Below, in pieces: positions 1 through 64,000 of a stretch of 64,000 nucleotides of DNA. A model generated the notes under the pieces. The model did no database searches, was not told where the DNA came from, and saw only the letters and a program-made list of their open reading frames with translations. The position numbers were made by a program, and so were the translations under genes. This DNA is from Chlorobiaceae bacterium (lineage in GTDB: Bacteria; Bacteroidota; Chlorobiia; Chlorobiales; Chlorobiaceae): positions 1-64,000 of the forward strand of contig JAAXVR010000002.1 of the NCBI GenBank assembly GCA_013335405.1, read 5' to 3'. Within the stretch, counting starts at the first letter, position 1. Every line of letters starts with the position of its first letter.

Positions 1-2
1 AG

Positions 3-110
3 GTCGTTGCCTGGGAGAAAGAACGAAACAACAAAGAGTCGGTGATCAACTGGCGTTTCACGACCGAAGATGCACGGATTAAACTCAAACGACTTTATCC
101 GTCAATTTAA
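3..110 (+). CDS. IS630-family transposase, C-terminal fragment
   Basis: The reading frame is open from the left edge and ends at a TAA at 108-110. It encodes about 35 residues with the typical end of IS630/Tc1-mariner-type transposases: a Trp-Glu-Lys-Glu-Arg segment, then NWRFTTEDARIKLKRLYP. The catalytic DDE part lies outside the window, so it cannot be said whether the element is intact. It borders a stretch rich in toxin-antitoxin genes and gene remnants, which suits a mobile-element insertion point. The terminal inverted repeat could not be placed with confidence; it should lie just after the stop. Confidence 0.75.
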   Translation, partial: VVAWEKERNNKESVINWRFTTEDARIKLKRLYPSI

Positions 111-638
111 TCCTGACATGACACTAGAGATAAGAGCGACGTTTCGATTCGAGAGAATATCATGCTGATCCATAAGCTCCTGCTTCTGAGGAAAAAACAG
201 GTGAATTGAGAGGCATATGATTGCTCAAAGCCCAATGCCCTTGAAGTGAGTGATAAATAATATTACTTATAGATAAGGGACGGGATTAAAAAAAGTCCCG
301 ATACAACGCTCAAGTCACATCAGGCATTCAAACCTTTCTTCAATAGAGGCGGACGAAACCGGCACGATATATAGCTATCCTCAGTAATCCGGGATTAGGC
401 CAACTCAGGGCTTCTGCTGCTGAAGCAGATTCAGCCTGAACTGTTCAAAGAACTGGATGATAACGTCATCTTCATCCGTGACAATTGAAATGGTACACAT
501 TTATTCTTCAAAGCGCATACATATGTGCCATTTTTATGCAAGTTTTTTCAATACGGAGAGTGGGGCCTTGCCGAAGGTGTTAAGGTAAAATAAACTTTCC
601 TGAGATTTGAAGGAACCAGCAAAAACCTCCCCGGAAAT
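111..638. other. Non-coding / decayed region between transposase end and ATPase gene
   Basis: No intact gene is visible here. The stretch holds a short inverted repeat (CGGGA at 283-287 paired with TCCCG at 298-302) whose loop is A-rich, and a 29-codon gene remnant at 399-488. Composition is lower in G+C than the core genes to the right. It probably consists of eroded coding sequence left by insertion or recombination next to the IS630-type element. Confidence 0.4.
399..488 (+). pseudogene. Short gene remnant of unknown family
   Basis: A frame of 29 codons ends at a TGA at 486-488 and has a stop just upstream at 396. The peptide (key part LKQIQPELFKELDDNVIFIRDN) looks like the C-terminus of a protein rather than random sequence, because codon use and the charged/hydrophobic pattern are protein-like. 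I do not recognise the family. No start codon or ribosome site belongs to it. Confidence 0.2.
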
Positions 639-1925
639 TCATGGCTGCAGTAGCCAGCGGTAAAGCGGCATGACGGAAAACGTTATGCCGTTCTGTTCGA
701 ACTCTTCCGAACCGTTGAGCGTGATAATCAGTCCGCGGCACAATCCGAACTCGCTGCAGCAGGCCATAAGCCCCCGGAGTTCCCTGTTTCGGGTTTTCAG
801 ATCACTGATATCGGTACAGACCTGAATAGCTTCCGTCACCTCCTGGCCCTGCCTGACGATAAAGTCGCATTCGGATTTATCCTTGAAAAAATAAATATCC
901 TTTTCCCGCCGTCTGAGCTCCAGAAAGACAGCCTGCTCCAGAGCTTTGCCGGTATCATCGGAAAACTTCAGGTCAAGTGCGTTCAGCAGGCCCGTATCGA
1001 TGACATAAACCTTTCGTTCTCCCAGCTCCCTATCGACAAGCGAGCTGGAATATTTCCTCAGTATCTGCGCCAGATAGACATTGACAGCGGCTTCAAGGTA
1101 ATCGTACAACTGGTTTTTGCCGATCCTGAACCCCGATGACTTCAATTCATTGTAGATATTGTTCACCGAAATCTGCTTGGTCGCCGACGCGATGATCCGC
1201 TTCAGAAAGAATTTCAGTGCGGGCAGGTTCCTGATCTCATATCGCTCGACCAGGTCACGATAGATCATGACATTGAAATACTCCTGCAGCACCCGGTTCC
1301 GCAACACATCATCATATCCGATCACTTCCGGAAATCCGCCCCGTCGGAGATAGTCACCAAGATGGTGGTTGATGAGAGCGATTGATCTCGTGCTGTCCAG
1401 GTCCGCGCTCACACCCTTGAAATCGAGGTATTCGCTGAACGACAGGGGATACACCTCATAGCTGACGGCCCTCCCGCGCAGACTTGAAGCGATGTCGGCA
1501 CTGAGGAAGCGGGCATTCGAGCCGGTAATGAAGATGTTTTTTGTGATGTGGTCATAAATCCGGCGCACGAACTTGTCCCATCCAGCTACATTCTGTATTT
1601 CATCGAAGAAAAAGTAGCATCCTTCCATCAGCATCCCGGGATACAGCTCCTGATACGCCTGAAGCAGAAGATCGAGTTCTTCCGTTTTCAATTCGAGCCG
1701 CTCATCCTCGAAGTTGACATAGAGGATCGATGCCATCGGTACCCCCTTGTTCAGGAGGTTGGTTATGCTGTTGAACAGGCAGGAGGTCTTGCCGCTTCGC
1801 CTTACACCGACGAGCGTGACGATCTTTCCCGTATCCGTCGGAACCTGCAGCAGACGCCGCTTCAGGGATGGCAGCGGGCTTACATGGAAATCCCGAATGA
1901 TCTGTCTGACAATTTCTTTCTTCAT
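639..1925 (-). CDS. ATP-binding protein, AAA-14 / DUF4143 family
   Basis: This 428-residue protein has an N-terminal P-loop ATPase domain and a C-terminal DUF4143 domain. Walker A is GVRRSGKT at residues 40-47, and a Walker B-like FFFDEIQNV lies near residue 105. The C-terminal part has the D-x(n)-E-C-D-F-I-V pattern (KSECDFIVRQG) of a PD-(D/E)XK-like nuclease fold. These proteins are common in genomic islands of bacteria and archaea and their function is poorly known. The gene stands alone, directly downstream of a broken brnTA pair on the same strand. Length is normal for the family, so it is probably intact. The family assignment is firm; the role is not known. Confidence 0.8.
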   Translation of the reverse strand: MKKEIVRQIIRDFHVSPLPSLKRRLLQVPTDTGKIVTLVGVRRSGKTSCLFNSITNLLNKGVPMASILYVNFEDERLELKTEELDLLLQAYQELYPGMLMEGCYFFFDEIQNVAGWDKFVRRIYDHITKNIFITGSNARFLSADIASSLRGRAVSYEVYPLSFSEYLDFKGVSADLDSTRSIALINHHLGDYLRRGGFPEVIGYDDVLRNRVLQEYFNVMIYRDLVERYEIRNLPALKFFLKRIIASATKQISVNNIYNELKSSGFRIGKNQLYDYLEAAVNVYLAQILRKYSSSLVDRELGERKVYVIDTGLLNALDLKFSDDTGKALEQAVFLELRRREKDIYFFKDKSECDFIVRQGQEVTEAIQVCTDISDLKTRNRELRGLMACCSEFGLCRGLIITLNGSEEFEQNGITFSVMPLYRWLLQP

Positions 1926-2079
1926 ATTAAAGAAGATATATCATATTCCTTCTTTATCAAAAAGAAAGAATCCTCATAAAGAAGATCAGCCGGAACGATA
2001 ACAAACCACTCGCAACAATCCGGAAATCCGGGCACTCTCCTCTTCTGCTGCTGAAGCCGTTCGGCAAGACGGACTCTTA

Positions 2080-2262
2080 TTACGGACTGGCGCGAAACAC
2101 CGACCCTCGCGCCTTTTTTTCAAGCGATTCGGTCATCCATTCAGGAAAATCCACATTCACCATCCTTATCTGCGGCTTTACCCGTTTCGCCTTGCCGAGA
2201 TCGAGAAAAGCGCTTATATCTTCTCCGTCATCGAATGCCTTGTCAAATTTCTTTGCCTTCAT
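2080..2262 (-). pseudogene. BrnA/CopG-type antitoxin, frameshifted
   Basis: The first 47 or so residues match BrnA-type antitoxins: an N-terminal DDGEDISAFLDL stretch, then VNVDFPEWMTESLEKKA, the start of the ribbon-helix-helix. After that the frame runs into an unrelated tail and stops at residue 60. In the neighbouring frame the missing half follows at once (VGVSRQSVIRVRLAERLQ at about 2104-2051). One base appears to be missing near 2105-2109; restoring it would give a normal second helix pair. The restored frame stays open to a TGA at 1922-1924, overlapping the start of the downstream ATPase. It follows the truncated toxin remnant at 2243-2380. Either the locus is decaying or this is a sequencing error. 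Confidence 0.7.
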
Positions 2263-2380
2263 AGTTTTTTACCTCCTCGGAGCGGAACCTCCTTACTGAA
2301 ATTATTCTTTTGGTATCGCTTCCGTATGTTACGGTCTCCGGAAAACAACCGACTAAAGCCACTATAAAATGACATATTTT
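2243..2380 (-). pseudogene. BrnT-type (DUF497) toxin, 3' remnant
   Basis: Reading the minus strand, an open frame of about 45 codons ends at a TGA (2245-2243) that overlaps the start of the antitoxin gene by some 20 bases, the usual brnT-brnA arrangement. The peptide ends with DTKRIISVRRFRSEEVKNYE, which matches the C-terminal R-I-I-S-A-R-R signature of BrnT RNase toxins. No start codon is present, a stop lies a few codons upstream, and the upstream DNA is AT-rich, so the N-terminal half is gone. The toxin cannot be functional as it stands. Confidence 0.55.
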
Positions 2381-2458
2381 GCTTTTATTAATAAATTATT
2401 CAACTTTACCGTTAAAAAACTTATCTTAATCCTTCTTTTATGACCAACAGGTTATAAA

Positions 2459-2821
2459 ATGACCGCAACCAGACAGCAGGTCCATGCTTTTCTCAAGGAT
2501 TTCAAGGAAAAAATGAAAATCCGGAATATCGTCTTTCGGGACGATAGGGGTAAAAATACCCAGACACTCCTTGACCTCGAGATGAGAGCCGCAGACAGAC
2601 AAATAATTATCGGGAAACTGGATGCCTTGGACTACAGCGAAGGTCCCCTCGATGACAGGCTTAACAAAGGCCCTGAGTTGTGGGTCTTCGGGAAAGAGGT
2701 GAAAAAGCGGGAAATCTATATCAAAATCACAATGGGTGCGCCCGGCACAAGTGTAATCTGCATTTCATTTCATATTGCAGAATTCGGGATGAACTATCCA
2801 TTTAAACATCACGAGCCATGA
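2459..2821 (+). CDS. MqsR-like mRNA interferase toxin
   Basis: This 120-residue protein has the layout of MqsR/RelE-type toxins: an N-terminal helical part, a W-V-F-G-K-E segment near residue 79, a basic strand KKREIYIKITMG near residue 85, and a final strand VICISFHIAE followed by MNYPFK. In MqsR the corresponding VYLKITV...LIVSF strands form the RNase core. The gene overlaps the next one by four bases (ATGA at 2818-2821), the usual toxin-first arrangement for MqsR-type pairs. The AT-rich 2380-2458 leader probably carries the promoter. RNA cleavage is inferred from fold similarity and not visible directly. Confidence 0.6.
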   Translation: MTATRQQVHAFLKDFKEKMKIRNIVFRDDRGKNTQTLLDLEMRAADRQIIIGKLDALDYSEGPLDDRLNKGPELWVFGKEVKKREIYIKITMGAPGTSVICISFHIAEFGMNYPFKHHEP

Positions 2822-3825
2822 AAAGCCCAATCACAGGAAAGGAAATGACCCTTGAAAGGGAACAGAGAACAATGTCATTCCGCAAAAAGGAATACAAGGT
2901 ATGCTACCATTATTTTCTCTGCATTGACACTAAAGAGCAGTTCACGACAACCGAGCTTGACGAAGTCAACCTGGTTCAGGTTTACAACCAGTACCGTGAC
3001 GAACATAACCTTCCCTTTCCTGAAGAGATCATATCGATCAGGGATTCTTACGGACTTTCAGCCGCTAAAATGGCAGAAGTGCTCGGATTTGGAACAAATA
3101 CCTACAGGAATTACGAACAGGGTGAGGTCCCGAGCGAGTCAAATGCACGGCTGATTCAACTTGCCCGGGAACCGGAGGAATTTCAGAAACTTGTACAGTT
3201 GAGCGGCGTACTGCATGGGAAACAACTGGAGAGGCTAAGTGCAAGAATTGAAGAGATGATTGAAAGAAGGAAAAAAACTGCATGCATCGACCTTGAAGAG
3301 TACCTCACGGGTTCGAAACTGCCGGATGAATATTCCGGATACGCAAAACCAAGCCTTGAAAAACTCGCTGAAATGGTTGTCTTTTTTGCCGGGAGGATGA
3401 AACCATGGAAAACGAAACTCAACAAACTGCTCTTCTATGCAGATTTTCTCCATTTTAAAAATACCGGGTTCTCAATAAGCGGGACCCGCTATTGTGCCAT
3501 AGATATGGGACCTGTACCGGATAATTTCAACAGCATATTCGAGTGGATGAAAAAAAAAGGAGACATCCGGATCCATGAGAAGCAATTTGGCGATGGAGGA
3601 ACAGGTGAACAGTTTTTGCCGGCTGCAGAAAGAAAATTCAGGGCCATACTGTTCAGCCAGAAAGAACTGGCAGCGATGAACACTGTTGCTGACAGGTTTT
3701 TTAAAACCGGCACAAAAGAAATTATCGATATCAGTCACCACGAATCAGCATGGTTCGAGAATGAGCGCGATGTACAAAAATCAGTCAGCTATCTCAGGTA
3801 CGCTTTTGAACTTAAAGCCCTCTGA
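2818..3825 (+). CDS. Antitoxin: degenerate YgiT-type N-terminus, XRE HTH and Panacea (DUF4065/SocA) domain
   Basis: The 335-residue protein joins three parts. Residues 1-50 resemble the YgiT/MqsA N-terminus but lack its paired Cys-x2-Cys zinc knuckles. Residues 60-110 form an XRE-type helix-turn-helix (LSAAKMAEVLGFGTNTYRNY). Residues 175-325 are a DUF4065 (Panacea, SocA-like) domain with KLNKLLFYADFLHF and the Y-x-A-x-x-x-G-P-V signature. Panacea domains are known as promiscuous antitoxin modules that neutralise many unrelated toxins. The gene overlaps the toxin gene at 2459 by four bases, so the two are translationally coupled. The HTH suggests that it represses its own operon. Neutralisation of this particular toxin is inferred. 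Confidence 0.75.
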   Translation: MKSPITGKEMTLEREQRTMSFRKKEYKVCYHYFLCIDTKEQFTTTELDEVNLVQVYNQYRDEHNLPFPEEIISIRDSYGLSAAKMAEVLGFGTNTYRNYEQGEVPSESNARLIQLAREPEEFQKLVQLSGVLHGKQLERLSARIEEMIERRKKTACIDLEEYLTGSKLPDEYSGYAKPSLEKLAEMVVFFAGRMKPWKTKLNKLLFYADFLHFKNTGFSISGTRYCAIDMGPVPDNFNSIFEWMKKKGDIRIHEKQFGDGGTGEQFLPAAERKFRAILFSQKELAAMNTVADRFFKTGTKEIIDISHHESAWFENERDVQKSVSYLRYAFELKAL

Positions 3826-3997
3826 TCATTTATCCGGGCAGAAATGCAGGATCACTTATAACGACTTAAACAGTCACAAAAAGACCACATACACCCGTTT
3901 AATCCGCTTACTTGCATGATTTGTCATGCTGATCAGGGTTATGATCATGAGATTGTTATCGAACGGGGCGATACAGATCCTTTTTTTAAAACAAAAA

Positions 3998-4035
3998 GCG
4001 CGAAACAAGCTCATGAGCCCGAGCCTGTTTCGCGC
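3998..4035 (-). terminator. Rho-independent terminator
   Basis: A 15-bp stem with one mismatch (3998-4012 with 4021-4035, core GCGCGAAACA) encloses an 8-base loop. On the minus strand it is followed by TTTTTGTTTT and then seven As, so it ends the TetR-controlled operon at 4070-6597. It may also stop rightward transcription from the toxin-antitoxin genes. Confidence 0.75.
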
Positions 4036-4069
4036 AATATTGATTCAGTCAGTCATGATAAATAATGCT

Positions 4070-5377
4070 TCACACCTCCTCAGCATACGGACGCGCGTCG
4101 ATCTGACTGAGGACTCCGTTGCGACGTGCCTGTTTTTTCCATCCGTACGAACCGACGGCGCGGTAGATCCAGCCAGGTGTGAAGGGCTTCCCAAGCTGCA
4201 TCCTCGCTTCCACGGGCACTGACTTTCCTGACGCCAGGGCCTGCGCGACAAGGTCCAAATTCTTCCTGTACGGTATGGCCGGGCCACCGAGCTCCGAGAA
4301 TGGTTTGCCGTGCACAAGCCCTTCCCCTCCTCCGATGGCAACCGATCCCATCCAGCTGAATCCCGCTTCTTTTGCGAAAACCGCACAGGAGGCAAGGGCG
4401 TTTTCGTTATGGTGCGATTCAATGAAACCACTGTTGGCGACAGCCGCGAACTTGCCGGACCGGGCCTGCCACCGCCTGTGTTGCCCGATGGCACGAAGGA
4501 CGGACAGCACCGGGGCTGGAATGCTGTCGATATAGAGCGGGAATGCCAAAACGACAAGCTCGGAACGATCGACGGATTCGAGCAGGCTCGCCATCTTTTC
4601 CGGGTTGCCGAAGGTTTTGTAGATCTGCACCGTTTCTGTTCTCACCCCCTGCTCGGCGAGCTTTTCGAAAAGGTAGCCGCCAAGCGAAGCCGAGGTGCTC
4701 TTCGCCATGCGGGGGCTGCCCACGAGGAGCAGGGCGCTGCGTACCGGTCCGGAAGCTGACGGAGAAACCTCTACCCGGGGCGCCTCCGTAACGGGAGAAG
4801 CACTTTTGCCGCCTTCAGCGCTGCTCAGTATCGCAGCCAGGTTCTTCTTTATTGCTTCGTTATCCATGCTGCTGTAGAGGATGCCGCAGGCGTCCTTTTC
4901 CGTATAGAAATTGATGGTGTTGCGGTAGAAGAGGTGCCTGAAGAGCCCTTCCTGTGTTTCATCCGGACCCGGAAGCCAGCCGATGGAAACGAAGCCGGGA
5001 TACCGATCGTAACGCTGACGGTGGTGCGTCTCCCCGTTCACCCTGCAGAAAAACGGTGAGATCGTCTGGATGAGGTGGTCGGCGAACTTCTTCAGTTCAG
5101 GCGAAAAGGCGCCGAAGGTCACCGGCGTCAGGGCGATGACGAGGTCGCTCCGGATATGCTTCGCCACAAGCCCGCGGTTGTCGTCGTCGATGGTGCACAT
5201 GCCGGGCGTCTTCAGCCAGCACTGGAAGCACCCGTTACAGGGGGCGATGCGGCTCTCCCTGAGCAGCACGTGTTCCGTTTGATGCCCCCCTGCCGAGAGG
5301 AGTGCGGAAAGGGTTTCAGCCACCCTGGCACCCATGGTGTCACCGGCGGGCGATCCGTCGAGTATCAGTATTTTCAT
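4070..5377 (-). CDS. Tandem flavodoxin-fold NAD(P)H oxidoreductase
   Basis: The 435-residue protein holds two flavodoxin-like (NADPH-dependent FMN reductase) domains. The first (1-190) starts with ILILDGSPAGDT, an FMN phosphate loop, and has the CNGCFQCWLKTPGMC cysteine cluster seen in iron-sulfur flavoproteins and related reductases. The second (215-400) starts with ALLLVGSPRMAKSTS and ends in a cysteine-poor region. The start overlaps the upstream membrane-protein gene (5374) by four bases, giving the operon tetR, membrane protein, oxidoreductase. The substrate is unknown; quinone, nitro-compound or flavin reduction are typical for the family. Confidence 0.75.
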   Translation of the reverse strand: MKILILDGSPAGDTMGARVAETLSALLSAGGHQTEHVLLRESRIAPCNGCFQCWLKTPGMCTIDDDNRGLVAKHIRSDLVIALTPVTFGAFSPELKKFADHLIQTISPFFCRVNGETHHRQRYDRYPGFVSIGWLPGPDETQEGLFRHLFYRNTINFYTEKDACGILYSSMDNEAIKKNLAAILSSAEGGKSASPVTEAPRVEVSPSASGPVRSALLLVGSPRMAKSTSASLGGYLFEKLAEQGVRTETVQIYKTFGNPEKMASLLESVDRSELVVLAFPLYIDSIPAPVLSVLRAIGQHRRWQARSGKFAAVANSGFIESHHNENALASCAVFAKEAGFSWMGSVAIGGGEGLVHGKPFSELGGPAIPYRKNLDLVAQALASGKSVPVEARMQLGKPFTPGWIYRAVGSYGWKKQARRNGVLSQIDARPYAEEV

Positions 5378-5838
5378 TTTTTCCCTCCCTCCATGATGGA
5401 TGTGATTATGAAAGATTCCGCTGCGGCGATAACCGCCCAGAAGAGAAGTTCCAGCGCGATGAGCGGAAGAGGTTCACCGAACTGGTTGAACGGTGTAAAG
5501 AACTCCCAGAAAACATAGGTCATAAAAAAAACAAGCCCCGTCATCCGCAATCCTCTCTTGAGAATCCCCTCCGGCCATGCGGCCGAAACCGAGCGGTAGA
5601 TGAAAGCATGGGCAAAACCGAAGAGCATGAGTCCCATGATGATCGGCAGAGGATGCTCTACGACAAGCGGCAACGGCTCTATCCTCGTCCATACGGCAAT
5701 CAGTTTATCGCTCTGGATGGGCGAAGTGAGGAGGATGCCTTTCGCATCCCATCCGAAACCGATGGTACGGAAGGTGAGCAGCATCGCGAGGTTCATGCCG
5801 AGTCCTCCGAAGAGGCCGGCAGCAAGGGTCCTTTTCAT
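5374..5838 (-). CDS. Small integral membrane protein of unknown function
   Basis: This 154-residue protein has about four hydrophobic segments (near residues 5-25, 65-85, 98-115 and 125-148) with short charged linkers, so it is an inner-membrane protein. I recognise no family motif. It lies between a TetR regulator and a tandem flavodoxin-fold oxidoreductase and overlaps the latter by four bases (ATGA), so the two are probably translated together. A shared role in reduction or export of a hydrophobic compound is possible but unproven. Confidence 0.6.
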   Translation of the reverse strand: MKRTLAAGLFGGLGMNLAMLLTFRTIGFGWDAKGILLTSPIQSDKLIAVWTRIEPLPLVVEHPLPIIMGLMLFGFAHAFIYRSVSAAWPEGILKRGLRMTGLVFFMTYVFWEFFTPFNQFGEPLPLIALELLFWAVIAAAESFIITSIMEGGKK

Positions 5839-5907
5839 ATCGAAGATTGTTTCGTCATTGAAAAAGAGGGCTGCGTACTGCCTGCTGCCCGTTTGAACAT
5901 TCAGGGA

Positions 5908-6597
5908 TCAATCCATAACGACAAACTCGCGGAGCATCGACTCGAGCTCGTAACGGTAAAGCGCATCCCCGTCGGGACCAAAAGGGGGCAGTTTGCCGGT
6001 CACTTCCAGCGACACGAGCCCGTGCACCCTTCCCCAGATGAGCATCGCCACCGAATAGACCAGCAGCCCGTCCGGCCCCGGAAACATCCCCGCAGGAAAA
6101 AAACATGCTCCGGGATCGAAGCGCGGGATATCGGCAGCCTTCAGCCTTCCGGCCAGATGAAGCTCGGCAATGACACCTGCAAGCGCCCCCATGGAACGCA
6201 TCATGGCAGGCAGCACCTCATCCTGAGGCGGAACATAGCCGGGTACCGGTGTTCCGAAAATCAGCAGATAGCGGTGAGGGTACCGAAGTGCCCAATCCCG
6301 GTAGGCGATACCCGTCTCGGTGAATCGTTTGAGAAGCTCGCCTTCTCCGGGGTATTTCTCCTTCGCGGCATGCTGGCTGTCGCCGAAGGAGAGGTAGGCA
6401 TCGATAACCAGAGCCGTCACCAGCGCATCCCGGTCACGGAAATAGTTGTAGATCGCCGGCGCCGAAATGCTCAGCTCCCTTGCGATGCTTCGAAGCGAAA
6501 GTGACGACGCCCCCGAAACACTTATCTGACGCCATGCGGCTTCCTTTATTGAATCCCGGAGGTTCGGTATCCGGCTTGACTGGATCGGTCTTCCCAT
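5908..6597 (-). CDS. TetR/AcrR family transcriptional regulator
   Basis: The 229-residue protein has an N-terminal TetR DNA-binding domain (residues 12-58; LSLRSIARELSISAPAIYNYFRDRDAL). The C-terminal ligand domain is of the TetR_C_13/WHG type, seen in RYPHRYLLIFGTPVPGY near residue 105. It is first in a minus-strand operon with a small membrane protein and a tandem flavodoxin-fold reductase. A near-perfect palindrome sits 19 bases upstream of its start, so autoregulation is likely. The inducer is unknown. Confidence 0.85.
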   Translation of the reverse strand: MGRPIQSSRIPNLRDSIKEAAWRQISVSGASSLSLRSIARELSISAPAIYNYFRDRDALVTALVIDAYLSFGDSQHAAKEKYPGEGELLKRFTETGIAYRDWALRYPHRYLLIFGTPVPGYVPPQDEVLPAMMRSMGALAGVIAELHLAGRLKAADIPRFDPGACFFPAGMFPGPDGLLVYSVAMLIWGRVHGLVSLEVTGKLPPFGPDGDALYRYELESMLREFVVMD

Positions 6598-6615
6598 AAC
6601 TGATACTGATATGCT

Positions 6616-6637
6616 TACAGTGTAAATTTACAATGTA
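6616..6637. promoter_or_regulatory. Probable TetR operator palindrome
   Basis: The 12-bp core TGTAAATTTACA at 6621-6632 is a perfect palindrome. Extending five bases each side keeps symmetry except at one position (22 bp in all). It lies directly upstream of the TetR gene start at 6597, where such repressors usually bind their own promoter. It could also affect the divergent gene at 6766. Confidence 0.55.
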
Positions 6638-6765
6638 TATTTATAAATTCAAAAAAATATTCCCGTTTCGTGACCGATAATGGTGTGCCCTGGCAAGAGT
6701 TGACAGTTCATGGTAATCATTGTATATTTCGTGGGAATCGATGAACTACTGACATTGGACCCCCC

Positions 6766-7329
6766 ATGCCGATAAATGTCAACCTCACCCCCCAGCTTGA
6801 GGAGATGGTTCGCCAGAAAGTCAGGTCAGGAATGTACACTTCGGCCAGCGAGGTGGTCAGGGAGGCATTGCGTCTCATGCAGGAAAAAGAGCGCTACCAG
6901 ACCGTGAAATTCGACCGGCTCCGGCAGGATATCCGCGATGGTATCCAGAGCGGCGAACCCTGCCCGTGGAACCCGGAAGAGGTGAAACGCACAAGGCCCG
7001 GGAAAAAAAGCCGGCAAACCCGTCTGACCATGCCGGCAATCCTCAGACGGCCGATCGTCATCGATGATCTTGCCGAAATATGGAACTATATCGCCGCCGA
7101 AAACGAAATCCGGGCAGACTCCCTGATCGATACCTTCGACTGGAAGTTCCAGGAACTGGCCGAGTGCCCCATCATCGGCAACAACCGGGACGAGTTGTAC
7201 AAAGGGCTGATGAGCCTTCCCGTCGGCAGGTATATCGTCTTTTACCTGAACGTCCCCGCCGGCATCGAAATCGTCAGGGTGCTTCATGCAGCCAGGGACC
7301 TCTCCTTCCAGTTCGGCCCCCCTGCCTGA
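6766..7329 (+). CDS. Fused ParD-type antitoxin / ParE-type toxin
   Basis: Residues 1-85 are a ParD antitoxin: ribbon-helix-helix VNLTPQLEEMVRQKV and SGMYTSASEVVREALRLM. Residues 89-187 are a ParE/RelE-fold toxin that starts with its own methionine codon at 7030 (MPAILRRPIVIDDLAEIW) and ends with the family's IEIVRVLHAARDL strand. The two halves are normally separate genes. A run of seven As at 7013-7019 lies just before the junction. With six As the antitoxin would read GKKAGKPV and stop at TGA 7025-7027, two bases before the ParE start, which is the normal layout. So the fusion probably arose by a one-base insertion in the A run, or reflects slippage or a sequencing error. Confidence 0.75.
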   Translation: MPINVNLTPQLEEMVRQKVRSGMYTSASEVVREALRLMQEKERYQTVKFDRLRQDIRDGIQSGEPCPWNPEEVKRTRPGKKSRQTRLTMPAILRRPIVIDDLAEIWNYIAAENEIRADSLIDTFDWKFQELAECPIIGNNRDELYKGLMSLPVGRYIVFYLNVPAGIEIVRVLHAARDLSFQFGPPA

Positions 7330-7565
7330 AATGCAGCCGGGCAGCTCCGGACAGATCCTTCTCATGCACCTGACATCACGAGTCCGCTCCTCTGCATAGC
7401 CGGAGAACTGATTGTTGCAAGTTTTTCAAAGAGGGGAATGAACGGCATTACCGCATAAAATACAATACCTCCGTTCACTGGAATTTGGTGTAAATTCATG
7501 CGTCCGCGCGTTTTTGCGCAGTCGTTTGTAATTTAATTAGTAAACCAAAAAAAGGAGTTCTTCCG

Positions 7566-8111
7566 ATGAATGCAGTAAATCCGGAAGCTATCGGCGTATT
7601 CGGCCTTGTCGTCACCGTATGGGTATTCGGCCTCGAACAGCTCGGGTTCGGGCTCGACCATGAAACCGATCACGCAAAACTGGGCAGGAACCTCGCTCAT
7701 GTCGCCCTCTGGTTCGGCGGGGTGGCCCAGCTGTTCACCGCAGTTTGCATGTACCTCTTCGATATCGGGCTGCCGCCCGAGATCAGGATTTACCTCGGCA
7801 CGATTTTCGCAACCTACGGACTGTTCTGGGTCGTGGTTGCCATGCATTTCTACAATCCCGGGGACAAAAAAATCTATGCCCACCTCTTTGTCGGGATCTT
7901 CTTCATGACCGCCCTGTTCGCCTACAAAGCCATCATGATGGATAAAATCTGGCCCCTGGGAACGGTCCTGCTGCTTATCAATCTTCTTACCATTCTGCTT
8001 CCTTTCGCATGGTACCGGCAGAATGCCTTCATCACGAAAATCTGCGGAGCCACCAACGTCGCTATCGGCATCTGCGCCTTGCCTATCCTTTTCAAGGCAC
8101 TGGGTATCTGA
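7566..8111 (+). CDS. GPR1/FUN34/YaaH-family transporter (acetate uptake-like)
   Basis: The 181-residue protein has about six transmembrane helices and the family's N-terminal signature in the form NPEAIGVFGLVVTVW (canonical NPAPLGL). Members such as YaaH/SatP carry acetate or succinate. In a green sulfur bacterium, acetate uptake for photoassimilation is a plausible role, but the substrate cannot be read from the sequence. A good ribosome site (AAAGGAG) precedes the start. It is monocistronic, with a hairpin directly downstream at 8122-8159. An AmiS/UreI-like channel is an alternative family. Confidence 0.55.
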   Translation: MNAVNPEAIGVFGLVVTVWVFGLEQLGFGLDHETDHAKLGRNLAHVALWFGGVAQLFTAVCMYLFDIGLPPEIRIYLGTIFATYGLFWVVVAMHFYNPGDKKIYAHLFVGIFFMTALFAYKAIMMDKIWPLGTVLLLINLLTILLPFAWYRQNAFITKICGATNVAIGICALPILFKALGI

Positions 8112-8121
8112 GTCTTGACCT

Positions 8122-8159
8122 GCCCGGAAAATCCACTGGAAATCAGGGATTTTCCGGGC
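8122..8159. terminator. Hairpin between convergent genes
   Basis: A perfect 13-bp stem (8122-8134 with 8147-8159, GCCCGGAAAATCC) encloses a 12-base loop. It sits between the stop of the YaaH-like gene (8111) and the convergent end of dsrW (8165). No T run follows on either strand, so it may act as a bidirectional terminator or as a transcript-stabilising hairpin. Confidence 0.5.
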
Positions 8160-8164
8160 CAGCG

Positions 8165-9580
8165 TTACATCCCCGATTCATCCGGTCCTGTCCTCCCGAA
8201 AATCCTCACGCATTCGAGCACCGTACGTTCATCAGCGCAGGAAAGGGTTGTCCTTCCGGGGATCTCCCTGTAGAGCGTATGGAAATTCCTCACGCACGAG
8301 GGTGACGAGAAATAGATTTCGTCGATGAAATCGAGATTGATTTCATCTTCGTTCTCCCTGAATCCGTAGGTATAGGCCGCGAGAGGTGCGCAACTGTTGC
8401 CCGCCGCCTCGACAGCCCTCATGAGGCTGACGTCCGGATAGTTCGAGCCGGGCAGCAGCACCGTTGTACCCGTGATCCCGTTTTCCCGAAGCTGCTTCGT
8501 AAGCAGGGCGTCCTCCTCCATTTCGATCGCGAGATCAGGCACGACACCATACCTGCGAAGCTCCGACAATGCGGCGTTACCCCAGGTGAGAATCTTCGAC
8601 CCGCCGAGGTGGCGGACATCCTTTCCCGACGAAAAGAGAGAGGAGAAAAAATGCCTGGCAGCAAGAACGCCGGAAAAGAGCACAACCGGATAATGCCCGA
8701 TGGTGGCGACACAATGCATGAACGTCTGCCTGTCGGCATCGTCCTCTCCGCTGCAGGGAAGATGCACCGTCACGCAGTCGAGAGGGTCGTAGCTGTTCTC
8801 ACCGCTTCCGATGATGAGAACCTTCTTCTTTTTCGAGAACCAGTTTTCCTCGATGAACTGGCAGATGTTTTCTCCGATGATGAGCAGGGCCGGAGAATAG
8901 ACCGTCTTTTCCCTCTCCCTCAGTTCCTGGATGGTCCCGGTGAATATTTTCTGGTTGTAACGCGTCGCATTCTGCACAATGGCGACTTTCGTCCGGAGGC
9001 TGCGGCCTTTTTTCAGAACGGCATCGAGCACGTCGTGCACCGAGGATGCAACCATGTAATACACGAGCGTATCGGCATCCGGCACCTGGATCTTGTTGAC
9101 CGGATGGCCTGTGCAGAAGGCCACCGACGAGGATACCTTGCGCATGGTGAGGGGGATTTCGCTGTATGCGCTCGCCCCGTGAGCGGCAGTGATGCCCGGG
9201 ACGATCTCGTAGCGGATGCCATGCTTCCGGAGCACTTCGATCTCCTCGCCGCCTCGCCCGAAAACGAACGGGTCGCCACCCTTGAGTCGCGCTACTTTTC
9301 TTCCCTGCAGCGCCTGGCGCAGGATCTCCTCGTTGATGGCGTCCTGCTCGAAATGGTGGCAATCCTTGCGTTTACCCGTATAGATTTTCAGTGCTGAATA
9401 ATGGCCGACAAGCTCGGCCGAGACAAGGTCGTCGTAGAGGATCACGTCGGCTTCGCGAAGGAGCCTGTCGGCTTTCATTGTCAGAAGTTCGGGATCTCCG
9501 GGTCCTGCCCCGATGATGGATACTCGGCCTTTCGGGTACGAATCGCGAGTTTCTTTGAGGAAAAGTTGGGATGCTGCCAT
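8165..9580 (-). CDS. dsrW: Uroporphyrinogen-III C-methyltransferase fused to a uroporphyrinogen-III synthase-like domain (DsrW)
   Basis: Residues 15-245 are a SUMT/CobA methyltransferase: [18 protein letters not shown] at the start, [16 protein letters not shown], then [19 protein letters not shown]. It methylates uroporphyrinogen III twice with SAM to give precorrin-2. Residues 255-471 have a HemD-like fold ([13 protein letters not shown] and [12 protein letters not shown] as the two Ser-rich strands). The gene lies last in the dsr gene series, after dsrV. This pair would supply siroheme for DsrAB and sulfite/nitrite reductase. The HemD part is divergent, so activity is less certain. Confidence 0.8.
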
Positions 9581-9611
9581 GAACCGGGCAAGGAAAATTT
9601 TATTTTTTTGC

Positions 9612-10058
9612 TTACAGCCCGGCCTCGAGCAGGGCTTTTATCCTGTTCCGCCATTCGACGGATTTTTTTACGTTCTCGCCGTTTGATGAGACGGCTATGG
9701 TCATTTCGTCCTTCTTGATGACCGCGGGCGATATGAAATCCGAAAGCTCGCGGTTATCGACCACGTTGACCAGGATTCCGAGCCGGGCGGCATCGTTTTT
9801 TATACGACGGTTCACTTCATTGTCGTTGGTGCAGGCATAGACAAGAAAATATCCTTCGAGATCTGACGGTTCGTACTCTTTGATTATCTCCGTGTATCCC
9901 CTGCCCATCAGCTCCTCATGAATCCAGGGGGCGAGGATGGTGATGCCGCTCGTGTACCGGCCTACGGTCTGTATCTTGTGCATGGCGATCTTTCCGCCCC
10001 CGACAAAAAGGATTTTCCGGTTGTCGACCCTGATATTGAGCGGCAGAAAAACCTTCAT
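9612..10058 (-). CDS. dsrV: Precorrin-2 dehydrogenase / sirohydrochlorin ferrochelatase-type protein (DsrV)
   Basis: The 148-residue protein matches the NAD-binding N-terminal part of CysG/Met8p: [25 protein letters not shown] near the start (Rossmann GGGKIA) and later [15 protein letters not shown] and the [23 protein letters not shown] strand with sulfite-reductase cofactor family signature. It oxidizes precorrin-2 to sirohydrochlorin and may insert iron. The length is shorter than Met8p (about 210 residues) because the dimerisation helices are missing, as in other stand-alone versions. It lies between dsrP and dsrW on the same strand, but a terminator-like hairpin separates it from dsrP. 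Confidence 0.8.
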
Positions 10059-10190
10059 GGTGTGATACCTCCGGAGAGAAACGATTGAAAAGGACGTAAT
10101 ATAAGAAACAGGGCCCGGCAGCTGTAAATTTCACTGCCTGTTTTTTTCATGGTTTTTCCCGCGGAAAACCTGCCGTGGGGAAAAAAAGGA

Positions 10191-10214
10191 AAAGTCCGCA
10201 TCTTGGCGGACTTT
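10191..10214 (-). terminator. Terminator after dsrP
   Basis: A 9-bp stem AAAGTCCGC (10191-10199) pairs with GCGGACTTT (10206-10214) around a six-base loop. On the minus strand it is followed by TCC and seven Ts (10187-10181). It would end or attenuate transcription after dsrP, leaving dsrV-dsrW downstream with partial read-through or their own promoter. Confidence 0.7.
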
Positions 10215-10245
10215 CCGATTCCTGGAGCAGTGATGTTCTTCCGGT

Positions 10246-11397
10246 TCACTCCTGCGATTTTACCGATACAGCAACTTTGAGCAGGAGGGTCAGCACCAGG
10301 AGGCCGATCGCCCAGATACCGAGTGTCACGCCGACTTCGGTAAGCGTAGGCTGGTAATCCACGATCTCCTCGAGCGGCGAAGGAACGAATCCGCCCAGAA
10401 TCAGTCCGGCCCCCTTGTCTATCCAGATGGAGACCACGAGTCCCGAGCAGGCTGCGGCGAGCCACTTCGGCGAACGTTTCATACCGGGCAGGAGCAGCAC
10501 GACGAGCGAACCGAGACCGAGCAGGAGCGAGAACCACATGAAAGGAACGAGGCTGTAGTGACCCTCGAGGCCGAAAAAGAGGTACTGGAGGCTGTGCATG
10601 TGCGATGGCACGTTGCTGTAGAAGGCGGTGAAAAATTCCGTGCCGAGCAGGAAGAAATTCACGATGCCGGCATAGGTGACGATAACCGCAAGCTTTTCGC
10701 GAGCGTCACTGCCCGTATCGAACCCGGTGGTTCTTTTTATGACCAGGGTGACGAGGATCAGGAGGGAGGTACCGGCGGCGAAAGCCGATGCGAGAAAGCG
10801 AGGTGCAAGCACGGCGGTCAGCCAGAGGTGCCTTCCGGGCAGGCCTGCATAGAGAAAAGCCGTGACGGTGTGGATACTGACCGCCCAGGGTATCGAGAGA
10901 TAAATGATCGGTTTGACCCATGAGGGCGGAGGTACACCCCTGCGCTCTGCACCAAGCACGGTCCAGCCGCTCACAAGGTTGATCATGAAGTAGCCGTTGA
11001 GCACCATGACATCCCAGAAAACCATCGCGTGGGGGCTGGGATAGAGCAGCACGTTCAGCACCCGGTCGGGTCGGCCCATGTCGGCAAGGATGAAAAGCAG
11101 GCACATGAGGGTAGCAGAAACCGCCATGAACTCGCCGATGATGACGGTCTTCGAAAATTCCTTACGGTTGTGGAGGTAATAGGGCAGCACCACCATGACC
11201 GCGGAGGCCGCAACGCCGACAAGGAAGGTGAACTGTGCGATATAGAGCCCCCAGCTCACGTCCCTCCCCATGCCTGTGACGGTGAGACCGAACCACCGCT
11301 GGCTGTTGTATGAAACAATACCTGCTGTTATCACTGCGAGCAGGGATGCTATCCATAGCCAGTAATTGCGGTTTCCTTTCAGAGCTTTCTCAATCAT
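10246..11397 (-). CDS. dsrP: DsrP, NrfD/PsrC-family membrane subunit of DsrMKJOP
   Basis: The 383-residue protein has about ten hydrophobic helices and is of the NrfD/HybB type that exchanges electrons with the quinone pool. The first helix starts near residue 13 ([16 protein letters not shown]). It lies nine bases after dsrO and completes the five-gene set dsrM-K-J-O-P. In the complex, DsrO and DsrP form the periplasmic-iron-sulfur plus quinone module, parallel to DsrM and DsrK. A terminator-like hairpin follows at 10191-10214. Confidence 0.93.
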
Positions 11398-11406
11398 GGG
11401 AAATCG

Positions 11407-12183
11407 TTAGATGATGTAAAAAACCGAAGGCTTCGTCCCGAGCTCGGGCTTCCGCTGCATCGTGCTGTTGGATTCGAGGAGCGCCCGGACATCGGAATTC
11501 GGGTCGTTCAGGTCACCGAAGACAAGTGCTTTTTCCGGACACGATTCGACGCATGCCGGCAACATCCCCTTCGTGAGGCGGTCCGAACAGAAATTGCATT
11601 TTTCAACCACGCCCTGCTCCCTTGTGGGGTAATCGACCGAAGCCTCTTTTATCCCTTCGCGCGGGTCACGCCAGTTGAAACTTCTCGAGCCGTATGGACA
11701 GGCGGCCATGCAGAAACGGCAGCCGATACAGCGGTGATAATCCATCGAGACAATGCCGTCCCAGCGCTTGAACGTGGCCTCGGTCGGGCACGCCCTCGTG
11801 CATGGCGCCTCCGCGCAATGGTTGCAGAGCGCGAGATAAGAGCGCTGCAGCACCTCGCTTGAACGGAACTGGCTTGTGGAGGTCGGAAAAACGTTGCCGT
11901 ATCCGCTTTTCCATATCCATTTCACTTCGTCTTTGCGGTTCCCGAAATCCGGGACATTATGAACATGATGACATCGGGCGACGCACTCGTTGCACTCCCC
12001 GAGACATTTACGGGTATCGATGACCATTCCCCATCGGATTTTTCCGGGCACGGGCTTTTCGTCCCATGCAGGAAGTATCGTCTCCTCGAGTGAAAATGCA
12101 GGCAGAAAGCCCGACGTTGCACAGATACCTGCCAGCACACCCAGTCCGGCCTTCCTGATAAAATCTCTACGTTCTTTATTCAT
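11407..12183 (-). CDS. dsrO: DsrO, periplasmic iron-sulfur subunit of DsrMKJOP
   Basis: The start at 12183 overlaps the dsrJ stop by one base (TGATGA) and places a Tat signal at the N-terminus ([15 protein letters not shown]), so the protein is exported folded. A longer frame opens upstream to 12222, but it would bury the Tat motif. The 258-residue protein carries several 4Fe-4S clusters of the NrfC/HybA type: [42 protein letters not shown] and CNFCSDRL. It would pass electrons between the DsrJ cytochrome and the DsrP membrane subunit. Confidence 0.92.
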
Positions 12184-12566
12184 CACGGTGTCTCCATGGG
12201 CGACAGATGACAATTCCAGCACTTCGGTTTGACATTGGCATACATGTGGCAGTTGAAGCAGAAAAGCTTGTTTGAATGGCAGCCGAGGCAGGTGTTCAGG
12301 CTTTTCTGGAACCTGCTGCCGTTATGCGCGGTATAGACCCGGTTGCCTTCCCTGACCGATGAATGGCGCCATTCGTTGAGCACTTTCATATGGTTTGAGC
12401 GCATGTATTCGGTCTGGGCGATGCATTTCGTGCTGTCTACGGCGACAGGAGGCGGAGGGGCTCCGGGTGTTTCGACGGCATTGCCGGACTGAAGCAGAAA
12501 GCCGATGACCGCGAAAACGAGCAACGCCGGAATGGCAATGAACAGTATGTTTCTTTTAATTCTCAT
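12183..12566 (-). CDS. dsrJ: DsrJ, triheme cytochrome c of DsrMKJOP
   Basis: The 127-residue protein has one N-terminal membrane anchor/signal ([19 protein letters not shown]) and three CxxCH heme sites: CLGCH, CFNCH and CWNCH, all within the last 45 residues. This is the DsrJ signature. In the family one heme has an unusual Cys/His ligation; a candidate Cys lies near residue 47 ([10 protein letters not shown]). The gene overlaps dsrK by 11 bases and dsrO by one. The protein faces the periplasm and is thought to take electrons from, or oxidize, a periplasmic sulfur species. Confidence 0.93.
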
Positions 12567-14205
12567 CGTCCTCCCCGTCTTCGAAGCCTGCCATCGGATT
12601 CTCCCTCAGGTCTTCAGTTCTCTTTTTTTCTCCCTCCATGACCAGCGCGTTGCCTACAAGCTCATGCAGTCCGTAAACCGTAACGCCGGGATTCCAGTAC
12701 CTCATGAGCGGCGTAAGGCTGGCGCGGTCGATTGCGCAGATGGTCACCAGCGAGTCGACCTTGTGCTTCTCGCGTACGCTGCGGACCGCATGAGCCCTCG
12801 GGAAACCACCCCTCATGCGGATGTCCATATACTCTTCCGCATTCAGGCCACTGCCGGAACCGCAGCAGAAGGTCTGCTCCCTGATGGTGTTCTCCGGCAT
12901 CTCGTGGAAACTGTTGCAGACATTGCGAAGAATAGAGCGAGGCTCCTCGAACATACCCATGCCCCTGGCGACATTGCATGAATCGTGGAACGTCGTCTTC
13001 AGATGGTCGTTGCGTTTCGGATCGAGTTTCAGTTTTCCGTTATGGATCAGGTCTGCGGTGAATTCGGCGATATGCACCATCTTCGTTGCCGCTGCATTCC
13101 GGAATTTCGTTCCGGTAACCGGCGAAACCGGCAGTTCGAGAAAATCTGCAGGGCCGTTCATGGTGTTCATGTACTGGTGAACAACGCGCCACATGTGTCC
13201 GCATTCGCCACCGAGTAGCCACTTCACGCCGAGGCGTTTCGCCTCGTGATACATTTTTGCGTTCAGCTTCTTCATCATGTCGTTCGAGGTGAAGAAGCCG
13301 AAATTGCCTCCTTCCGAGGCATAGGTGCTGATGGTGTAATCCAGTCCGATATGGTGGAAAAGCAGCAGGTATCCCATCATGGTGTAGACCCCGGGATCGC
13401 CGAAGACGTCTCCTGAAGGCGTGATGAAAAGCACCTCGGCTCCTTTCCGGTTGAAGGTCGGTTCGACCGTGATGCCGGTGAGTTCTTCGATGTCGTCCAC
13501 AAGGGAAACGATGTTCTGCACGAACGTGTGCGGTTCGATGCCGAGATGGTTTCCCGTGCGATTGCAGTTCGCGACAGGTGCGAGGATCCAGTTATTGTTC
13601 ACGCCAATGAGGTTCAGAAGCTCTCTGGCAAGAATCGTGATCTCCGCAGTGTCGATGCCGAACGGGCAGAAAACGGAACAGCGGCGGCACTCCGTGCACT
13701 GGTTGAAGTACATGTGCCACTCTTTGATGACCTGGGCGGTGAGTTTGCGCGAACCGGAAAAGCCCTTGAGGATTTTCTCGACGAGAGGGAAGTCGTTGCG
13801 GTAGACCGAACGGAGCAGTTCAGCCCTCAGAACCGGCATGTTTTTCGGGTCGCCGGTACCGAGAAAAAAGTGGCATTTGTCGGCACAGGCGCCGCAGCGG
13901 ACGCAGGTGTCGAGGAAAAGTTTCAGCGAACGATATTTCTTCAGTCGGCTTTTCAGGCCGTCACTGATGGTTTTCTGCCACCCTTCGGGCAACTGCCAGT
14001 CCTCGTCGGTGGCGGCCCACTTGCGGGGGTTCGGGAAACCAAGCTCTTCGATGACCTCTGGTTTGCCGGGAAAGCACCAGTTCCCTTCGCGGAACTCGAC
14101 AGGCAGATCCCACCACTCTTTCTGCGAATGGTTCCCTTTGAGGATGCTCGGCTTTTCATCGAGCTCTTTTTTGAGCTCGGGAAGGTTCGGGACGTATTTG
14201 GCCAT
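12556..14205 (-). CDS. dsrK: DsrK, HdrD-like iron-sulfur subunit of DsrMKJOP
   Basis: The 549-residue protein is a cytoplasmic heterodisulfide reductase-type subunit. Two 4Fe-4S motifs lie at about residues 100-115 and 165-180 (CVRCGACADKC and CTECRRCSVFCP). The CCG-domain cysteines follow (HDSCNVARG near 405, TFCCGSGSGLN near 460), which bind the non-cubane catalytic cluster. The likely substrate is the DsrC trisulfide or disulfide. It starts two bases after dsrM and overlaps dsrJ. No signal peptide is present, as expected. Confidence 0.94.
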   Translation of the reverse strand: MAKYVPNLPELKKELDEKPSILKGNHSQKEWWDLPVEFREGNWCFPGKPEVIEELGFPNPRKWAATDEDWQLPEGWQKTISDGLKSRLKKYRSLKLFLDTCVRCGACADKCHFFLGTGDPKNMPVLRAELLRSVYRNDFPLVEKILKGFSGSRKLTAQVIKEWHMYFNQCTECRRCSVFCPFGIDTAEITILARELLNLIGVNNNWILAPVANCNRTGNHLGIEPHTFVQNIVSLVDDIEELTGITVEPTFNRKGAEVLFITPSGDVFGDPGVYTMMGYLLLFHHIGLDYTISTYASEGGNFGFFTSNDMMKKLNAKMYHEAKRLGVKWLLGGECGHMWRVVHQYMNTMNGPADFLELPVSPVTGTKFRNAAATKMVHIAEFTADLIHNGKLKLDPKRNDHLKTTFHDSCNVARGMGMFEEPRSILRNVCNSFHEMPENTIREQTFCCGSGSGLNAEEYMDIRMRGGFPRAHAVRSVREKHKVDSLVTICAIDRASLTPLMRYWNPGVTVYGLHELVGNALVMEGEKKRTEDLRENPMAGFEDGEDDEN

Positions 14206-14207
14206 AG

Positions 14208-15203
14208 TTATTGCTTTTCGACCGGCAGACCGGCTTTTTTCATCTTCTCGCGGAATTCATCCTCGTATTCGCTGTAGGTCCTGAACCTGATGTCGGAATT
14301 CCAGGGGTTGACATGCCTCTTCTCGCGGCTGTTGTTGCAGAGATTGCGGGTCGGGCTCAGGAAAATGGCGCCCATGTGCATCAGCTTGCTCAGGGGGAAG
14401 TAGACAAGAAGCACCGATATGAGAAAAAGGTGGACGTAGAAAAGCGTACCGATCTGACCGGGAGGATCGAAGCCGAAATGCATGAGTTGCAGCATATGGT
14501 CCTTGACCGGCATGATGTTCAGCCTCACGACGTATCGCATCAGGATGCCTGCGAGCACGATGCCACCGATGAGAAAGAGGGGAAAATAGTCGGTCGGCAG
14601 GGAGATCATGCGCACCTTTGCATCGAAAAACCTCCGGGCTGTGAGGAAAGTGATCGCACCGAGCGCCAGCGCATCGGAAATATAGAACGCGGGAAGGGTG
14701 ACGTCGAAAAAGCTGTCGGCGTGATCGAGAAAGTCGGCGAAACCAGGAACCATGACAAAAAAGAACCGGGTGTGGCGAAGCACGATCACGAGAAGCGACC
14801 AATGGAACGCGAGACCGCCGAGCCACAGCCACTTGTCGGAGGCATAGGCGAGAGAGGCGTCCTTGTGCAGTTCGGCACGGGTATTGCGGAAAAGCGAACG
14901 GAAAAGAAGTACTTCGGAAAGTACCCTTGCCACAGCCTCCCATGCATGATAGGGACTTTCGAAGCGGTTCCGCTTTATCCAGTCGAGCGATTTCTCCTGA
15001 CCTGCAGTTGTCGGGATGCGGAAGGGCACTGGCCTGATGAGCCAGTCGGCGATACGGTAAAGGAACCCTGCGATGAACAGTGCCGTTGCGGTATAGGGAA
15101 TTACGACGCCGAAAAGGTAATCGAGCTTCAGAAACTCCACGCCCACATAGGGAATGATGGCCAGAACGGCCACCATCACAACGGGCATCAGAATTTTTTT
15201 CAT
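14208..15203 (-). CDS. dsrM: DsrM, NarI-like cytochrome b subunit of DsrMKJOP
   Basis: The 331-residue protein has about six hydrophobic helices and resembles the gamma subunit of nitrate reductase (NarI), with several His residues in helices (for example FHWSLLVIVLRHTRFFF near residue 132) that would hold two b hemes. It exchanges electrons with the quinone pool and with DsrK. The start overlaps the upstream dsrT by four bases. Confidence 0.92.
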   Translation of the reverse strand: MKKILMPVVMVAVLAIIPYVGVEFLKLDYLFGVVIPYTATALFIAGFLYRIADWLIRPVPFRIPTTAGQEKSLDWIKRNRFESPYHAWEAVARVLSEVLLFRSLFRNTRAELHKDASLAYASDKWLWLGGLAFHWSLLVIVLRHTRFFFVMVPGFADFLDHADSFFDVTLPAFYISDALALGAITFLTARRFFDAKVRMISLPTDYFPLFLIGGIVLAGILMRYVVRLNIMPVKDHMLQLMHFGFDPPGQIGTLFYVHLFLISVLLVYFPLSKLMHMGAIFLSPTRNLCNNSREKRHVNPWNSDIRFRTYSEYEDEFREKMKKAGLPVEKQ

Positions 15204-15670
15204 ACTCCAGCCCTCCTGAGCGCCATGTGCATACGGTTGCGACTTTCCTCGACTTTGAGCTTGTAAAGCTCTTCGCGGTGCGTCATGAATCGGTCGAATG
15301 CCATAAGGATGATTTCGTCTGTTCTTGATTGGAAACGCTCGACCAGCGAGACTTCAGGGGCAGTGTGACCCGCGGCATCCCTGAGGGTTTCGGGAACGAT
15401 TGTTTTGAGGCAGGTAAACAGCCGCATCGATGTGGATGGCCGGAAAGGCTGGACGGCGAGCATGCGGCAGATGGCATCCAGCGGCTCAGAAAGCTTTTCA
15501 TCGCCGGACGCCATCGCATCGAGCAGGGCGCCCATGCTTTCGCCGAGGACTTCGGCTATGAGCGGCGAGGGTGAGTGTGCTTCGGAAAAAAGAGAAAGCC
15601 CCGCATGCTTCCACCGCCGCAGAATTTCGTTCCTGTTTTCCTGAATCGCCTTATCCCGGGCTTCCGTCAT
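15200..15670 (-). CDS. dsrT: DsrT, RsbRD-N-like conserved protein of the dsr operon
   Basis: The 156-residue soluble helical protein resembles the N-terminal domain of RsbR-type sensors (RsbRD_N). It has conserved Arg/Trp in NEILRRWKHAG near residue 20 and a C-terminal amphipathic helix. It sits just before dsrM with a four-base overlap, the place dsrT holds in green sulfur bacteria and in sulfate reducers. The molecular role is unknown. In this group dsrT has been linked to function of the DsrMKJOP complex. Confidence 0.8.
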   Translation of the reverse strand: MTEARDKAIQENRNEILRRWKHAGLSLFSEAHSPSPLIAEVLGESMGALLDAMASGDEKLSEPLDAICRMLAVQPFRPSTSMRLFTCLKTIVPETLRDAAGHTAPEVSLVERFQSRTDEIILMAFDRFMTHREELYKLKVEESRNRMHMALRRAGV

Positions 15671-15702
15671 GGAGCTTCCTTACGGTTTGTTTGCTGCAGC
15701 GT

Positions 15703-15996
15703 TCAGAGCCAGTTGTTGACCTTGTGCTTTTCGACAAGATCGACAAATCCTTCGTAATCGACGGTTTCCACTCCTTCGAGAATCGCCATGATCCCTCTGG
15801 CGCTCAGATCCGGCTGCAGTGCGAAAATCGGGTTGGTCCTGTGGACGCTTTCAATAAGCATGGCGAACCGGTTATGCGCCTGGACAGCGTAGACCCCGTT
15901 TTCGATGAAGAGGAGAGGATCACCCGGCTGCAGGAACCTGATGCAGGTTTCGAGGATATTGCTTTCAAACGGCGACTTGTTGATAGTATGAAGCAT
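15703..15996 (-). CDS. dsrH: DsrH, sulfur-relay protein (TusB-like)
   Basis: The 97-residue protein belongs to the DsrH/TusB family. It starts MLHTINKSPFESN, the typical MLH-T-x-N-K-S opening, with a Cys near residue 18. Together with DsrE and DsrF it forms a heterohexamer that takes persulfide sulfur from TusA/DsrE2 and passes it to DsrC. It is third in the dsrE-F-H series, followed 32 bases later by dsrT. Confidence 0.93.
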   Translation of the reverse strand: MLHTINKSPFESNILETCIRFLQPGDPLLFIENGVYAVQAHNRFAMLIESVHRTNPIFALQPDLSARGIMAILEGVETVDYEGFVDLVEKHKVNNWL

Positions 15997-16060
15997 TGTT
16001 GGTTCGTTGCGTTACAATTTTCAATCCCCACCCATGGTTAACGGGAGGCATGGCCGGAAC

Positions 16061-16423
16061 TCAATGGTGAATGACGACATCCTGCTCTTTCATCAGCCTG
16101 CCCAGCTCTGCTGATTCGAGCACTTCAGCACCGACGACGAGGTCGTCGAGCGTCAGGCCTCTCTCTTCGAGCGATATGCGGTCGACATAGAGCTTTTCGA
16201 CGTCATAATCACCAAGTGCGGCAAAGGTCTTGGCGTAGCCCTTGATGCCGATATCTGAGGTATCCTGTTCTTTTTTGAGGGCATAGACTCCATCACCTAT
16301 GAAAACGACCGTGAGGTCCTGTTCGTAGGCGGCCATGATCAGGATCATTTCGAGACCCTCATAGGTATATACCGTGCCATGAGGCGCATGGCGCATCACG
16401 TGCAGAATTTTCTTCACATCCAT
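16061..16423 (-). CDS. dsrF: DsrF, sulfur-relay protein (TusC-like)
   Basis: The 120-residue protein has the DsrE/F fold with the N-terminal KKILHVMRHAPHGTVYTYEGLEMILIMAA and the central VVFIGDGVYAL strand. It is the TusC-type subunit of the DsrEFH hexamer, which lacks the active cysteine of DsrE. It follows dsrE after 20 bases and precedes dsrH. Confidence 0.93.
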   Translation of the reverse strand: MDVKKILHVMRHAPHGTVYTYEGLEMILIMAAYEQDLTVVFIGDGVYALKKEQDTSDIGIKGYAKTFAALGDYDVEKLYVDRISLEERGLTLDDLVVGAEVLESAELGRLMKEQDVVIHH

Positions 16424-16443
16424 GTTATTCTGTTCCCTGTGTT

Positions 16444-16803
16444 TCAGTCCCCGAAAGTTACCGTCCTGTCATTGCGGATCGCGATATCTGTCAGTGTTCC
16501 CAGGCCGGTGATGGCACTGCCTGTGATCATGATATCCTCGTTGATGCCCCGGCGCTTGGAAGCGGCTATGCATGCGAGAATTTCAACGCCATGATCGCGA
16601 TTGAGCTCCGACCATCGCTCGGCGATATGGCGGTCATCCTGGGGCGGGTCCATCAGCTTCGTTGCATTGATGACCCCGTCATTGTAGAGAAAAACAGCAT
16701 CGACCGTATGCCCTTTCCTGATGGCTGCCTCGGCGAACTTGTAGGCCGTATCGGACGCCTGGTGGTTGTACGGGCCCTGTTTGAGTAGTATTCCTATCTT
16801 CAC
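16444..16803 (-). CDS. dsrE: DsrE, catalytic sulfur-relay protein (TusD-like)
   Basis: The 119-residue protein begins MKIGILLKQGPYNHQASDTAYKF and carries the conserved cysteine in EILACIAASKRRG near residue 78, the persulfide-carrying residue of DsrE/TusD. DsrEFH passes sulfur to DsrC. The gene comes after a small unknown gene (16848-17216) that separates it from dsrL. Confidence 0.94.
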   Translation of the reverse strand: MKIGILLKQGPYNHQASDTAYKFAEAAIRKGHTVDAVFLYNDGVINATKLMDPPQDDRHIAERWSELNRDHGVEILACIAASKRRGINEDIMITGSAITGLGTLTDIAIRNDRTVTFGD

Positions 16804-16847
16804 GTGCGAGAAATCGTTTGATGATTACGGAAAACGCTGCCCTGCGC

Positions 16848-17216
16848 TCAGTTCCTATGGAACCTCGCAACGAAGGATTCGTAAAGCGGCAGCCAGGTTT
16901 TCGAGCTGTCCGAAAACGGTTTTTCAATATACTGGGTAAAATAGAGCGCATCTGACGCTCCCTTCAGATCTCCCGCATCGAGGGCGGATATGGCTTTTTC
17001 CCCCCAGTCCGCAGCATCGTTGCCGGTAAGCTGCGCCTGTTTCCAGTAATTCTGCGCTTCCAGACGGACAACAGAATTTCGCGGAAGAGCTTCCGCTTCC
17101 CTGAGGGTGCAAACCGTAATGGCGCGCGGCCCGAAAGAGACCTGCCAGCCGGTTTCCGCCCAATGCCTCGAGCTGTCGACGGCTTTCCTCACCTCGCTGA
17201 TTACATCCTGGAACAT
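16848..17216 (-). CDS. Small conserved-looking protein of unknown function in the dsr operon
   Basis: A frame opens at 17348 but would overlap dsrL by about 100 bases. The start at 17216 has a good ribosome site (GGGAGG about ten bases upstream) and gives 122 residues beginning MFQDVISEVRKAV. The protein looks soluble and mostly helical, with aromatic residues spread along it and a Leu/Ala/Asp-rich central helix (DWGEKAISALDAGDLKGA). I find no known family motif, signal peptide or metal site; its single cysteine is near residue 36. It is placed between dsrL (27 bases upstream) and dsrE (43 bases downstream) on the same strand, so it is co-transcribed and probably serves sulfur oxidation. Confidence 0.7.
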   Translation of the reverse strand: MFQDVISEVRKAVDSSRHWAETGWQVSFGPRAITVCTLREAEALPRNSVVRLEAQNYWKQAQLTGNDAADWGEKAISALDAGDLKGASDALYFTQYIEKPFSDSSKTWLPLYESFVARFHRN

Positions 17217-17244
17217 AATGCTCTCGCCTCCCTGGTTTTCTTTT

Positions 17245-18984
17245 TTACAGACCGTCTCCCATTCCCATCTGGATATATCCCGAAGGACAGACCAGGGAAC
17301 AGAGGTGACAGCCGACGCATTTCGAATAATCCGTGTATACCACTTCACCCGGAGGGTTATCCCTGAAACGGGTGATCGCTTCCTGCGGGCAGAAAGAGAC
17401 GCACTGCTTGCAGTCGAAGCAGAGTCCGCAGCTCATGCAGCGTTCCGACTCAGCTTTGGCCTGCTCTTTCGTCAGTGCCACGAGAAGCTCGTCATGGTTT
17501 CCGACAACCTCTTCGGGCACGATGTTCTCCCTTTTCGCCTGCGGGGAGCTGAGGAAATAGATAATATCCTGTTTCTGGACTTTGGTCACCTCGCGGTATC
17601 CGGGTTCGGGCATCGGCTCCCCTTTGAGGAAGGCGTCGATCGAAACTGCCGCCTTCCGGCCATGGCCGACAGCGGTGGTGATAAGATCGACCTTGATGGC
17701 GTCGCCGCCTCCAAAGAGTTTTTCCCTGCCGGGAACGCGGAAATTACGGTCGAGCTTAAGCCAGGGGTTCTCTTTCGTGATGCTCTCGAAACCCTGCATG
17801 TCGGTGATCTGACCGATAGCTGCAACGATTGTATCACACTCGATATCGAATATCTCTCCATTGCTTTTATAGCGAAGGAACGGAATCGGTGAATTCCACC
17901 CCTCTTCGCCTTTCGCTTTTTTCTCCATACCGGAGCAGCGCAAGCCGCACACGCTATCGTCATCTCCCGTGAGAACCTCTGCAGTACCGGTAAGATAGTG
18001 CATGGTTGCTCCTTCCTTCACGGCATCATCGAACTCATTCTCGAAGCAGGCCATCTCTTCCCTCGGCACACCGGAGACAAGAATGGCTTCAGAACCGAGA
18101 CGCAGAGCAAGCCTTGCCACGTCCATCGCGACGTTGCCGTCTCCGATGACCACGACTTTCTTTCCTATGGAGATTGAATCCCCTTCGATCTCATAGTTCC
18201 TCAGGAACTCGATGGCGTTGGTAGCCCCCCGGGCGCCTGCAAAACCGGGTATCGGAAGCCCACGACCCAGCTGGGCGCCAACTCCGACGAAAACGGCATC
18301 ATATTCATTTTCGAGCTGCTCGAGCGTTACATCGGTACCGACGCGCACCCCCATCTTCGTTTCCACTCCGAGATCGACGATACGCTGGATTTCAGCTTCG
18401 AGCACCCTGCGGTCGACCCTGTAACCCATGATACCGTAGAGCACCATGCCGCCAAGTTTTTTGTTGGCATCGTAAACCGTTACCGCATGGCCTCTGCGGC
18501 GAAGCTGATACGCCGCGGAAAGTCCTGCCGGACCGCCGCCGATCACGGCAACCCGTTTACCGGTATCGGGGCCGGGACCGGGAAGGCGAAGCCCGGCTTC
18601 GATACCATAGTTGCCTATGGCCTGCTCGACAGCGTTGATCGCGACGCTTTCGTCATGATACTGGCGATTGCACTTTCCCTGGCAGGGGTGCGGACAGATC
18701 CTGCCCATAACCGCCGGAAAAGGGTTTGCGTTTACAAGTGTCTCCCATGCCGCCTTCCAGGGATCGTCCGATTTGTCGATGCCTGTAAGAAGCCTGTGAT
18801 ACCCCCTGATATCTTCACCGGCAGGGCATTCGGCCGAGCACGGCGGGGTCTGGATGACATAGACGGGACACTTGTGGCTTTGATCCCCGAATGCCACGAT
18901 CCTGTCCACACCCTTCAGCTCGGTGAACTCGGGAAAGCGGTAATTCAGGGCAAAATCAAGAATCGGGTTTGAATCTGAGTTCAT
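17245..18984 (-). CDS. dsrL: DsrL, FAD-dependent NAD(P)H:acceptor oxidoreductase
   Basis: The 579-residue protein is of the glutamate synthase small-subunit type. An N-terminal Cys-rich part (PPCSAECPAGEDIRG, near 45-60) binds 4Fe-4S. A FAD-binding domain follows ([17 protein letters not shown] near 145), then an NAD(P)-binding domain (KVVVIGDGNVAMDVARLAL near 275). A C-terminal ferredoxin part has CMSCGLCFDCKQCVSFCP and CVGCHLCSLVCP. It works with DsrAB in sulfite formation, taking electrons to NAD(P)+. It is shorter than the proteobacterial form of about 650 residues. Confidence 0.93.
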   Translation of the reverse strand: MNSDSNPILDFALNYRFPEFTELKGVDRIVAFGDQSHKCPVYVIQTPPCSAECPAGEDIRGYHRLLTGIDKSDDPWKAAWETLVNANPFPAVMGRICPHPCQGKCNRQYHDESVAINAVEQAIGNYGIEAGLRLPGPGPDTGKRVAVIGGGPAGLSAAYQLRRRGHAVTVYDANKKLGGMVLYGIMGYRVDRRVLEAEIQRIVDLGVETKMGVRVGTDVTLEQLENEYDAVFVGVGAQLGRGLPIPGFAGARGATNAIEFLRNYEIEGDSISIGKKVVVIGDGNVAMDVARLALRLGSEAILVSGVPREEMACFENEFDDAVKEGATMHYLTGTAEVLTGDDDSVCGLRCSGMEKKAKGEEGWNSPIPFLRYKSNGEIFDIECDTIVAAIGQITDMQGFESITKENPWLKLDRNFRVPGREKLFGGGDAIKVDLITTAVGHGRKAAVSIDAFLKGEPMPEPGYREVTKVQKQDIIYFLSSPQAKRENIVPEEVVGNHDELLVALTKEQAKAESERCMSCGLCFDCKQCVSFCPQEAITRFRDNPPGEVVYTDYSKCVGCHLCSLVCPSGYIQMGMGDGL

Positions 18985-18999
18985 GAATCTCTCCTTTTG

Positions 19000-20079
19000 C
19001 TAAAAGCGCACGTGTGCCGACTGGTTGAAGGTGGTCCTTGCATGTCGATAACTGTCGATCATGTTTTCGTCGAAAGTAAGACCGGTCTCCTCGAAGAAAC
19101 GCTTCCAGCCGATCCTGTTGATCCATTCCCCGACACGCTCCCACGGGCGGCCGCCGTTCTTGTAGGCGGTCAGGATCCTGCCAACGACGTCGGTGACCTC
19201 GGGCCAGCGAGGAGGATTGTTGGGAAGGTTGTGAGCCACGATGCTCATGGTCGAAGGTTTCGATCGTGCGTTACTGTTCTTGCCACCGACCCAGACAGCG
19301 AATTTTGAGTGTTCGGGATGGTTGATCTCCATGGCCGGGCAAGCACCGAAGCATGCACCGCAGCAGATGCACTTCGCCTCGTCGACCATGAGCGAACGTT
19401 TGCCGTTGACGACCGTCGGACGGATTGCCGCGACCGGGCAGCGCGCCACCGCTTTGGGAAGCTCGCAGATCGTCGAGAGGTGTTCGTGGTTGATCCTCGG
19501 CGGCCTGGTGTGCTTGACCACAACCGCGATATCGGCCTGACCGCCGCAATTGATGGCGCAGCACGATGTCGAAAGCCTGACCTTGTTCGGCATCTCCATA
19601 TTTCTGAACTCGTTGTAGACCGAATCCATCATGGACTTCACCACGCCGGATGCATCCGTCGCGGGAATGTCGCAATGCAGCCAGCCCTGCGTATGGGCGA
19701 CCGACGAAACGCACATGCCTGTGCCGCCGACAGGGAAGCCCAGCTTCTCGAGCTCCCTGATCATAGGCTCGATGTTCTCCTTGTTCGGAGTCAGAAACTC
19801 GACGTTGTTGCGCACCGTGAAACGGAGAAATCCGTCGGAATATTTATCGGCGACATCGCAGAGCCTCCTGACCATGTCCACCGTATCCTGGCGGGGCGTA
19901 CCCGCGCGGACGGTCCAGATGGCGTCACCGCTCTCGGCGACATGCATGAGCACGCCGGGACGGGGAATTTCGTGATATTTCCACTTACCGTAATTTTTCC
20001 TTACGACCGGATGTAACGCCTCTTCATAGGAATGAGGGCCGGACTCTATGGTCTTCCACTTTTTTTCAGGACTGCTCAT
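19000..20079 (-). CDS. dsrB: DsrB, beta subunit of reverse dissimilatory sulfite reductase
   Basis: The 359-residue protein has the siroheme/4Fe-4S site (LSTSCCAINCGGQADIAVV near residue 170) and an inserted ferredoxin domain (CICCGACFGACPAMEI near 240). With DsrA it forms the alpha2beta2 enzyme that, in phototrophs, oxidizes DsrC-bound sulfur to sulfite in the cytoplasm. It follows dsrA after 78 bases and precedes dsrL by 15. Confidence 0.96.
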   Translation of the reverse strand: MSSPEKKWKTIESGPHSYEEALHPVVRKNYGKWKYHEIPRPGVLMHVAESGDAIWTVRAGTPRQDTVDMVRRLCDVADKYSDGFLRFTVRNNVEFLTPNKENIEPMIRELEKLGFPVGGTGMCVSSVAHTQGWLHCDIPATDASGVVKSMMDSVYNEFRNMEMPNKVRLSTSCCAINCGGQADIAVVVKHTRPPRINHEHLSTICELPKAVARCPVAAIRPTVVNGKRSLMVDEAKCICCGACFGACPAMEINHPEHSKFAVWVGGKNSNARSKPSTMSIVAHNLPNNPPRWPEVTDVVGRILTAYKNGGRPWERVGEWINRIGWKRFFEETGLTFDENMIDSYRHARTTFNQSAHVRF

Positions 20080-20157
20080 GATGTTTGCTTCCGTTAAAGG
20101 GCTGCCTCTGCCTCCCCTGATATTGTTGAATTCGCCGAAAGTACCCTGGACGGCTTA

Positions 20158-21426
20158 TCAGTAACTGGCCTTGAAATAAGGATTGTCGCGAGGTCTCGTA
20201 ACCTGGTTGATATCGATTTCCTGGCCGATGCCTTCAAGGAAATTCTTGAGTCCAACCCGCTCGATGGTTTCACCGATACGTTCGTGGTCGAGGCCGTTGT
20301 CGTCCCACCAGTCTATGATCTCCTCGATCAGCTCGATAAACTCCTCGATATCCTCGTCACTCTCCATCTTCATGAACGGAACGATGAGAGAGCCCATGTT
20401 GACGCCAACCTTGAGGGTATTCTTGCCACCCATGAGCAGGGATATGCCCCTTTCCCTGCCGGGGGAAAGCGCTTTCGGCATGGCGTTCAGGCAGTGCATG
20501 CAGCGCACGCAGTCCCTGGTCTCGATATGCATTTCACCGTTCTGCATCGTGATGGCCCTGGTCGGGCAAAGGTTGATGACCTGGTTGACAAGGGCGTCAA
20601 CGCCTCGTTCCTCCACCCATGCCCTGACCTCCTCTGTGTCGACCTGGATAGCGTCCTTCCAGGTGCCGATGACGGCCATGTCGGAACGCATGATGGAATT
20701 GGTACAGTCGTTCGGGCAGCCGGAAAATTTGAACTTGAGTTTGTAGTTCCATTCCGGGCGGTGAAGCACACCGACGAAATGTTTCAGTGCCTTGAGATGA
20801 AGCTTGAGGTTGTCGTAACAGGCGTTCTCGCAGCGGCCGGGGCCGATGCAGGAAACAGCGGTACGCATGCCTGCTCCCGCTCCTCCGAGATCCCAGCCGT
20901 TCTGGTTGAGCTCGTCGAAGCACTCCTGGACTTTCTGCTGCTCGATGCCCTGCAGCATGATATCTCCGGTCTGGCCATGGAGCGTGATGATGCCGCTGCC
21001 GAATTTCTCCCACGTATCACAGAGGTTGCGGAGCATCCCGGTGTTATAGTGCAGGCCCGGTGCCGGCTGGATCCGCATGGTATGGAATTGCTCGGCTTCG
21101 GGGAACCTGTCCTTGATCATGGAGTAGCGCGTGATGATGCCGGCGCCGTAACCGTCCACGGTCACAAGGCCGCCTTTCCAGTATCCCATCTTCGTATTGT
21201 AGGAATACTCGAGCTGATCCATGACTCCGCGGAGCATGGGTTTTCTTGTCCTTTCGGCAAGCTCCTTGAATCCGGCAATAAAGCTCGGCCAGGGACCGTG
21301 CTCAAGCTCGTCAAGCATAGGGGTCGGGTTGAGAAACTTTCCGTCCGAACACGATCCTCCGTTTGAACACGAACAGCAGTTCCCGTTCTTGTTTACTTCA
21401 TTCGAAGCAGCGTTAGCTCCTTCCAT
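20158..21426 (-). CDS. dsrA: DsrA, alpha subunit of reverse dissimilatory sulfite reductase
   Basis: The 422-residue subunit carries the siroheme-4Fe-4S cysteines (SCIGPGRCENAC near 197, and FSGCPNDCTNSI near 235) and a ferredoxin insert (CPTRAI then CVRCMHCLNAMP near 300-320). A strong ribosome site (AAAGGAGG) precedes the start. The N-terminus has an extra stretch of about 30 residues with four Cys (17, 18, 20 and 26), absent from proteobacterial DsrA that start close to the TPMLDELE-type segment. It is preceded by dsrC at 54 bases. Confidence 0.96.
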   Translation of the reverse strand: MEGANAASNEVNKNGNCCSCSNGGSCSDGKFLNPTPMLDELEHGPWPSFIAGFKELAERTRKPMLRGVMDQLEYSYNTKMGYWKGGLVTVDGYGAGIITRYSMIKDRFPEAEQFHTMRIQPAPGLHYNTGMLRNLCDTWEKFGSGIITLHGQTGDIMLQGIEQQKVQECFDELNQNGWDLGGAGAGMRTAVSCIGPGRCENACYDNLKLHLKALKHFVGVLHRPEWNYKLKFKFSGCPNDCTNSIMRSDMAVIGTWKDAIQVDTEEVRAWVEERGVDALVNQVINLCPTRAITMQNGEMHIETRDCVRCMHCLNAMPKALSPGRERGISLLMGGKNTLKVGVNMGSLIVPFMKMESDEDIEEFIELIEEIIDWWDDNGLDHERIGETIERVGLKNFLEGIGQEIDINQVTRPRDNPYFKASY

Positions 21427-21480
21427 AGCGCCTCCTTTGGTTCACAAATATAAGTTGCAGAGGAAAAAAACTGAGCCGCC

Positions 21481-21816
21481 TCAGACGCAGCCGGTCGGTT
21501 TCGGCAGTCCGGCAATCTTGCACGCCTGCAGAGCGGGACCTTTCGGGAAAAGGCCGTAAAGGAATTCGGAGGCTTCTTTCTTGTCCATGCCTTTCTCGGT
21601 TGCCATGGCCTTGGTAAGGACCTTGACGGCCGGAGCGATCTGGTACTCCTCATAGTAGTTCCTGAGGAATTTCACGAGGTCCCAATGCGCCTCTGTCATC
21701 TCGATCTCTTCACCTTCGGCGAGCTTCTCGGCTGCAGCCTCGCTCCAGTCGCCAAGGTTCACAAGATAACCGTTTTCATCCGTTTCGATGTTTGTGCCAT
21801 TGACTACAATTGCCAT
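21481..21816 (-). CDS. dsrC: DsrC, sulfur carrier of dissimilatory sulfite reductase
   Basis: The 111-residue protein has the family's C-terminal arm with both redox cysteines (ACKIAGLPKPTGCV, Cys at the penultimate position and 11 residues earlier). It accepts persulfide sulfur from DsrEFH, presents it to DsrAB, and its trisulfide is handled by DsrK. A ribosome site (AAAGGAG) lies just before the start. It is the first gene of the main dsr operon, after a 175-base gap that separates it from dsrN. Confidence 0.96.
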   Translation of the reverse strand: MAIVVNGTNIETDENGYLVNLGDWSEAAAEKLAEGEEIEMTEAHWDLVKFLRNYYEEYQIAPAVKVLTKAMATEKGMDKKEASEFLYGLFPKGPALQACKIAGLPKPTGCV

Positions 21817-21991
21817 TTTTGCTCCTTTGATGGAAAATTATGTGACTGTAAAAAAAAATATCTACCTGTTGTCCGGAGGTCACATTCCAGCAGCAATCCT
21901 GCTGCAGAATCCGAGCGCTCTTCTGTGGCGGGGGCCAGTCCTGCTACAACAGTTCAGTAGTTTGGTTATATAGTTAATTGGGTGGTTTTTT
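21817..21991 (-). promoter_or_regulatory. Leader / probable promoter region of the dsrC operon
   Basis: This 175-base gap between dsrN and dsrC is the longest in the dsr series and precedes the highly expressed dsrC, so it likely carries a promoter. A small perfect hairpin GCAGCA/TGCTGC with a GGAT loop lies at about 21889-21905. An AT-rich box (ATATAAC on the minus strand, near 21965-21975) resembles boxes upstream of dsrE2 and soeA. The exact -35/-10 pair is not clear. Confidence 0.35.
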
Positions 21992-23416
21992 TCAAATCCA
22001 GTCCTGATATTTTTTTCTGTATTCCTCAGCCAGAGAAACGAACGATGGCGCCCAACCGGGGTTGCCTGCCGCATGCAGGTGAGCGAACGAGGCGAGAATG
22101 TTCCTGTACATCGCCCCGTCTCGCTTTCCGGTTATCCCGCTTCCCCTGACCACGTCGAACTGGTAGGAACAACTGACGTCAGGAGCGACAGGCCTGGAGT
22201 AATGGAACTCGTGTGCCCTGACCTTTTCTCCTTTGCGAAACCACCCCGATTCCGAGCTGCTTACGAGGTCGACATAGCCGTGACCGACAGGGAACCGCTG
22301 AAATCCGATATCGAAGGGAAGGCAACCGGCCATTTCATATTTTTTCCCCTCCCATGAGGCCGAGCGGCAGAGGTATATCAACCCCCCGCATTCCGCATAG
22401 ACCGGCATGCCTGATTCGGCACGCTCACGGACATCTTTGAGCAGTCCGCGGTTTTCGCTCAGTTCGGCAAAAAAAGATTCAGGAAAACCGCCACCGATGT
22501 AGAGGCCGTCAAGTTCCGGCAGTGACGTATCCCTGAATGAATCGATGAAGATCAGTTCCGCACCGTTTTCCCTCAGCGCCCTGAGGTTGTCCGGATAATA
22601 GAAACAGAATGCCGCATCCCTGAAAACACCGATTTTCGCCCTGAGATCCCTCTGTGGCGCAATGTTTTCACGTTTGCGAACCCTGAGCGGCGGGGCTTTG
22701 TGGAAAAGATCGAAAATCAGCCTCATGTCACAGTACTGCGAGACTTTTTCCCCCGAAGCTTTGATGAATTTCGCCGCACCGGCCATTTCCTCGACGGTGG
22801 TCAGACCGAGATGTCTTTCCGGTATCAGGAGTTCGTCGTCCTGCGGAAGCATCCCCAGAACCGGAATATCGCAGAAGCGTTCTATCGCTGTTTTCTGCTT
22901 TTCCCCCTGCCGGGGATTGCGGACACGGTTCAGAATCACTCCGGCTATTTCAGTCCGTGGCTGCATGACCTGCATACCCTTGACGATTGCCGCGATACCG
23001 CGGTTTACTTTTCTGCTGTCGAGTACGAGCAGTACAGGCATCTGCAGCAGTCCTGCCAGCCCGGCGCTGCTGTCTGCGCCATCGAGATCCAGGCCGTCAT
23101 GCAGGCCATGATTTCCTTCGACAAGTGCAAGCAGGCCTTCTGCCGGTTTTGTATTTTCTACAAACGATTCCAGGCATCCCCAGTTTCCCATGAGATAGGG
23201 ATCGAGATTATGGCACTCCTTTCCGCTCGCCAACCGGTGCCACATGGGATCGATATAGTCAGGCCCTTTCTTGAAGCTCCGGATCTCGGTTCCCAGTCCG
23301 GCAAAGTGAGAAATAATGCCGAGGCTTACCAGTGTCTTCCCCGAACTCTTCCAGGGAGCGGAAACCATGAGGCGGGGAATTTCCGCCGACTCCGTATGTA
23401 CTGCTTTGTTACCCAT
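21992..23416 (-). CDS. dsrN: DsrN, siroheme amidase (cobyrinic acid a,c-diamide synthase-like)
   Basis: The 474-residue protein matches CbiA/CobB a,c-diamide synthases. The N-terminal ATPase domain starts LMVSAPWKSSGKTLVSLGII (P-loop with SGKT) and continues with KKGPDYIDPMWH. The C-terminal glutaminase domain has the class I Cys nucleophile in YAECGGLIYL (near 365) and a His near the end of the domain. In sulfur oxidizers DsrN amidates the siroheme of DsrAB. It lies just upstream of dsrC and downstream of tusA. Confidence 0.92.
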   Translation of the reverse strand: MGNKAVHTESAEIPRLMVSAPWKSSGKTLVSLGIISHFAGLGTEIRSFKKGPDYIDPMWHRLASGKECHNLDPYLMGNWGCLESFVENTKPAEGLLALVEGNHGLHDGLDLDGADSSAGLAGLLQMPVLLVLDSRKVNRGIAAIVKGMQVMQPRTEIAGVILNRVRNPRQGEKQKTAIERFCDIPVLGMLPQDDELLIPERHLGLTTVEEMAGAAKFIKASGEKVSQYCDMRLIFDLFHKAPPLRVRKRENIAPQRDLRAKIGVFRDAAFCFYYPDNLRALRENGAELIFIDSFRDTSLPELDGLYIGGGFPESFFAELSENRGLLKDVRERAESGMPVYAECGGLIYLCRSASWEGKKYEMAGCLPFDIGFQRFPVGHGYVDLVSSSESGWFRKGEKVRAHEFHYSRPVAPDVSCSYQFDVVRGSGITGKRDGAMYRNILASFAHLHAAGNPGWAPSFVSLAEEYRKKYQDWI

Positions 23417-23487
23417 GGTAAAACTCGTACAAAATCTTCAGTTACAGCTTCTTTGACATAAGTGTCGACCCCTTGATCGGGGACCGG

Positions 23488-23724
23488 TTATTTCTTCCTG
23501 ATGTAAAACGTATGGACACCGCCCTGTTCGCTGTGTTCGATCAGCTCGTTGCCGGTGCGTTTCGCCCAGGAAGGCATATCGTTTACCGAACCCGGATCGG
23601 TCGCCGTGACCTTGAGCACTTCGCCGGCCTGCATGCCGTCGACGGCTTTCTTGGTCTTGAGGATCGGCAGCGGGCAGTTCAGCCCCTGACAATTCAGTTC
23701 CGCATTGCTGGCTATTTCGCTCAT
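23488..23724 (-). CDS. tusA: TusA-family sulfur carrier
   Basis: The 78-residue protein has the TusA signature CPLPILKTKKA near residue 18, with the sulfur-carrying Cys, and the usual GEVLKVTATDPGSVNDMPSW. It would take sulfane sulfur from the rhodanese next door and pass it to DsrE2/DsrEFH. It lies between the rhodanese gene and dsrN on the same strand, the rhd-tusA-dsrE2 set typical of sulfur oxidizers, here in the order dsrE2-rhd-tusA. Confidence 0.93.
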   Translation of the reverse strand: MSEIASNAELNCQGLNCPLPILKTKKAVDGMQAGEVLKVTATDPGSVNDMPSWAKRTGNELIEHSEQGGVHTFYIRKK

Positions 23725-23807
23725 GATATATGTTCCCTTTTTGTTAATGTTCTTCTGAAAAATGAACCCTTATGCTTGATGCGAAGCTATACCGAAGCGG
23801 CATCGAT

Positions 23808-24275
23808 TTATTTTTTCGGTACCCTCTGCTCGGGTCGGAGCTTGGCGGAAAAAAAATCATCGGCAACATCGGGATCGACTACATTGCCGGCACTGTTCAC
23901 CAGCGGCTCCTCGTAATCGTTCCAGCCCCGCAGTCCGGTCCTGAGAGAAACAACGTTTTCGAAACCCAGCACCTGTAGAGAATATGCTGACAACAGGCTT
24001 CTTTGCCCCGAACGGCAGACGACGACGATCTCCCGTTTTTTCGCTCGAACCAGTTCCGGAACCGTTTCTTCGTGATCCCATTCACATGCCGACTCAAGGA
24101 TGCCCCTCGGCACGTTTATCGAGCCGCTGATATGCAGAAAATCGAATTCCGCCGGTTCACGGACATCGAGGACGAGAATATCCGGGTTTTCCCCGAAGCG
24201 TTCGACAAGGTCCCATGGCATTATTTCCCTGACTCGCGAAAGGGAGTCTCTGATAAGCTCGATATACCTGCGCAT
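23808..24275 (-). CDS. Rhodanese-domain sulfurtransferase
   Basis: The 155-residue single-domain rhodanese has the catalytic loop VVCRSGQRSLL near residue 87 with the active Cys, and the N-terminal DVREPAEFDFLHISGSINVPRG. It lacks a signal peptide, so it is cytoplasmic. Its place between dsrE2 and tusA implies that it feeds sulfane sulfur to TusA. About 40 residues after the domain are of no known motif. Confidence 0.9.
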   Translation of the reverse strand: MRRYIELIRDSLSRVREIMPWDLVERFGENPDILVLDVREPAEFDFLHISGSINVPRGILESACEWDHEETVPELVRAKKREIVVVCRSGQRSLLSAYSLQVLGFENVVSLRTGLRGWNDYEEPLVNSAGNVVDPDVADDFFSAKLRPEQRVPKK

Positions 24276-24346
24276 TTTTTACTCCCCTCTGCTGCCGCCG
24301 GGTTATCGCCCGCCTGGCGTTTTCATGCTGACGGAACGCCTGAGCA

Positions 24347-24856
24347 TCAGATAAACAATGATATGTTCGCGTCCGCGGCATATTCGAGAAACATGGCTGC
24401 ACCACCGTACTCGACGCCGTCGATGAACTCTTCCTTTTCAAAGCCGAAAACCTCCATGGTCATCTGGCATGCGATGAAACGCACGCCGAACTCCTGGCAC
24501 ATGCCGCGAAGCTGCTCGACGGTCGCAACACCCTTCTTCTTGAAGGTCTCCTTCATCAGCATGGTCGCCATGCTGTCGAAACCGGGCACATTGCCCGATA
24601 CGAAGTTCGGGATCGGCCAGTTGAAATTCTGGAACTCCTTGCTGCCGAATGGCATCTTCATCGGCATGGCGGGGTTGCTGTGGGGAGAGACTTTGGCGTC
24701 AATCTCCTTTTTCAGAAGGGGAAGGCCATAGAAAGTGAAGAAAATAACCGCCTCCATGTCCATGGCTGCGGCTGAAGAAGCGAGAATAAAGGGAGGATAA
24801 GCCCAGTCAAGGGTACCCTGCGACGCAATGATCGCAAGTTTTTTAGGTTCGGCCAT
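24347..24856 (-). CDS. dsrE2: DsrE2-like sulfur-relay protein
   Basis: The 169-residue protein is of the DsrE2 type: AIIASQGTLDWAYPPFILASSAAA at the start (DsrE fold), the long insert with PFGSKEFQNFNWPIPNFVSG, and the RFIACQMTMEVFG segment with the active Cys near residue 127. DsrE2 often comes with rhodanese and tusA, as here. It is first in this group and likely follows the promoter near 24985. Confidence 0.9.
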   Translation of the reverse strand: MAEPKKLAIIASQGTLDWAYPPFILASSAAAMDMEAVIFFTFYGLPLLKKEIDAKVSPHSNPAMPMKMPFGSKEFQNFNWPIPNFVSGNVPGFDSMATMLMKETFKKKGVATVEQLRGMCQEFGVRFIACQMTMEVFGFEKEEFIDGVEYGGAAMFLEYAADANISLFI

Positions 24857-24982
24857 TTCAGGTCTCCTGTTATGCTTTCACGTAAATATATCACCGCCAG
24901 TGATAACAACTGATACGGCATTCCGAAGGCTTGCCCGAGAACCGAAGAATCTTATTCAAGCCGGGATCCTCTTATATCAGGC

Positions 24983-25013
24983 ATTATATAACTAATCAGT
25001 AATATAGTAATAA
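24983..25013 (-). promoter_or_regulatory. Possible promoter of the dsrE2-rhd-tusA-dsrN unit
   Basis: On the minus strand a perfect TATAAT (24988 to 24983) lies about 125 bases upstream of the dsrE2 start. A weak TTATTA candidate -35 lies near 25013-25008, giving a long 19-base spacer. The surrounding DNA is very AT-rich. Similar TATATAAC boxes lie upstream of soeA (near 31292) and in the dsrC leader (near 21970). Confidence 0.35.
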
Positions 25014-25062
25014 GCCTGAACACAACAAAAATATTATGGCCGGGAGGTATTGCGAATTCGCG

Positions 25063-25479
25063 TCAATGTCCCCCGCCAACGACACCGGCAGCGGCAAAAA
25101 CCAGCACGAATACCTGGAGAATTGTCATCACCGTGTATATCCGGTCTTTCTCCCGGACGAACGACGGGATAATCCATGCAAGGCAGATAACGGTTACCAG
25201 AGCAAGATAGTTTATGGAGGCATAGCTCAGGATATCACCGAGTCCCAGGAAACCGGTCCACTCCCAGCCGGAAGGAAAGTGAACAACCTTGTGGAATTCC
25301 GATGCCTTGAGATGCCAGTTCCGGGCAACCTCTTCGGCTGATACCGCTGAGGGAAGCAGGCCGCAAAGATAAGCGATATATCCGGCGGCAATCAGCACCA
25401 TGCCGACGGTGGAGGTAACTCCCAGCACGGCGGCATAGTCGAGCTGCACCTTGTCAGCATGGACGGCTTCTTTCATCAT
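25063..25479 (-). CDS. DUF1634-family membrane protein
   Basis: The 138-residue protein has three hydrophobic helices (about 15-40, 85-105 and 115-133) and is of the DUF1634 type, which is often encoded next to TauE/SafE permeases. Here it starts 15 bases after the TauE/SafE gene, giving the operon permease-DUF1634. It may be a partner of the permease. It has no known catalytic motif. Confidence 0.7.
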   Translation of the reverse strand: MMKEAVHADKVQLDYAAVLGVTSTVGMVLIAAGYIAYLCGLLPSAVSAEEVARNWHLKASEFHKVVHFPSGWEWTGFLGLGDILSYASINYLALVTVICLAWIIPSFVREKDRIYTVMTILQVFVLVFAAAGVVGGGH

Positions 25480-25494
25480 GATTTTTTCTTGTTT

Positions 25495-26451
25495 CTATAT
25501 TCCAAAACCTTTGAGCAGGGCTCTCAGACCTGCCACGGCAAGCAGAGCGATGACGACACGCCGGACGACGCTCGTATGAACTTTCGTGAGCAGCCTGGCC
25601 CCTATTTTCGTACCGAGCATCATGCCTGCAATGGAAGGAACCGCGATGAGCGGCAGGACAGCTCCCTTGTGCAGGTAGACCCATGCGGCGGCGGTATCGT
25701 TTATCGACAGGACAAAAACACTGGTCGCGACAGAAACCCTGAGCGGCGCACCCAGAACGAGATTGAAGACAGGAACATTGGCGAACCCCGCACCGAGACC
25801 GAACATGCCTGCCATAAAGCCGATTCCGATGAACAGGAAAAGGCCCACCGGAGTCCGGTGAATCTGCCAGTCGACATCTTTCTTGAGATGCTCGTCATAA
25901 TAGACGCCGTAAATACGGAGCATCTTCGAAAGGGTATCGGGCTTGTCAATCTGCGGGTATGCCGAATTTTTCGCCCGGTACATCACGAAGGAAATAAACA
26001 TGATGGTCAGTCCAAGAAGAAGCTGAACGATCCTTTCCGGCATGGCAAGACCGACCATCGCTCCGGCAATTGAGCTGATGGAGCCGATGAGCGCCATTGA
26101 AAGGGCAAGTTTCAGGTTGGCGAGACCTTTCTTCAGCAGCGGAGATCCGGCGGAAAGTGCTCCCGAAAGGGCGACAAGCAGTCCTGCTCCCCTGACGAAA
26201 TCGATATGGAAAGGAAAGAAGCTGCTGACGATGGGCACGAAAAGTACCCCGCCCCCAACACCGGCGACGACGGCAATGATACCAAGCAGAAATGTAAAAA
26301 CGAAAAGCAGAAGCATCCAGACCCACCATGCAAGCTGATCAGCCGGCTGAACTTGTGCGGCACATGCGGCAGACGGGAGAAAAAAAAGCATCCCTGAAAT
26401 AACTGCAGGTAAAAGCACCCGGGCAGCCCCGTCCCTGACGATTGAACTCAT
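25495..26451 (-). CDS. TauE/SafE-family anion exporter (sulfite exporter candidate)
   Basis: The 318-residue protein has an N-terminal signal-like helix and about eight transmembrane segments. The family repeat is visible: GIIAVVAGVGGGVLFVPIVSSF in the N-half and GFMAGMFGLGAGFANVPVF in the C-half. Family members export sulfite or other small anions. Its place between soeA and DUF1634 and the dsr region suggests sulfite or sulfate export, though transport direction and substrate are inferred. Confidence 0.8.
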   Translation of the reverse strand: MSSIVRDGAARVLLPAVISGMLFFLPSAACAAQVQPADQLAWWVWMLLLFVFTFLLGIIAVVAGVGGGVLFVPIVSSFFPFHIDFVRGAGLLVALSGALSAGSPLLKKGLANLKLALSMALIGSISSIAGAMVGLAMPERIVQLLLGLTIMFISFVMYRAKNSAYPQIDKPDTLSKMLRIYGVYYDEHLKKDVDWQIHRTPVGLFLFIGIGFMAGMFGLGAGFANVPVFNLVLGAPLRVSVATSVFVLSINDTAAAWVYLHKGAVLPLIAVPSIAGMMLGTKIGARLLTKVHTSVVRRVVIALLAVAGLRALLKGFGI

Positions 26452-26558
26452 ATCACGTGATCAAAAGGTTGCATAATAACTGAAAAAGCGCCCGGCGGCA
26501 GTTTCCGGAAGAGAATGGTGTCCCGGCCGGATGCCGCCGCCGAATGCAGGCCGGGATG

Positions 26559-29441
26559 TCACTCTTTGCCGATATAATAGGTCTTTTCATCAGGCCTGAA
26601 CGGGCGGTTCAGCCAGAGCGGTCTGCGAAGGCCGCCCGGTCCGGGGGCCGGTCTCGTCATGGCGAGCCATTCCTTGTATATCTGGAAAGAACGCTCCGTA
26701 TCGACAAACACGTCGCCGTAACGATCATCCTTGTGAGCCTTTTCGATGCGCACTTTCTGGTGCCAGCAGTGCATACCGCTGATCGGGTCGGGATGAACCG
26801 GAAACGTTATGTTCTGGTGAACTCCGCCGTCCGACCAGAAAATCCTCGAAGAATCGGGATCGCTGCTTTCGTATGGCTGGACGTTCTCTTCGACGCGCAT
26901 TTTCCATTTACCGGTGCCTTCCCTCGATATGTTGACCCGGTTGAAGGCCCAGCGGTTGCTTTCGGGGTCCTGCTCGCGGCGCCAGCGCCCGATATGGTGC
27001 GAACAGGCAAGCACTCCGGGCATGATCCCTTCGGTTACCCATGCGCGGTTGACAAAAAAGCCGATGTCTGTGTTTACACGGATCAGGTCGCCGTTTTCGA
27101 TACCGAGCGACGCAGCGTCCCCGGTATTGATCCAGACCGGGTTGCGATGCGCGATCTCGGTCAGCCACTTGGCGTTCGCCGAGCGAGAGTGGATCAGCAC
27201 CGGCAGGCGGAATGTCGGCACCAGCACGAACTCGCCCTTTTTGTGGTCCATGATCTCCTGGTGGATATGGCTCTTGATGTATACCGGCATGCGGTACTCA
27301 GGCCACTTCCAGTCGACCATGGTCTGCGAGAAAAACTCCTGTTTCTTCGACGGAGTCGGGAAGCCCGTGCATGGATGCCCATCAACCTGAACTCCAAGTG
27401 CCTTGCCGTTCTTCTCGATCAGTCCGCTCCCGGGATTGACCGACGATCCTGCGAGATCGCTCTCGGGCACTGCTTTTTCATTCAGCTTGTATACGTTGCC
27501 TTCCACTTCGAACGCCCCGTACTTCTGCATGTAGTCAAATGCCGTGAGGCCTTCGGCTGCGGCTTTTTCAGGCAATCCTGCCGTATGTTCGAAGATGTAC
27601 CGGTAATATTCCTCGATGGTGATTTTCTCTCCAGGTCTGTATGGCGACATGACGTACTGGCGGATGCCGAGGCTTCCGTCGGGATCGATGCGCCAGGTGA
27701 GCTCGATCCAGAACTCGTCCTCTTCCCATACTTCGCCGGGGTTGGCCTCCCATGTGTGGGTCACCGGTTTGCCCATCCTCCGGAGCGCTGCGCGCAGGAC
27801 CGGCTGACGGAAAGCGATCCATTTTCCGGCATGGGTTTCATAACTGATGATATCGTGGCGTTCCGGCGCATGGCCCATGGGCAGGACGTAATCGGCGAAA
27901 TATGCCGTTTCGCTCCATGTCGGCGTGAGTGCGGCATGCAGACCGATTTTCGACTCGTCCTCGAGCGCCTCGATCCATGAAAAACCGTCCGGGTAGGTCC
28001 AGACCGGGTTGAATACCCTCGTGAAGTAAACGTCGAGCTTGCCACGGCCTTCCTTGAGGAAATGGGGAAGCAGGAAGCTGAGCTCGAAATGCGCAAGCGG
28101 ATATTCGTCGGGCAGGTGAAGCGGATTCCAGAAAGTCTGGGGCTTCGGCTCTGCATGGACGTGAGGCTTGTATTTGTTCCACGCGCTCGGCGAGGTTCCT
28201 CCGGGAGTGCCAACGCTTCCGGTCAGCACATTGAGAAAATGCAGCGTACGGGAAACAGCCCATCCGCCAAGATTACCGCTGCTGGCGCTGCGCCAGACAT
28301 GCGTGGAAAACTGTGTGCCGGCGGCACCGATACGACGGGCGACATCGACAATCATGGTCGCATCGACACCGCTCTCTCCGGAAGCGAACTCCGGTGTGAA
28401 TCCGGCATACTCCTTTTTCAGGCCCTCGATAAAGTTTTCAAAAGTAACCGGGGTACCGGGATATTCCTTGAGCAGGTAGTCCTGCCAGTTCACCCAGTTT
28501 TCAAGATATTGCCGATTGTAAAGCCCCTCGTCGATGATGACCTTCGCCATGGCGAGCAGAACGGCCGGTTCGCTGCCGGGATAGCTCGGCATCCAGTAGT
28601 CGGACATGCTTGCGGTGTTGGAAAGGCGGGGATCGAGCACGGCAAGTTTCGCGCCTTTCATGCGGGCTTCGATAATGCGCTGCGAATGCGGGTTGAAGTA
28701 GTGCCCCGACTCGAGGTGGGCGCTGACCAGCAGGATGAATTGAGCGTTGGTATGGTCCGGAGAAGGTCTGTCGAATCCTTCCCATATGGCGTAGCCGAAA
28801 CGGGCTCCCGAAGAGCAGACGTTGGTGTGGCTGTTGTGGCCGTCGACGTTCCATGCCCTCAGCACCCATTCCATGAACCCTTCATGGCCGGGCCGGCCGA
28901 CATGGTAGGAAATCTCGTTGTTGCGGCCTTCGATGATGGCTTTGCGCATACGACCGGCAATGTCGTCGAGCGCGCTGTCCCAGCTCACCCGCTCCCATTT
29001 CCCGTCACCACGCCCGCCGACTCGCTTCATGGGGTAAAGCACCCTGTCGGTATCCTCTATCTGGTTGAGGGTTGCAGGACCTTTCGCACAGTTGCGGCCC
29101 CTGCTTGCCGGATGATAGGGATTTCCCGTCAGTTTGCGGATCTGCATGGTCTCTTTGTCGACATAGGCCAGAAGGCCGCATCCCGCCTCGCAATTGAAGC
29201 AGGCGGTGGGGACGAGCATGTACTCTTTCGCTTTGCGCTCCGGCCAGCTTTTCGAATCGTATTCTACCCAGTTGTCCCACTCGGAAGGAGGAGGACAGCT
29301 GACCTCTGCGCCTTCCTGTGCGGCGCGCTGGGCAGGAGGGCCAGCCTCTTCGCGGTGCAGATCCTCAATGAGGTGCAGTTTCTCTGCAATGGTTTCTATA
29401 ACGGTTGGCTTATGGAAATAACTCATAATGGGCTCCGGCAC
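26559..29441 (-). CDS. soeA: SoeA-like molybdopterin oxidoreductase (sulfite dehydrogenase catalytic subunit)
   Basis: The 960-residue protein is a DMSO-reductase-family molybdoenzyme. The N-terminal 4Fe-4S motif is CFNCEAGC then CAKGPA (near residues 79-115). It has no Tat signal, so it acts in the cytoplasm, unlike PsrA/PhsA, which are exported. This matches SoeA of sulfur oxidizers and the complex formerly called PSRLC3 in green sulfur bacteria. It would oxidize sulfite made by DsrAB to sulfate. It lies four bases after the fused soeBC gene. A start five residues in (29426) is also possible. Confidence 0.8.
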   Translation of the reverse strand: MPEPIMSYFHKPTVIETIAEKLHLIEDLHREEAGPPAQRAAQEGAEVSCPPPSEWDNWVEYDSKSWPERKAKEYMLVPTACFNCEAGCGLLAYVDKETMQIRKLTGNPYHPASRGRNCAKGPATLNQIEDTDRVLYPMKRVGGRGDGKWERVSWDSALDDIAGRMRKAIIEGRNNEISYHVGRPGHEGFMEWVLRAWNVDGHNSHTNVCSSGARFGYAIWEGFDRPSPDHTNAQFILLVSAHLESGHYFNPHSQRIIEARMKGAKLAVLDPRLSNTASMSDYWMPSYPGSEPAVLLAMAKVIIDEGLYNRQYLENWVNWQDYLLKEYPGTPVTFENFIEGLKKEYAGFTPEFASGESGVDATMIVDVARRIGAAGTQFSTHVWRSASSGNLGGWAVSRTLHFLNVLTGSVGTPGGTSPSAWNKYKPHVHAEPKPQTFWNPLHLPDEYPLAHFELSFLLPHFLKEGRGKLDVYFTRVFNPVWTYPDGFSWIEALEDESKIGLHAALTPTWSETAYFADYVLPMGHAPERHDIISYETHAGKWIAFRQPVLRAALRRMGKPVTHTWEANPGEVWEEDEFWIELTWRIDPDGSLGIRQYVMSPYRPGEKITIEEYYRYIFEHTAGLPEKAAAEGLTAFDYMQKYGAFEVEGNVYKLNEKAVPESDLAGSSVNPGSGLIEKNGKALGVQVDGHPCTGFPTPSKKQEFFSQTMVDWKWPEYRMPVYIKSHIHQEIMDHKKGEFVLVPTFRLPVLIHSRSANAKWLTEIAHRNPVWINTGDAASLGIENGDLIRVNTDIGFFVNRAWVTEGIMPGVLACSHHIGRWRREQDPESNRWAFNRVNISREGTGKWKMRVEENVQPYESSDPDSSRIFWSDGGVHQNITFPVHPDPISGMHCWHQKVRIEKAHKDDRYGDVFVDTERSFQIYKEWLAMTRPAPGPGGLRRPLWLNRPFRPDEKTYYIGKE

Positions 29442-29445
29442 TTGG

Positions 29446-30999
29446 TTAACTTAACGGAATTCTCTGAGGGGCCTGGATCCAGACCTTTTCGGTAAAGAAC
29501 ACGCCCGATAGACCGAGAACAGCGGCTGCCAGGAGCAGCGGCGGATTGTCAGGCACAAGCACGAGTAAAAGCGGAAGGAGGTTTCCGGCAAGGAAGCTTC
29601 CTCTCCAGAACTGGTTTTTCAGGCTGCCGCCCCGGATGATCTCGGCCGCACGTTCGGCAGGGACCGAAGGATGTTTTCCGTAAAGCTCGATCAGCATGAC
29701 CGCGATATGCAGGCCGAAGCATACGGCAAGCAGCGTACGGAGCAGCGGAAGGAGTGCGGCGGTGTCAGCGGTGAAAACGCCGAGCGCGAGCATGACCGAA
29801 CCTCCGGCGACGAGCGAGTTCAGAAGCATGTGCAAAAGAAGCATCGGACTCTGCCAGAAGTCGCGCCCTTTAGCAGCGCTGAACAGGAATGCGGTATAGA
29901 TGGCTGTCAGCAGCGCAAAGACGGTGCTGCCCAGAAGGGCTGCGGTTCCAAGTTCAGGAAGCTGCAGGTATTTTGCAGCACCCCACAGGACGAGAAAGGC
30001 GCCGTAACCGGTAATGGTCAGACCGCCGCGAACAAGCCAGGAACCGAACTGCGGACGAAGCACGACCGATGAGAAACGGTCAGGGCGGTCGAGATCCTTG
30101 ATGAGGAATCCTCCGGTCAGTGCGAGCGTAAAGAGGGATACAGCCAGGACCGACCACTGCATGGCAGCGGGAAGCTGCTGACCGAAAATCGTCACGAGTG
30201 CGGCAAAAAGCAGAAAAATTCCAGCCGAAACCGCTTTGGCGGTCACATATGCGGGAACTTCCCATCCCCATACGGCGCCTTTCGAGGGTATATCATAAAC
30301 CCTGCGGGTTTTCGGTCCGGCAGAAGAGGCTTCATGAACGCTTTTTTCGATTGCCGGAGCGCCTTTGCCCTTACCGGCGAAATGGCCGACCCCCCTTGAT
30401 TGCTCGCTCCAGTGATAGCGCTCCTGCGGTGGAGCCTGGAGCGGATCGAGCGAAGCGCCGTCGCCATTGATATAATGGAGTTTCGGGAATGTACCTTTTT
30501 CAGGCTTGCGCACCACGGTTCTTTCCGACGAAAGAAGTGCAGCGATAGCGCTCCCGGGATCATCGATGTCGCCGGAAATAATCGCCTGTTGCGGGCAGAT
30601 CGCCACGCATGCCGGCTGAAGACCGACTTCCTTGCGGTGTGCGCAGTAGTTGCATTTTGCCGAAGTATGGGTTTCAGGGTCGATGTAAAGCGCGTTGTAC
30701 GGACAGGCCTGCGCGCATGCCTTGCAGCCGATGCAGCGGCGGCCGTCGAAATCGACGATGCCGTCAGGCCTTTTCTGCAGTGCCTCGACAGGGCAGATGC
30801 CGACACAGGGCGGTTCCTCACAATGGTTGCACCGCAACACGGTAAAATACCTTCTGGTGTTGGGAAACTCTCCTTTTTCGACATACTTCACCCAGGTGCG
30901 GTTCACCCCGAGGGGAACCTGGTTCTCGGATTTGCAGGCAACCGTGCATGCATGGCACCCGATACATTTGCGGGCATCGATAACAAAGCCGTAATTCAT
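29446..30999 (-). CDS. soeBC: Fused SoeB-SoeC: iron-sulfur subunit with NrfD/DmsC-like membrane anchor
   Basis: Residues 1-185 are a four-cluster ferredoxin subunit (CIGCHACTVACKSEN, CNHCEEPPCVGICP, CIGCKACAQACPYN, CNYCAHRK). A linker of about 60 residues leads to a C-terminal membrane part with about eight helices (residues 250-517) of the DmsC type. The two functions are usually on separate genes (soeB and soeC). The fusion is known for the sulfite-oxidation complex of green sulfur bacteria. It couples electrons from SoeA to the quinone pool. There is no Tat motif, in line with a cytoplasmic complex. Confidence 0.85.
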   Translation of the reverse strand: MNYGFVIDARKCIGCHACTVACKSENQVPLGVNRTWVKYVEKGEFPNTRRYFTVLRCNHCEEPPCVGICPVEALQKRPDGIVDFDGRRCIGCKACAQACPYNALYIDPETHTSAKCNYCAHRKEVGLQPACVAICPQQAIISGDIDDPGSAIAALLSSERTVVRKPEKGTFPKLHYINGDGASLDPLQAPPQERYHWSEQSRGVGHFAGKGKGAPAIEKSVHEASSAGPKTRRVYDIPSKGAVWGWEVPAYVTAKAVSAGIFLLFAALVTIFGQQLPAAMQWSVLAVSLFTLALTGGFLIKDLDRPDRFSSVVLRPQFGSWLVRGGLTITGYGAFLVLWGAAKYLQLPELGTAALLGSTVFALLTAIYTAFLFSAAKGRDFWQSPMLLLHMLLNSLVAGGSVMLALGVFTADTAALLPLLRTLLAVCFGLHIAVMLIELYGKHPSVPAERAAEIIRGGSLKNQFWRGSFLAGNLLPLLLVLVPDNPPLLLAAAVLGLSGVFFTEKVWIQAPQRIPLS

Positions 31000-31546
31000 G
31001 TAATGGTTTTCTCTTGTGTTTGTTGCTGCCGTTACCGGTTGCCGTCGATGATGTGCCTCAGGGCTCCGCGCTATTACCCGACAGATTGCAGAATCCGGGA
31101 AATCGAGCAGAGGCTTCCCTTGAAGGAATGTCCGGGCACCATCACCTGATGTGAAACCGTTTTTTCACGAAAAAGCTTCCGGCGATCCATGAAGGGGCAA
31201 ACCCGCATCCATGGAGCGGAAATCTTGCAGAAACCGGAACCTGACGATAGCTGATTTCCCGGTTTACCGACTCGATGACTACATTCTTATATAACCGAAT
31301 AGCAATATTAAGAGAAAAAAATCATTCATCAAAATGTTTCGGCAGGTTCGGCTGTGATTTCCCCGTCAGGAGGTGTTGTAACGGAATATCAAGGGACGGT
31401 CTGACTGCGTGAAACCGACAGGCCCGGAAGCTGAGCCGGTTTGAAGATTATCCGTGATTTGCTAATATACGGGCTGCATCGCTGAGACGTATTTTCAGCC
31501 CTTTAACAGGTTTTCCTTTTCGTCAACCAGAAAACAGAGCATCACC
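31000..31546. promoter_or_regulatory. Divergent promoter region between soeBC and dodecin genes
   Basis: This 547-base gap has no gene. It must hold the promoter for the minus-strand soe operon and that of the plus-strand dodecin gene. A TATATAACC box lies near 31290-31300. A direct repeat ATCCATGAAG / ATCCATGGAG lies at about 31177 and 31207, with a TCCATGGA palindrome in the second copy; a regulator site is possible. No RNA gene or riboswitch was recognised. Confidence 0.35.
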
Positions 31547-31753
31547 ATGAGCGCACACATTTATAAAAAAATCGAAGTAGTCGGTTCTTCCCAGACCAGT
31601 ATTGAAGAAGCGGTCAACAACGCTGTTGAAAAAGCCGGCGAATCCGTAAGGAACATGCGCTGGCTTGAAATTGTAGAAACCCGCTGCCATATCGAGGAGC
31701 AGAAAATCGCTTACTGGCAGGTTACGGTAAAGATCGGCTTCACGCTGGACTGA
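31547..31753 (+). CDS. Dodecin (flavin storage protein)
   Basis: The 68-residue protein matches dodecin: YKKIEVVGSSQTSIEEAVNNAV then MRWLEIVETRCHIEEQKIAYWQVTVKIGF. The Trp in NMRWLEI (near residue 39) stacks against the flavin in the family. It forms a hollow dodecamer that binds FMN, riboflavin or lumichrome. It is monocistronic. Confidence 0.93.
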   Translation: MSAHIYKKIEVVGSSQTSIEEAVNNAVEKAGESVRNMRWLEIVETRCHIEEQKIAYWQVTVKIGFTLD

Positions 31754-31837
31754 CAGCTTGAATTTCCGGGATGGACGGATGACCTTTCGATAAAGCCTTC
31801 TCAGGTCGGCCCCATCCCCCGGGAAAAAAAGCAGAAA

Positions 31838-31861
31838 AGAGCGCGCCGCACGGCGCGCTCT
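31838..31861 (-). terminator. Terminator after pckG
   Basis: An 11-bp perfect stem AGAGCGCGCCG (31838-31848) pairs with CGGCGCGCTCT (31851-31861). On the minus strand it is followed by TTTCTGC and seven Ts, so it ends pckG (stop at 31873). It also follows the convergent dodecin gene and may serve both. Confidence 0.8.
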
Positions 31862-31872
31862 GCAATTACCTG

Positions 31873-33744
31873 TCAGTGTTCGGAAGCGTAGTATTCCGGG
31901 GCGAGGCTCCAGCGCTCCGGTGAAAGCCAAAGGGTGGAGAGCAGCAGTTCGCGGATAAGGCTGAATTCCTTGGGCAGCCTGTCGTAAATCATTTCGAACA
32001 GTTCCTCGTGCGACAGCAGTTCGTTTTTCCATGCTTCGCGATCGACAGACATCAGCTCCGAAAACTTCTCGATGGTCATCTGTTCAAGTCCGTCCCATTC
32101 CACGGCATCGTACTTCGGCATCCATCCGAGAGGGCTTTCGATAGCCGCCGCCCTGCCGTGCACACGGTCGACGATCCATTTCAGCACTCGCATGTTTTCT
32201 CCGAAACCGGGCCACAGGAATTTTCCGTTTTCGTCCTTGCGGAACCAGTTGACGCCGAAAATACGCGGCGGATCAAGAATGGTCCTGCCGATATGGAGCC
32301 AGTGACTGAAGTAATCAGCCATGTGGTAGCCGCAGAACGGAAGCATCGCGAAAGGATCTCGGCGGACATCGCCGATTTTGCCTGCGGCAGCGGCGGTTTT
32401 CTCCGAGCCCATCGTTGCGGCGAGATAAACACCGAAATTCCAGTTCGCCGACTGGTAAACAAGCGGTACCGTCGATCCGCGACGACCACCGAAAATGAAG
32501 GCGCTGATCGGAACACCCTGGGGGTTTTCCCAGTCAGGGTCGATCGAGGGGCACTGGTGGGCCGGAGAGGTGAACCGTGCGTTCGGGTGTGATGAGAGTC
32601 TTCCGCAATCCGGGGTCCATGGTTTCCCCTGCCAGTCGATGAGTTCGGCTGGAGGAGTGTCGGTCATCCCTTCCCACCATACATCCCCGTCCGGGGTCAT
32701 GGCGACATTCGTGAAGATACAGTTCTCCCTGAGCGTGGACATCGCGTTTGCATTGGATTTGTCCGATGTGCCCGGCGCAACGCCGAAAAAGCCGTATTCG
32801 GGATTGATGGCATAGAGCCTTCCGTCCTCCCCCTGCTTGATCCATGCGATATCGTCACCGATGGTGGTCACTTTCCACCCCTCGAACGACTCGGGAGGAA
32901 TCATCATTGCGAAGTTGGTCTTTCCGCATGCGCTCGGGAATGCCGCCCCCACATAGGTTTTTTCACCTTCGGGTGACTCGACGCCGAGAATCAGCATGTG
33001 TTCGGCAAGCCACCCCTCGTCACGGGCCATCGTGGATGCGATACGCAGCGCGAAACATTTTTTCCCGAGCAGGGCATTGCCGCCGTAGCCGCTGCCGAAT
33101 GAGACGATGGCGCGATCTTCCGGGAAATGGACAATGTATTTCTTGTCATTGCAGGGCCATGGAACATCGTTCACTCCCGGTTCGAGAGGAGCTCCGACGG
33201 AATGGAGGCAAGGTACGAATTCTCCGTTTTCATCAAGCAGTTCGAAGACCTTGCGTCCCATTCGGGTCATGATACGCATGTTGGTCACGACATATGGGGA
33301 ATCCGTTATTTCGATACCGATATGGGCGATATGCGAGCCGAGCGGTCCCATACTGAAAGGAATCACATACATGGTTCGACCTTTCATGCAGCCGCTGAAA
33401 AGCTCGTTGAGCGTAGCTTTCATCTCCTTGGGTGAAACCCAGTTGTTGGTTGGACCGGCATCCTGGCGACGGATGCTGCAGATGAACGTCCTGTCCTCGA
33501 CCCTGGCAACGTCGCTCGGGTCAGAACGGCAGAGGAAGCTGTTCGGGCGTTTCTCCCCGTTGAGCCTGATGAAGGTGCCGCTTTCAACCATCTGCCGGCA
33601 GAGCATGTCGTACTCTTCCAGGGAGCCGTCGCACCAGTGGACTGAGGCGGGACGGCAGAGGTCCACCGTTTCCTGCACCCACTGCAGCAATCTTTTGTTT
33701 TTTACATAATCGGGAGCCGTGATCTGCATAGAAGTCATGGTCAT
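31873..33744 (-). CDS. pckG: Phosphoenolpyruvate carboxykinase (GTP)
   Basis: The 623-residue protein is a GTP-type PEP carboxykinase, with the P-loop [15 protein letters not shown] (near residue 275), the [22 protein letters not shown] segment and the C-terminal [28 protein letters not shown]. It interconverts oxaloacetate and PEP, linking the reverse TCA cycle to sugar synthesis in this group. The gene stands alone, with a terminator at 31838-31861. Confidence 0.95.
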
Positions 33745-33779
33745 GATCGTCTTTCCGTTATCAAAGGGTTAAAAAAAGA

Positions 33780-33809
33780 CGTCCGCAGCCGGGGCTCCGA
33801 CTGCGGACG
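33780..33809 (-). terminator. Terminator after the TlpA-like gene
   Basis: A 9-bp stem CGTCCGCAG (33780-33788) pairs with CTGCGGACG (33801-33809), with a further three-pair inner stem. The minus-strand tail has TC and seven Ts (33779-33772). It follows the TlpA-like gene (stop at 33881) before pckG. Confidence 0.75.
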
Positions 33810-33880
33810 AGTAGAAAAGAAAGAGGTGAAAAAAGTCCGGTCTGCAGCACGCTGCCTCCGGACCCTGACAACATCGTAAA

Positions 33881-34441
33881 TCATAAAGACGATTTTGTTG
33901 TTCCTGGTTTGCTGAGCGCATGGAGAATCAGTTTCTCGAAATCCGCCCTGCTCCTCGCCCCGGTGATGACGTTGGTTATCTTGCCGGAAGAGTTGATGAC
34001 GAATGAGGTTGGAATCGCCCGTATTCCCCCTTCGACATATCCGTTGAACGCGCTCACGATCGCATCGGTTCCCATGACAACCGGATAACTGATACTGTTC
34101 TTCTTCACAAAATCCCTTATGGCCGGTTCGCTGTCGCTCACCGCGACGCCGATAAATGTGAACCCCTTGCGGGCGTACTGGTTCTGAAGAGAGACCATGT
34201 CGGGAATTTCGCCCCTGCAGGGGGGGCACCACGATGCAAAAAAATTGATGATATATGCTTTGCCGACAAGGGTCGAGCTTCCGGCCTGCCTGCCCTCGAG
34301 AGAGACGGCTGAAAAAGCCGGAGCAGCACGATTTGCCTGGAGAGCCGGGGCGGCGGAAAGGGGACGGAAACCGCAGGTGGCAAGCATGAATAAAACAGCT
34401 CCCGCTTTTATAAAACCTTTTTTCATCTTCATCATATTCAT
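33881..34441 (-). CDS. TlpA/ResA-like thioredoxin-fold protein, exported
   Basis: The 186-residue protein has an N-terminal export signal (residues 6-30) with a possible lipobox LATC near residue 22. The thioredoxin fold carries the active CPPC in NFFASWCPPCRGEIPD (near residue 74). Family members act as thiol reductants in cytochrome c maturation or in the response to oxidants. The gene is monocistronic, with its own terminator. Confidence 0.82.
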   Translation of the reverse strand: MNMMKMKKGFIKAGAVLFMLATCGFRPLSAAPALQANRAAPAFSAVSLEGRQAGSSTLVGKAYIINFFASWCPPCRGEIPDMVSLQNQYARKGFTFIGVAVSDSEPAIRDFVKKNSISYPVVMGTDAIVSAFNGYVEGGIRAIPTSFVINSSGKITNVITGARSRADFEKLILHALSKPGTTKSSL

Positions 34442-34621
34442 TCGATATCCCTGGTGTTTGTTAAGAGAGCCGAAGCAAAAGGACTTGCCCCGTTCGTAAA
34501 TATAATAATTCTTCTTTGTTTGTACAGCCGATCGAGGGGAAGAATTACAAGAGGTATGATATACCCTTTGTGTTTCTTCATCAAAAAAATTATATTTCAG
34601 CTTGATTTTTTGTACACAGTG

Positions 34622-34694
34622 GCCACCTTAGCTCAGCCGGTAGAGCAACTGTTTCGTAAATAGTAGGTCGTGGGTTCGATTCCCTCAGGTGGCT
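34622..34694 (+). tRNA. tRNA-Thr (anticodon CGT)
   Basis: A full cloverleaf is visible: acceptor GCCACCT with AGGTGGC (34622-34628, 34687-34693), D-stem GCTC/GAGC, anticodon stem ACTGT/ATAGT with loop TTCGTAA (anticodon CGT), and T-arm with GTTCGATTC. The discriminator is T and CCA is not encoded. It decodes ACG threonine codons. Confidence 0.95.
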
Positions 34695-34795
34695 CGATGC
34701 CGGGAACGCCGTAAAAAGGATGACAGCGGTTCTCCGGTCCCGGGCAAATGCCGGTCCGGCCACGAAGCCTGAATGTTCGATTTTACAACACATAA

Positions 34796-36205
<1,410 letters not shown>

Positions 36206-36220
36206 TCACAAGCAAGAACC

Positions 36221-36487
36221 ATGGCGAATTCCGACAAAGGTTTCCAGATTGAAATCGTTACTCCTGAAAGACAGTACTTTTCAGGAGAAATCGTCAGCAT
36301 CCTGGCGCCTGGAATTGACGGGCTGTTCCAGGTCCTCAAGAACCATGCTCCGCTGCTTGCCTCGCTGAAAGCCGGCAAAGTCAAGCTTTCACTGCCTGAC
36401 CGCAGCGAGCAGAGCTTGACCGTCACCGACGGTTTTCTTGAAGTCAGCGGCAACAAAGCGATCCTGTTGACCGAAAACATCTCCTGA
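36221..36487 (+). CDS. atpC: F1F0 ATP synthase subunit epsilon
   Basis: The 88-residue protein matches the N-terminal beta domain of epsilon ([20 protein letters not shown] and [16 protein letters not shown]). The C-terminal helical hairpin of longer epsilon subunits is missing, as in other green sulfur bacteria. It follows atpD after 15 bases. A terminator lies at 36511-36550. Confidence 0.93.
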
Positions 36488-36510
36488 TTTTTCATGTCAA
36501 TGAACCTCAG

Positions 36511-36550
36511 ACATCAGCATTCCGCTCATCCGGGGTGCTGATGTTTTTTT
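36511..36550 (+). terminator. Terminator after atpC
   Basis: A 9-bp stem ACATCAGCA (36511-36519) pairs with TGCTGATGT (36536-36544), followed by a seven-T run (36544-36550). It directly follows atpC. The next gene starts at 36558. Confidence 0.8.
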
Positions 36551-36557
36551 ATGCCCT

Positions 36558-37511
36558 ATGCAGACCCTGAGACCAAAAGCATTGCGAAAAGGAGATACCA
36601 TCGGGCTGATCTCCCCCTCGTCACACTGTGCTCATCCGGAAAGGATCGAGCAGGCGGTCAGGTATATCGAAAAGAACGGTTACAGGGTAGAACCTTCATC
36701 GCACCTCAACCGCATCGACACAGACCCTGCCGTCGCCGACAGCCACAAACTCCAGGACCTGCACGGAATGTTCGTCAACCCCGGTATACAGGCGATCATC
36801 TGCCTGAGGGGAGGTGCAGGAGCTTCCCGGCTGCTGAAAAAAATCGATTACGGGCTTATCGCAGCGAATCCGAAAATTCTCGTAGGCTATTCGGACATCA
36901 CTGCACTTTCGCTTGCCGTTTTTGCCAGGACCGGGCTTATCAGTTTTTCCGGGCCGATGCTCGCTACCGAACTTTACGGGCCGAGCCCTTACACCGAAGA
37001 GCATTTCTGGGGCATGCTCACCTCCGCATCCTACGCATTGTCCATCAGGAACCATAACAGCCACGCCATATCCTGCATCAGGCCGGGAAAAACGGAAGGG
37101 CGCCTGACAGGCGGGAACCTTTCCGTGCTCTCCTCGATGATCGGCACCCCGTTTCTCTCATCGTTCGAGGACGCAATCCTCTTCATCGAGGATATCAATG
37201 AACCTGCATACCGTATCGACCGCATGCTTGCACATCTTTCTAACGCCGGTCTGCTCTCCGGATGCAGCGGCATCCTCCTTGGACAGTTCACCGGCGAACA
37301 TGAAAGCCCGCAGGAGGAAGAGATCCGCCTGCAGCATATTTTCCATTATTACAGCGAACCGTCCCAGATGCGGGGGCCCGTCATGAGGGGACTTTCATAC
37401 GGGCACATCGAAAACCTGATGACCATTCCCGTGGGAGCCCGATTCGCGATGGAAATCTCTGAATCAGGGGAATTTTTTCTCGGAGCCCTGGCTCCCGTCA
37501 TCGAAGAGTGA
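36558..37511 (+). CDS. ldcA: LD-carboxypeptidase (peptidase S66, murein tetrapeptide carboxypeptidase)
   Basis: The 317-residue protein has the S66 pattern: LRKGDTIGLISPSS at the start, CLRGGAGASRLL near 80, and the nucleophile Ser in LVGYSDITALSLAV near 113. C-terminal Glu and His residues would complete the triad. It trims the terminal D-Ala from murein tetrapeptides during recycling, in the cytoplasm. No signal peptide is present. Confidence 0.88.
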   Translation: MQTLRPKALRKGDTIGLISPSSHCAHPERIEQAVRYIEKNGYRVEPSSHLNRIDTDPAVADSHKLQDLHGMFVNPGIQAIICLRGGAGASRLLKKIDYGLIAANPKILVGYSDITALSLAVFARTGLISFSGPMLATELYGPSPYTEEHFWGMLTSASYALSIRNHNSHAISCIRPGKTEGRLTGGNLSVLSSMIGTPFLSSFEDAILFIEDINEPAYRIDRMLAHLSNAGLLSGCSGILLGQFTGEHESPQEEEIRLQHIFHYYSEPSQMRGPVMRGLSYGHIENLMTIPVGARFAMEISESGEFFLGALAPVIEE

Positions 37512-37598
37512 CAAGAACTGTTGACACGCTATCTGCCCATGAGTATCTTGCTTTGTGAAATAACGTCGCGTAATACCGGTAAGCAATAACAATTATCT

Positions 37599-37916
37599 AT
37601 GGATGCTCCCTTTTTGATCGTGAGGAGAGTCTCGCTGCAAGAACATGAAACGCGCCCGGAAGAGAAACTCACGGGAACGGACCTTCTCGATCCCTGCCAC
37701 GTCGTACTGTACAACGACGACCATCATACGTTCGACGAGGTGATAGAACAGATCATCAAGGCCACCCGGTGTAACCGGCAGAAAGCAGAACAGTGCACCT
37801 GGGAGGTTCATACACGCGGACGGTGCATCGTATTCACGGGAGCTCTGGGCGCATGCCTCAGGGTCAGCTCGATCCTCGAGGAAATTTCGCTTAAAACCGA
37901 AATACAGACCACCTGA
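37599..37916 (+). CDS. clpS: ATP-dependent Clp protease adaptor ClpS
   Basis: The 105-residue protein has the ClpS core [20 protein letters not shown], which holds the N-degron-binding residues, and a final strand with [20 protein letters not shown]. It brings N-end-rule substrates to ClpAP. It is close to the convergent DsrE-like gene. Confidence 0.9.
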
Positions 37917-37935
37917 TACTCCACCTTGCAGCTGA

Positions 37936-38301
37936 TCAGTACGTCACCACCGATCTGGCGGTCATGACTTCTTCGACAAGGATCCCTGCCCCGGCTATCT
38001 CCACGCCTTCGACAAGGTCTTCAGCCACGATTTTCCGTTCCGTGATGCATGGCGAACAGAGATAGATCTTTCCTCCGAGGTTGATGAACGTCTCCATCAG
38101 TCTTTCAAGGGAGAGGAACCCCTCGGCCCTGACCTTTTCCGCTTCTCCCCTGCAGGCGAGCCTGACTGCCGATGACTGGAGAAACATGACAACTTCGACG
38201 TTAAGCGACTGCGATGCCGTTGCGAGCACGAACGGAAGTACCGCCTTTTCCGGGTTTTCCCGACCGGTGGTGCTGATAATGAGAAGCCTGCTGCTTGACA
38301 T
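37936..38301 (-). CDS. DsrE/F-like (YchN-type) small protein
   Basis: A frame opens at 38373, but the homologous part starts at an internal Met at 38301, giving 121 residues (MSSSRLLIISTTGRENPEKA). It has the DsrE fold: LNVEVVMFLQSSAVRLACRG and GGKIYLCSPCITERKIVAEDLVEG, with two close cysteines (CSPC) at the position of the active Cys in DsrE-type proteins. It is an orphan copy away from the dsr cluster, so a sulfur-relay role is possible but unproven. The start choice is uncertain since no ribosome site is clear. Confidence 0.7.
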   Translation of the reverse strand: MSSSRLLIISTTGRENPEKAVLPFVLATASQSLNVEVVMFLQSSAVRLACRGEAEKVRAEGFLSLERLMETFINLGGKIYLCSPCITERKIVAEDLVEGVEIAGAGILVEEVMTARSVVTY

Positions 38302-38547
38302 GAATGGACGGATTGATATTTCGGGCTTGAAAAAGGGGGATATCCGGCACCTTGCCATTTTCAGAATATACACCGGTTAAACGGTTTTTCCTTCAGCAGA
38401 GACTGATAATGGAGGTTCAGCAGTGCCGAAGTGCCCTCAGCCGTCAGTATTCCATCCTGAATTATCCCCGCATGTTTGTTATATTATCTGTTTTATGAGG
38501 TATAACTGACATAACACGGCGTTATTTCCATAATTTTTTCCAGACCG

Positions 38548-40017
38548 ATGAGTAATTCCGATCCGTTACGGGTTCAGACAAGCAGTCTGTCACCCGATAA
38601 AGTCATGCACAAGCTTGTTTCACTTGCCAAAAGGCGGGGATTCATCTTCCCTTCCTCTGAAATCTACGGAGGTCTTTCGTCCTGCTTCGATTACGGTCCG
38701 CTCGGCAGCGAAATGAAAAAGAACATCAAGGACCTCTGGTGGAACTCGATGACCAGGCGCCATGCAAACATCGTGGGCATCGATGCCAGCATCATGATGA
38801 ACCCGACGGTCTGGGATGCCTCCGGGCACGTGGCGAGCTTCAACGACCCTATGATCGACGATCGAACAACAAAGAGACGTTACCGGGCAGACCACCTGAT
38901 CGAGAACCACATAGAAAAACTTCGCCGCGAAGGGAAAAATGACCAGGCTGAAAAGGTACAGGCTGCTTACGAGGCTGTATCCGGGGCTCCCGACACCAAC
39001 CGTGCCCTTTACGACCTGATCGTCGCCGAAGCCATCAGGGCTCCCGATACCGGTTCGGGCGACTGGACCGAGGTGCGCCAGTTCAACCTGATGTTCCAGT
39101 GCGCGATGGGAGCTGTCGCGGACACATCGAACATCGTATACCTTCGCCCGGAAACCGCACAGGGAATCTTTGTCAATTTCCACAACGTGCGGGAATCATC
39201 GCGCATGAAAGTACCTTTTGGCATCGCCCAGATCGGCAAGGCGTTCCGCAACGAAATCGTCAAAGGCAACTTCATCTTCCGCATGGTCGAATTCGAACAG
39301 ATGGAGATGCAGTATTTCGTCAAGCCCGGGACACAGATCGAGGCATTCGAAGCATGGAGAGAAGAACGTTTCAACTGGTATGTCGACGTGCTCGGGATCA
39401 GTCCGGAAAAACTTCACTGGTACAAACACGACAAACTCGCCCATTACGCCGATCTCGCCTACGACATCAAATTCGCCTTCCCGTTCGGCATCGAAGAGAT
39501 CGAGGGTATCCACTCCCGTACCGATTTCGATCTGAGCCAGCATCAGAAATATTCGGGAAAGAACATGGAGTACATCGACCAGACCACGAATGATCGATAC
39601 CTCCCGTATGTGGTCGAAACTTCTTCGGGATGCGACCGTCTCTTCCTCGCCCTGCTTTCAGATGCATATCAGGAGGACATCGTCGACGGCGAACCCAGAG
39701 TGATGCTGAAGCTTTCACCGAAAGTGGCCCCTGTGAAGGCTGCGGTACTTCCGCTCATGAAAAAAGGCGGGATGGGAGAGAAAGCCGAACGCCTTCGCGA
39801 TGATCTCGCAGAGTCGTTCCTTGTCCAGTACGACGATGCGGCTTCGATAGGCAAACGCTACCGCCGCCAGGACGAAATCGGCACGCCGTTCTGTTTCACC
39901 ATGGACCATCAGTCGCTCGAAGATCACACCGTGACCGTCCGTTACAGGGACAGTGCCTCACAGGAAAGAATCGACATGTCTAAAGCGAAGGAGTTCCTTG
40001 CGGCAAAGATCGTATAA
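38548..40017 (+). CDS. glyS: Glycyl-tRNA synthetase (class II, alpha2 type)
   Basis: The 489-residue protein has the class II motifs: LAKRRGFIFPSSEIYGGL at the start, motif 2 FRNEIVKGNFIFRMVEFEQMEM near 235 and motif 3 SGCDRLFLALLSDA near 353. It is the short alpha2-type GlyRS. The alpha2beta2 form (glyQ plus glyS) is not seen here. A leader of about 240 bases precedes the gene. Confidence 0.93.
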   Translation: MSNSDPLRVQTSSLSPDKVMHKLVSLAKRRGFIFPSSEIYGGLSSCFDYGPLGSEMKKNIKDLWWNSMTRRHANIVGIDASIMMNPTVWDASGHVASFNDPMIDDRTTKRRYRADHLIENHIEKLRREGKNDQAEKVQAAYEAVSGAPDTNRALYDLIVAEAIRAPDTGSGDWTEVRQFNLMFQCAMGAVADTSNIVYLRPETAQGIFVNFHNVRESSRMKVPFGIAQIGKAFRNEIVKGNFIFRMVEFEQMEMQYFVKPGTQIEAFEAWREERFNWYVDVLGISPEKLHWYKHDKLAHYADLAYDIKFAFPFGIEEIEGIHSRTDFDLSQHQKYSGKNMEYIDQTTNDRYLPYVVETSSGCDRLFLALLSDAYQEDIVDGEPRVMLKLSPKVAPVKAAVLPLMKKGGMGEKAERLRDDLAESFLVQYDDAASIGKRYRRQDEIGTPFCFTMDHQSLEDHTVTVRYRDSASQERIDMSKAKEFLAAKIV

Positions 40018-40053
40018 CAGTCATTGTAAACATTTGTAACCACGCTTCGACCC

Positions 40054-41196
40054 ATGCGTTATGATGTCGCAGTAATCGGAGGCGGCCCTTCGGGTGCCGT
40101 TGCAGCCGCGGAGATGAGCCGCGCCGGGTTTTCCACCATCCTGATCGAACGCAACCTCGAAAACATGAAACCCTGCGGGGGGGCCATCCCCCTGGGGCTT
40201 ATCGAGGAATTCAGAGTCCCCGCGGAACTTGTCGAAAAGAAGCTCTCCCACATGAGGGCCCGATCGCCGAAAGGAAGGATCATCGACATGCGCATGCCAA
40301 ACGGGTACGTCGGTATGGTGCGGCGTGAAAAATTCGACGCATGGCTCCGCAATGAAGCGAAAAAAGCAGGGGCGGAAATAGCCGAAGGCCTCGTGCAATC
40401 CGTAGCCCACGCCGGAGACGGATTCGTGATCACGACCCTCAACGACAAAATCCCTCCACTTCGGGCCCGCAGGATTATCGGAGCGGACGGAGCGAACTCT
40501 AAAACCGCGGAGAACCTCTGCTTTCCAGCCAATGATCTGAAAGTGATCGCCATGCAGCAGCGATTCAGGTACACCCCGGAAACAGAAAAATTCAGGGATA
40601 TCGTCGAAATATGGTTTGACGGTGAGGTATCCCCGGATTTTTACGGTTGGATTTTCCCCAAAGCAGACCACCTCGCCATAGGAACCGGAACGGAAGATAA
40701 CCACCATAACCTCAAGAAGCTGCAGAAACGGTTCATTGAAAAAATAGGATTAACCGAAAAACCCTTTCTCGACGAAGCGGCGAAAATACCGATGAAACCT
40801 CGCAAATCCTTCGCACAGGAAAAGGCTATCCTTGTCGGAGACGCTGCGGGCCTCGTCACTCCTGCTAACGGAGAAGGAATTTTCTTTGCCATGCGTTCAG
40901 GCAAGCTCGGAGCAAAAGCCATGATCGCCCACTTCCAGAGCAAGGCCTCACTGCAGAATTATGAAAAAGAGTTCCGGAAGCTCTACGCTCCGATATTCTT
41001 CGGCCTCGAAGTTCTGCAGACGGTCTATTACCGCAACGACCGCCTGCGGGAAAGCTTCGTTGCAATCTGTGCCGACGACGACGTGCAGCGGATCACCTTC
41101 GATTCTTACCTTTACAAGAAAATGGTCCCGGCCCCGTGGAAAACACAGATGAAAATCTTCTCCAGGAACATCTACCACCTCCTGAAGGGATGCTGA
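40054..41196 (+). CDS. bchP: Geranylgeranyl reductase of bacteriochlorophyll synthesis (BchP)
   Basis: The 380-residue FAD protein begins [22 protein letters not shown] and continues with [11 protein letters not shown]. It has the [19 protein letters not shown] segment near 268 and the BchP/ChlP-type end [17 protein letters not shown]. It reduces the geranylgeranyl chain of (bacterio)chlorophyll to phytyl. It is 36 bases after glyS and is followed by a Ycf49-like membrane protein gene. Confidence 0.85.
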
Positions 41197-41242
41197 AAAG
41201 AGAGATGCCTCACGCAACGAAAAACGTATCGGAAAATTCGTT

Positions 41243-41944
41243 ATGAACCTTGCCGGGATCGGGCTCCTTTCGCTGCCGAACTGGGCCATCCATATCTCTT
41301 CCTCCCTTGAATGGGGTGTCGCTTCGCTGCTGATCTACCGTTACGGAAAACTTTGCGCCCGAAAGGAAATCAGGATTTTCGGCCTCTCCATGCTGCCGCA
41401 CTGGATCGGAAGTTTATTCATACTTGCCTACCATATCACCACAGACAGCATTGCGCTCCTGCTCGATCTTTCGGAAGTCATCAACCTTTTCGGCAGCATA
41501 TCGCTGCTCATGGCAACCATCAACCTCCTGAAAGCGAGGGAAAAGAGAGCGGCCACCAGTTTTGCTGCTCTCATGGCTGCCCTCATGTTTTCCGGCAAGC
41601 CGCAATCCTATCTCGGTGAAGATATTTTCGATGCAATCCTCCAGGTTTCGAGCATCGTCTACCTCACCTTCCTCATCCTCCTGGTGGTGCTCTACAGACG
41701 GGACAAGAGCGTTTTCTCGGGACTGACTGTCGCGGGATTCTGGTTCGTGGTGGTCTTCATCTCGGTTACCGTTTTCTTCATGTACCTGGCAACGGTACCG
41801 CGGGGGTATGCCTCACTGTCGCACGACGACCTGCTTCACGGATCGGCAGAAAGCCTGCTGACCATGAGCAACCTCATGATCGCCCTTGGCGCTCACAGGC
41901 AAATCAGGAAATTCGAAGCCGGAAAGGAAAACAATCAGAGGTGA
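41243..41944 (+). CDS. Ycf49-like (DUF2499) / DUF3593 fused membrane protein
   Basis: The 233-residue protein has about six hydrophobic helices and reads as two halves. Residues 8-110 match the Ycf49/DUF2499 pattern (LSLPNWAIHISSSLEWGVA and GLSMLPHWIG with conserved Trp/His). Residues 125-225 match DUF3593 (FWFVVVFISVTVFFMYLAT and the end DDLLHGSAESLLTMSNLMIA). In cyanobacteria and plants these are separate proteins found only in oxygenic phototrophs. Here the gene is 46 bases after bchP, so a role in pigment synthesis or assembly is plausible. It overlaps the convergent protease gene end by ten bases. Confidence 0.6.
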   Translation: MNLAGIGLLSLPNWAIHISSSLEWGVASLLIYRYGKLCARKEIRIFGLSMLPHWIGSLFILAYHITTDSIALLLDLSEVINLFGSISLLMATINLLKAREKRAATSFAALMAALMFSGKPQSYLGEDIFDAILQVSSIVYLTFLILLVVLYRRDKSVFSGLTVAGFWFVVVFISVTVFFMYLATVPRGYASLSHDDLLHGSAESLLTMSNLMIALGAHRQIRKFEAGKENNQR

Positions 41945-43653
41945 AGCAGGGAAGAGTACCTGTGTGAATCGGTAAGCACTTCGAGGGCTTTTCTCACAGC
42001 GGGATCCTGATCGAGCTCGGCCATGCGGGCAAGTCTCTCGCTGTAATGCCTGAGAATTTCAACTTCGAGCGCCGCAGCAACCTTGTCCGACTCCTGTGCG
42101 ATTTCCGTCTCTCTGATGCTGTCTATTTGCTGACGAAGCAGGGAAAGGCAGTTCTCCCTGCCTTCGTCACGCTCCGGCCGCTCCTGTTCGAGACTCTCTT
42201 TCAGCTCATTGAAACGCTGCTCGGACTCGGTCCTGAAGGTGAACTCCCGCTTACGGATGAAATCGCCGAATGAAGCCATCAATCCCTTGCGTTCAAGCGG
42301 CATTGAGGGCATTGACGCATTCGTTGAACGGAATCCCGCTGAAAAAAGGAACAGCATGCCTTTCCTGCGCAGCTCGGAAAGGTATGGCGACAAAACCGGT
42401 TCGGCGACTTCGATATCGGGGGAAATTCCTCCGCCTCCGTAGACTTTTCGCTTGCCGCTCGTATAAAAAATCCTCGATGTTTTTTCACTTCCGGTGCCGG
42501 GAAGCACCTTTCTCGTTGAGCGATCCCCTTCATCGAGAAGCTCTTTCTGGATCAGTCGTCCAGACGGGGTATAGTATTTCGCGGTCGTCAGCTTCAGGGT
42601 ATGACCGTAGGAAACCCTGATGACCGATTGAACGAGCCCCTTGCCGAAAGAGCGACCGCCGATGATGACCCCCCGGTCGAGATCCTGTATGGCGCCGGAG
42701 ACAATTTCAGCCGCCGATGCCGTTTCGTTGTTGATGAGGATGGCAAGGGGAAGAGAGGCGTCGAGCGGAGGGGTCGCCGTTGCATACGATTTTGAGGTTT
42801 TCGGAAGACGGCCCTTGATCGAAACAACTTCGCTGCCTTTTCGGACAAAGAGTGACGTGACATCGACCGCAACGTCCAGGAGTCCGCCCGGATTGTTTCT
42901 CAGGTCAAGGATCAGGCCCCGGAGAGGAACCTTTTTTCCGGAGGCTTCCGTGCGGAGGGCCTGGTAGGCTTCACGCAGATCTTCCGCAGCTCGAGTGCCG
43001 AAATTTTTCATCTCTATGTAGCCGATTCCATCGATGAGGCCGGAATAGCTGACCGAGTTCACCCTGACCTCTTCACGGAGAAGCTTGAGGGAAAATACCG
43101 GCATGCCCTGACGTTCGATCCTGATCGTTATGGACGAACCGGAGGGCCCCTTGATGAGCCCCTTCACCTCTTCGAGCGAGAGTTTCCCTATATTCCTGGA
43201 GTTGATAGATACAATGCGGTCACCGACCTTGATGCCGTTTTTCGATGCAGGATATCCTTCGACGGTCGAAGTCACGTAAATTCTTCCGTCGATAGAAGCG
43301 ATGCTGACGCCGATGCCCGGATAGTGTCCGCTGGTAAGCTCCCCGAAATCCTTCGAAGCATCCTCATCGAGAAAAACAGTATAAGGATCCAGGGTATGAA
43401 GCATACCGTCAATACCGGCATACATCAGTTCACTCACATTCACCTTGTCAACATAGTCCTTTGACACTTCCTGGTAGACTTCGCCGAGGAGGTCGATACT
43501 CCGGACGATATCGAAATACTCCCTGTTCGTCGAGGGTACCGCCTGAAGCGTCCCGGAGGGAACGGAAGCTATAAGAAACAGGGAGGCAAGTGCGCTTCGC
43601 AGGAGTCCGGGGAAGGACCTGCCGCATACCGGCCTTACAGAACGGTTATCCAT
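41935..43653 (-). CDS. C-terminal processing protease (peptidase S41, CtpA-like)
   Basis: The 572-residue protein has an N-terminal signal helix (about 17-40), a PDZ domain (residues 115-195; GHYPGIGVSIASIDGRIYV) and the S41 domain with the Ser in NNETASAAEIVSGAI and the Lys in GRSFGKGLVQS. It processes exported proteins at the C-terminus. The last 150 residues are a helical part outside the core. The end overlaps the convergent Ycf49-like gene. Confidence 0.9.
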   Translation of the reverse strand: MDNRSVRPVCGRSFPGLLRSALASLFLIASVPSGTLQAVPSTNREYFDIVRSIDLLGEVYQEVSKDYVDKVNVSELMYAGIDGMLHTLDPYTVFLDEDASKDFGELTSGHYPGIGVSIASIDGRIYVTSTVEGYPASKNGIKVGDRIVSINSRNIGKLSLEEVKGLIKGPSGSSITIRIERQGMPVFSLKLLREEVRVNSVSYSGLIDGIGYIEMKNFGTRAAEDLREAYQALRTEASGKKVPLRGLILDLRNNPGGLLDVAVDVTSLFVRKGSEVVSIKGRLPKTSKSYATATPPLDASLPLAILINNETASAAEIVSGAIQDLDRGVIIGGRSFGKGLVQSVIRVSYGHTLKLTTAKYYTPSGRLIQKELLDEGDRSTRKVLPGTGSEKTSRIFYTSGKRKVYGGGGISPDIEVAEPVLSPYLSELRRKGMLFLFSAGFRSTNASMPSMPLERKGLMASFGDFIRKREFTFRTESEQRFNELKESLEQERPERDEGRENCLSLLRQQIDSIRETEIAQESDKVAAALEVEILRHYSERLARMAELDQDPAVRKALEVLTDSHRYSSLLHL

Positions 43654-43659
43654 TGCCGT

Positions 43660-44523
43660 TTACCTCAAAGCATCTTCGAGAGCTGTGGCGCTGTCAGTCC
43701 TGGCATCGCGGTACTTGACGATAACAGGGGTATACATGGAAAGCCCGTGCTCGGCGGCAAAATCGCCCTTGATCCTGCGCGAACCGGCAACGACAACTGC
43801 TCCGGCCGGGATGACAAGCGGCTTTTCGGCAGTTTTCCTGTAGATGGTGTTCAGTGCGAGATCGTAGACAGGGGTGGATCCATTGAGGATGACTCCTGTA
43901 CCGATAACCGCGCGCTCACCAACAATGGTCCCTTCATAGATACCGCAGTTGCCCCCGACCATCACTTCGTCCTCGATGATGACAGGCATGGCGCCGATCG
44001 GTTCCAGAACGCCGCCAACCTGCACTGCTGCAGAAAGGTGCACCTTTTTACCGACCTGTGCGCAGCTTCCGACAAGAGCGTGGGAATCGATCATGGTCCC
44101 CTCGTCGACATAGGCGCCCACGTTGACATACGCAGGAGGCATCATGACAACGGCAGGAGCAAGATACGCTCCGTCACGGACAGACGACCCTCCAGGTACG
44201 ATACGGACGTTGTTCTCGATCGTTATGGCTTTGAGAGGATAGGTATCCTTGTCGATATAGGAAAATCCGGTGACGGATGCATCGGTCCGGACATGGTATT
44301 CCTGGAGACTGCCAAGACGCATGCCGAGAAGGATGCCCTGTTTGACCCACGAATTGACCGTCCACTCAGTCCCGATTTTTTCCGCTGCGCGGATAAGACC
44401 CGCATTGAGAAGGCTCTTGAATTCCTCGAAAATTTTCCGTGCGGAGGGTGTATCGCGAAGTTCCGCCGCACCGACAGACGACAAACCGAGAATTTCCTGT
44501 TTCAATGAATCGTACACTGCCAT
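43660..44523 (-). CDS. dapD: Tetrahydrodipicolinate N-succinyltransferase-like (DapD)
   Basis: The frame opens at 44604, but the start at 44523 gives 287 residues, near the usual length, beginning [13 protein letters not shown]. The left-handed beta-helix is seen as hexapeptide repeats over residues 130-255 (for example [20 protein letters not shown] and [20 protein letters not shown]). It succinylates tetrahydrodipicolinate in lysine and diaminopimelate synthesis. It precedes the protease gene by six bases. Confidence 0.88.
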
Positions 44524-44539
44524 GATGTATTCTGAACGT

Positions 44540-46228
44540 TTAAATATCGGCGAATTCCGTAGTGATATCCTTGTTGTTCCTGCGATTGTAGAACCTGAAA
44601 TCATCGCTCCGCAGGCTTTCGTCCTGCTTCAGCCTGACAAAGAGCAGGTGCTGCAGGAACCATTTAAGTTCCGTGCTCATCTCGGGGTTCTTCAGCGGTT
44701 CCGCTACCGTAGGGCTTACATAGAGGTCGAGCTGCTTGAAAGGCATCGGGTTCCTGAGAGCATATTTGCGCAGCCACCTCTCGATCTGGTTGATGGTGGT
44801 ATGCCTTGCCTGCACCACGCCGGTGCCACCGCAGGCCGGGCACTGGTCGCCCATTCGCTGCATGAGGCTCGGGCGGATCCTTTCGCGGGTTATCTGCATG
44901 ATACCGAAATCGGACATGGGCAGGATATTGGATTTCGCCCGGTCATTGCGCAATTCGGTTTTCATGGCGTCATAGACCTTCTTGGCATTCTTGCTGTCGA
45001 GCATGTCGATGAAGTCTACAACGATGATCCCGCCGATATCCCTCAGCCTGAGCTGACGAACCACTTCGCGGGCAGCTTCGAGGTTGGTTTTGAGCGAATT
45101 TTCCTCCTGCTCCCTTTTGGCTGCATAGCGGCCGCTGTTGACGTCAATGACCACCATCGCTTCGGTGTGCTCGATGATGATATAACCGCCGGATTTGAGC
45201 CACACTTTCCTTGAAAAAATGGATTCAACATCCTTTGCGATACCATAACCTTCGAAAAGCGGCAGCTTGCCCTGGTAAAGACTGACATTTTTCACCATTT
45301 CCGGGGCGGCCCACTGGATATAGTTCAGGGTCTCCTTGTAGATGACCGGGGAGTTGGCAACAATCTCGGTGACATCGGAAGTGAGCGAGTCGCGAAGCAC
45401 GCTCGAAATGATGGTATCCTCCTTGAAAATGAGCTGCGGGGGGGCCGCGTCCTTCAACTGCTCCTCAATCGCCTTCCACTTGGCAAGCAGCTTTTCGAGG
45501 TCCTGTTTAAGGAGCGTCTCCTCCTGGTCTTCGGCAACAGTACGAATGATGGCTCCAAAGCCTTCCGGAAGCATGGAGCGAACCAGTTTTTTCAGGCGCG
45601 AGCGTTCCTTGCGGGAAACGACACGGCGCGAAACGGCAACCTGCCCGCCTCCGAAGGGCAGCAGGACCATGAAACGGCCGGCTATCGTGATATCGGAGGT
45701 AAGCCGGGAGCCTTTGCTGCTGATGGGCTCCTTGATGACCTGGACGAGAATGGAATCGTTCGGCTTGAGTTTTCCTGCAATCATCTGTGTATAAGACTGC
45801 CTTTTTTCCGCCTTTTCTTCCGCACTTCCGGAAATTCTCTTTCCTGCGCTCCTGGCAGATGCTTTCAAACTGGCTTCCGGAGCCGGAGCTTCTGCTGCAA
45901 TGGCGGGAACCCCGTCGTTCTCGGCATCTTCGGAACCGCCGTTTTCCTCGTCGTCGTCGTCCTCTATGAGCGCCCGATAATCCTCGGTTGTGGTTCCTAC
46001 GTCCGAAAAATGAAGGAACCCGTCAGACTTCTGGCCTATATCGACAAATGCCGCCTTGAGCCCCTCGATAACCTTGTGCACCCTTCCGAGGTAAATGTCC
46101 CCGATACTGCGCATGCTTTCAGGACGTTCAATAATCAACTCGACAAGCCGGCCCTCCTCGACAAGCGCCACCTGTATCTCATCGCCGGTCTTGTTCATCA
46201 ATAACTGCTTGTTCGAACTCTTCTTCAT
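44540..46228 (-). CDS. rng: Ribonuclease E/G family endoribonuclease
   Basis: The 562-residue protein has an N-terminal S1 domain split by an acidic insert (residues 38-135), then the catalytic DNase I-like part with VVIDVNSGR near 365 and [13 protein letters not shown] near 398 (both Mg-binding Asp). The zinc-link CPACGGTG lies near 465. It is of RNase G/E type for rRNA and mRNA processing. It lacks the long C-terminal degradosome scaffold of E. coli RNase E. Confidence 0.9.
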
Positions 46229-46636
46229 GCTTGGTCTTTTTTAAAAAATGGCGTTGTCAGGGAAGAAACTTCCAGGTAACGGCTGAAACGCAATGGCAAC
46301 TGGGATAAAACAACTGGCATAAAATTACATTGCGGAATCACTGCAGGAATCCCCGGAAAAGGGACCGGCCCGTGTTCAGGGCAACTGTCGGCTTCGTCCT
46401 GCAGGAATAAACGGGCGCCAGCCGTGTTTCGCTGACGCAGACTTTTCGAAAATCCGGGAGACGGCCATGAATACCGGCCCGTTCACCGAAACGCAAGATA
46501 AGAAATTATATATGCAAACCGCAAAAGACCATGGCAAGCCAAAGAGCATGATCGAATAACCATGAAAAATCGATATTTTTCTGAAAACCTGCATCAGGCG
46601 GCTTCAGGCATCACTGTTTCACCAGTATGTTTTTTT
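46229..46636. other. Divergent gap between rng and rnhB
   Basis: This 408-base region holds the promoters of the minus-strand RNase E/G gene and of the plus-strand rnhB. A short repeat (ACCGGCCCGT near 46366 and again near 46475) is visible. No RNA gene, riboswitch or reading frame with family similarity was recognised. Confidence 0.4.
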
Positions 46637-47263
46637 ATGGACACCGCATATGAATATTCGCTCTGGCATAGCTCCCCGCTGCTCTGCGGAGTCGACGAGG
46701 CCGGAAGGGGCCCCCTTGCGGGGCCTGTAGTAGCCGCGGCTGTGATCTTCCCGCAATGGTTCCGGCCGGAAGATCATCCCGGGACCATCCTGGGAAGCCT
46801 CGACGACTCGAAAAAGCTTTCGCCGCAAAAGCGTGAAGCTCTGGTACCTGCGATCAAAAGCCATGCGCTTGCCTGGTCGGTTGCGGAAGTAGGAGTGGAA
46901 ACCATCGATGAGATCAACATCCTTCAGGCCGCCATGCTCGCCATGAACCGTGCGGTGAATTCACTCGCTGCAAACCCCGATTATCTCCTGATCGACGGGA
47001 ACAGGTTCAGTCCGGACCTGCCGATCCCGTATGAAACTGTCGTAAGGGGAGATGGAAAAGTATTTTCGATAGCTGCCGCTTCCGTACTTGCAAAAACACA
47101 CAGGGACAGGCTCATGAAAACATATGGTGCAACCTGGCCTCTCTACGGCTTTGAACGGCATTTCGGCTACCCGACAGGAGAGCATATCGCGGCAATAAGG
47201 GAACATGGCCGCTGCCCTCTGCACCGCAGGAGCTTCAGGGTAAGTCGCCTCGGGGAGAAATAA
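46637..47263 (+). CDS. rnhB: Ribonuclease HII
   Basis: A longer frame opens at 46562, but a start at 46637 gives 208 residues, normal for the family. It has CGVDEAGRGPLAGPVVAAAV near 15 (the Asp-Glu pair), DDSKKLSPQKRE near 60 and the third Asp in LLIDGNRF. It cleaves RNA in RNA-DNA hybrids and removes misplaced ribonucleotides. It is six bases upstream of yraN. Confidence 0.93.
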   Translation: MDTAYEYSLWHSSPLLCGVDEAGRGPLAGPVVAAAVIFPQWFRPEDHPGTILGSLDDSKKLSPQKREALVPAIKSHALAWSVAEVGVETIDEINILQAAMLAMNRAVNSLAANPDYLLIDGNRFSPDLPIPYETVVRGDGKVFSIAAASVLAKTHRDRLMKTYGATWPLYGFERHFGYPTGEHIAAIREHGRCPLHRRSFRVSRLGEK

Positions 47264-47269
47264 GGCACG

Positions 47270-51007
<3,738 letters not shown>

Positions 51008-51052
51008 AGAAAAAGCTCCTTTCTTAGAAATAGGTTGTTTTCCGCAGAGACA

Positions 51053-51991
51053 TCATGAGTTCTTCTGGCCGCCCCTGAGACGAACGGCGCTTTTTGAAAG
51101 TCTCAGCCAATCGAAGACAAGCGGTGCGGCAACGAAAATTGACGAGTAGGTGCCAACCAGAATACCCATGAAGACAGCAAACGCGAACCCCCGGATTGCT
51201 GGTCCGGCAAAAATAAAAAGAACGAGAACCGACAGCAGGACCGTTCCCGAAGTAATAACCGTCCTGCTCAGTGTCTGGTTCATGCTCTCATTGAAAATCC
51301 GCTCGTAATCGGAGGGCTTCTGCCCGCGGATTCTTTCCCTGATCCTGTCATACACAACGACAGTGTCGGTAATGGAGTACCCGGCGATAGTCAGGAATGC
51401 TGCAATGATGCTCTGGTCCATTTCAAGCGGCATGAACTCGAATAATCCGCCAAGGATGCTGAAAAGTCCGAGAACGGAGAGAATATCATGAAAAATGGCG
51501 ACGACTCCCGCCGAAGCGAACTTGATTTCAAAACGGAACCCGACATACAGCAGGATTGCAAACAGGGAAGCGATCAGCGCCTTGACGGCGGACCACTTCA
51601 GATCTGCGGCAATGCTCGGTCCAACGGCATCGATACGGACGATTTCATGCCTGTTTCCGGGAATCCTGCTTGTCAGTGCATTGTCGAGCAACGGCTTGAG
51701 TTCCCCTGTATCTCCCTTGAACACCATGCTCAAAAGAAAGGAACGGTCCATACCGTACTGTTTCAGGGAACCCGAAACACCTGCACCATCGAGCGCTCCG
51801 CGTACTGTCGACACATCGATATCCTTTTCGAAGCGGATGACAACCTCTGATCCGCCCCTGAAATCGATCCCATAGTTCAGACCTTTGATGGCAAAGGAAA
51901 TGAAGCCGGACAGGAGCAGGACGATGGAAATACCGTAAGCTATTTTACGATGACCGATAAAATTGAAATTGGTTTTGCTGAAAATCCTCAT
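51053..51991 (-). CDS. secF: Protein translocase subunit SecF
   Basis: The 312-residue protein has six membrane helices, the N-terminal periplasmic domain with GLNYGIDFRGGSEVVI and the SecD/F motif SITDTVVVYDRIRE near 213. With SecD it uses the proton motive force to help export. It follows secD after 22 bases. Confidence 0.95.
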   Translation of the reverse strand: MRIFSKTNFNFIGHRKIAYGISIVLLLSGFISFAIKGLNYGIDFRGGSEVVIRFEKDIDVSTVRGALDGAGVSGSLKQYGMDRSFLLSMVFKGDTGELKPLLDNALTSRIPGNRHEIVRIDAVGPSIAADLKWSAVKALIASLFAILLYVGFRFEIKFASAGVVAIFHDILSVLGLFSILGGLFEFMPLEMDQSIIAAFLTIAGYSITDTVVVYDRIRERIRGQKPSDYERIFNESMNQTLSRTVITSGTVLLSVLVLFIFAGPAIRGFAFAVFMGILVGTYSSIFVAAPLVFDWLRLSKSAVRLRGGQKNS

Positions 51992-52013
51992 TGGTTGAAA
52001 CGTCTATAATAAA

Positions 52014-53912
52014 TTATCCGAAACTCTTGTCATTCAGCTGGTTCTTTCCGAGAAGTCCCTCGAATATTTCCCTGGTCACCACGATGGCGGTAAACAGACT
52101 TGCCGAAGTTCCTATCATGAGCGTCACGGCAAATCCCTGGATAGGCCCGATGCCATAGGTATAAAGAAGAAAGGCGGCGACAAGCGTTGTGACATGGGAA
52201 TCCAGGATGGATGAAAACGCCCTGTCGTATCCCTGCGAGACCGCTCCTGCGATCGATTTTCCTTCAGCGAGCTCCTCACGTACCCTTTCGTAGATAAGTA
52301 CGTTTGCGTCGACAGCCATGCCGATGGTCAGCACGATACCGGCGATGCCAGGCAGGGAAAGGGATGCGTTGAAACCGGCAAGGACGGAAAGCACGATGAG
52401 TATGTTGAGAACAAGTGCGATGTCGGCGGCAATCCCTGCTTTTTTGTAATAAAAGAGCATGAACCCTGAAACCGCGACAAACGCCCAGAGAAGCGAAAGC
52501 ATTCCCGCCCTGATGTAATCGGCTCCAAGTGATGGGCCGACCGTCCGCTCTTCGGTAATTCTCACAGGAGCGGGAAGGGCGCCGGCTTTCAGCACGATCT
52601 CGAGGTCTTTTGCTTCTTCAAGGCTTTCAATCCCGTTGATGACGGAATTGCCGTTCGGAATTTTGGATTGGACGACAGGAGCACTGTAAACAGCGCCGTC
52701 GAGCACGATCGCAACTCGCTTTCCGATGTTCGCTCCTGTTATTCTGGCCCATTTGGATGTTCCCTCCGAGTTCATCGACATAAGCACTTCAGGTTGAACT
52801 CCCTGAGAGCCGAAAGTAGCCTTTGCTTCCGTGATGACACCACCGGTCAGTTCAGGAGTTTTCCTGACAAGGTAGATGGTATAAAATTTCTGTGTTTTGC
52901 TTCCGTAATCGTCCGGTTTGGCGGAAATAAGCAGTTCGGTATCCGGAGGCAGAAGCGCCATGATATCGGCCCTATGGAAAAGGGCGGAGACAAAATCCCT
53001 CGACTGCGCAGTGGTTACCGGGACACCGTACTGGTTGATCCCGACAAGATCGTACAGCGGTTTCGATGACTGACCGGCAACATTGGCGGCTGGAGCAGCT
53101 GGAGCAGCTGGAGCAGCTGGAACGGCTGGAACGGCTGGCACAGCGGCAGCATTCGAAACCGGAGCTGGAGATGCCGTGGTATCTGCTTTTACGGGCAGGG
53201 AAGTGACTGTCGAACCGTTCTGGGCGAGATAGGTATTTATCCGGTCAAGAGTCCTCAGAAGGACTTCCGGTTCCCTGAGAAGCCGGAATTCAAGCTTGGC
53301 GGTACCTTTGAGAAGATTGCGGACCCTGTTTTCATCGGAAACACCCGGAAGTTCGATAATGATTTTCCTGCTTCCCTGCGTCGTTATCACAGGCTCGGCA
53401 ACACCATACTGGTCAATACGATTCCGGATGATTTCCTTTGCCCGGCTCAGGGCATCATCGGATTCTTTCTGCAGCTTGTCAATTATTTCCTTGTCTGAAT
53501 TACGGATATCGTAGAAGTACCTGCTGAGCGGAATGTTTTCTTTTCTGAACTCGGATGCGATCAGATCTATGACTCTGGCATCGCTTGCTGCGGCATTCTT
53601 CCGGACGAGATCCATGATGGAAAAGAATTTCGCGTCCTTGTTCCAGGCCTTCTGCTCGAAAAGATCCACCTGGTCGACTTCCATGACGAGATGCATACCT
53701 CCCTTCAGATCGAGGCCGAGCTTGAGACTCTTCTTCCGCGCGTTTTCAATGTCATCTCGGTGGCTCATGGCGTAGCTCAGGCTGTCACGGGAAGTCCCGA
53801 AGCTTTCGAGCTGTTTCGTGTACATATAGTCCTGCCAGGTCGGAATCAGCGACCAGATCGATACAAGGGTGACTACGGCAATCAGAAAAAGGTTAAAACG
53901 TTTGTTTTTCAT
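52014..53912 (-). CDS. secD: Protein translocase subunit SecD
   Basis: The 632-residue protein has an N-terminal helix, [16 protein letters not shown] near 65, the periplasmic P1 domain with GVADENR-type [12 protein letters not shown], and the C-terminal six-helix part with [16 protein letters not shown] near 540. An Ala-Pro-Val-rich linker with a 9-base tandem repeat (53092-53136) sits in the middle of the periplasmic part (about 255-280), unlike most SecD. It precedes secF. Confidence 0.95.
53092..53136. repeat. Tandem 9-bp repeat in secD (Ala-Pro-Ala/Val linker)
   Basis: Five copies of a 9-bp unit are seen: three of GGAGCAGCT and two of GGAACGGCT on the plus strand. On the coding strand they read as Ala-Pro-Ala and Val-Pro-Ala triplets. 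The copies are close to identical, so the number could vary between strains without breaking the frame. Confidence 0.9.
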
Positions 53913-54038
53913 TGAGGATATCGCTTTGCGCTCGAAAGAATTAATTCAGCCAATATATAAAATGGGGTAGTGATTAACTAACAATCCGCAGCCCTGCAGT
54001 ATTTGCGTTTTCTCCGGAATCGCGCTGCCGAAAAGCAG

Positions 54039-54064
54039 AAAACCCGGCACGACGGCCGGGTTTT
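54039..54064 (-). terminator. Terminator after fccB
   Basis: A 10-bp stem AAAACCCGGC (54039-54048) pairs with GCCGGGTTTT (54055-54064) around a six-base loop. T-rich tails lie on both sides (TTTTCTGCTTTT on the minus strand). It follows the fccB stop at 54088 and precedes the secD start, so it ends the soxYZ-fccAB operon. Confidence 0.65.
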
Positions 54065-54087
54065 TCCTGCAGATCACCATCGAGGTA

Positions 54088-55386
54088 TTATCCCCAGGTA
54101 TCATGAATGATATTGTTGTACCAGCCTACCGCAAAGCTTGCTTCTTCCTTGAGCTGATCAGCATCTGCATTCATGGGAGTGAGGCCGCCTGCCCCCTGGA
54201 TTTCGACAATACCGTCTGCGGTCAGTTTGTAGACGCCGGCAACAGATATAGCGTAATCGGTACCGATCAGACTGTAACAGGTATTGACCAGAGAGGGTGA
54301 CGCCGGAACCTTGCCCTGCAGCAGCCTGACAATAGCCGCAGCGGCAACCTTGCCCTGGCTGCTCGCGGCGAATCCGGATTTCGGCATGGCACCGGCGACG
54401 CTGGCATCGCCAATCACATGAATACCGGGATGAATGGTTGATTCAAAAGATACTGGATTTATCGGACACCAGCCGCTGGCGTCGGTAAGGCCTGCGTCGA
54501 AAGCGATTTTACCGGCTTTCTGGGGAGGGATGAGATTGATGACATCACCTTTCTCCTCACCGAATTCAGTCGTCACGGTCATGGTAGTTCCATCCAGCTT
54601 TACGATTTTGCCGCCCGTCACACCTGAGCGCCACTCAATCATTCCCGGGTAGAGTTTTTCCCATCCCTGCTTGAACAGACCCTGCTTTGAAAATTTGTCC
54701 TTTGGATCAAGGATGAGAATTTTTGAAAGCGGTTTTTTCGCCTTCAGGTAATGGGCGATGAGGCTTGCCCTTTCATAAGGGCCGGGAGGACACCTGAAGG
54801 GATTTGACGGAGGACAGATGATCACTTTGCCTCCGTTTCTCATTGCATGGAGCTGATTCTGCAGCAAGACGGTCTGGGCCCCTGCCTGGTAGGCATGAGG
54901 TATCTTCGTGTTTGCCAGTGCTTCACTGTGCCCGGGAATCGCATCCCATTTGAAATCGATACCCGGTGAAACGATAAGGCGGTCGTAATTCAGGACCATA
55001 CCGCTTTTCAGTTTGACGGTTCCCCGGGCAGCATCGACAGCAACCGCACTGTCAGCAATGACATTTATCTGGTATTTGTTTCTGAGTACCGCATAGGTCT
55101 GGGAGATATCGCCCATTGTCCTGAGGCCGGCAAGAACCCAGTTGCTGAAAGGACAGGTATGGAAAACCGCTTTCGGCTCGACAAGGGTAACGGAAATGGA
55201 AGGGTCCAGTTTCCGGAGATACTTTGCCGCTGCAGCCCCACCGAAACCGCCGCCGATGACGACAACCCTTTTCGATGCGCCGAAGGCTTTCGAAGGCGTT
55301 CCGAAAAGACCGAGCGAAGCTCCTGCCGCTCCGGTAAGAAGAAGTTTGCTGAAATCCCTTCTTGAAATTTTGTGGCTCATTTTCAT
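54088..55386 (-). CDS. fccB: Flavocytochrome c sulfide dehydrogenase, flavoprotein subunit
   Basis: The 432-residue protein starts with a Tat signal ([22 protein letters not shown]), then [22 protein letters not shown], the FAD-binding part. The active-site Cys are seen near 94 (TCPFSNWVL) and 192-205 ([15 protein letters not shown]). The FCSD C-terminal dimerisation domain follows. It oxidizes sulfide in the periplasm and passes electrons to FccA. It follows fccA after 12 bases and is the last gene of the operon. Confidence 0.92.
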
Positions 55387-55398
55387 TCTCCGGATTGG

Positions 55399-55737
55399 TT
55401 ATTTGTTACGCGAGAATCTTCCGAAATACTCGGCGATAAGCCGGATTTCGGCATCGGTATATCCCTTGGCATGACGGCTCATAACCGTCGAATAACGAGC
55501 CCCGGATTTGAAGGCAAGCATTGCTGATTCGATGTACGAAGTACTTCTTCCGTTTATCGGCGGAATAAGGCCGACGCTTTTACCGTCCGTACCGTGACAG
55601 GATGAGCAGGAAAGCGAGAGCACCAGGCCTCTGGGATTGACTTCCGACGTGTTTGCTGCCGAAGCAACGCTCCCGGGTAACAGTGCTGCCGCAGAGAATG
55701 CACATGCAGCCAGCCACAATCTGAGATTTGCAGCCAT
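55399..55737 (-). CDS. fccA: FccA, monoheme cytochrome c subunit of sulfide dehydrogenase
   Basis: The frame opens at 55836, but a start at 55737 gives 112 residues with a clean signal peptide (residues 1-27; [10 protein letters not shown] before ANTSEV). The heme site is CSSCH near 46. The distal Met lies in [11 protein letters not shown] near 87. It is the electron acceptor of FccB. It lies between soxZ (88 bases) and fccB (12 bases). Confidence 0.88.
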
Positions 55738-55825
55738 AACGAGGTTCTCCTTGTTGAAGTGAATGAAAGTATACATAAAAAGGGTACTACACAGGCTAGA
55801 GGCACAACAGTAAACGCACAGATTA

Positions 55826-56134
55826 TTACAGAACAACGATCTCCGAGGAAAACCGCACGTTTTTACTGTCGGTGAATGTCACGTTCAGCACATCACCTTT
55901 TTTACCGTTGAAACGGAATTGAAGAAAAGGATCTTTTGAAACTGAGGGGCCAAACTGCAGATCGAAGAGATGCGCCCCGTTCAGCTGAACAATCCCTGTT
56001 TTCAGAAAATGTGCAGGCACAAGATTCCCCTGTTCATCCTTCCTCGCTCCCGACTCGTTCGGGTGAGAGATGACCAGTTTCATCGAAACGACTCCATTTT
56101 CTTCCCTGGCAACCATTCTAACACTGTCGCTCAT
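55826..56134 (-). CDS. soxZ: SoxZ-like sulfur-carrier partner protein
   Basis: The 102-residue protein has the SoxZ fold ([30 protein letters not shown] and the end [12 protein letters not shown]). It is the Ig-fold partner of SoxY in the periplasm, and has no signal peptide because it is exported with SoxY. It follows soxY after 30 bases. Confidence 0.85.
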
Positions 56135-56164
56135 AGAAAAATATCCTTTTACTGATTGATTAGC

Positions 56165-56602
56165 TTAACAGGCCTGTGCCAGGACGTTGACATGAACGCT
56201 CGACATAAGGTATTGACGCCCGTCCCAGATAACGGCATGAAGGGATGAGCTCTCCTTCATCTTTATATTGAGAGCAAGCCAGGGCTGCGCATTGGCTTGC
56301 AGATTACAGACAAATACGAGCGGGGTCAGGTTTTTCTCGACAAAAAGATAAATCCGCTCGCATTTGATGGCAGAATTGATCTCAACAGGCACGGAAGATC
56401 CATCCGATGCTACAGGCGGAGCCGTGATGGTCAATTTGTCGGTTTTCGCAATATCTGCCGTACCGAGCGCATTACGGAACGCATCCTGAATCGGCACCTG
56501 CTGAAAATATTTGTCCATCCATTCCGCAAACAGTTTTCCGGGGCGGGCCAGCAAAAAACCGCCAAGCAGTATGCAGGAGGCAAGGAATTGCCTTCGTTCC
56601 AT
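56165..56602 (-). CDS. soxY: SoxY-like protein with non-canonical C-terminus
   Basis: A longer frame opens at 56701, but a start at 56602 gives 145 residues with an RR-type export signal (MERRQFLASCILLGGFLLA). The core has the SoxY pattern DAFRNALGTADIAKTDKLTITAPPVASDG and VPVEINSA. Canonical SoxY ends in GGCGG, where the Cys carries the sulfur. Here the end is VHVNVLAQAC, a single Cys as the last residue with no Gly pairs. It is first of four genes soxY-soxZ-fccA-fccB. A sulfur-carrying role for the end Cys is possible but unproven. Confidence 0.75.
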   Translation of the reverse strand: MERRQFLASCILLGGFLLARPGKLFAEWMDKYFQQVPIQDAFRNALGTADIAKTDKLTITAPPVASDGSSVPVEINSAIKCERIYLFVEKNLTPLVFVCNLQANAQPWLALNIKMKESSSLHAVIWDGRQYLMSSVHVNVLAQAC

Positions 56603-56893
56603 TGGCTTATTATGATTAGAATGGATATAATAGAGGCCTGCGACAAGCGGGCACGCATAAAGGATAACAATTATTAAATATATAAAACACCTTGTTTCCA
56701 TGCAATATATTTCTTAGCACTTACCAGCAGAACGCGACTCGATACGGCAATAACACATCACACAAATCAGAGAATGATGTCGGGAACAAAAAGCATGAGA
56801 GGAGCATTCGACAAGATAAGTTAAAAAGAACGGAAAATGGCGCGAAAGGATTTCAAGTCTTATTCACCAGCATTGACAAAGATTGACAAAATA

Positions 56894-56909
56894 TGTTTCA
56901 CGTGAAACC
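56894..56909. promoter_or_regulatory. parS-type centromere site (one mismatch)
   Basis: TGTTTCACGTGAAACC differs from the 16-bp ParB-binding consensus TGTTTCACGTGAAACA only at the last base. It lies 12 bases upstream of the mnmG start. It is matched by a perfect copy after mnmG at 58798. Confidence 0.85.
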
Positions 56910-56920
56910 TTTTACAGGAA

Positions 56921-58786
56921 ATGTATGACATCATAGTTGCGGGAGCCGGACATGCCGGATGTGAAGCCGCCCTTGCGGCCGCAAGAACAGATTGCTCCTG
57001 CCTCCTTGTGACAACCGACATGAACGCAGTAGCAAGGATGCCATGCAATCCTGCGATCGGTGGAGTGGCAAAAGGGCAGATTACGAGGGAAATAGATGCT
57101 CTTGGCGGTGAAATGGCCAGGGCTATCGACGCGACAGCCATTCAGGTACGAATGCTCAACAGAAGCAAGGGGCCTGCGATGCATTCGCCCAGGGCACAGG
57201 CCGACCGTGCTCTTTATTCGGCATACATGCGAAATGCTATCGAAAATGAACGAAATATCGATATCGTTCAGGATACGGTTACAGGTATCGAATGCATTTC
57301 CGGAATATTTTCGGGTGTACGGCTCTCTACCGGCAGGGTCATAGCCGGGAAAGCCGCAATATTGACCTGCGGAACGTTCCTTAATGGTCTTATCCATATC
57401 GGAATGACCCAATATCCCGGAGGCAGAAGTGTTGCCGATCCCCCGGTTCATGGTCTCACGGAAAACCTTGTCGGATACGGGTTCAGATCGGGACGCCTCA
57501 AAACAGGGACCCCGCCAAGAATAGATTCGCGCAGTGTTGATTATACCCTGGTTGAGGAACAGAACGGAGACGAGGATCCAATATATTTTTCTTTCGAATC
57601 AACTCCTTGCGAAAGCCGCAGGCAAATCAGCTGCTACATAACGAAAACAACACCTTCAACCCATTCGATACTGCAAAAAGGGTTCGAGCGCTCTCCTCTT
57701 TTTACCGGAAAAGTCAAAGGCATCGGTCCGAGATACTGCCCCTCTATCGAAGACAAAATCTTTCGTTTCCCACACAAGGAGAGCCATCATATTTTTCTTG
57801 AACCTGAAGGGTTCGACACCAACGAGATGTATGTCAACGGTTTTTCCACCTCTCTTCCGGAAGATATTCAGATTGAAGGCCTCAGATCAATTCCTGGTCT
57901 GGCTGATGTCAAAATGATACGTCCCGGATATGCCATCGAGTATGACTTTTTTTTCCCATATCAGCTTAAACGGACTCTCGAAACCAAAATCATCGGAAAC
58001 CTCTACTTTGCAGGTCAGATCAACGGCACATCAGGCTACGAAGAAGCTGCCGCACAGGGCCTTATCGCCGGAATAAACGCATCTCTCGAGATAAAGAACA
58101 TGAATCCCCTCGTACTGAAGCGTTCCGATGCCTACATTGGTGTGCTGATCGACGACCTGATAACCAAGGATACGAGAGAACCTTATCGTATGTTCACTTC
58201 ATCCGCCGAACATCGGTTAGTCCTGCGGCATGACAATGCCGATATCCGTCTGCTTGATTTCTGTGCTTCTTCAGGGCTTGTGAGCACCGAAACTCTTGAA
58301 AAGAGAAAAGAGAAAAAAAAGAAAATCGAGGAACTGAAGCAATGCTGTGCAAATTCTAAATTTTCATCAGAGGAAATCAATCCGCTTCTTCATAAAAATG
58401 GTTATCCTTTGTCTTCCGGACCCATGACTGCCGTGAACCTGCTTAAACGCCCGGGAATTCACTTCCACATGCTGCTCGACAGCATCGGAAGATTTGCATC
58501 TGTCGTCAATGGAGTTTCTTCCGATCCTTTTGTTCACGAACAGGTTGACATCGATATCAAATACGAAGGGTACCTGAAGCGCGATCTTCTTGTTGCGGAT
58601 AAAATCCTTCGTCTGGAATCTCATCAGATACCGTTATCTTTCAAATACGAAGGAATTGCCGGCCTTTCCAGTGAAGGACGGGAAAAACTTAACCTGCACA
58701 GACCGGAAACTATCGGACAGGCATCAAGAATTCTTGGCGTCTCCCCCTCTGATATTTCCGTTCTCCTTGTCCGTCTCGGTCGATGA
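56921..58786 (+). CDS. mnmG: tRNA uridine 5-carboxymethylaminomethyl modification enzyme MnmG
   Basis: The 621-residue protein begins [20 protein letters not shown] (FAD-binding) and has the signature [19 protein letters not shown] near 190 and [14 protein letters not shown] near 367. With MnmE it modifies U34 in several tRNAs. In many bacteria it lies near the replication origin and parAB, here with parS sites on both sides. Confidence 0.96.
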
Positions 58787-58797
58787 AATGCATAGCA

Positions 58798-58813
58798 TGT
58801 TTCACGTGAAACA
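58798..58813. promoter_or_regulatory. parS-type centromere site (perfect)
   Basis: TGTTTCACGTGAAACA is the exact 16-bp ParB-binding palindrome. It sits in the 65-base gap between mnmG and the DNA polymerase gene. A near-perfect copy lies at 56894. Confidence 0.92.
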
Positions 58814-58851
58814 TTTTTTATGGCGACTCTCTTCACTCACAGCGAGCAGCA

Positions 58852-61245
58852 ATGGAAAGCATAGTAGACGACATCATCAACAATGAACTTCTTTTCGGAA
58901 AGGACAAGGAAACCGGTATTGTCGGTGCCTACCAGCTTTCCGATACCCATATCAGGATATTCCGACGCGTGGGAGATGCGGTTCTTCAACATGACGAACC
59001 ATTTTTTCCCTATTTTTTCCTCTCCGACAGTGTTTTGCTTGAAGGTTTTGTGCCGGATGACAGAAACAATTTCTGGCTCAAGAAGCTATCAGGAACAAAT
59101 TTTTTCCAATACCTTGCAATTTTCAGGAGCTGGAAAAATTACCGCCATGCCCTTGAATACACTAATAGCCGACGCCAGTCTGATACAGCCGACCGTGCTG
59201 CCCAAAGTTCCCATAACGATCTCAATACACTGCTCTATAACAAGGGGGATGCTGTTACACAGTATTTTCTCCAAAGTGGCAAAACGTTTTTCAAGGGCAT
59301 GCTTTTCAACGACCTGTATCGTATGCAGCTCGATATCGAGACGTATTACAGACCTTCGGGCAATTATGAAAGCAGGCCGGCAATTGGTGAAGACGAAATT
59401 ATCATCATATCGCTCAGCGACAGCAATGGGTGGGAATGTGTGCTTCATTCGAAAGAATCCGGAGAAAAAGCCCTGCTCGAAAACCTTCTCAATGTTATCG
59501 CTGAAAAGGATCCCGATGTCATAGAAGGCCACAATATTTTCAGCTTCGATCTTCCCTATCTTCAGCGAAGGTGCGAATATCGCGGGATCCCTTTTTCCAT
59601 TGGCAGAAACAGTCTTCTTCCGAAATCATACCAGTCGAGCATACGTTTTGCCGAAAGAAGCATTGATTTCACATTTTTCGATATCCCCGGCAGAAATGTC
59701 ATCGATACCCTCTTTCTGGTCCAGAGTTACGACGTATCCAGGCGTTCACTGCAGAGCTATGGGCTCAAGGCTGTCGCGAAGCATTTCGGTTTTGCTTCAC
59801 CCGACAGGACCTACATCGATTACAAGGATATAGCATCATTATGGGTCAACAACCATGAAAAACTCCTTGCCTATGCACTGGACGATGTGCGTGAAACAAG
59901 AGCCCTTTCTTCCCTGCTTTCCGGCAGCAGTTTCTATCTTTCACAGTTGCTGCCCTATACCTATGCCATGACCACTCGCCTTGGACCTGCTGCTAAAATC
60001 GAAGCGCTCTTCATTCGAGAGTACCTTCGCCAGAAACACTCGATTCCAAGACCTTCTTCCGGCCAGCAGCATTCAGGCGGCTATACAGAGGTATTCCTCA
60101 AAGGGATACTCGGGCCTATTGTCTATGCAGACATTGAGTCTTTGTATCCATCAATCATGCTTTCCTGCAACATTTGTCCTAAAAGCGATGCATTGCGTGT
60201 TTTCCCGGTCATTCTCAGTGAACTGAAAGATCTCCGCTTCAAAGCCCGGGATAAATCACGTGATGCTGCAGATTCCGGAAATGTTTCTCTCAGGAACAAT
60301 TTCGACGCAATGCAGGGTTCCTTCAAAATCCTCATCAATGCCATGTACGGGTATCTCGGGTTCATTGCAGGAAACTTCAACGATTTCGAGGAAGCCGACA
60401 AAGTGACATCTACAGGCCAGATGCTTGCAAAAAAAATGATCCACGAGTTCGAATCACGCGGCTGCAGGATCATCGAGGTCGATACGGACGGCATTCTTTT
60501 CATCCCTCCTCCCGGCATAGAAACAGAACAGGATGAACGGACCCTTGTCAGCGAAGTTTCCGATCTCATGCCCGATGGGATTAAAATCGGTTTTGACGGA
60601 CGATTCAGGAAGATGATCTCCTACATGAAGAAAAATTATGCTCTTCTCGGTTACGACAACGTCATGACCATGAAAGGCTCTTCACTTACAAGCCGAAGCG
60701 GAGAAAAGTTCGGACTCGTTTTTGTCAGGCTCGGTTTTGAAAAACTTCTCAATGAAGATATACAGGGTCTTCATGACCTTTTTATTGATTATCGTAATAG
60801 AATCATCAATCATGAACTCGATGTTTCCGATTTTTCAAGGACTGAATCCCTGAAAAATACGATGGATCAGTACGTTGAAGATCTTAAAGCAGGTAAACGT
60901 TCAAAATCCATCGCATATGAAATTGCTTTGAAAGCCGGACCTGGAATTACGAAAGGGGACAGGATAACGTTTTATGTTTCCGGGACAGGGACAGGATCCT
61001 CTTTTTATGACAAAGGGAAACTTGCATCTGAATGGAAAAAGGATAATCCCGATGAAAATATCCATTTTTACCTGAAGCGACTCGACGAACACTGCCAGAA
61101 ATTCCTCCCTTTTTTCAAACCTCAGGATTACAGCACGATTTTTTCAGCTGATACCCTTTTTTCATTTTCTCCTCAGGGAATCGAAATCCTCAGGGAAATA
61201 CGAAATACCGATCTTCCGGCTGCAGGTGGAGAAATGCCTTCCTGA
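58852..61245 (+). CDS. Family B DNA polymerase (Pol II-like)
   Basis: The 797-residue protein has the three 3'-5' exonuclease motifs: DIET near 160, [12 protein letters not shown] near 225 and YALDDVRE near 340. The polymerase motifs are A ([10 protein letters not shown] near 426), B ([12 protein letters not shown] near 491) and C (VDTDGILF near 542). Motif C reads D-T-D-G instead of the usual D-T-D-S, and motif B has Ala in place of Ser; the metal-binding Asp residues are kept. It probably serves in repair or translesion replication. It follows mnmG by 65 bases. Confidence 0.88.
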
Positions 61246-61349
61246 TATTCTTTTTCCTTTCCTTGTTTATTTTTGAGGAACTCTGAGAGACTATTAACGG
61301 TATTAAAAGGGCAAGATATTCATTTTCAAATATTTCCTTTATTTCAATC

Positions 61350-62573
61350 ATGACAGACGAACATATTCTTCCCATTTCTGATGATGTATTCTGGATCGGT
61401 GTACTCGATCCAGGACTCATCACCTTCGACATTGTAATGGAAACAAAATATGGCACCACGTACAATTCATATTTCATAAACGCTGAAAAAAAAGCCGTTA
61501 TTGAAACGACGAAAGAAAAGTTCTGGCCAACTTATCTATCTAAAATAAAACAAGTTACCGACCCTGCCGAGATACAGTACATTATTGTTGACCACACTGA
61601 ACCTGACCATTCGGGCAATGTACGCAACCTCCTCGCTCTTGCGCCTGATGCAACCGTTGTAGGGAGCGGCAATGCAATCAAATTTCTGCGTGACCAGACT
61701 GGCCATGATTTCAAGTCACTTGTCGTCAAAAGCGGTGATACACTCGACCTTGGCAACAAAACGCTTCATTTCATAAATGCTCCCAATCTTCACTGGCCAG
61801 ACAGCATCTATACCTGGCTTGAAGAAGATCGTCTGCTCTTCACCTGTGACTCCTTCGGCTGCCATTACTGTCATGAAGGCATGTTCGACGATGCAGTAGG
61901 TGATTTCGACGATGCTTTCACCTATTATTACGACTCCATTCTTCGCCCTTTCAGTAAGTATATGCTGCAGGCTATCGAGAAAATCAAACCTCTTGACATC
62001 AGATGCATCTGTCCCGGACATGGCCCCATACTTCGTTCTGACTGGAAGAAATATGTCGATCTTTCCGCCAGGTATGCTTCCCGGGCTATCTCTATGCCAA
62101 ACGAAAAGCGTATCCTTATCGCCTATGTATCGGCTTACGAAAACACAACTGTCCTTGCCCGTAAAATAGCCGAAGGACTCAGCCAGTCCTGCGATTTCAT
62201 CATCGATATCTGTGATATCGAATCGATGCATTTTGCCAAGCTTGAAGATAAAATCGCACATTGTTCCGGAATGATCCTCGGCTCTCCGACCCTTAATCAG
62301 AACATTCTTCCCCAGATCTACCAGTTTTTTGCAGCAGTCAATCCGATCCGGGACAAGGGCAAGCTTGCCGCAGCTTTCGGTTCATACGGATGGAGCGGCG
62401 AAGCCGCGAAAATGATCGAGACCAATTTTTCGATGCTCAAGCTCAAAGTTTTCGATCAGAATGTCATGGTGAAATTCAAACCCCATGAAGCGCAATTCGA
62501 ACAATGCATCGCATTCGGCAAAGCATATGCAGAAAGAATGATCGAAATCTACCAGCTTAGCTGCAACCTTTAG
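61350..62573 (+). CDS. Flavodiiron protein (A-type flavoprotein, FprA-like)
   Basis: The 407-residue protein has a metallo-beta-lactamase diiron domain with HTEPDHSGN near 81, DSFGCHYC near 168 and CPGHGPIL near 223, and a C-terminal flavodoxin domain (residues 255-400; [20 protein letters not shown]). All iron ligands appear to be present. It reduces O2 to water or NO to N2O, which would protect this strict anaerobe. It is monocistronic; a weak hairpin follows at 62591. Confidence 0.92.
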
Positions 62574-62590
62574 CATGAAGGATTAGAAGA

Positions 62591-62617
62591 AGGCTGTCAC
62601 TTTTTTCAAGACAGCCT
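62591..62617. terminator. Hairpin after flavodiiron protein gene
   Basis: An 8-bp stem AGGCTGTC (62591-62598) pairs with GACAGCCT (62610-62617) around an 11-base, T-rich loop. There is no strong T run after it (CTCTTCCTG), so it is a weak or imperfect terminator between convergent genes. Confidence 0.45.
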
Positions 62618-62705
62618 CTCTTCCTGTGTAATCTGCCGAAATCACCGTTTAGAGACAACAGGGACAATCTTCCGACACCTTCACAAAAAAACCCGTTCGC
62701 TTTTT

Positions 62706-62999
62706 TTATCTGAAGATGATTTCTTCGACAATCGTCTTTTCAAGTGAATCGTTGATTTTCCGGAGAATATCCTTTTTCCTGAAATTCAGCTCCATTCTCC
62801 ATGCAGGGTTTTTTACCCTGATGAACAACTGTCCTTCCGTGAACCGTTCCACTGCAGTCTCTGCAGAAATTGCATCCCCGACAACACTGCTCCATATTCG
62901 CATTGTCCTGTACTGCTCATATGCGTTTTCCAGTCCCAGGTTTCTGCACATATCGAGGACAATTTCGGACATGCTTTTCGGATTTTTTATCCTCGTCAA
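62706..62999 (-). CDS. DciA-like (DUF721) protein
   Basis: The 97-residue protein has the DUF721 pattern: RIWSSVVGDAISAETAVERF, then GQLFIRVKNPAWRMEL. The family includes DciA, which helps load the replicative helicase in bacteria lacking DnaC. It overlaps the recF stop by four bases and lies near the origin, as DciA-like genes often do. Confidence 0.82.
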   Translation of the reverse strand: MTRIKNPKSMSEIVLDMCRNLGLENAYEQYRTMRIWSSVVGDAISAETAVERFTEGQLFIRVKNPAWRMELNFRKKDILRKINDSLEKTIVEEIIFR

Positions 63000-64000
63000 G
63001 CGTTCCTCTCCATTCTTTTTTTCAAACTGTCTATAGAAACTGCCGTCATACCTCCCGTTTCCTTTCGTTCCGTCGTCGTTATGATGCTTTGTCCGAATGT
63101 TCCGAGAACTTCGAGTATTCTTTCCGTTCTCCTTTCATCAAGTTCGCTGAATATATCATCCAGCAGGCAGATCGGTTTTTCTCCGAGCATCTGGCTGTAA
63201 AAACGGTGTTGCGAAAGTTTCAGGCAGATCATGAAGGTTCTCGTCTGCCCCTGTGATGCATATCTCTTGACCTCTTTTTCATTAAAAAGAAAAGCAATAT
63301 CGTCCCGGTGCGGACCTGTCATCGTCTGCTCCCTCATGATATCCGATTTTTCCGTTTCCCTGTACCTCTTCATGAAACGTTCACGAAGCTCTTCTTCATC
63401 TGCCGCATCAATAGCTCCAGGCAGTGATGAACGGTATGCCATACCAGGATTTTCCCTTATGTCCATCTCCCTGTACATATTCTCGAGACGTATCGAAAAC
63501 TCTCCTATGAATCTTCTCCTTTTTATCGCAATCGCTGCCGCGATACCCGCAAGGTTTTCGCTCCATATCGAGAGTGTGGGATCATGCTGTGCTTTTCTTT
63601 CGTTCAATTGCATCAGGAGGGTATTCCTCTGGGAGAGAACCCTCCGGTAAGCGAGGAGGTCCTCGAGGTATCGTCGGTCGGTCTGGCTGATGGCACTATC
63701 GATGAACTTTCTTCTTTCCGAAGGCGGTCCGGTTATAATTCCGATCTCAGAAGGAGTAAATGTTATGCAGGGTATTCTTCCTATATGAGTCGAGAATGGT
63801 TTTACCTCATTCTTGTTGACACTTACCTGTTTTTCCTTTTCCCGCGTGTAGGAGACATGAACCCTTTGCGGCCTTCCTTCATCGCTCCTGAAATCTCCCC
63901 TGAGCAGAAAATATTCCTGTTGCCATTCCAGGCAGTCAGCATCGCCGGCGCTGACAAATCCCCTTGTCAGCGCACAGTAATGAATACCTTCAAGTATGGA
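62996..64000 (-). CDS. recF: DNA replication and repair protein RecF (N-terminal part missing at the edge)
   Basis: The frame is open from the right edge (64000) to the stop at 62996, giving 334 residues. It starts at SILEGIHYCALTRGF, the part just after the Walker A (which lies outside), continues with FTPSEIGIITGPPSERRKFID, and ends with KPICLLDDIFSELDERRTERIL (Walker B and signature) near residue 285. It loads RecA at gaps and stalled forks. An internal Met near 63613 is not the true start. It is followed by dciA on the same strand. In this group recF lies close to dnaN and dnaA, which should follow to the right. Confidence 0.93.
   Translation of the reverse strand, partial: SILEGIHYCALTRGFVSAGDADCLEWQQEYFLLRGDFRSDEGRPQRVHVSYTREKEKQVSVNKNEVKPFSTHIGRIPCITFTPSEIGIITGPPSERRKFIDSAISQTDRRYLEDLLAYRRVLSQRNTLLMQLNERKAQHDPTLSIWSENLAGIAAAIAIKRRRFIGEFSIRLENMYREMDIRENPGMAYRSSLPGAIDAADEEELRERFMKRYRETEKSDIMREQTMTGPHRDDIAFLFNEKEVKRYASQGQTRTFMICLKLSQHRFYSQMLGEKPICLLDDIFSELDERRTERILEVLGTFGQSIITTTERKETGGMTAVSIDSLKKRMERNA

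Follow-up and report, generated by a model that had tools for sequence, protein, structure and literature searches.

What does a SoxY protein carry if its C-terminal arm ends in a bare cysteine and its gene lies in one operon with the genes of a flavocytochrome c sulfide dehydrogenase (FccAB)? The question was raised by a 64,000-nucleotide stretch of Chlorobiaceae DNA, here called the window. For this locus, an earlier note had suggested a new use of SoxYZ, namely as a sulfur carrier that takes its load directly from sulfide dehydrogenase, or else a different cargo or a loss of function.

The soxY gene of the window and its operon

The soxY variant (56165..56602, minus strand) encodes a protein of 145 amino acids with a Tat-type start (MERRQFL) and a SoxY domain spanning residues 44-145. 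Its C-terminal sequence reads SSVHVNVLAQAC, and the final residues are VHVNVLAQAC. Both the open reading frame and the alignment described below thus bear out the earlier note, according to which cysteine is the last residue and Gly pairs are missing. The arm L-A-Q-A-C-stop (56165..56182, minus strand) stands where the canonical arm has T-I-G-G-C-G-G. In the window sequence, the Cys145 codon is TGT (56168-56170) and the stop codon is TAA (56165-56167); no in-frame GG codons were found downstream of this stop.

The protein belongs to the SoxY family PF13501, as its score of 73.7 bits (E=1.7e-20) exceeds the curated cut-off of 28.4 and its predicted model matches SoxY structures first. The AlphaFold2 model, computed together with relatives of the protein, has a mean pLDDT of 79, and the top PDB matches to the predicted fold are SoxY of Chlorobium (2nnc, TM normalized to target 0.86), Thermus, and Paracoccus. 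The last strand of the model comprises residues 131-141, and the final four residues, A-Q-A-C, are free. Compared with the canonical model TIGR04488 (SoxY_true_GGCGG), window SoxY scored 84.8 bits, which is below the equivalog cut-off of 125, and its LAQAC tail is not the GGCGG arm that this model specifies.

The four genes are arranged on one strand in the order soxY-soxZ-fccA-fccB with gaps of 30, 88, and 12 bp, in agreement with the single operon proposed earlier. The soxZ gene (55826..56134, minus strand) encodes a cysteine-free protein of 102 amino acids (Pfam SoxZ, E=7.4e-28), which scored 94.8 bits with SoxZ_true (TIGR04490) and thereby exceeds the cut-off of 76. It is followed by fccA (55399..55737, minus strand), encoding a monoheme cytochrome c subunit with the motif CSSCH, and fccB (54088..55386, minus strand), encoding the flavoprotein of flavocytochrome c sulfide dehydrogenase with both FCSD domains (PF21706, PF09242). 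Both active-site cysteine motifs of FccB are present, CPPGPYER (Cys199) and the NTCY region (Cys370; NTCY starts at residue 368). We take these cysteines to be the redox-active pair, a redox disulfide by homology. By its FCSD domains, both cysteine motifs, and the heme c subunit, the gene product is an FccAB enzyme. The divergent mnmG gene (56921..58786, plus strand) flanks the locus on one side; secD and secF (51053..53912, minus strand) form the downstream flank and lie outside the function.

The genome of the window is 2.47 Mb in size and 99.99% complete. It encodes a single SoxY, the 56165-56602 protein. SoxA and SoxB were found nowhere in the whole genome, and no SoxX match exceeded the cut-off genome-wide; the best one (44 bits vs 61) lies within an 883-residue open frame that contains three such matches. 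The lack of soxX, soxA, and soxB, which the earlier note had stated for the window, thus extends to the genome, in which no member of the SoxA, SoxX, and SoxB set that goes with TIGR04488 scored above the cut-off.

A SoxY clade with a terminal cysteine

SoxY matches were obtained in 46 of 98 Chlorobiales genomes. Nineteen genomes carry the canonical tail VKVTIGGCGG, including G018, which was counted as canonical although its SoxY is cut by the contig end and the tail is absent from the read. Another 26 carry the variant, defined by a terminal Cys preceded by Q or E and then A or G, without a flanking Gly pair. The variant genomes comprise 24 from the genus of the window and two from another family of the order, which we infer to be Chloroherpeton-like. 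One Chloroherpeton-like variant lies narrowly above the TIGR04488 cut-off (127.6 bits vs 125). A Gly pair around the terminal Cys is absent from the variant SoxY proteins.

The terminal Cys is invariant in all 26 variants and falls into the same alignment column as the Cys of GGCGG; it is therefore the homologous carrier Cys. The Chloroherpeton-like sequence AGNKYYTTSAHVKVNAEAC aligns gap-free with AGGKLYRATREVKVTIGGC. Judged from the aligned sequences, the trailing GG is lost in the variant tail and the preceding GG is replaced by QA or EA. Since the same tail occurs in 25 other species with an invariant Cys, it is due neither to chance nor to a sequencing error. A frameshift or resequencing error that hides a GGCGG motif is rejected by the occurrence of the tail in 26 species and the lack of GG codons after the stop. 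Nor does the genome hold a second, canonical soxY alongside relatives that have lost the Cys, the other finding that the note had regarded as fatal to its proposal.

A second cysteine, C99, is invariant in the 24 variants of the genus of the window and absent from the two Chloroherpeton-like ones; in window SoxY it could pair with C145. We also observed a minor SoxYZ kind with the tail VGGCG at L063:6032-6838 (G012) and L064:5737-6549 (G007). SoxA and SoxB are absent from both genomes, and the neighbors in L063 are a PF04199 putative cyclase, a PagL-like protein, and an alpha/beta hydrolase.

In the phylogenetic tree, the 26 variants form one side of a branch (100/89). They still group when the tail columns are removed (98/79), which rejects the tail itself as the cause of the grouping. 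The SoxY proteins of green sulfur bacteria, variant plus canonical, may or may not form a single group (AU p 0.41). Recent horizontal transfer of the variant is not favored, because the position of the locus between mnmG and secD does not vary and the Chloroherpeton-like genomes contain members of the same clade.

The codons of the terminal Cys in the 22 variants aligned are TGT (14) and TGC (8), followed by TAA or TGA, and pairwise dN/dS among variants amounts to 0.10-0.30. This purifying selection contradicts the proposed loss of function and, together with the invariant Cys, rejects a degenerate remnant. In G082 (L207:5043-6048), a C-terminal SoxB fragment adjoins an N-terminal FccB-like fragment, apparently what a large internal deletion has left of a sox cluster. 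The variant soxYZ-fccAB of this genome is intact. We regard a decaying Sox remnant or sequencing artifact as hardly credible: the canonical tail and the other Sox genes are missing and the sox cluster of G082 has apparently decayed, but 26 species share an invariant Cys with synonymous codon changes under the dN/dS values given above, the variants still separate as a clade when the tail columns are left out, and the variant soxYZ of G082 stays intact while the sox cluster decays. We conclude from the protein and codon sequences that selection has conserved the glycine-less tail with its terminal Cys, which marks a SoxY clade of its own.

The clade appears to be confined to Chlorobiales within the range covered. 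With a variant profile run over 395 Bacteroidota genomes, strong matches (at least 188 bits) were obtained only in Chlorobiales; the next best match scored 111 bits, and the variant was not found in the approximately 300 Bacteroidota genomes other than Chlorobiales. A scan of genome contigs returned 21 Chlorobiaceae or Chlorobiota records and five weak proteobacterial loci; it used two Chlorobium-type peptide patterns and did not pick up the Chloroherpeton-like members, so that rarer variants may exist elsewhere. The proteobacterial loci (L116-L120) were rejected as variants, as their tails are GGC-type or belong to SoxYZ fusions. A plasmid search gave no match.

In 369 genomes of a class centered on an Oxalobacteraceae genome (Gammaproteobacteria), the top match to the profile reached 130 bits, and none of the best 30 matches had the variant tail; 29 ended in GGCGG and one in RGGCYESGG. 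The RGGCYESGG soxY of G474 lies beside fccAB, and G550 has soxY with the tail TIGGCG directly after fccB. Such altered tails beside fccAB therefore occur beyond green sulfur bacteria, too. Among the matches listed, SoxY and FccB were seen by eye within approximately 5 kb of each other in at least three of these gammaproteobacterial genomes. The loci L204:3777-6792 and L205:4397-6860 show gammaproteobacterial fccAB adjoining soxYZ, with the tails TIGGCG and RGGCYESGG.

Linkage to fccAB and the proposed role of SoxYZ

The idea that the terminal Cys occurs only where fccAB is linked held throughout the Chlorobiales SoxY alignment. All 26 variant loci have fccA after soxYZ, and 25 have fccB next; the contig of the remaining one (G043) stops before it. 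A variant soxYZ without adjoining fccA was found in none of the 26 genomes. Wherever the contig was long enough, loci from the genus of the window showed the arrangement mnmG / soxY-soxZ-fccA-fccB / secD-secF. SoxA and full-length SoxB are absent from 25 of the 26 variant genomes, the exception being G027, which has SoxA and SoxB together with its own canonical soxY on a separate contig. Across the 98 Chlorobiales genomes, SoxB exceeded the cut-off in 18 and SoxA was detected in 19; no variant-only genome is among them. Genomes with fccB hardly ever have both the variant and GGCGG soxY (1/19 vs 25/34; Fisher p 1.4e-6, a value inflated by relatedness).

FccB was found in 53 of the 98 genomes. 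In the variant-less loci that we read, fccAB occupies the same mnmG-secD site minus soxYZ, and tblastn revealed no convincing soxYZ remnant at the loss loci. Seven fccAB genomes without the variant have no SoxY whatever (G006, G010, G014, G019, G022, G029, G039). On a tree of MnmG, SecD, and SecF, the presence of soxYZ needs three changes, of which starred branches force two; if the trait is taken to be ancestral, this would mean about three losses. Since fccAB was kept without soxYZ, FccAB does not need the variant SoxYZ, and its retention in about three lineages makes SoxYZ at most an optional partner. This suggests a non-essential role in raising the efficiency of FccAB or directing its product.

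Eight FccB positions (T97, E155, K239, S254, A303, Q357, K359, D408) are conserved in the presence of soxYZ and altered in at least two of the three loss lineages. Such columns were more frequent in FccB (8/244) than in MnmG plus SecD (6/686; Fisher p 0.013), a post hoc signal that is weak and confounded by phylogeny. No FccA columns altered along with soxYZ loss were found. The relaxation of these eight FccB positions, the retention of FccAB without SoxYZ, and the invariance of C99 in all 24 variants of the Chlorobium genus would fit a structural or repair partner that, for example, reduces over-oxidized or over-persulfidated FccB and is not a stoichiometric acceptor. The Chloroherpeton-like proteins, however, lack C99, and with an FccB signal of this quality we consider such a partner quite improbable.

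In flavocytochrome c catalysis, the sulfur of the enzyme must be taken up by a thiol or sulfide. As the operon itself encodes a carrier thiol, which always accompanies the enzyme and occurs without the Sox enzymes of thiosulfate oxidation, SoxYZ is best explained as the acceptor of FccAB. We give an even chance to the variant SoxYZ serving FccAB as a dedicated acceptor in the periplasm for the sulfane sulfur that the enzyme releases. In the model that we infer, which comprises the persulfide chemistry, the direction of transfer, the downstream recipient, and the transfer and release steps, FccAB would oxidize sulfide via its active-site disulfide and leave a sulfane sulfur on an FccB cysteine. 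SoxY Cys145, located on a short free arm, would accept this sulfur and thereby form a persulfide or a short polysulfide; SoxYZ would then pass it on, either to extracellular sulfur as it grows or to a carrier further downstream. With no need for SoxAX and SoxB to bind the arm any longer, the glycines on either side of the Cys may have disappeared. In favor of the model, sulfane chains can be bound by the arm Cys of SoxYZ from P. pantotrophus (PMC5336275), and the two gammaproteobacterial soxY genes next to fccAB have altered tails as well. Against it count the retention of fccAB in genomes that lost soxYZ and the fact that mutants without flavocytochrome c, in both A. vinosum and C. tepidum, oxidize sulfide at rates very similar to those of controls (PMC8232776).

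SoxYZ could also work in reverse or downstream, taking up globule or polysulfide sulfur that FccAB removes or oxidizes, or delivering sulfur toward cytoplasmic Dsr. Most variant genomes encode DsrA, including that of the window (20167-21315 of the window), and transport of SoxYZ-bound sulfur to import systems has been proposed in Hyphomicrobium (PMC11582611). The strict tie of the variant is, however, with fccA and not with Dsr, and the Chloroherpeton-like genomes retain soxYZ-fccAB without DsrA, a gene content that points to a step before Dsr. We therefore judge a reversed or downstream role unlikely.

Finally, SoxYZ may carry another ligand, such as sulfite or thiosulfate, with the linkage to fccAB reflecting co-regulation only. 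To judge by its title, a 2013 paper by Dahl reportedly links SoxYZ to the oxidation of sulfite in A. vinosum. A thiosulfate adduct is possible on P. pantotrophus SoxYZ (PMC5336275), but SoxAX for thiosulfate loading and SoxB for hydrolysis are missing here, and fccA is linked in 26 of 26 cases, which makes another ligand a rather improbable cargo.

Relation to known systems and meaning of the clade

The variant shares with canonical SoxYZ (TIGR04488, TIGR04490) the fold, the Tat-type start, the SoxZ partner, and the homologous Cys position, but its arm is AQAC-stop instead of TIGGCGG, SoxAX and SoxB are lacking, and the genes are linked to fccAB. SoxF, the FccB homologue of canonical sox clusters, likewise places an FccB-type flavoprotein beside soxYZ but belongs to a SoxXYZAB system with a GGCGG SoxY. 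To go by the title of Ogawa's 2010 paper, monomeric SoxF of Chlorobaculum tepidum reportedly stimulates thiosulfate oxidation in vitro. TIGR04487 (SoxY_para_1, the SoxY-related AACIE arm protein) is likewise a SoxY relative with another Cys-containing arm, but its motif differs. Nine of 22 variants match this model (best E=1.3e-11); the one score obtained for a variant, L020 with 32.2 bits, falls far short of the cut-off of 172, and window SoxY gave no match at E<=0.001 and stays outside this family. SoxYZ fusion carriers (TIGR04557; SoxYZ-S2 and S4 of PMC11237559) resemble the variant in that their arm diverges and their role is not in thiosulfate oxidation; unlike the variant, they are fused and tied to carbon-metabolism dehydrogenases.

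PMC10158934 describes a soxYZ-fccAB cluster in non-coral Prosthecochloris, states with reference to Gregersen 2011 that green sulfur bacteria conserve it, and reports approximately 30% identity of its SoxYZ to canonical SoxYZ and the absence of soxAX and soxB. The genes are the same as ours, but we found there no account of the terminal-Cys tail and its conservation or of a mechanism. Green sulfur bacteria with SoxYZ only are also mentioned in PMC8066431. One strain, C. limicola DSM 245, has no SoxB but produces flavocytochrome c (PMC8066431, PMC8232776), and Chlorobaculum tepidum is expected to combine fccAB with canonical Sox alone. A 2024 SoxY survey discarded sequences without GGC (PMC11237559) and would therefore have removed the terminal-Cys clade. 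The literature examined yielded neither an account of the terminal-Cys tail nor a transfer test; a prior remark in Gregersen 2011 is possible. Of the new SoxYZ use proposed by the earlier note, the cluster is thus already known, and what appears to be new is the conserved, glycine-less terminal-Cys SoxY clade.

That green sulfur bacterial SoxYZ has been rebuilt as an FccAB acceptor, with sulfide oxidized straight onto the C-terminal Cys of SoxY as a persulfide without thiosulfate, SoxAX, or SoxB, is a tentative proposal whose chances we put somewhat short of even. If true, FccAB would be a sulfide-to-carrier sulfurtransferase, beyond a producer of free polysulfide. Mutants oxidize sulfide almost normally (PMC8232776), which puts the in vivo role of FccAB in doubt; a carrier found only with FccAB is a concrete candidate acceptor for the sulfur atom made by flavocytochrome c. 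Two uses of SoxYZ could be told apart, a GGCGG tail with SoxAX and SoxB and a bare terminal Cys with FccAB. Taking soxYZ as a sign of thiosulfate oxidation is wrong for the variant genomes.
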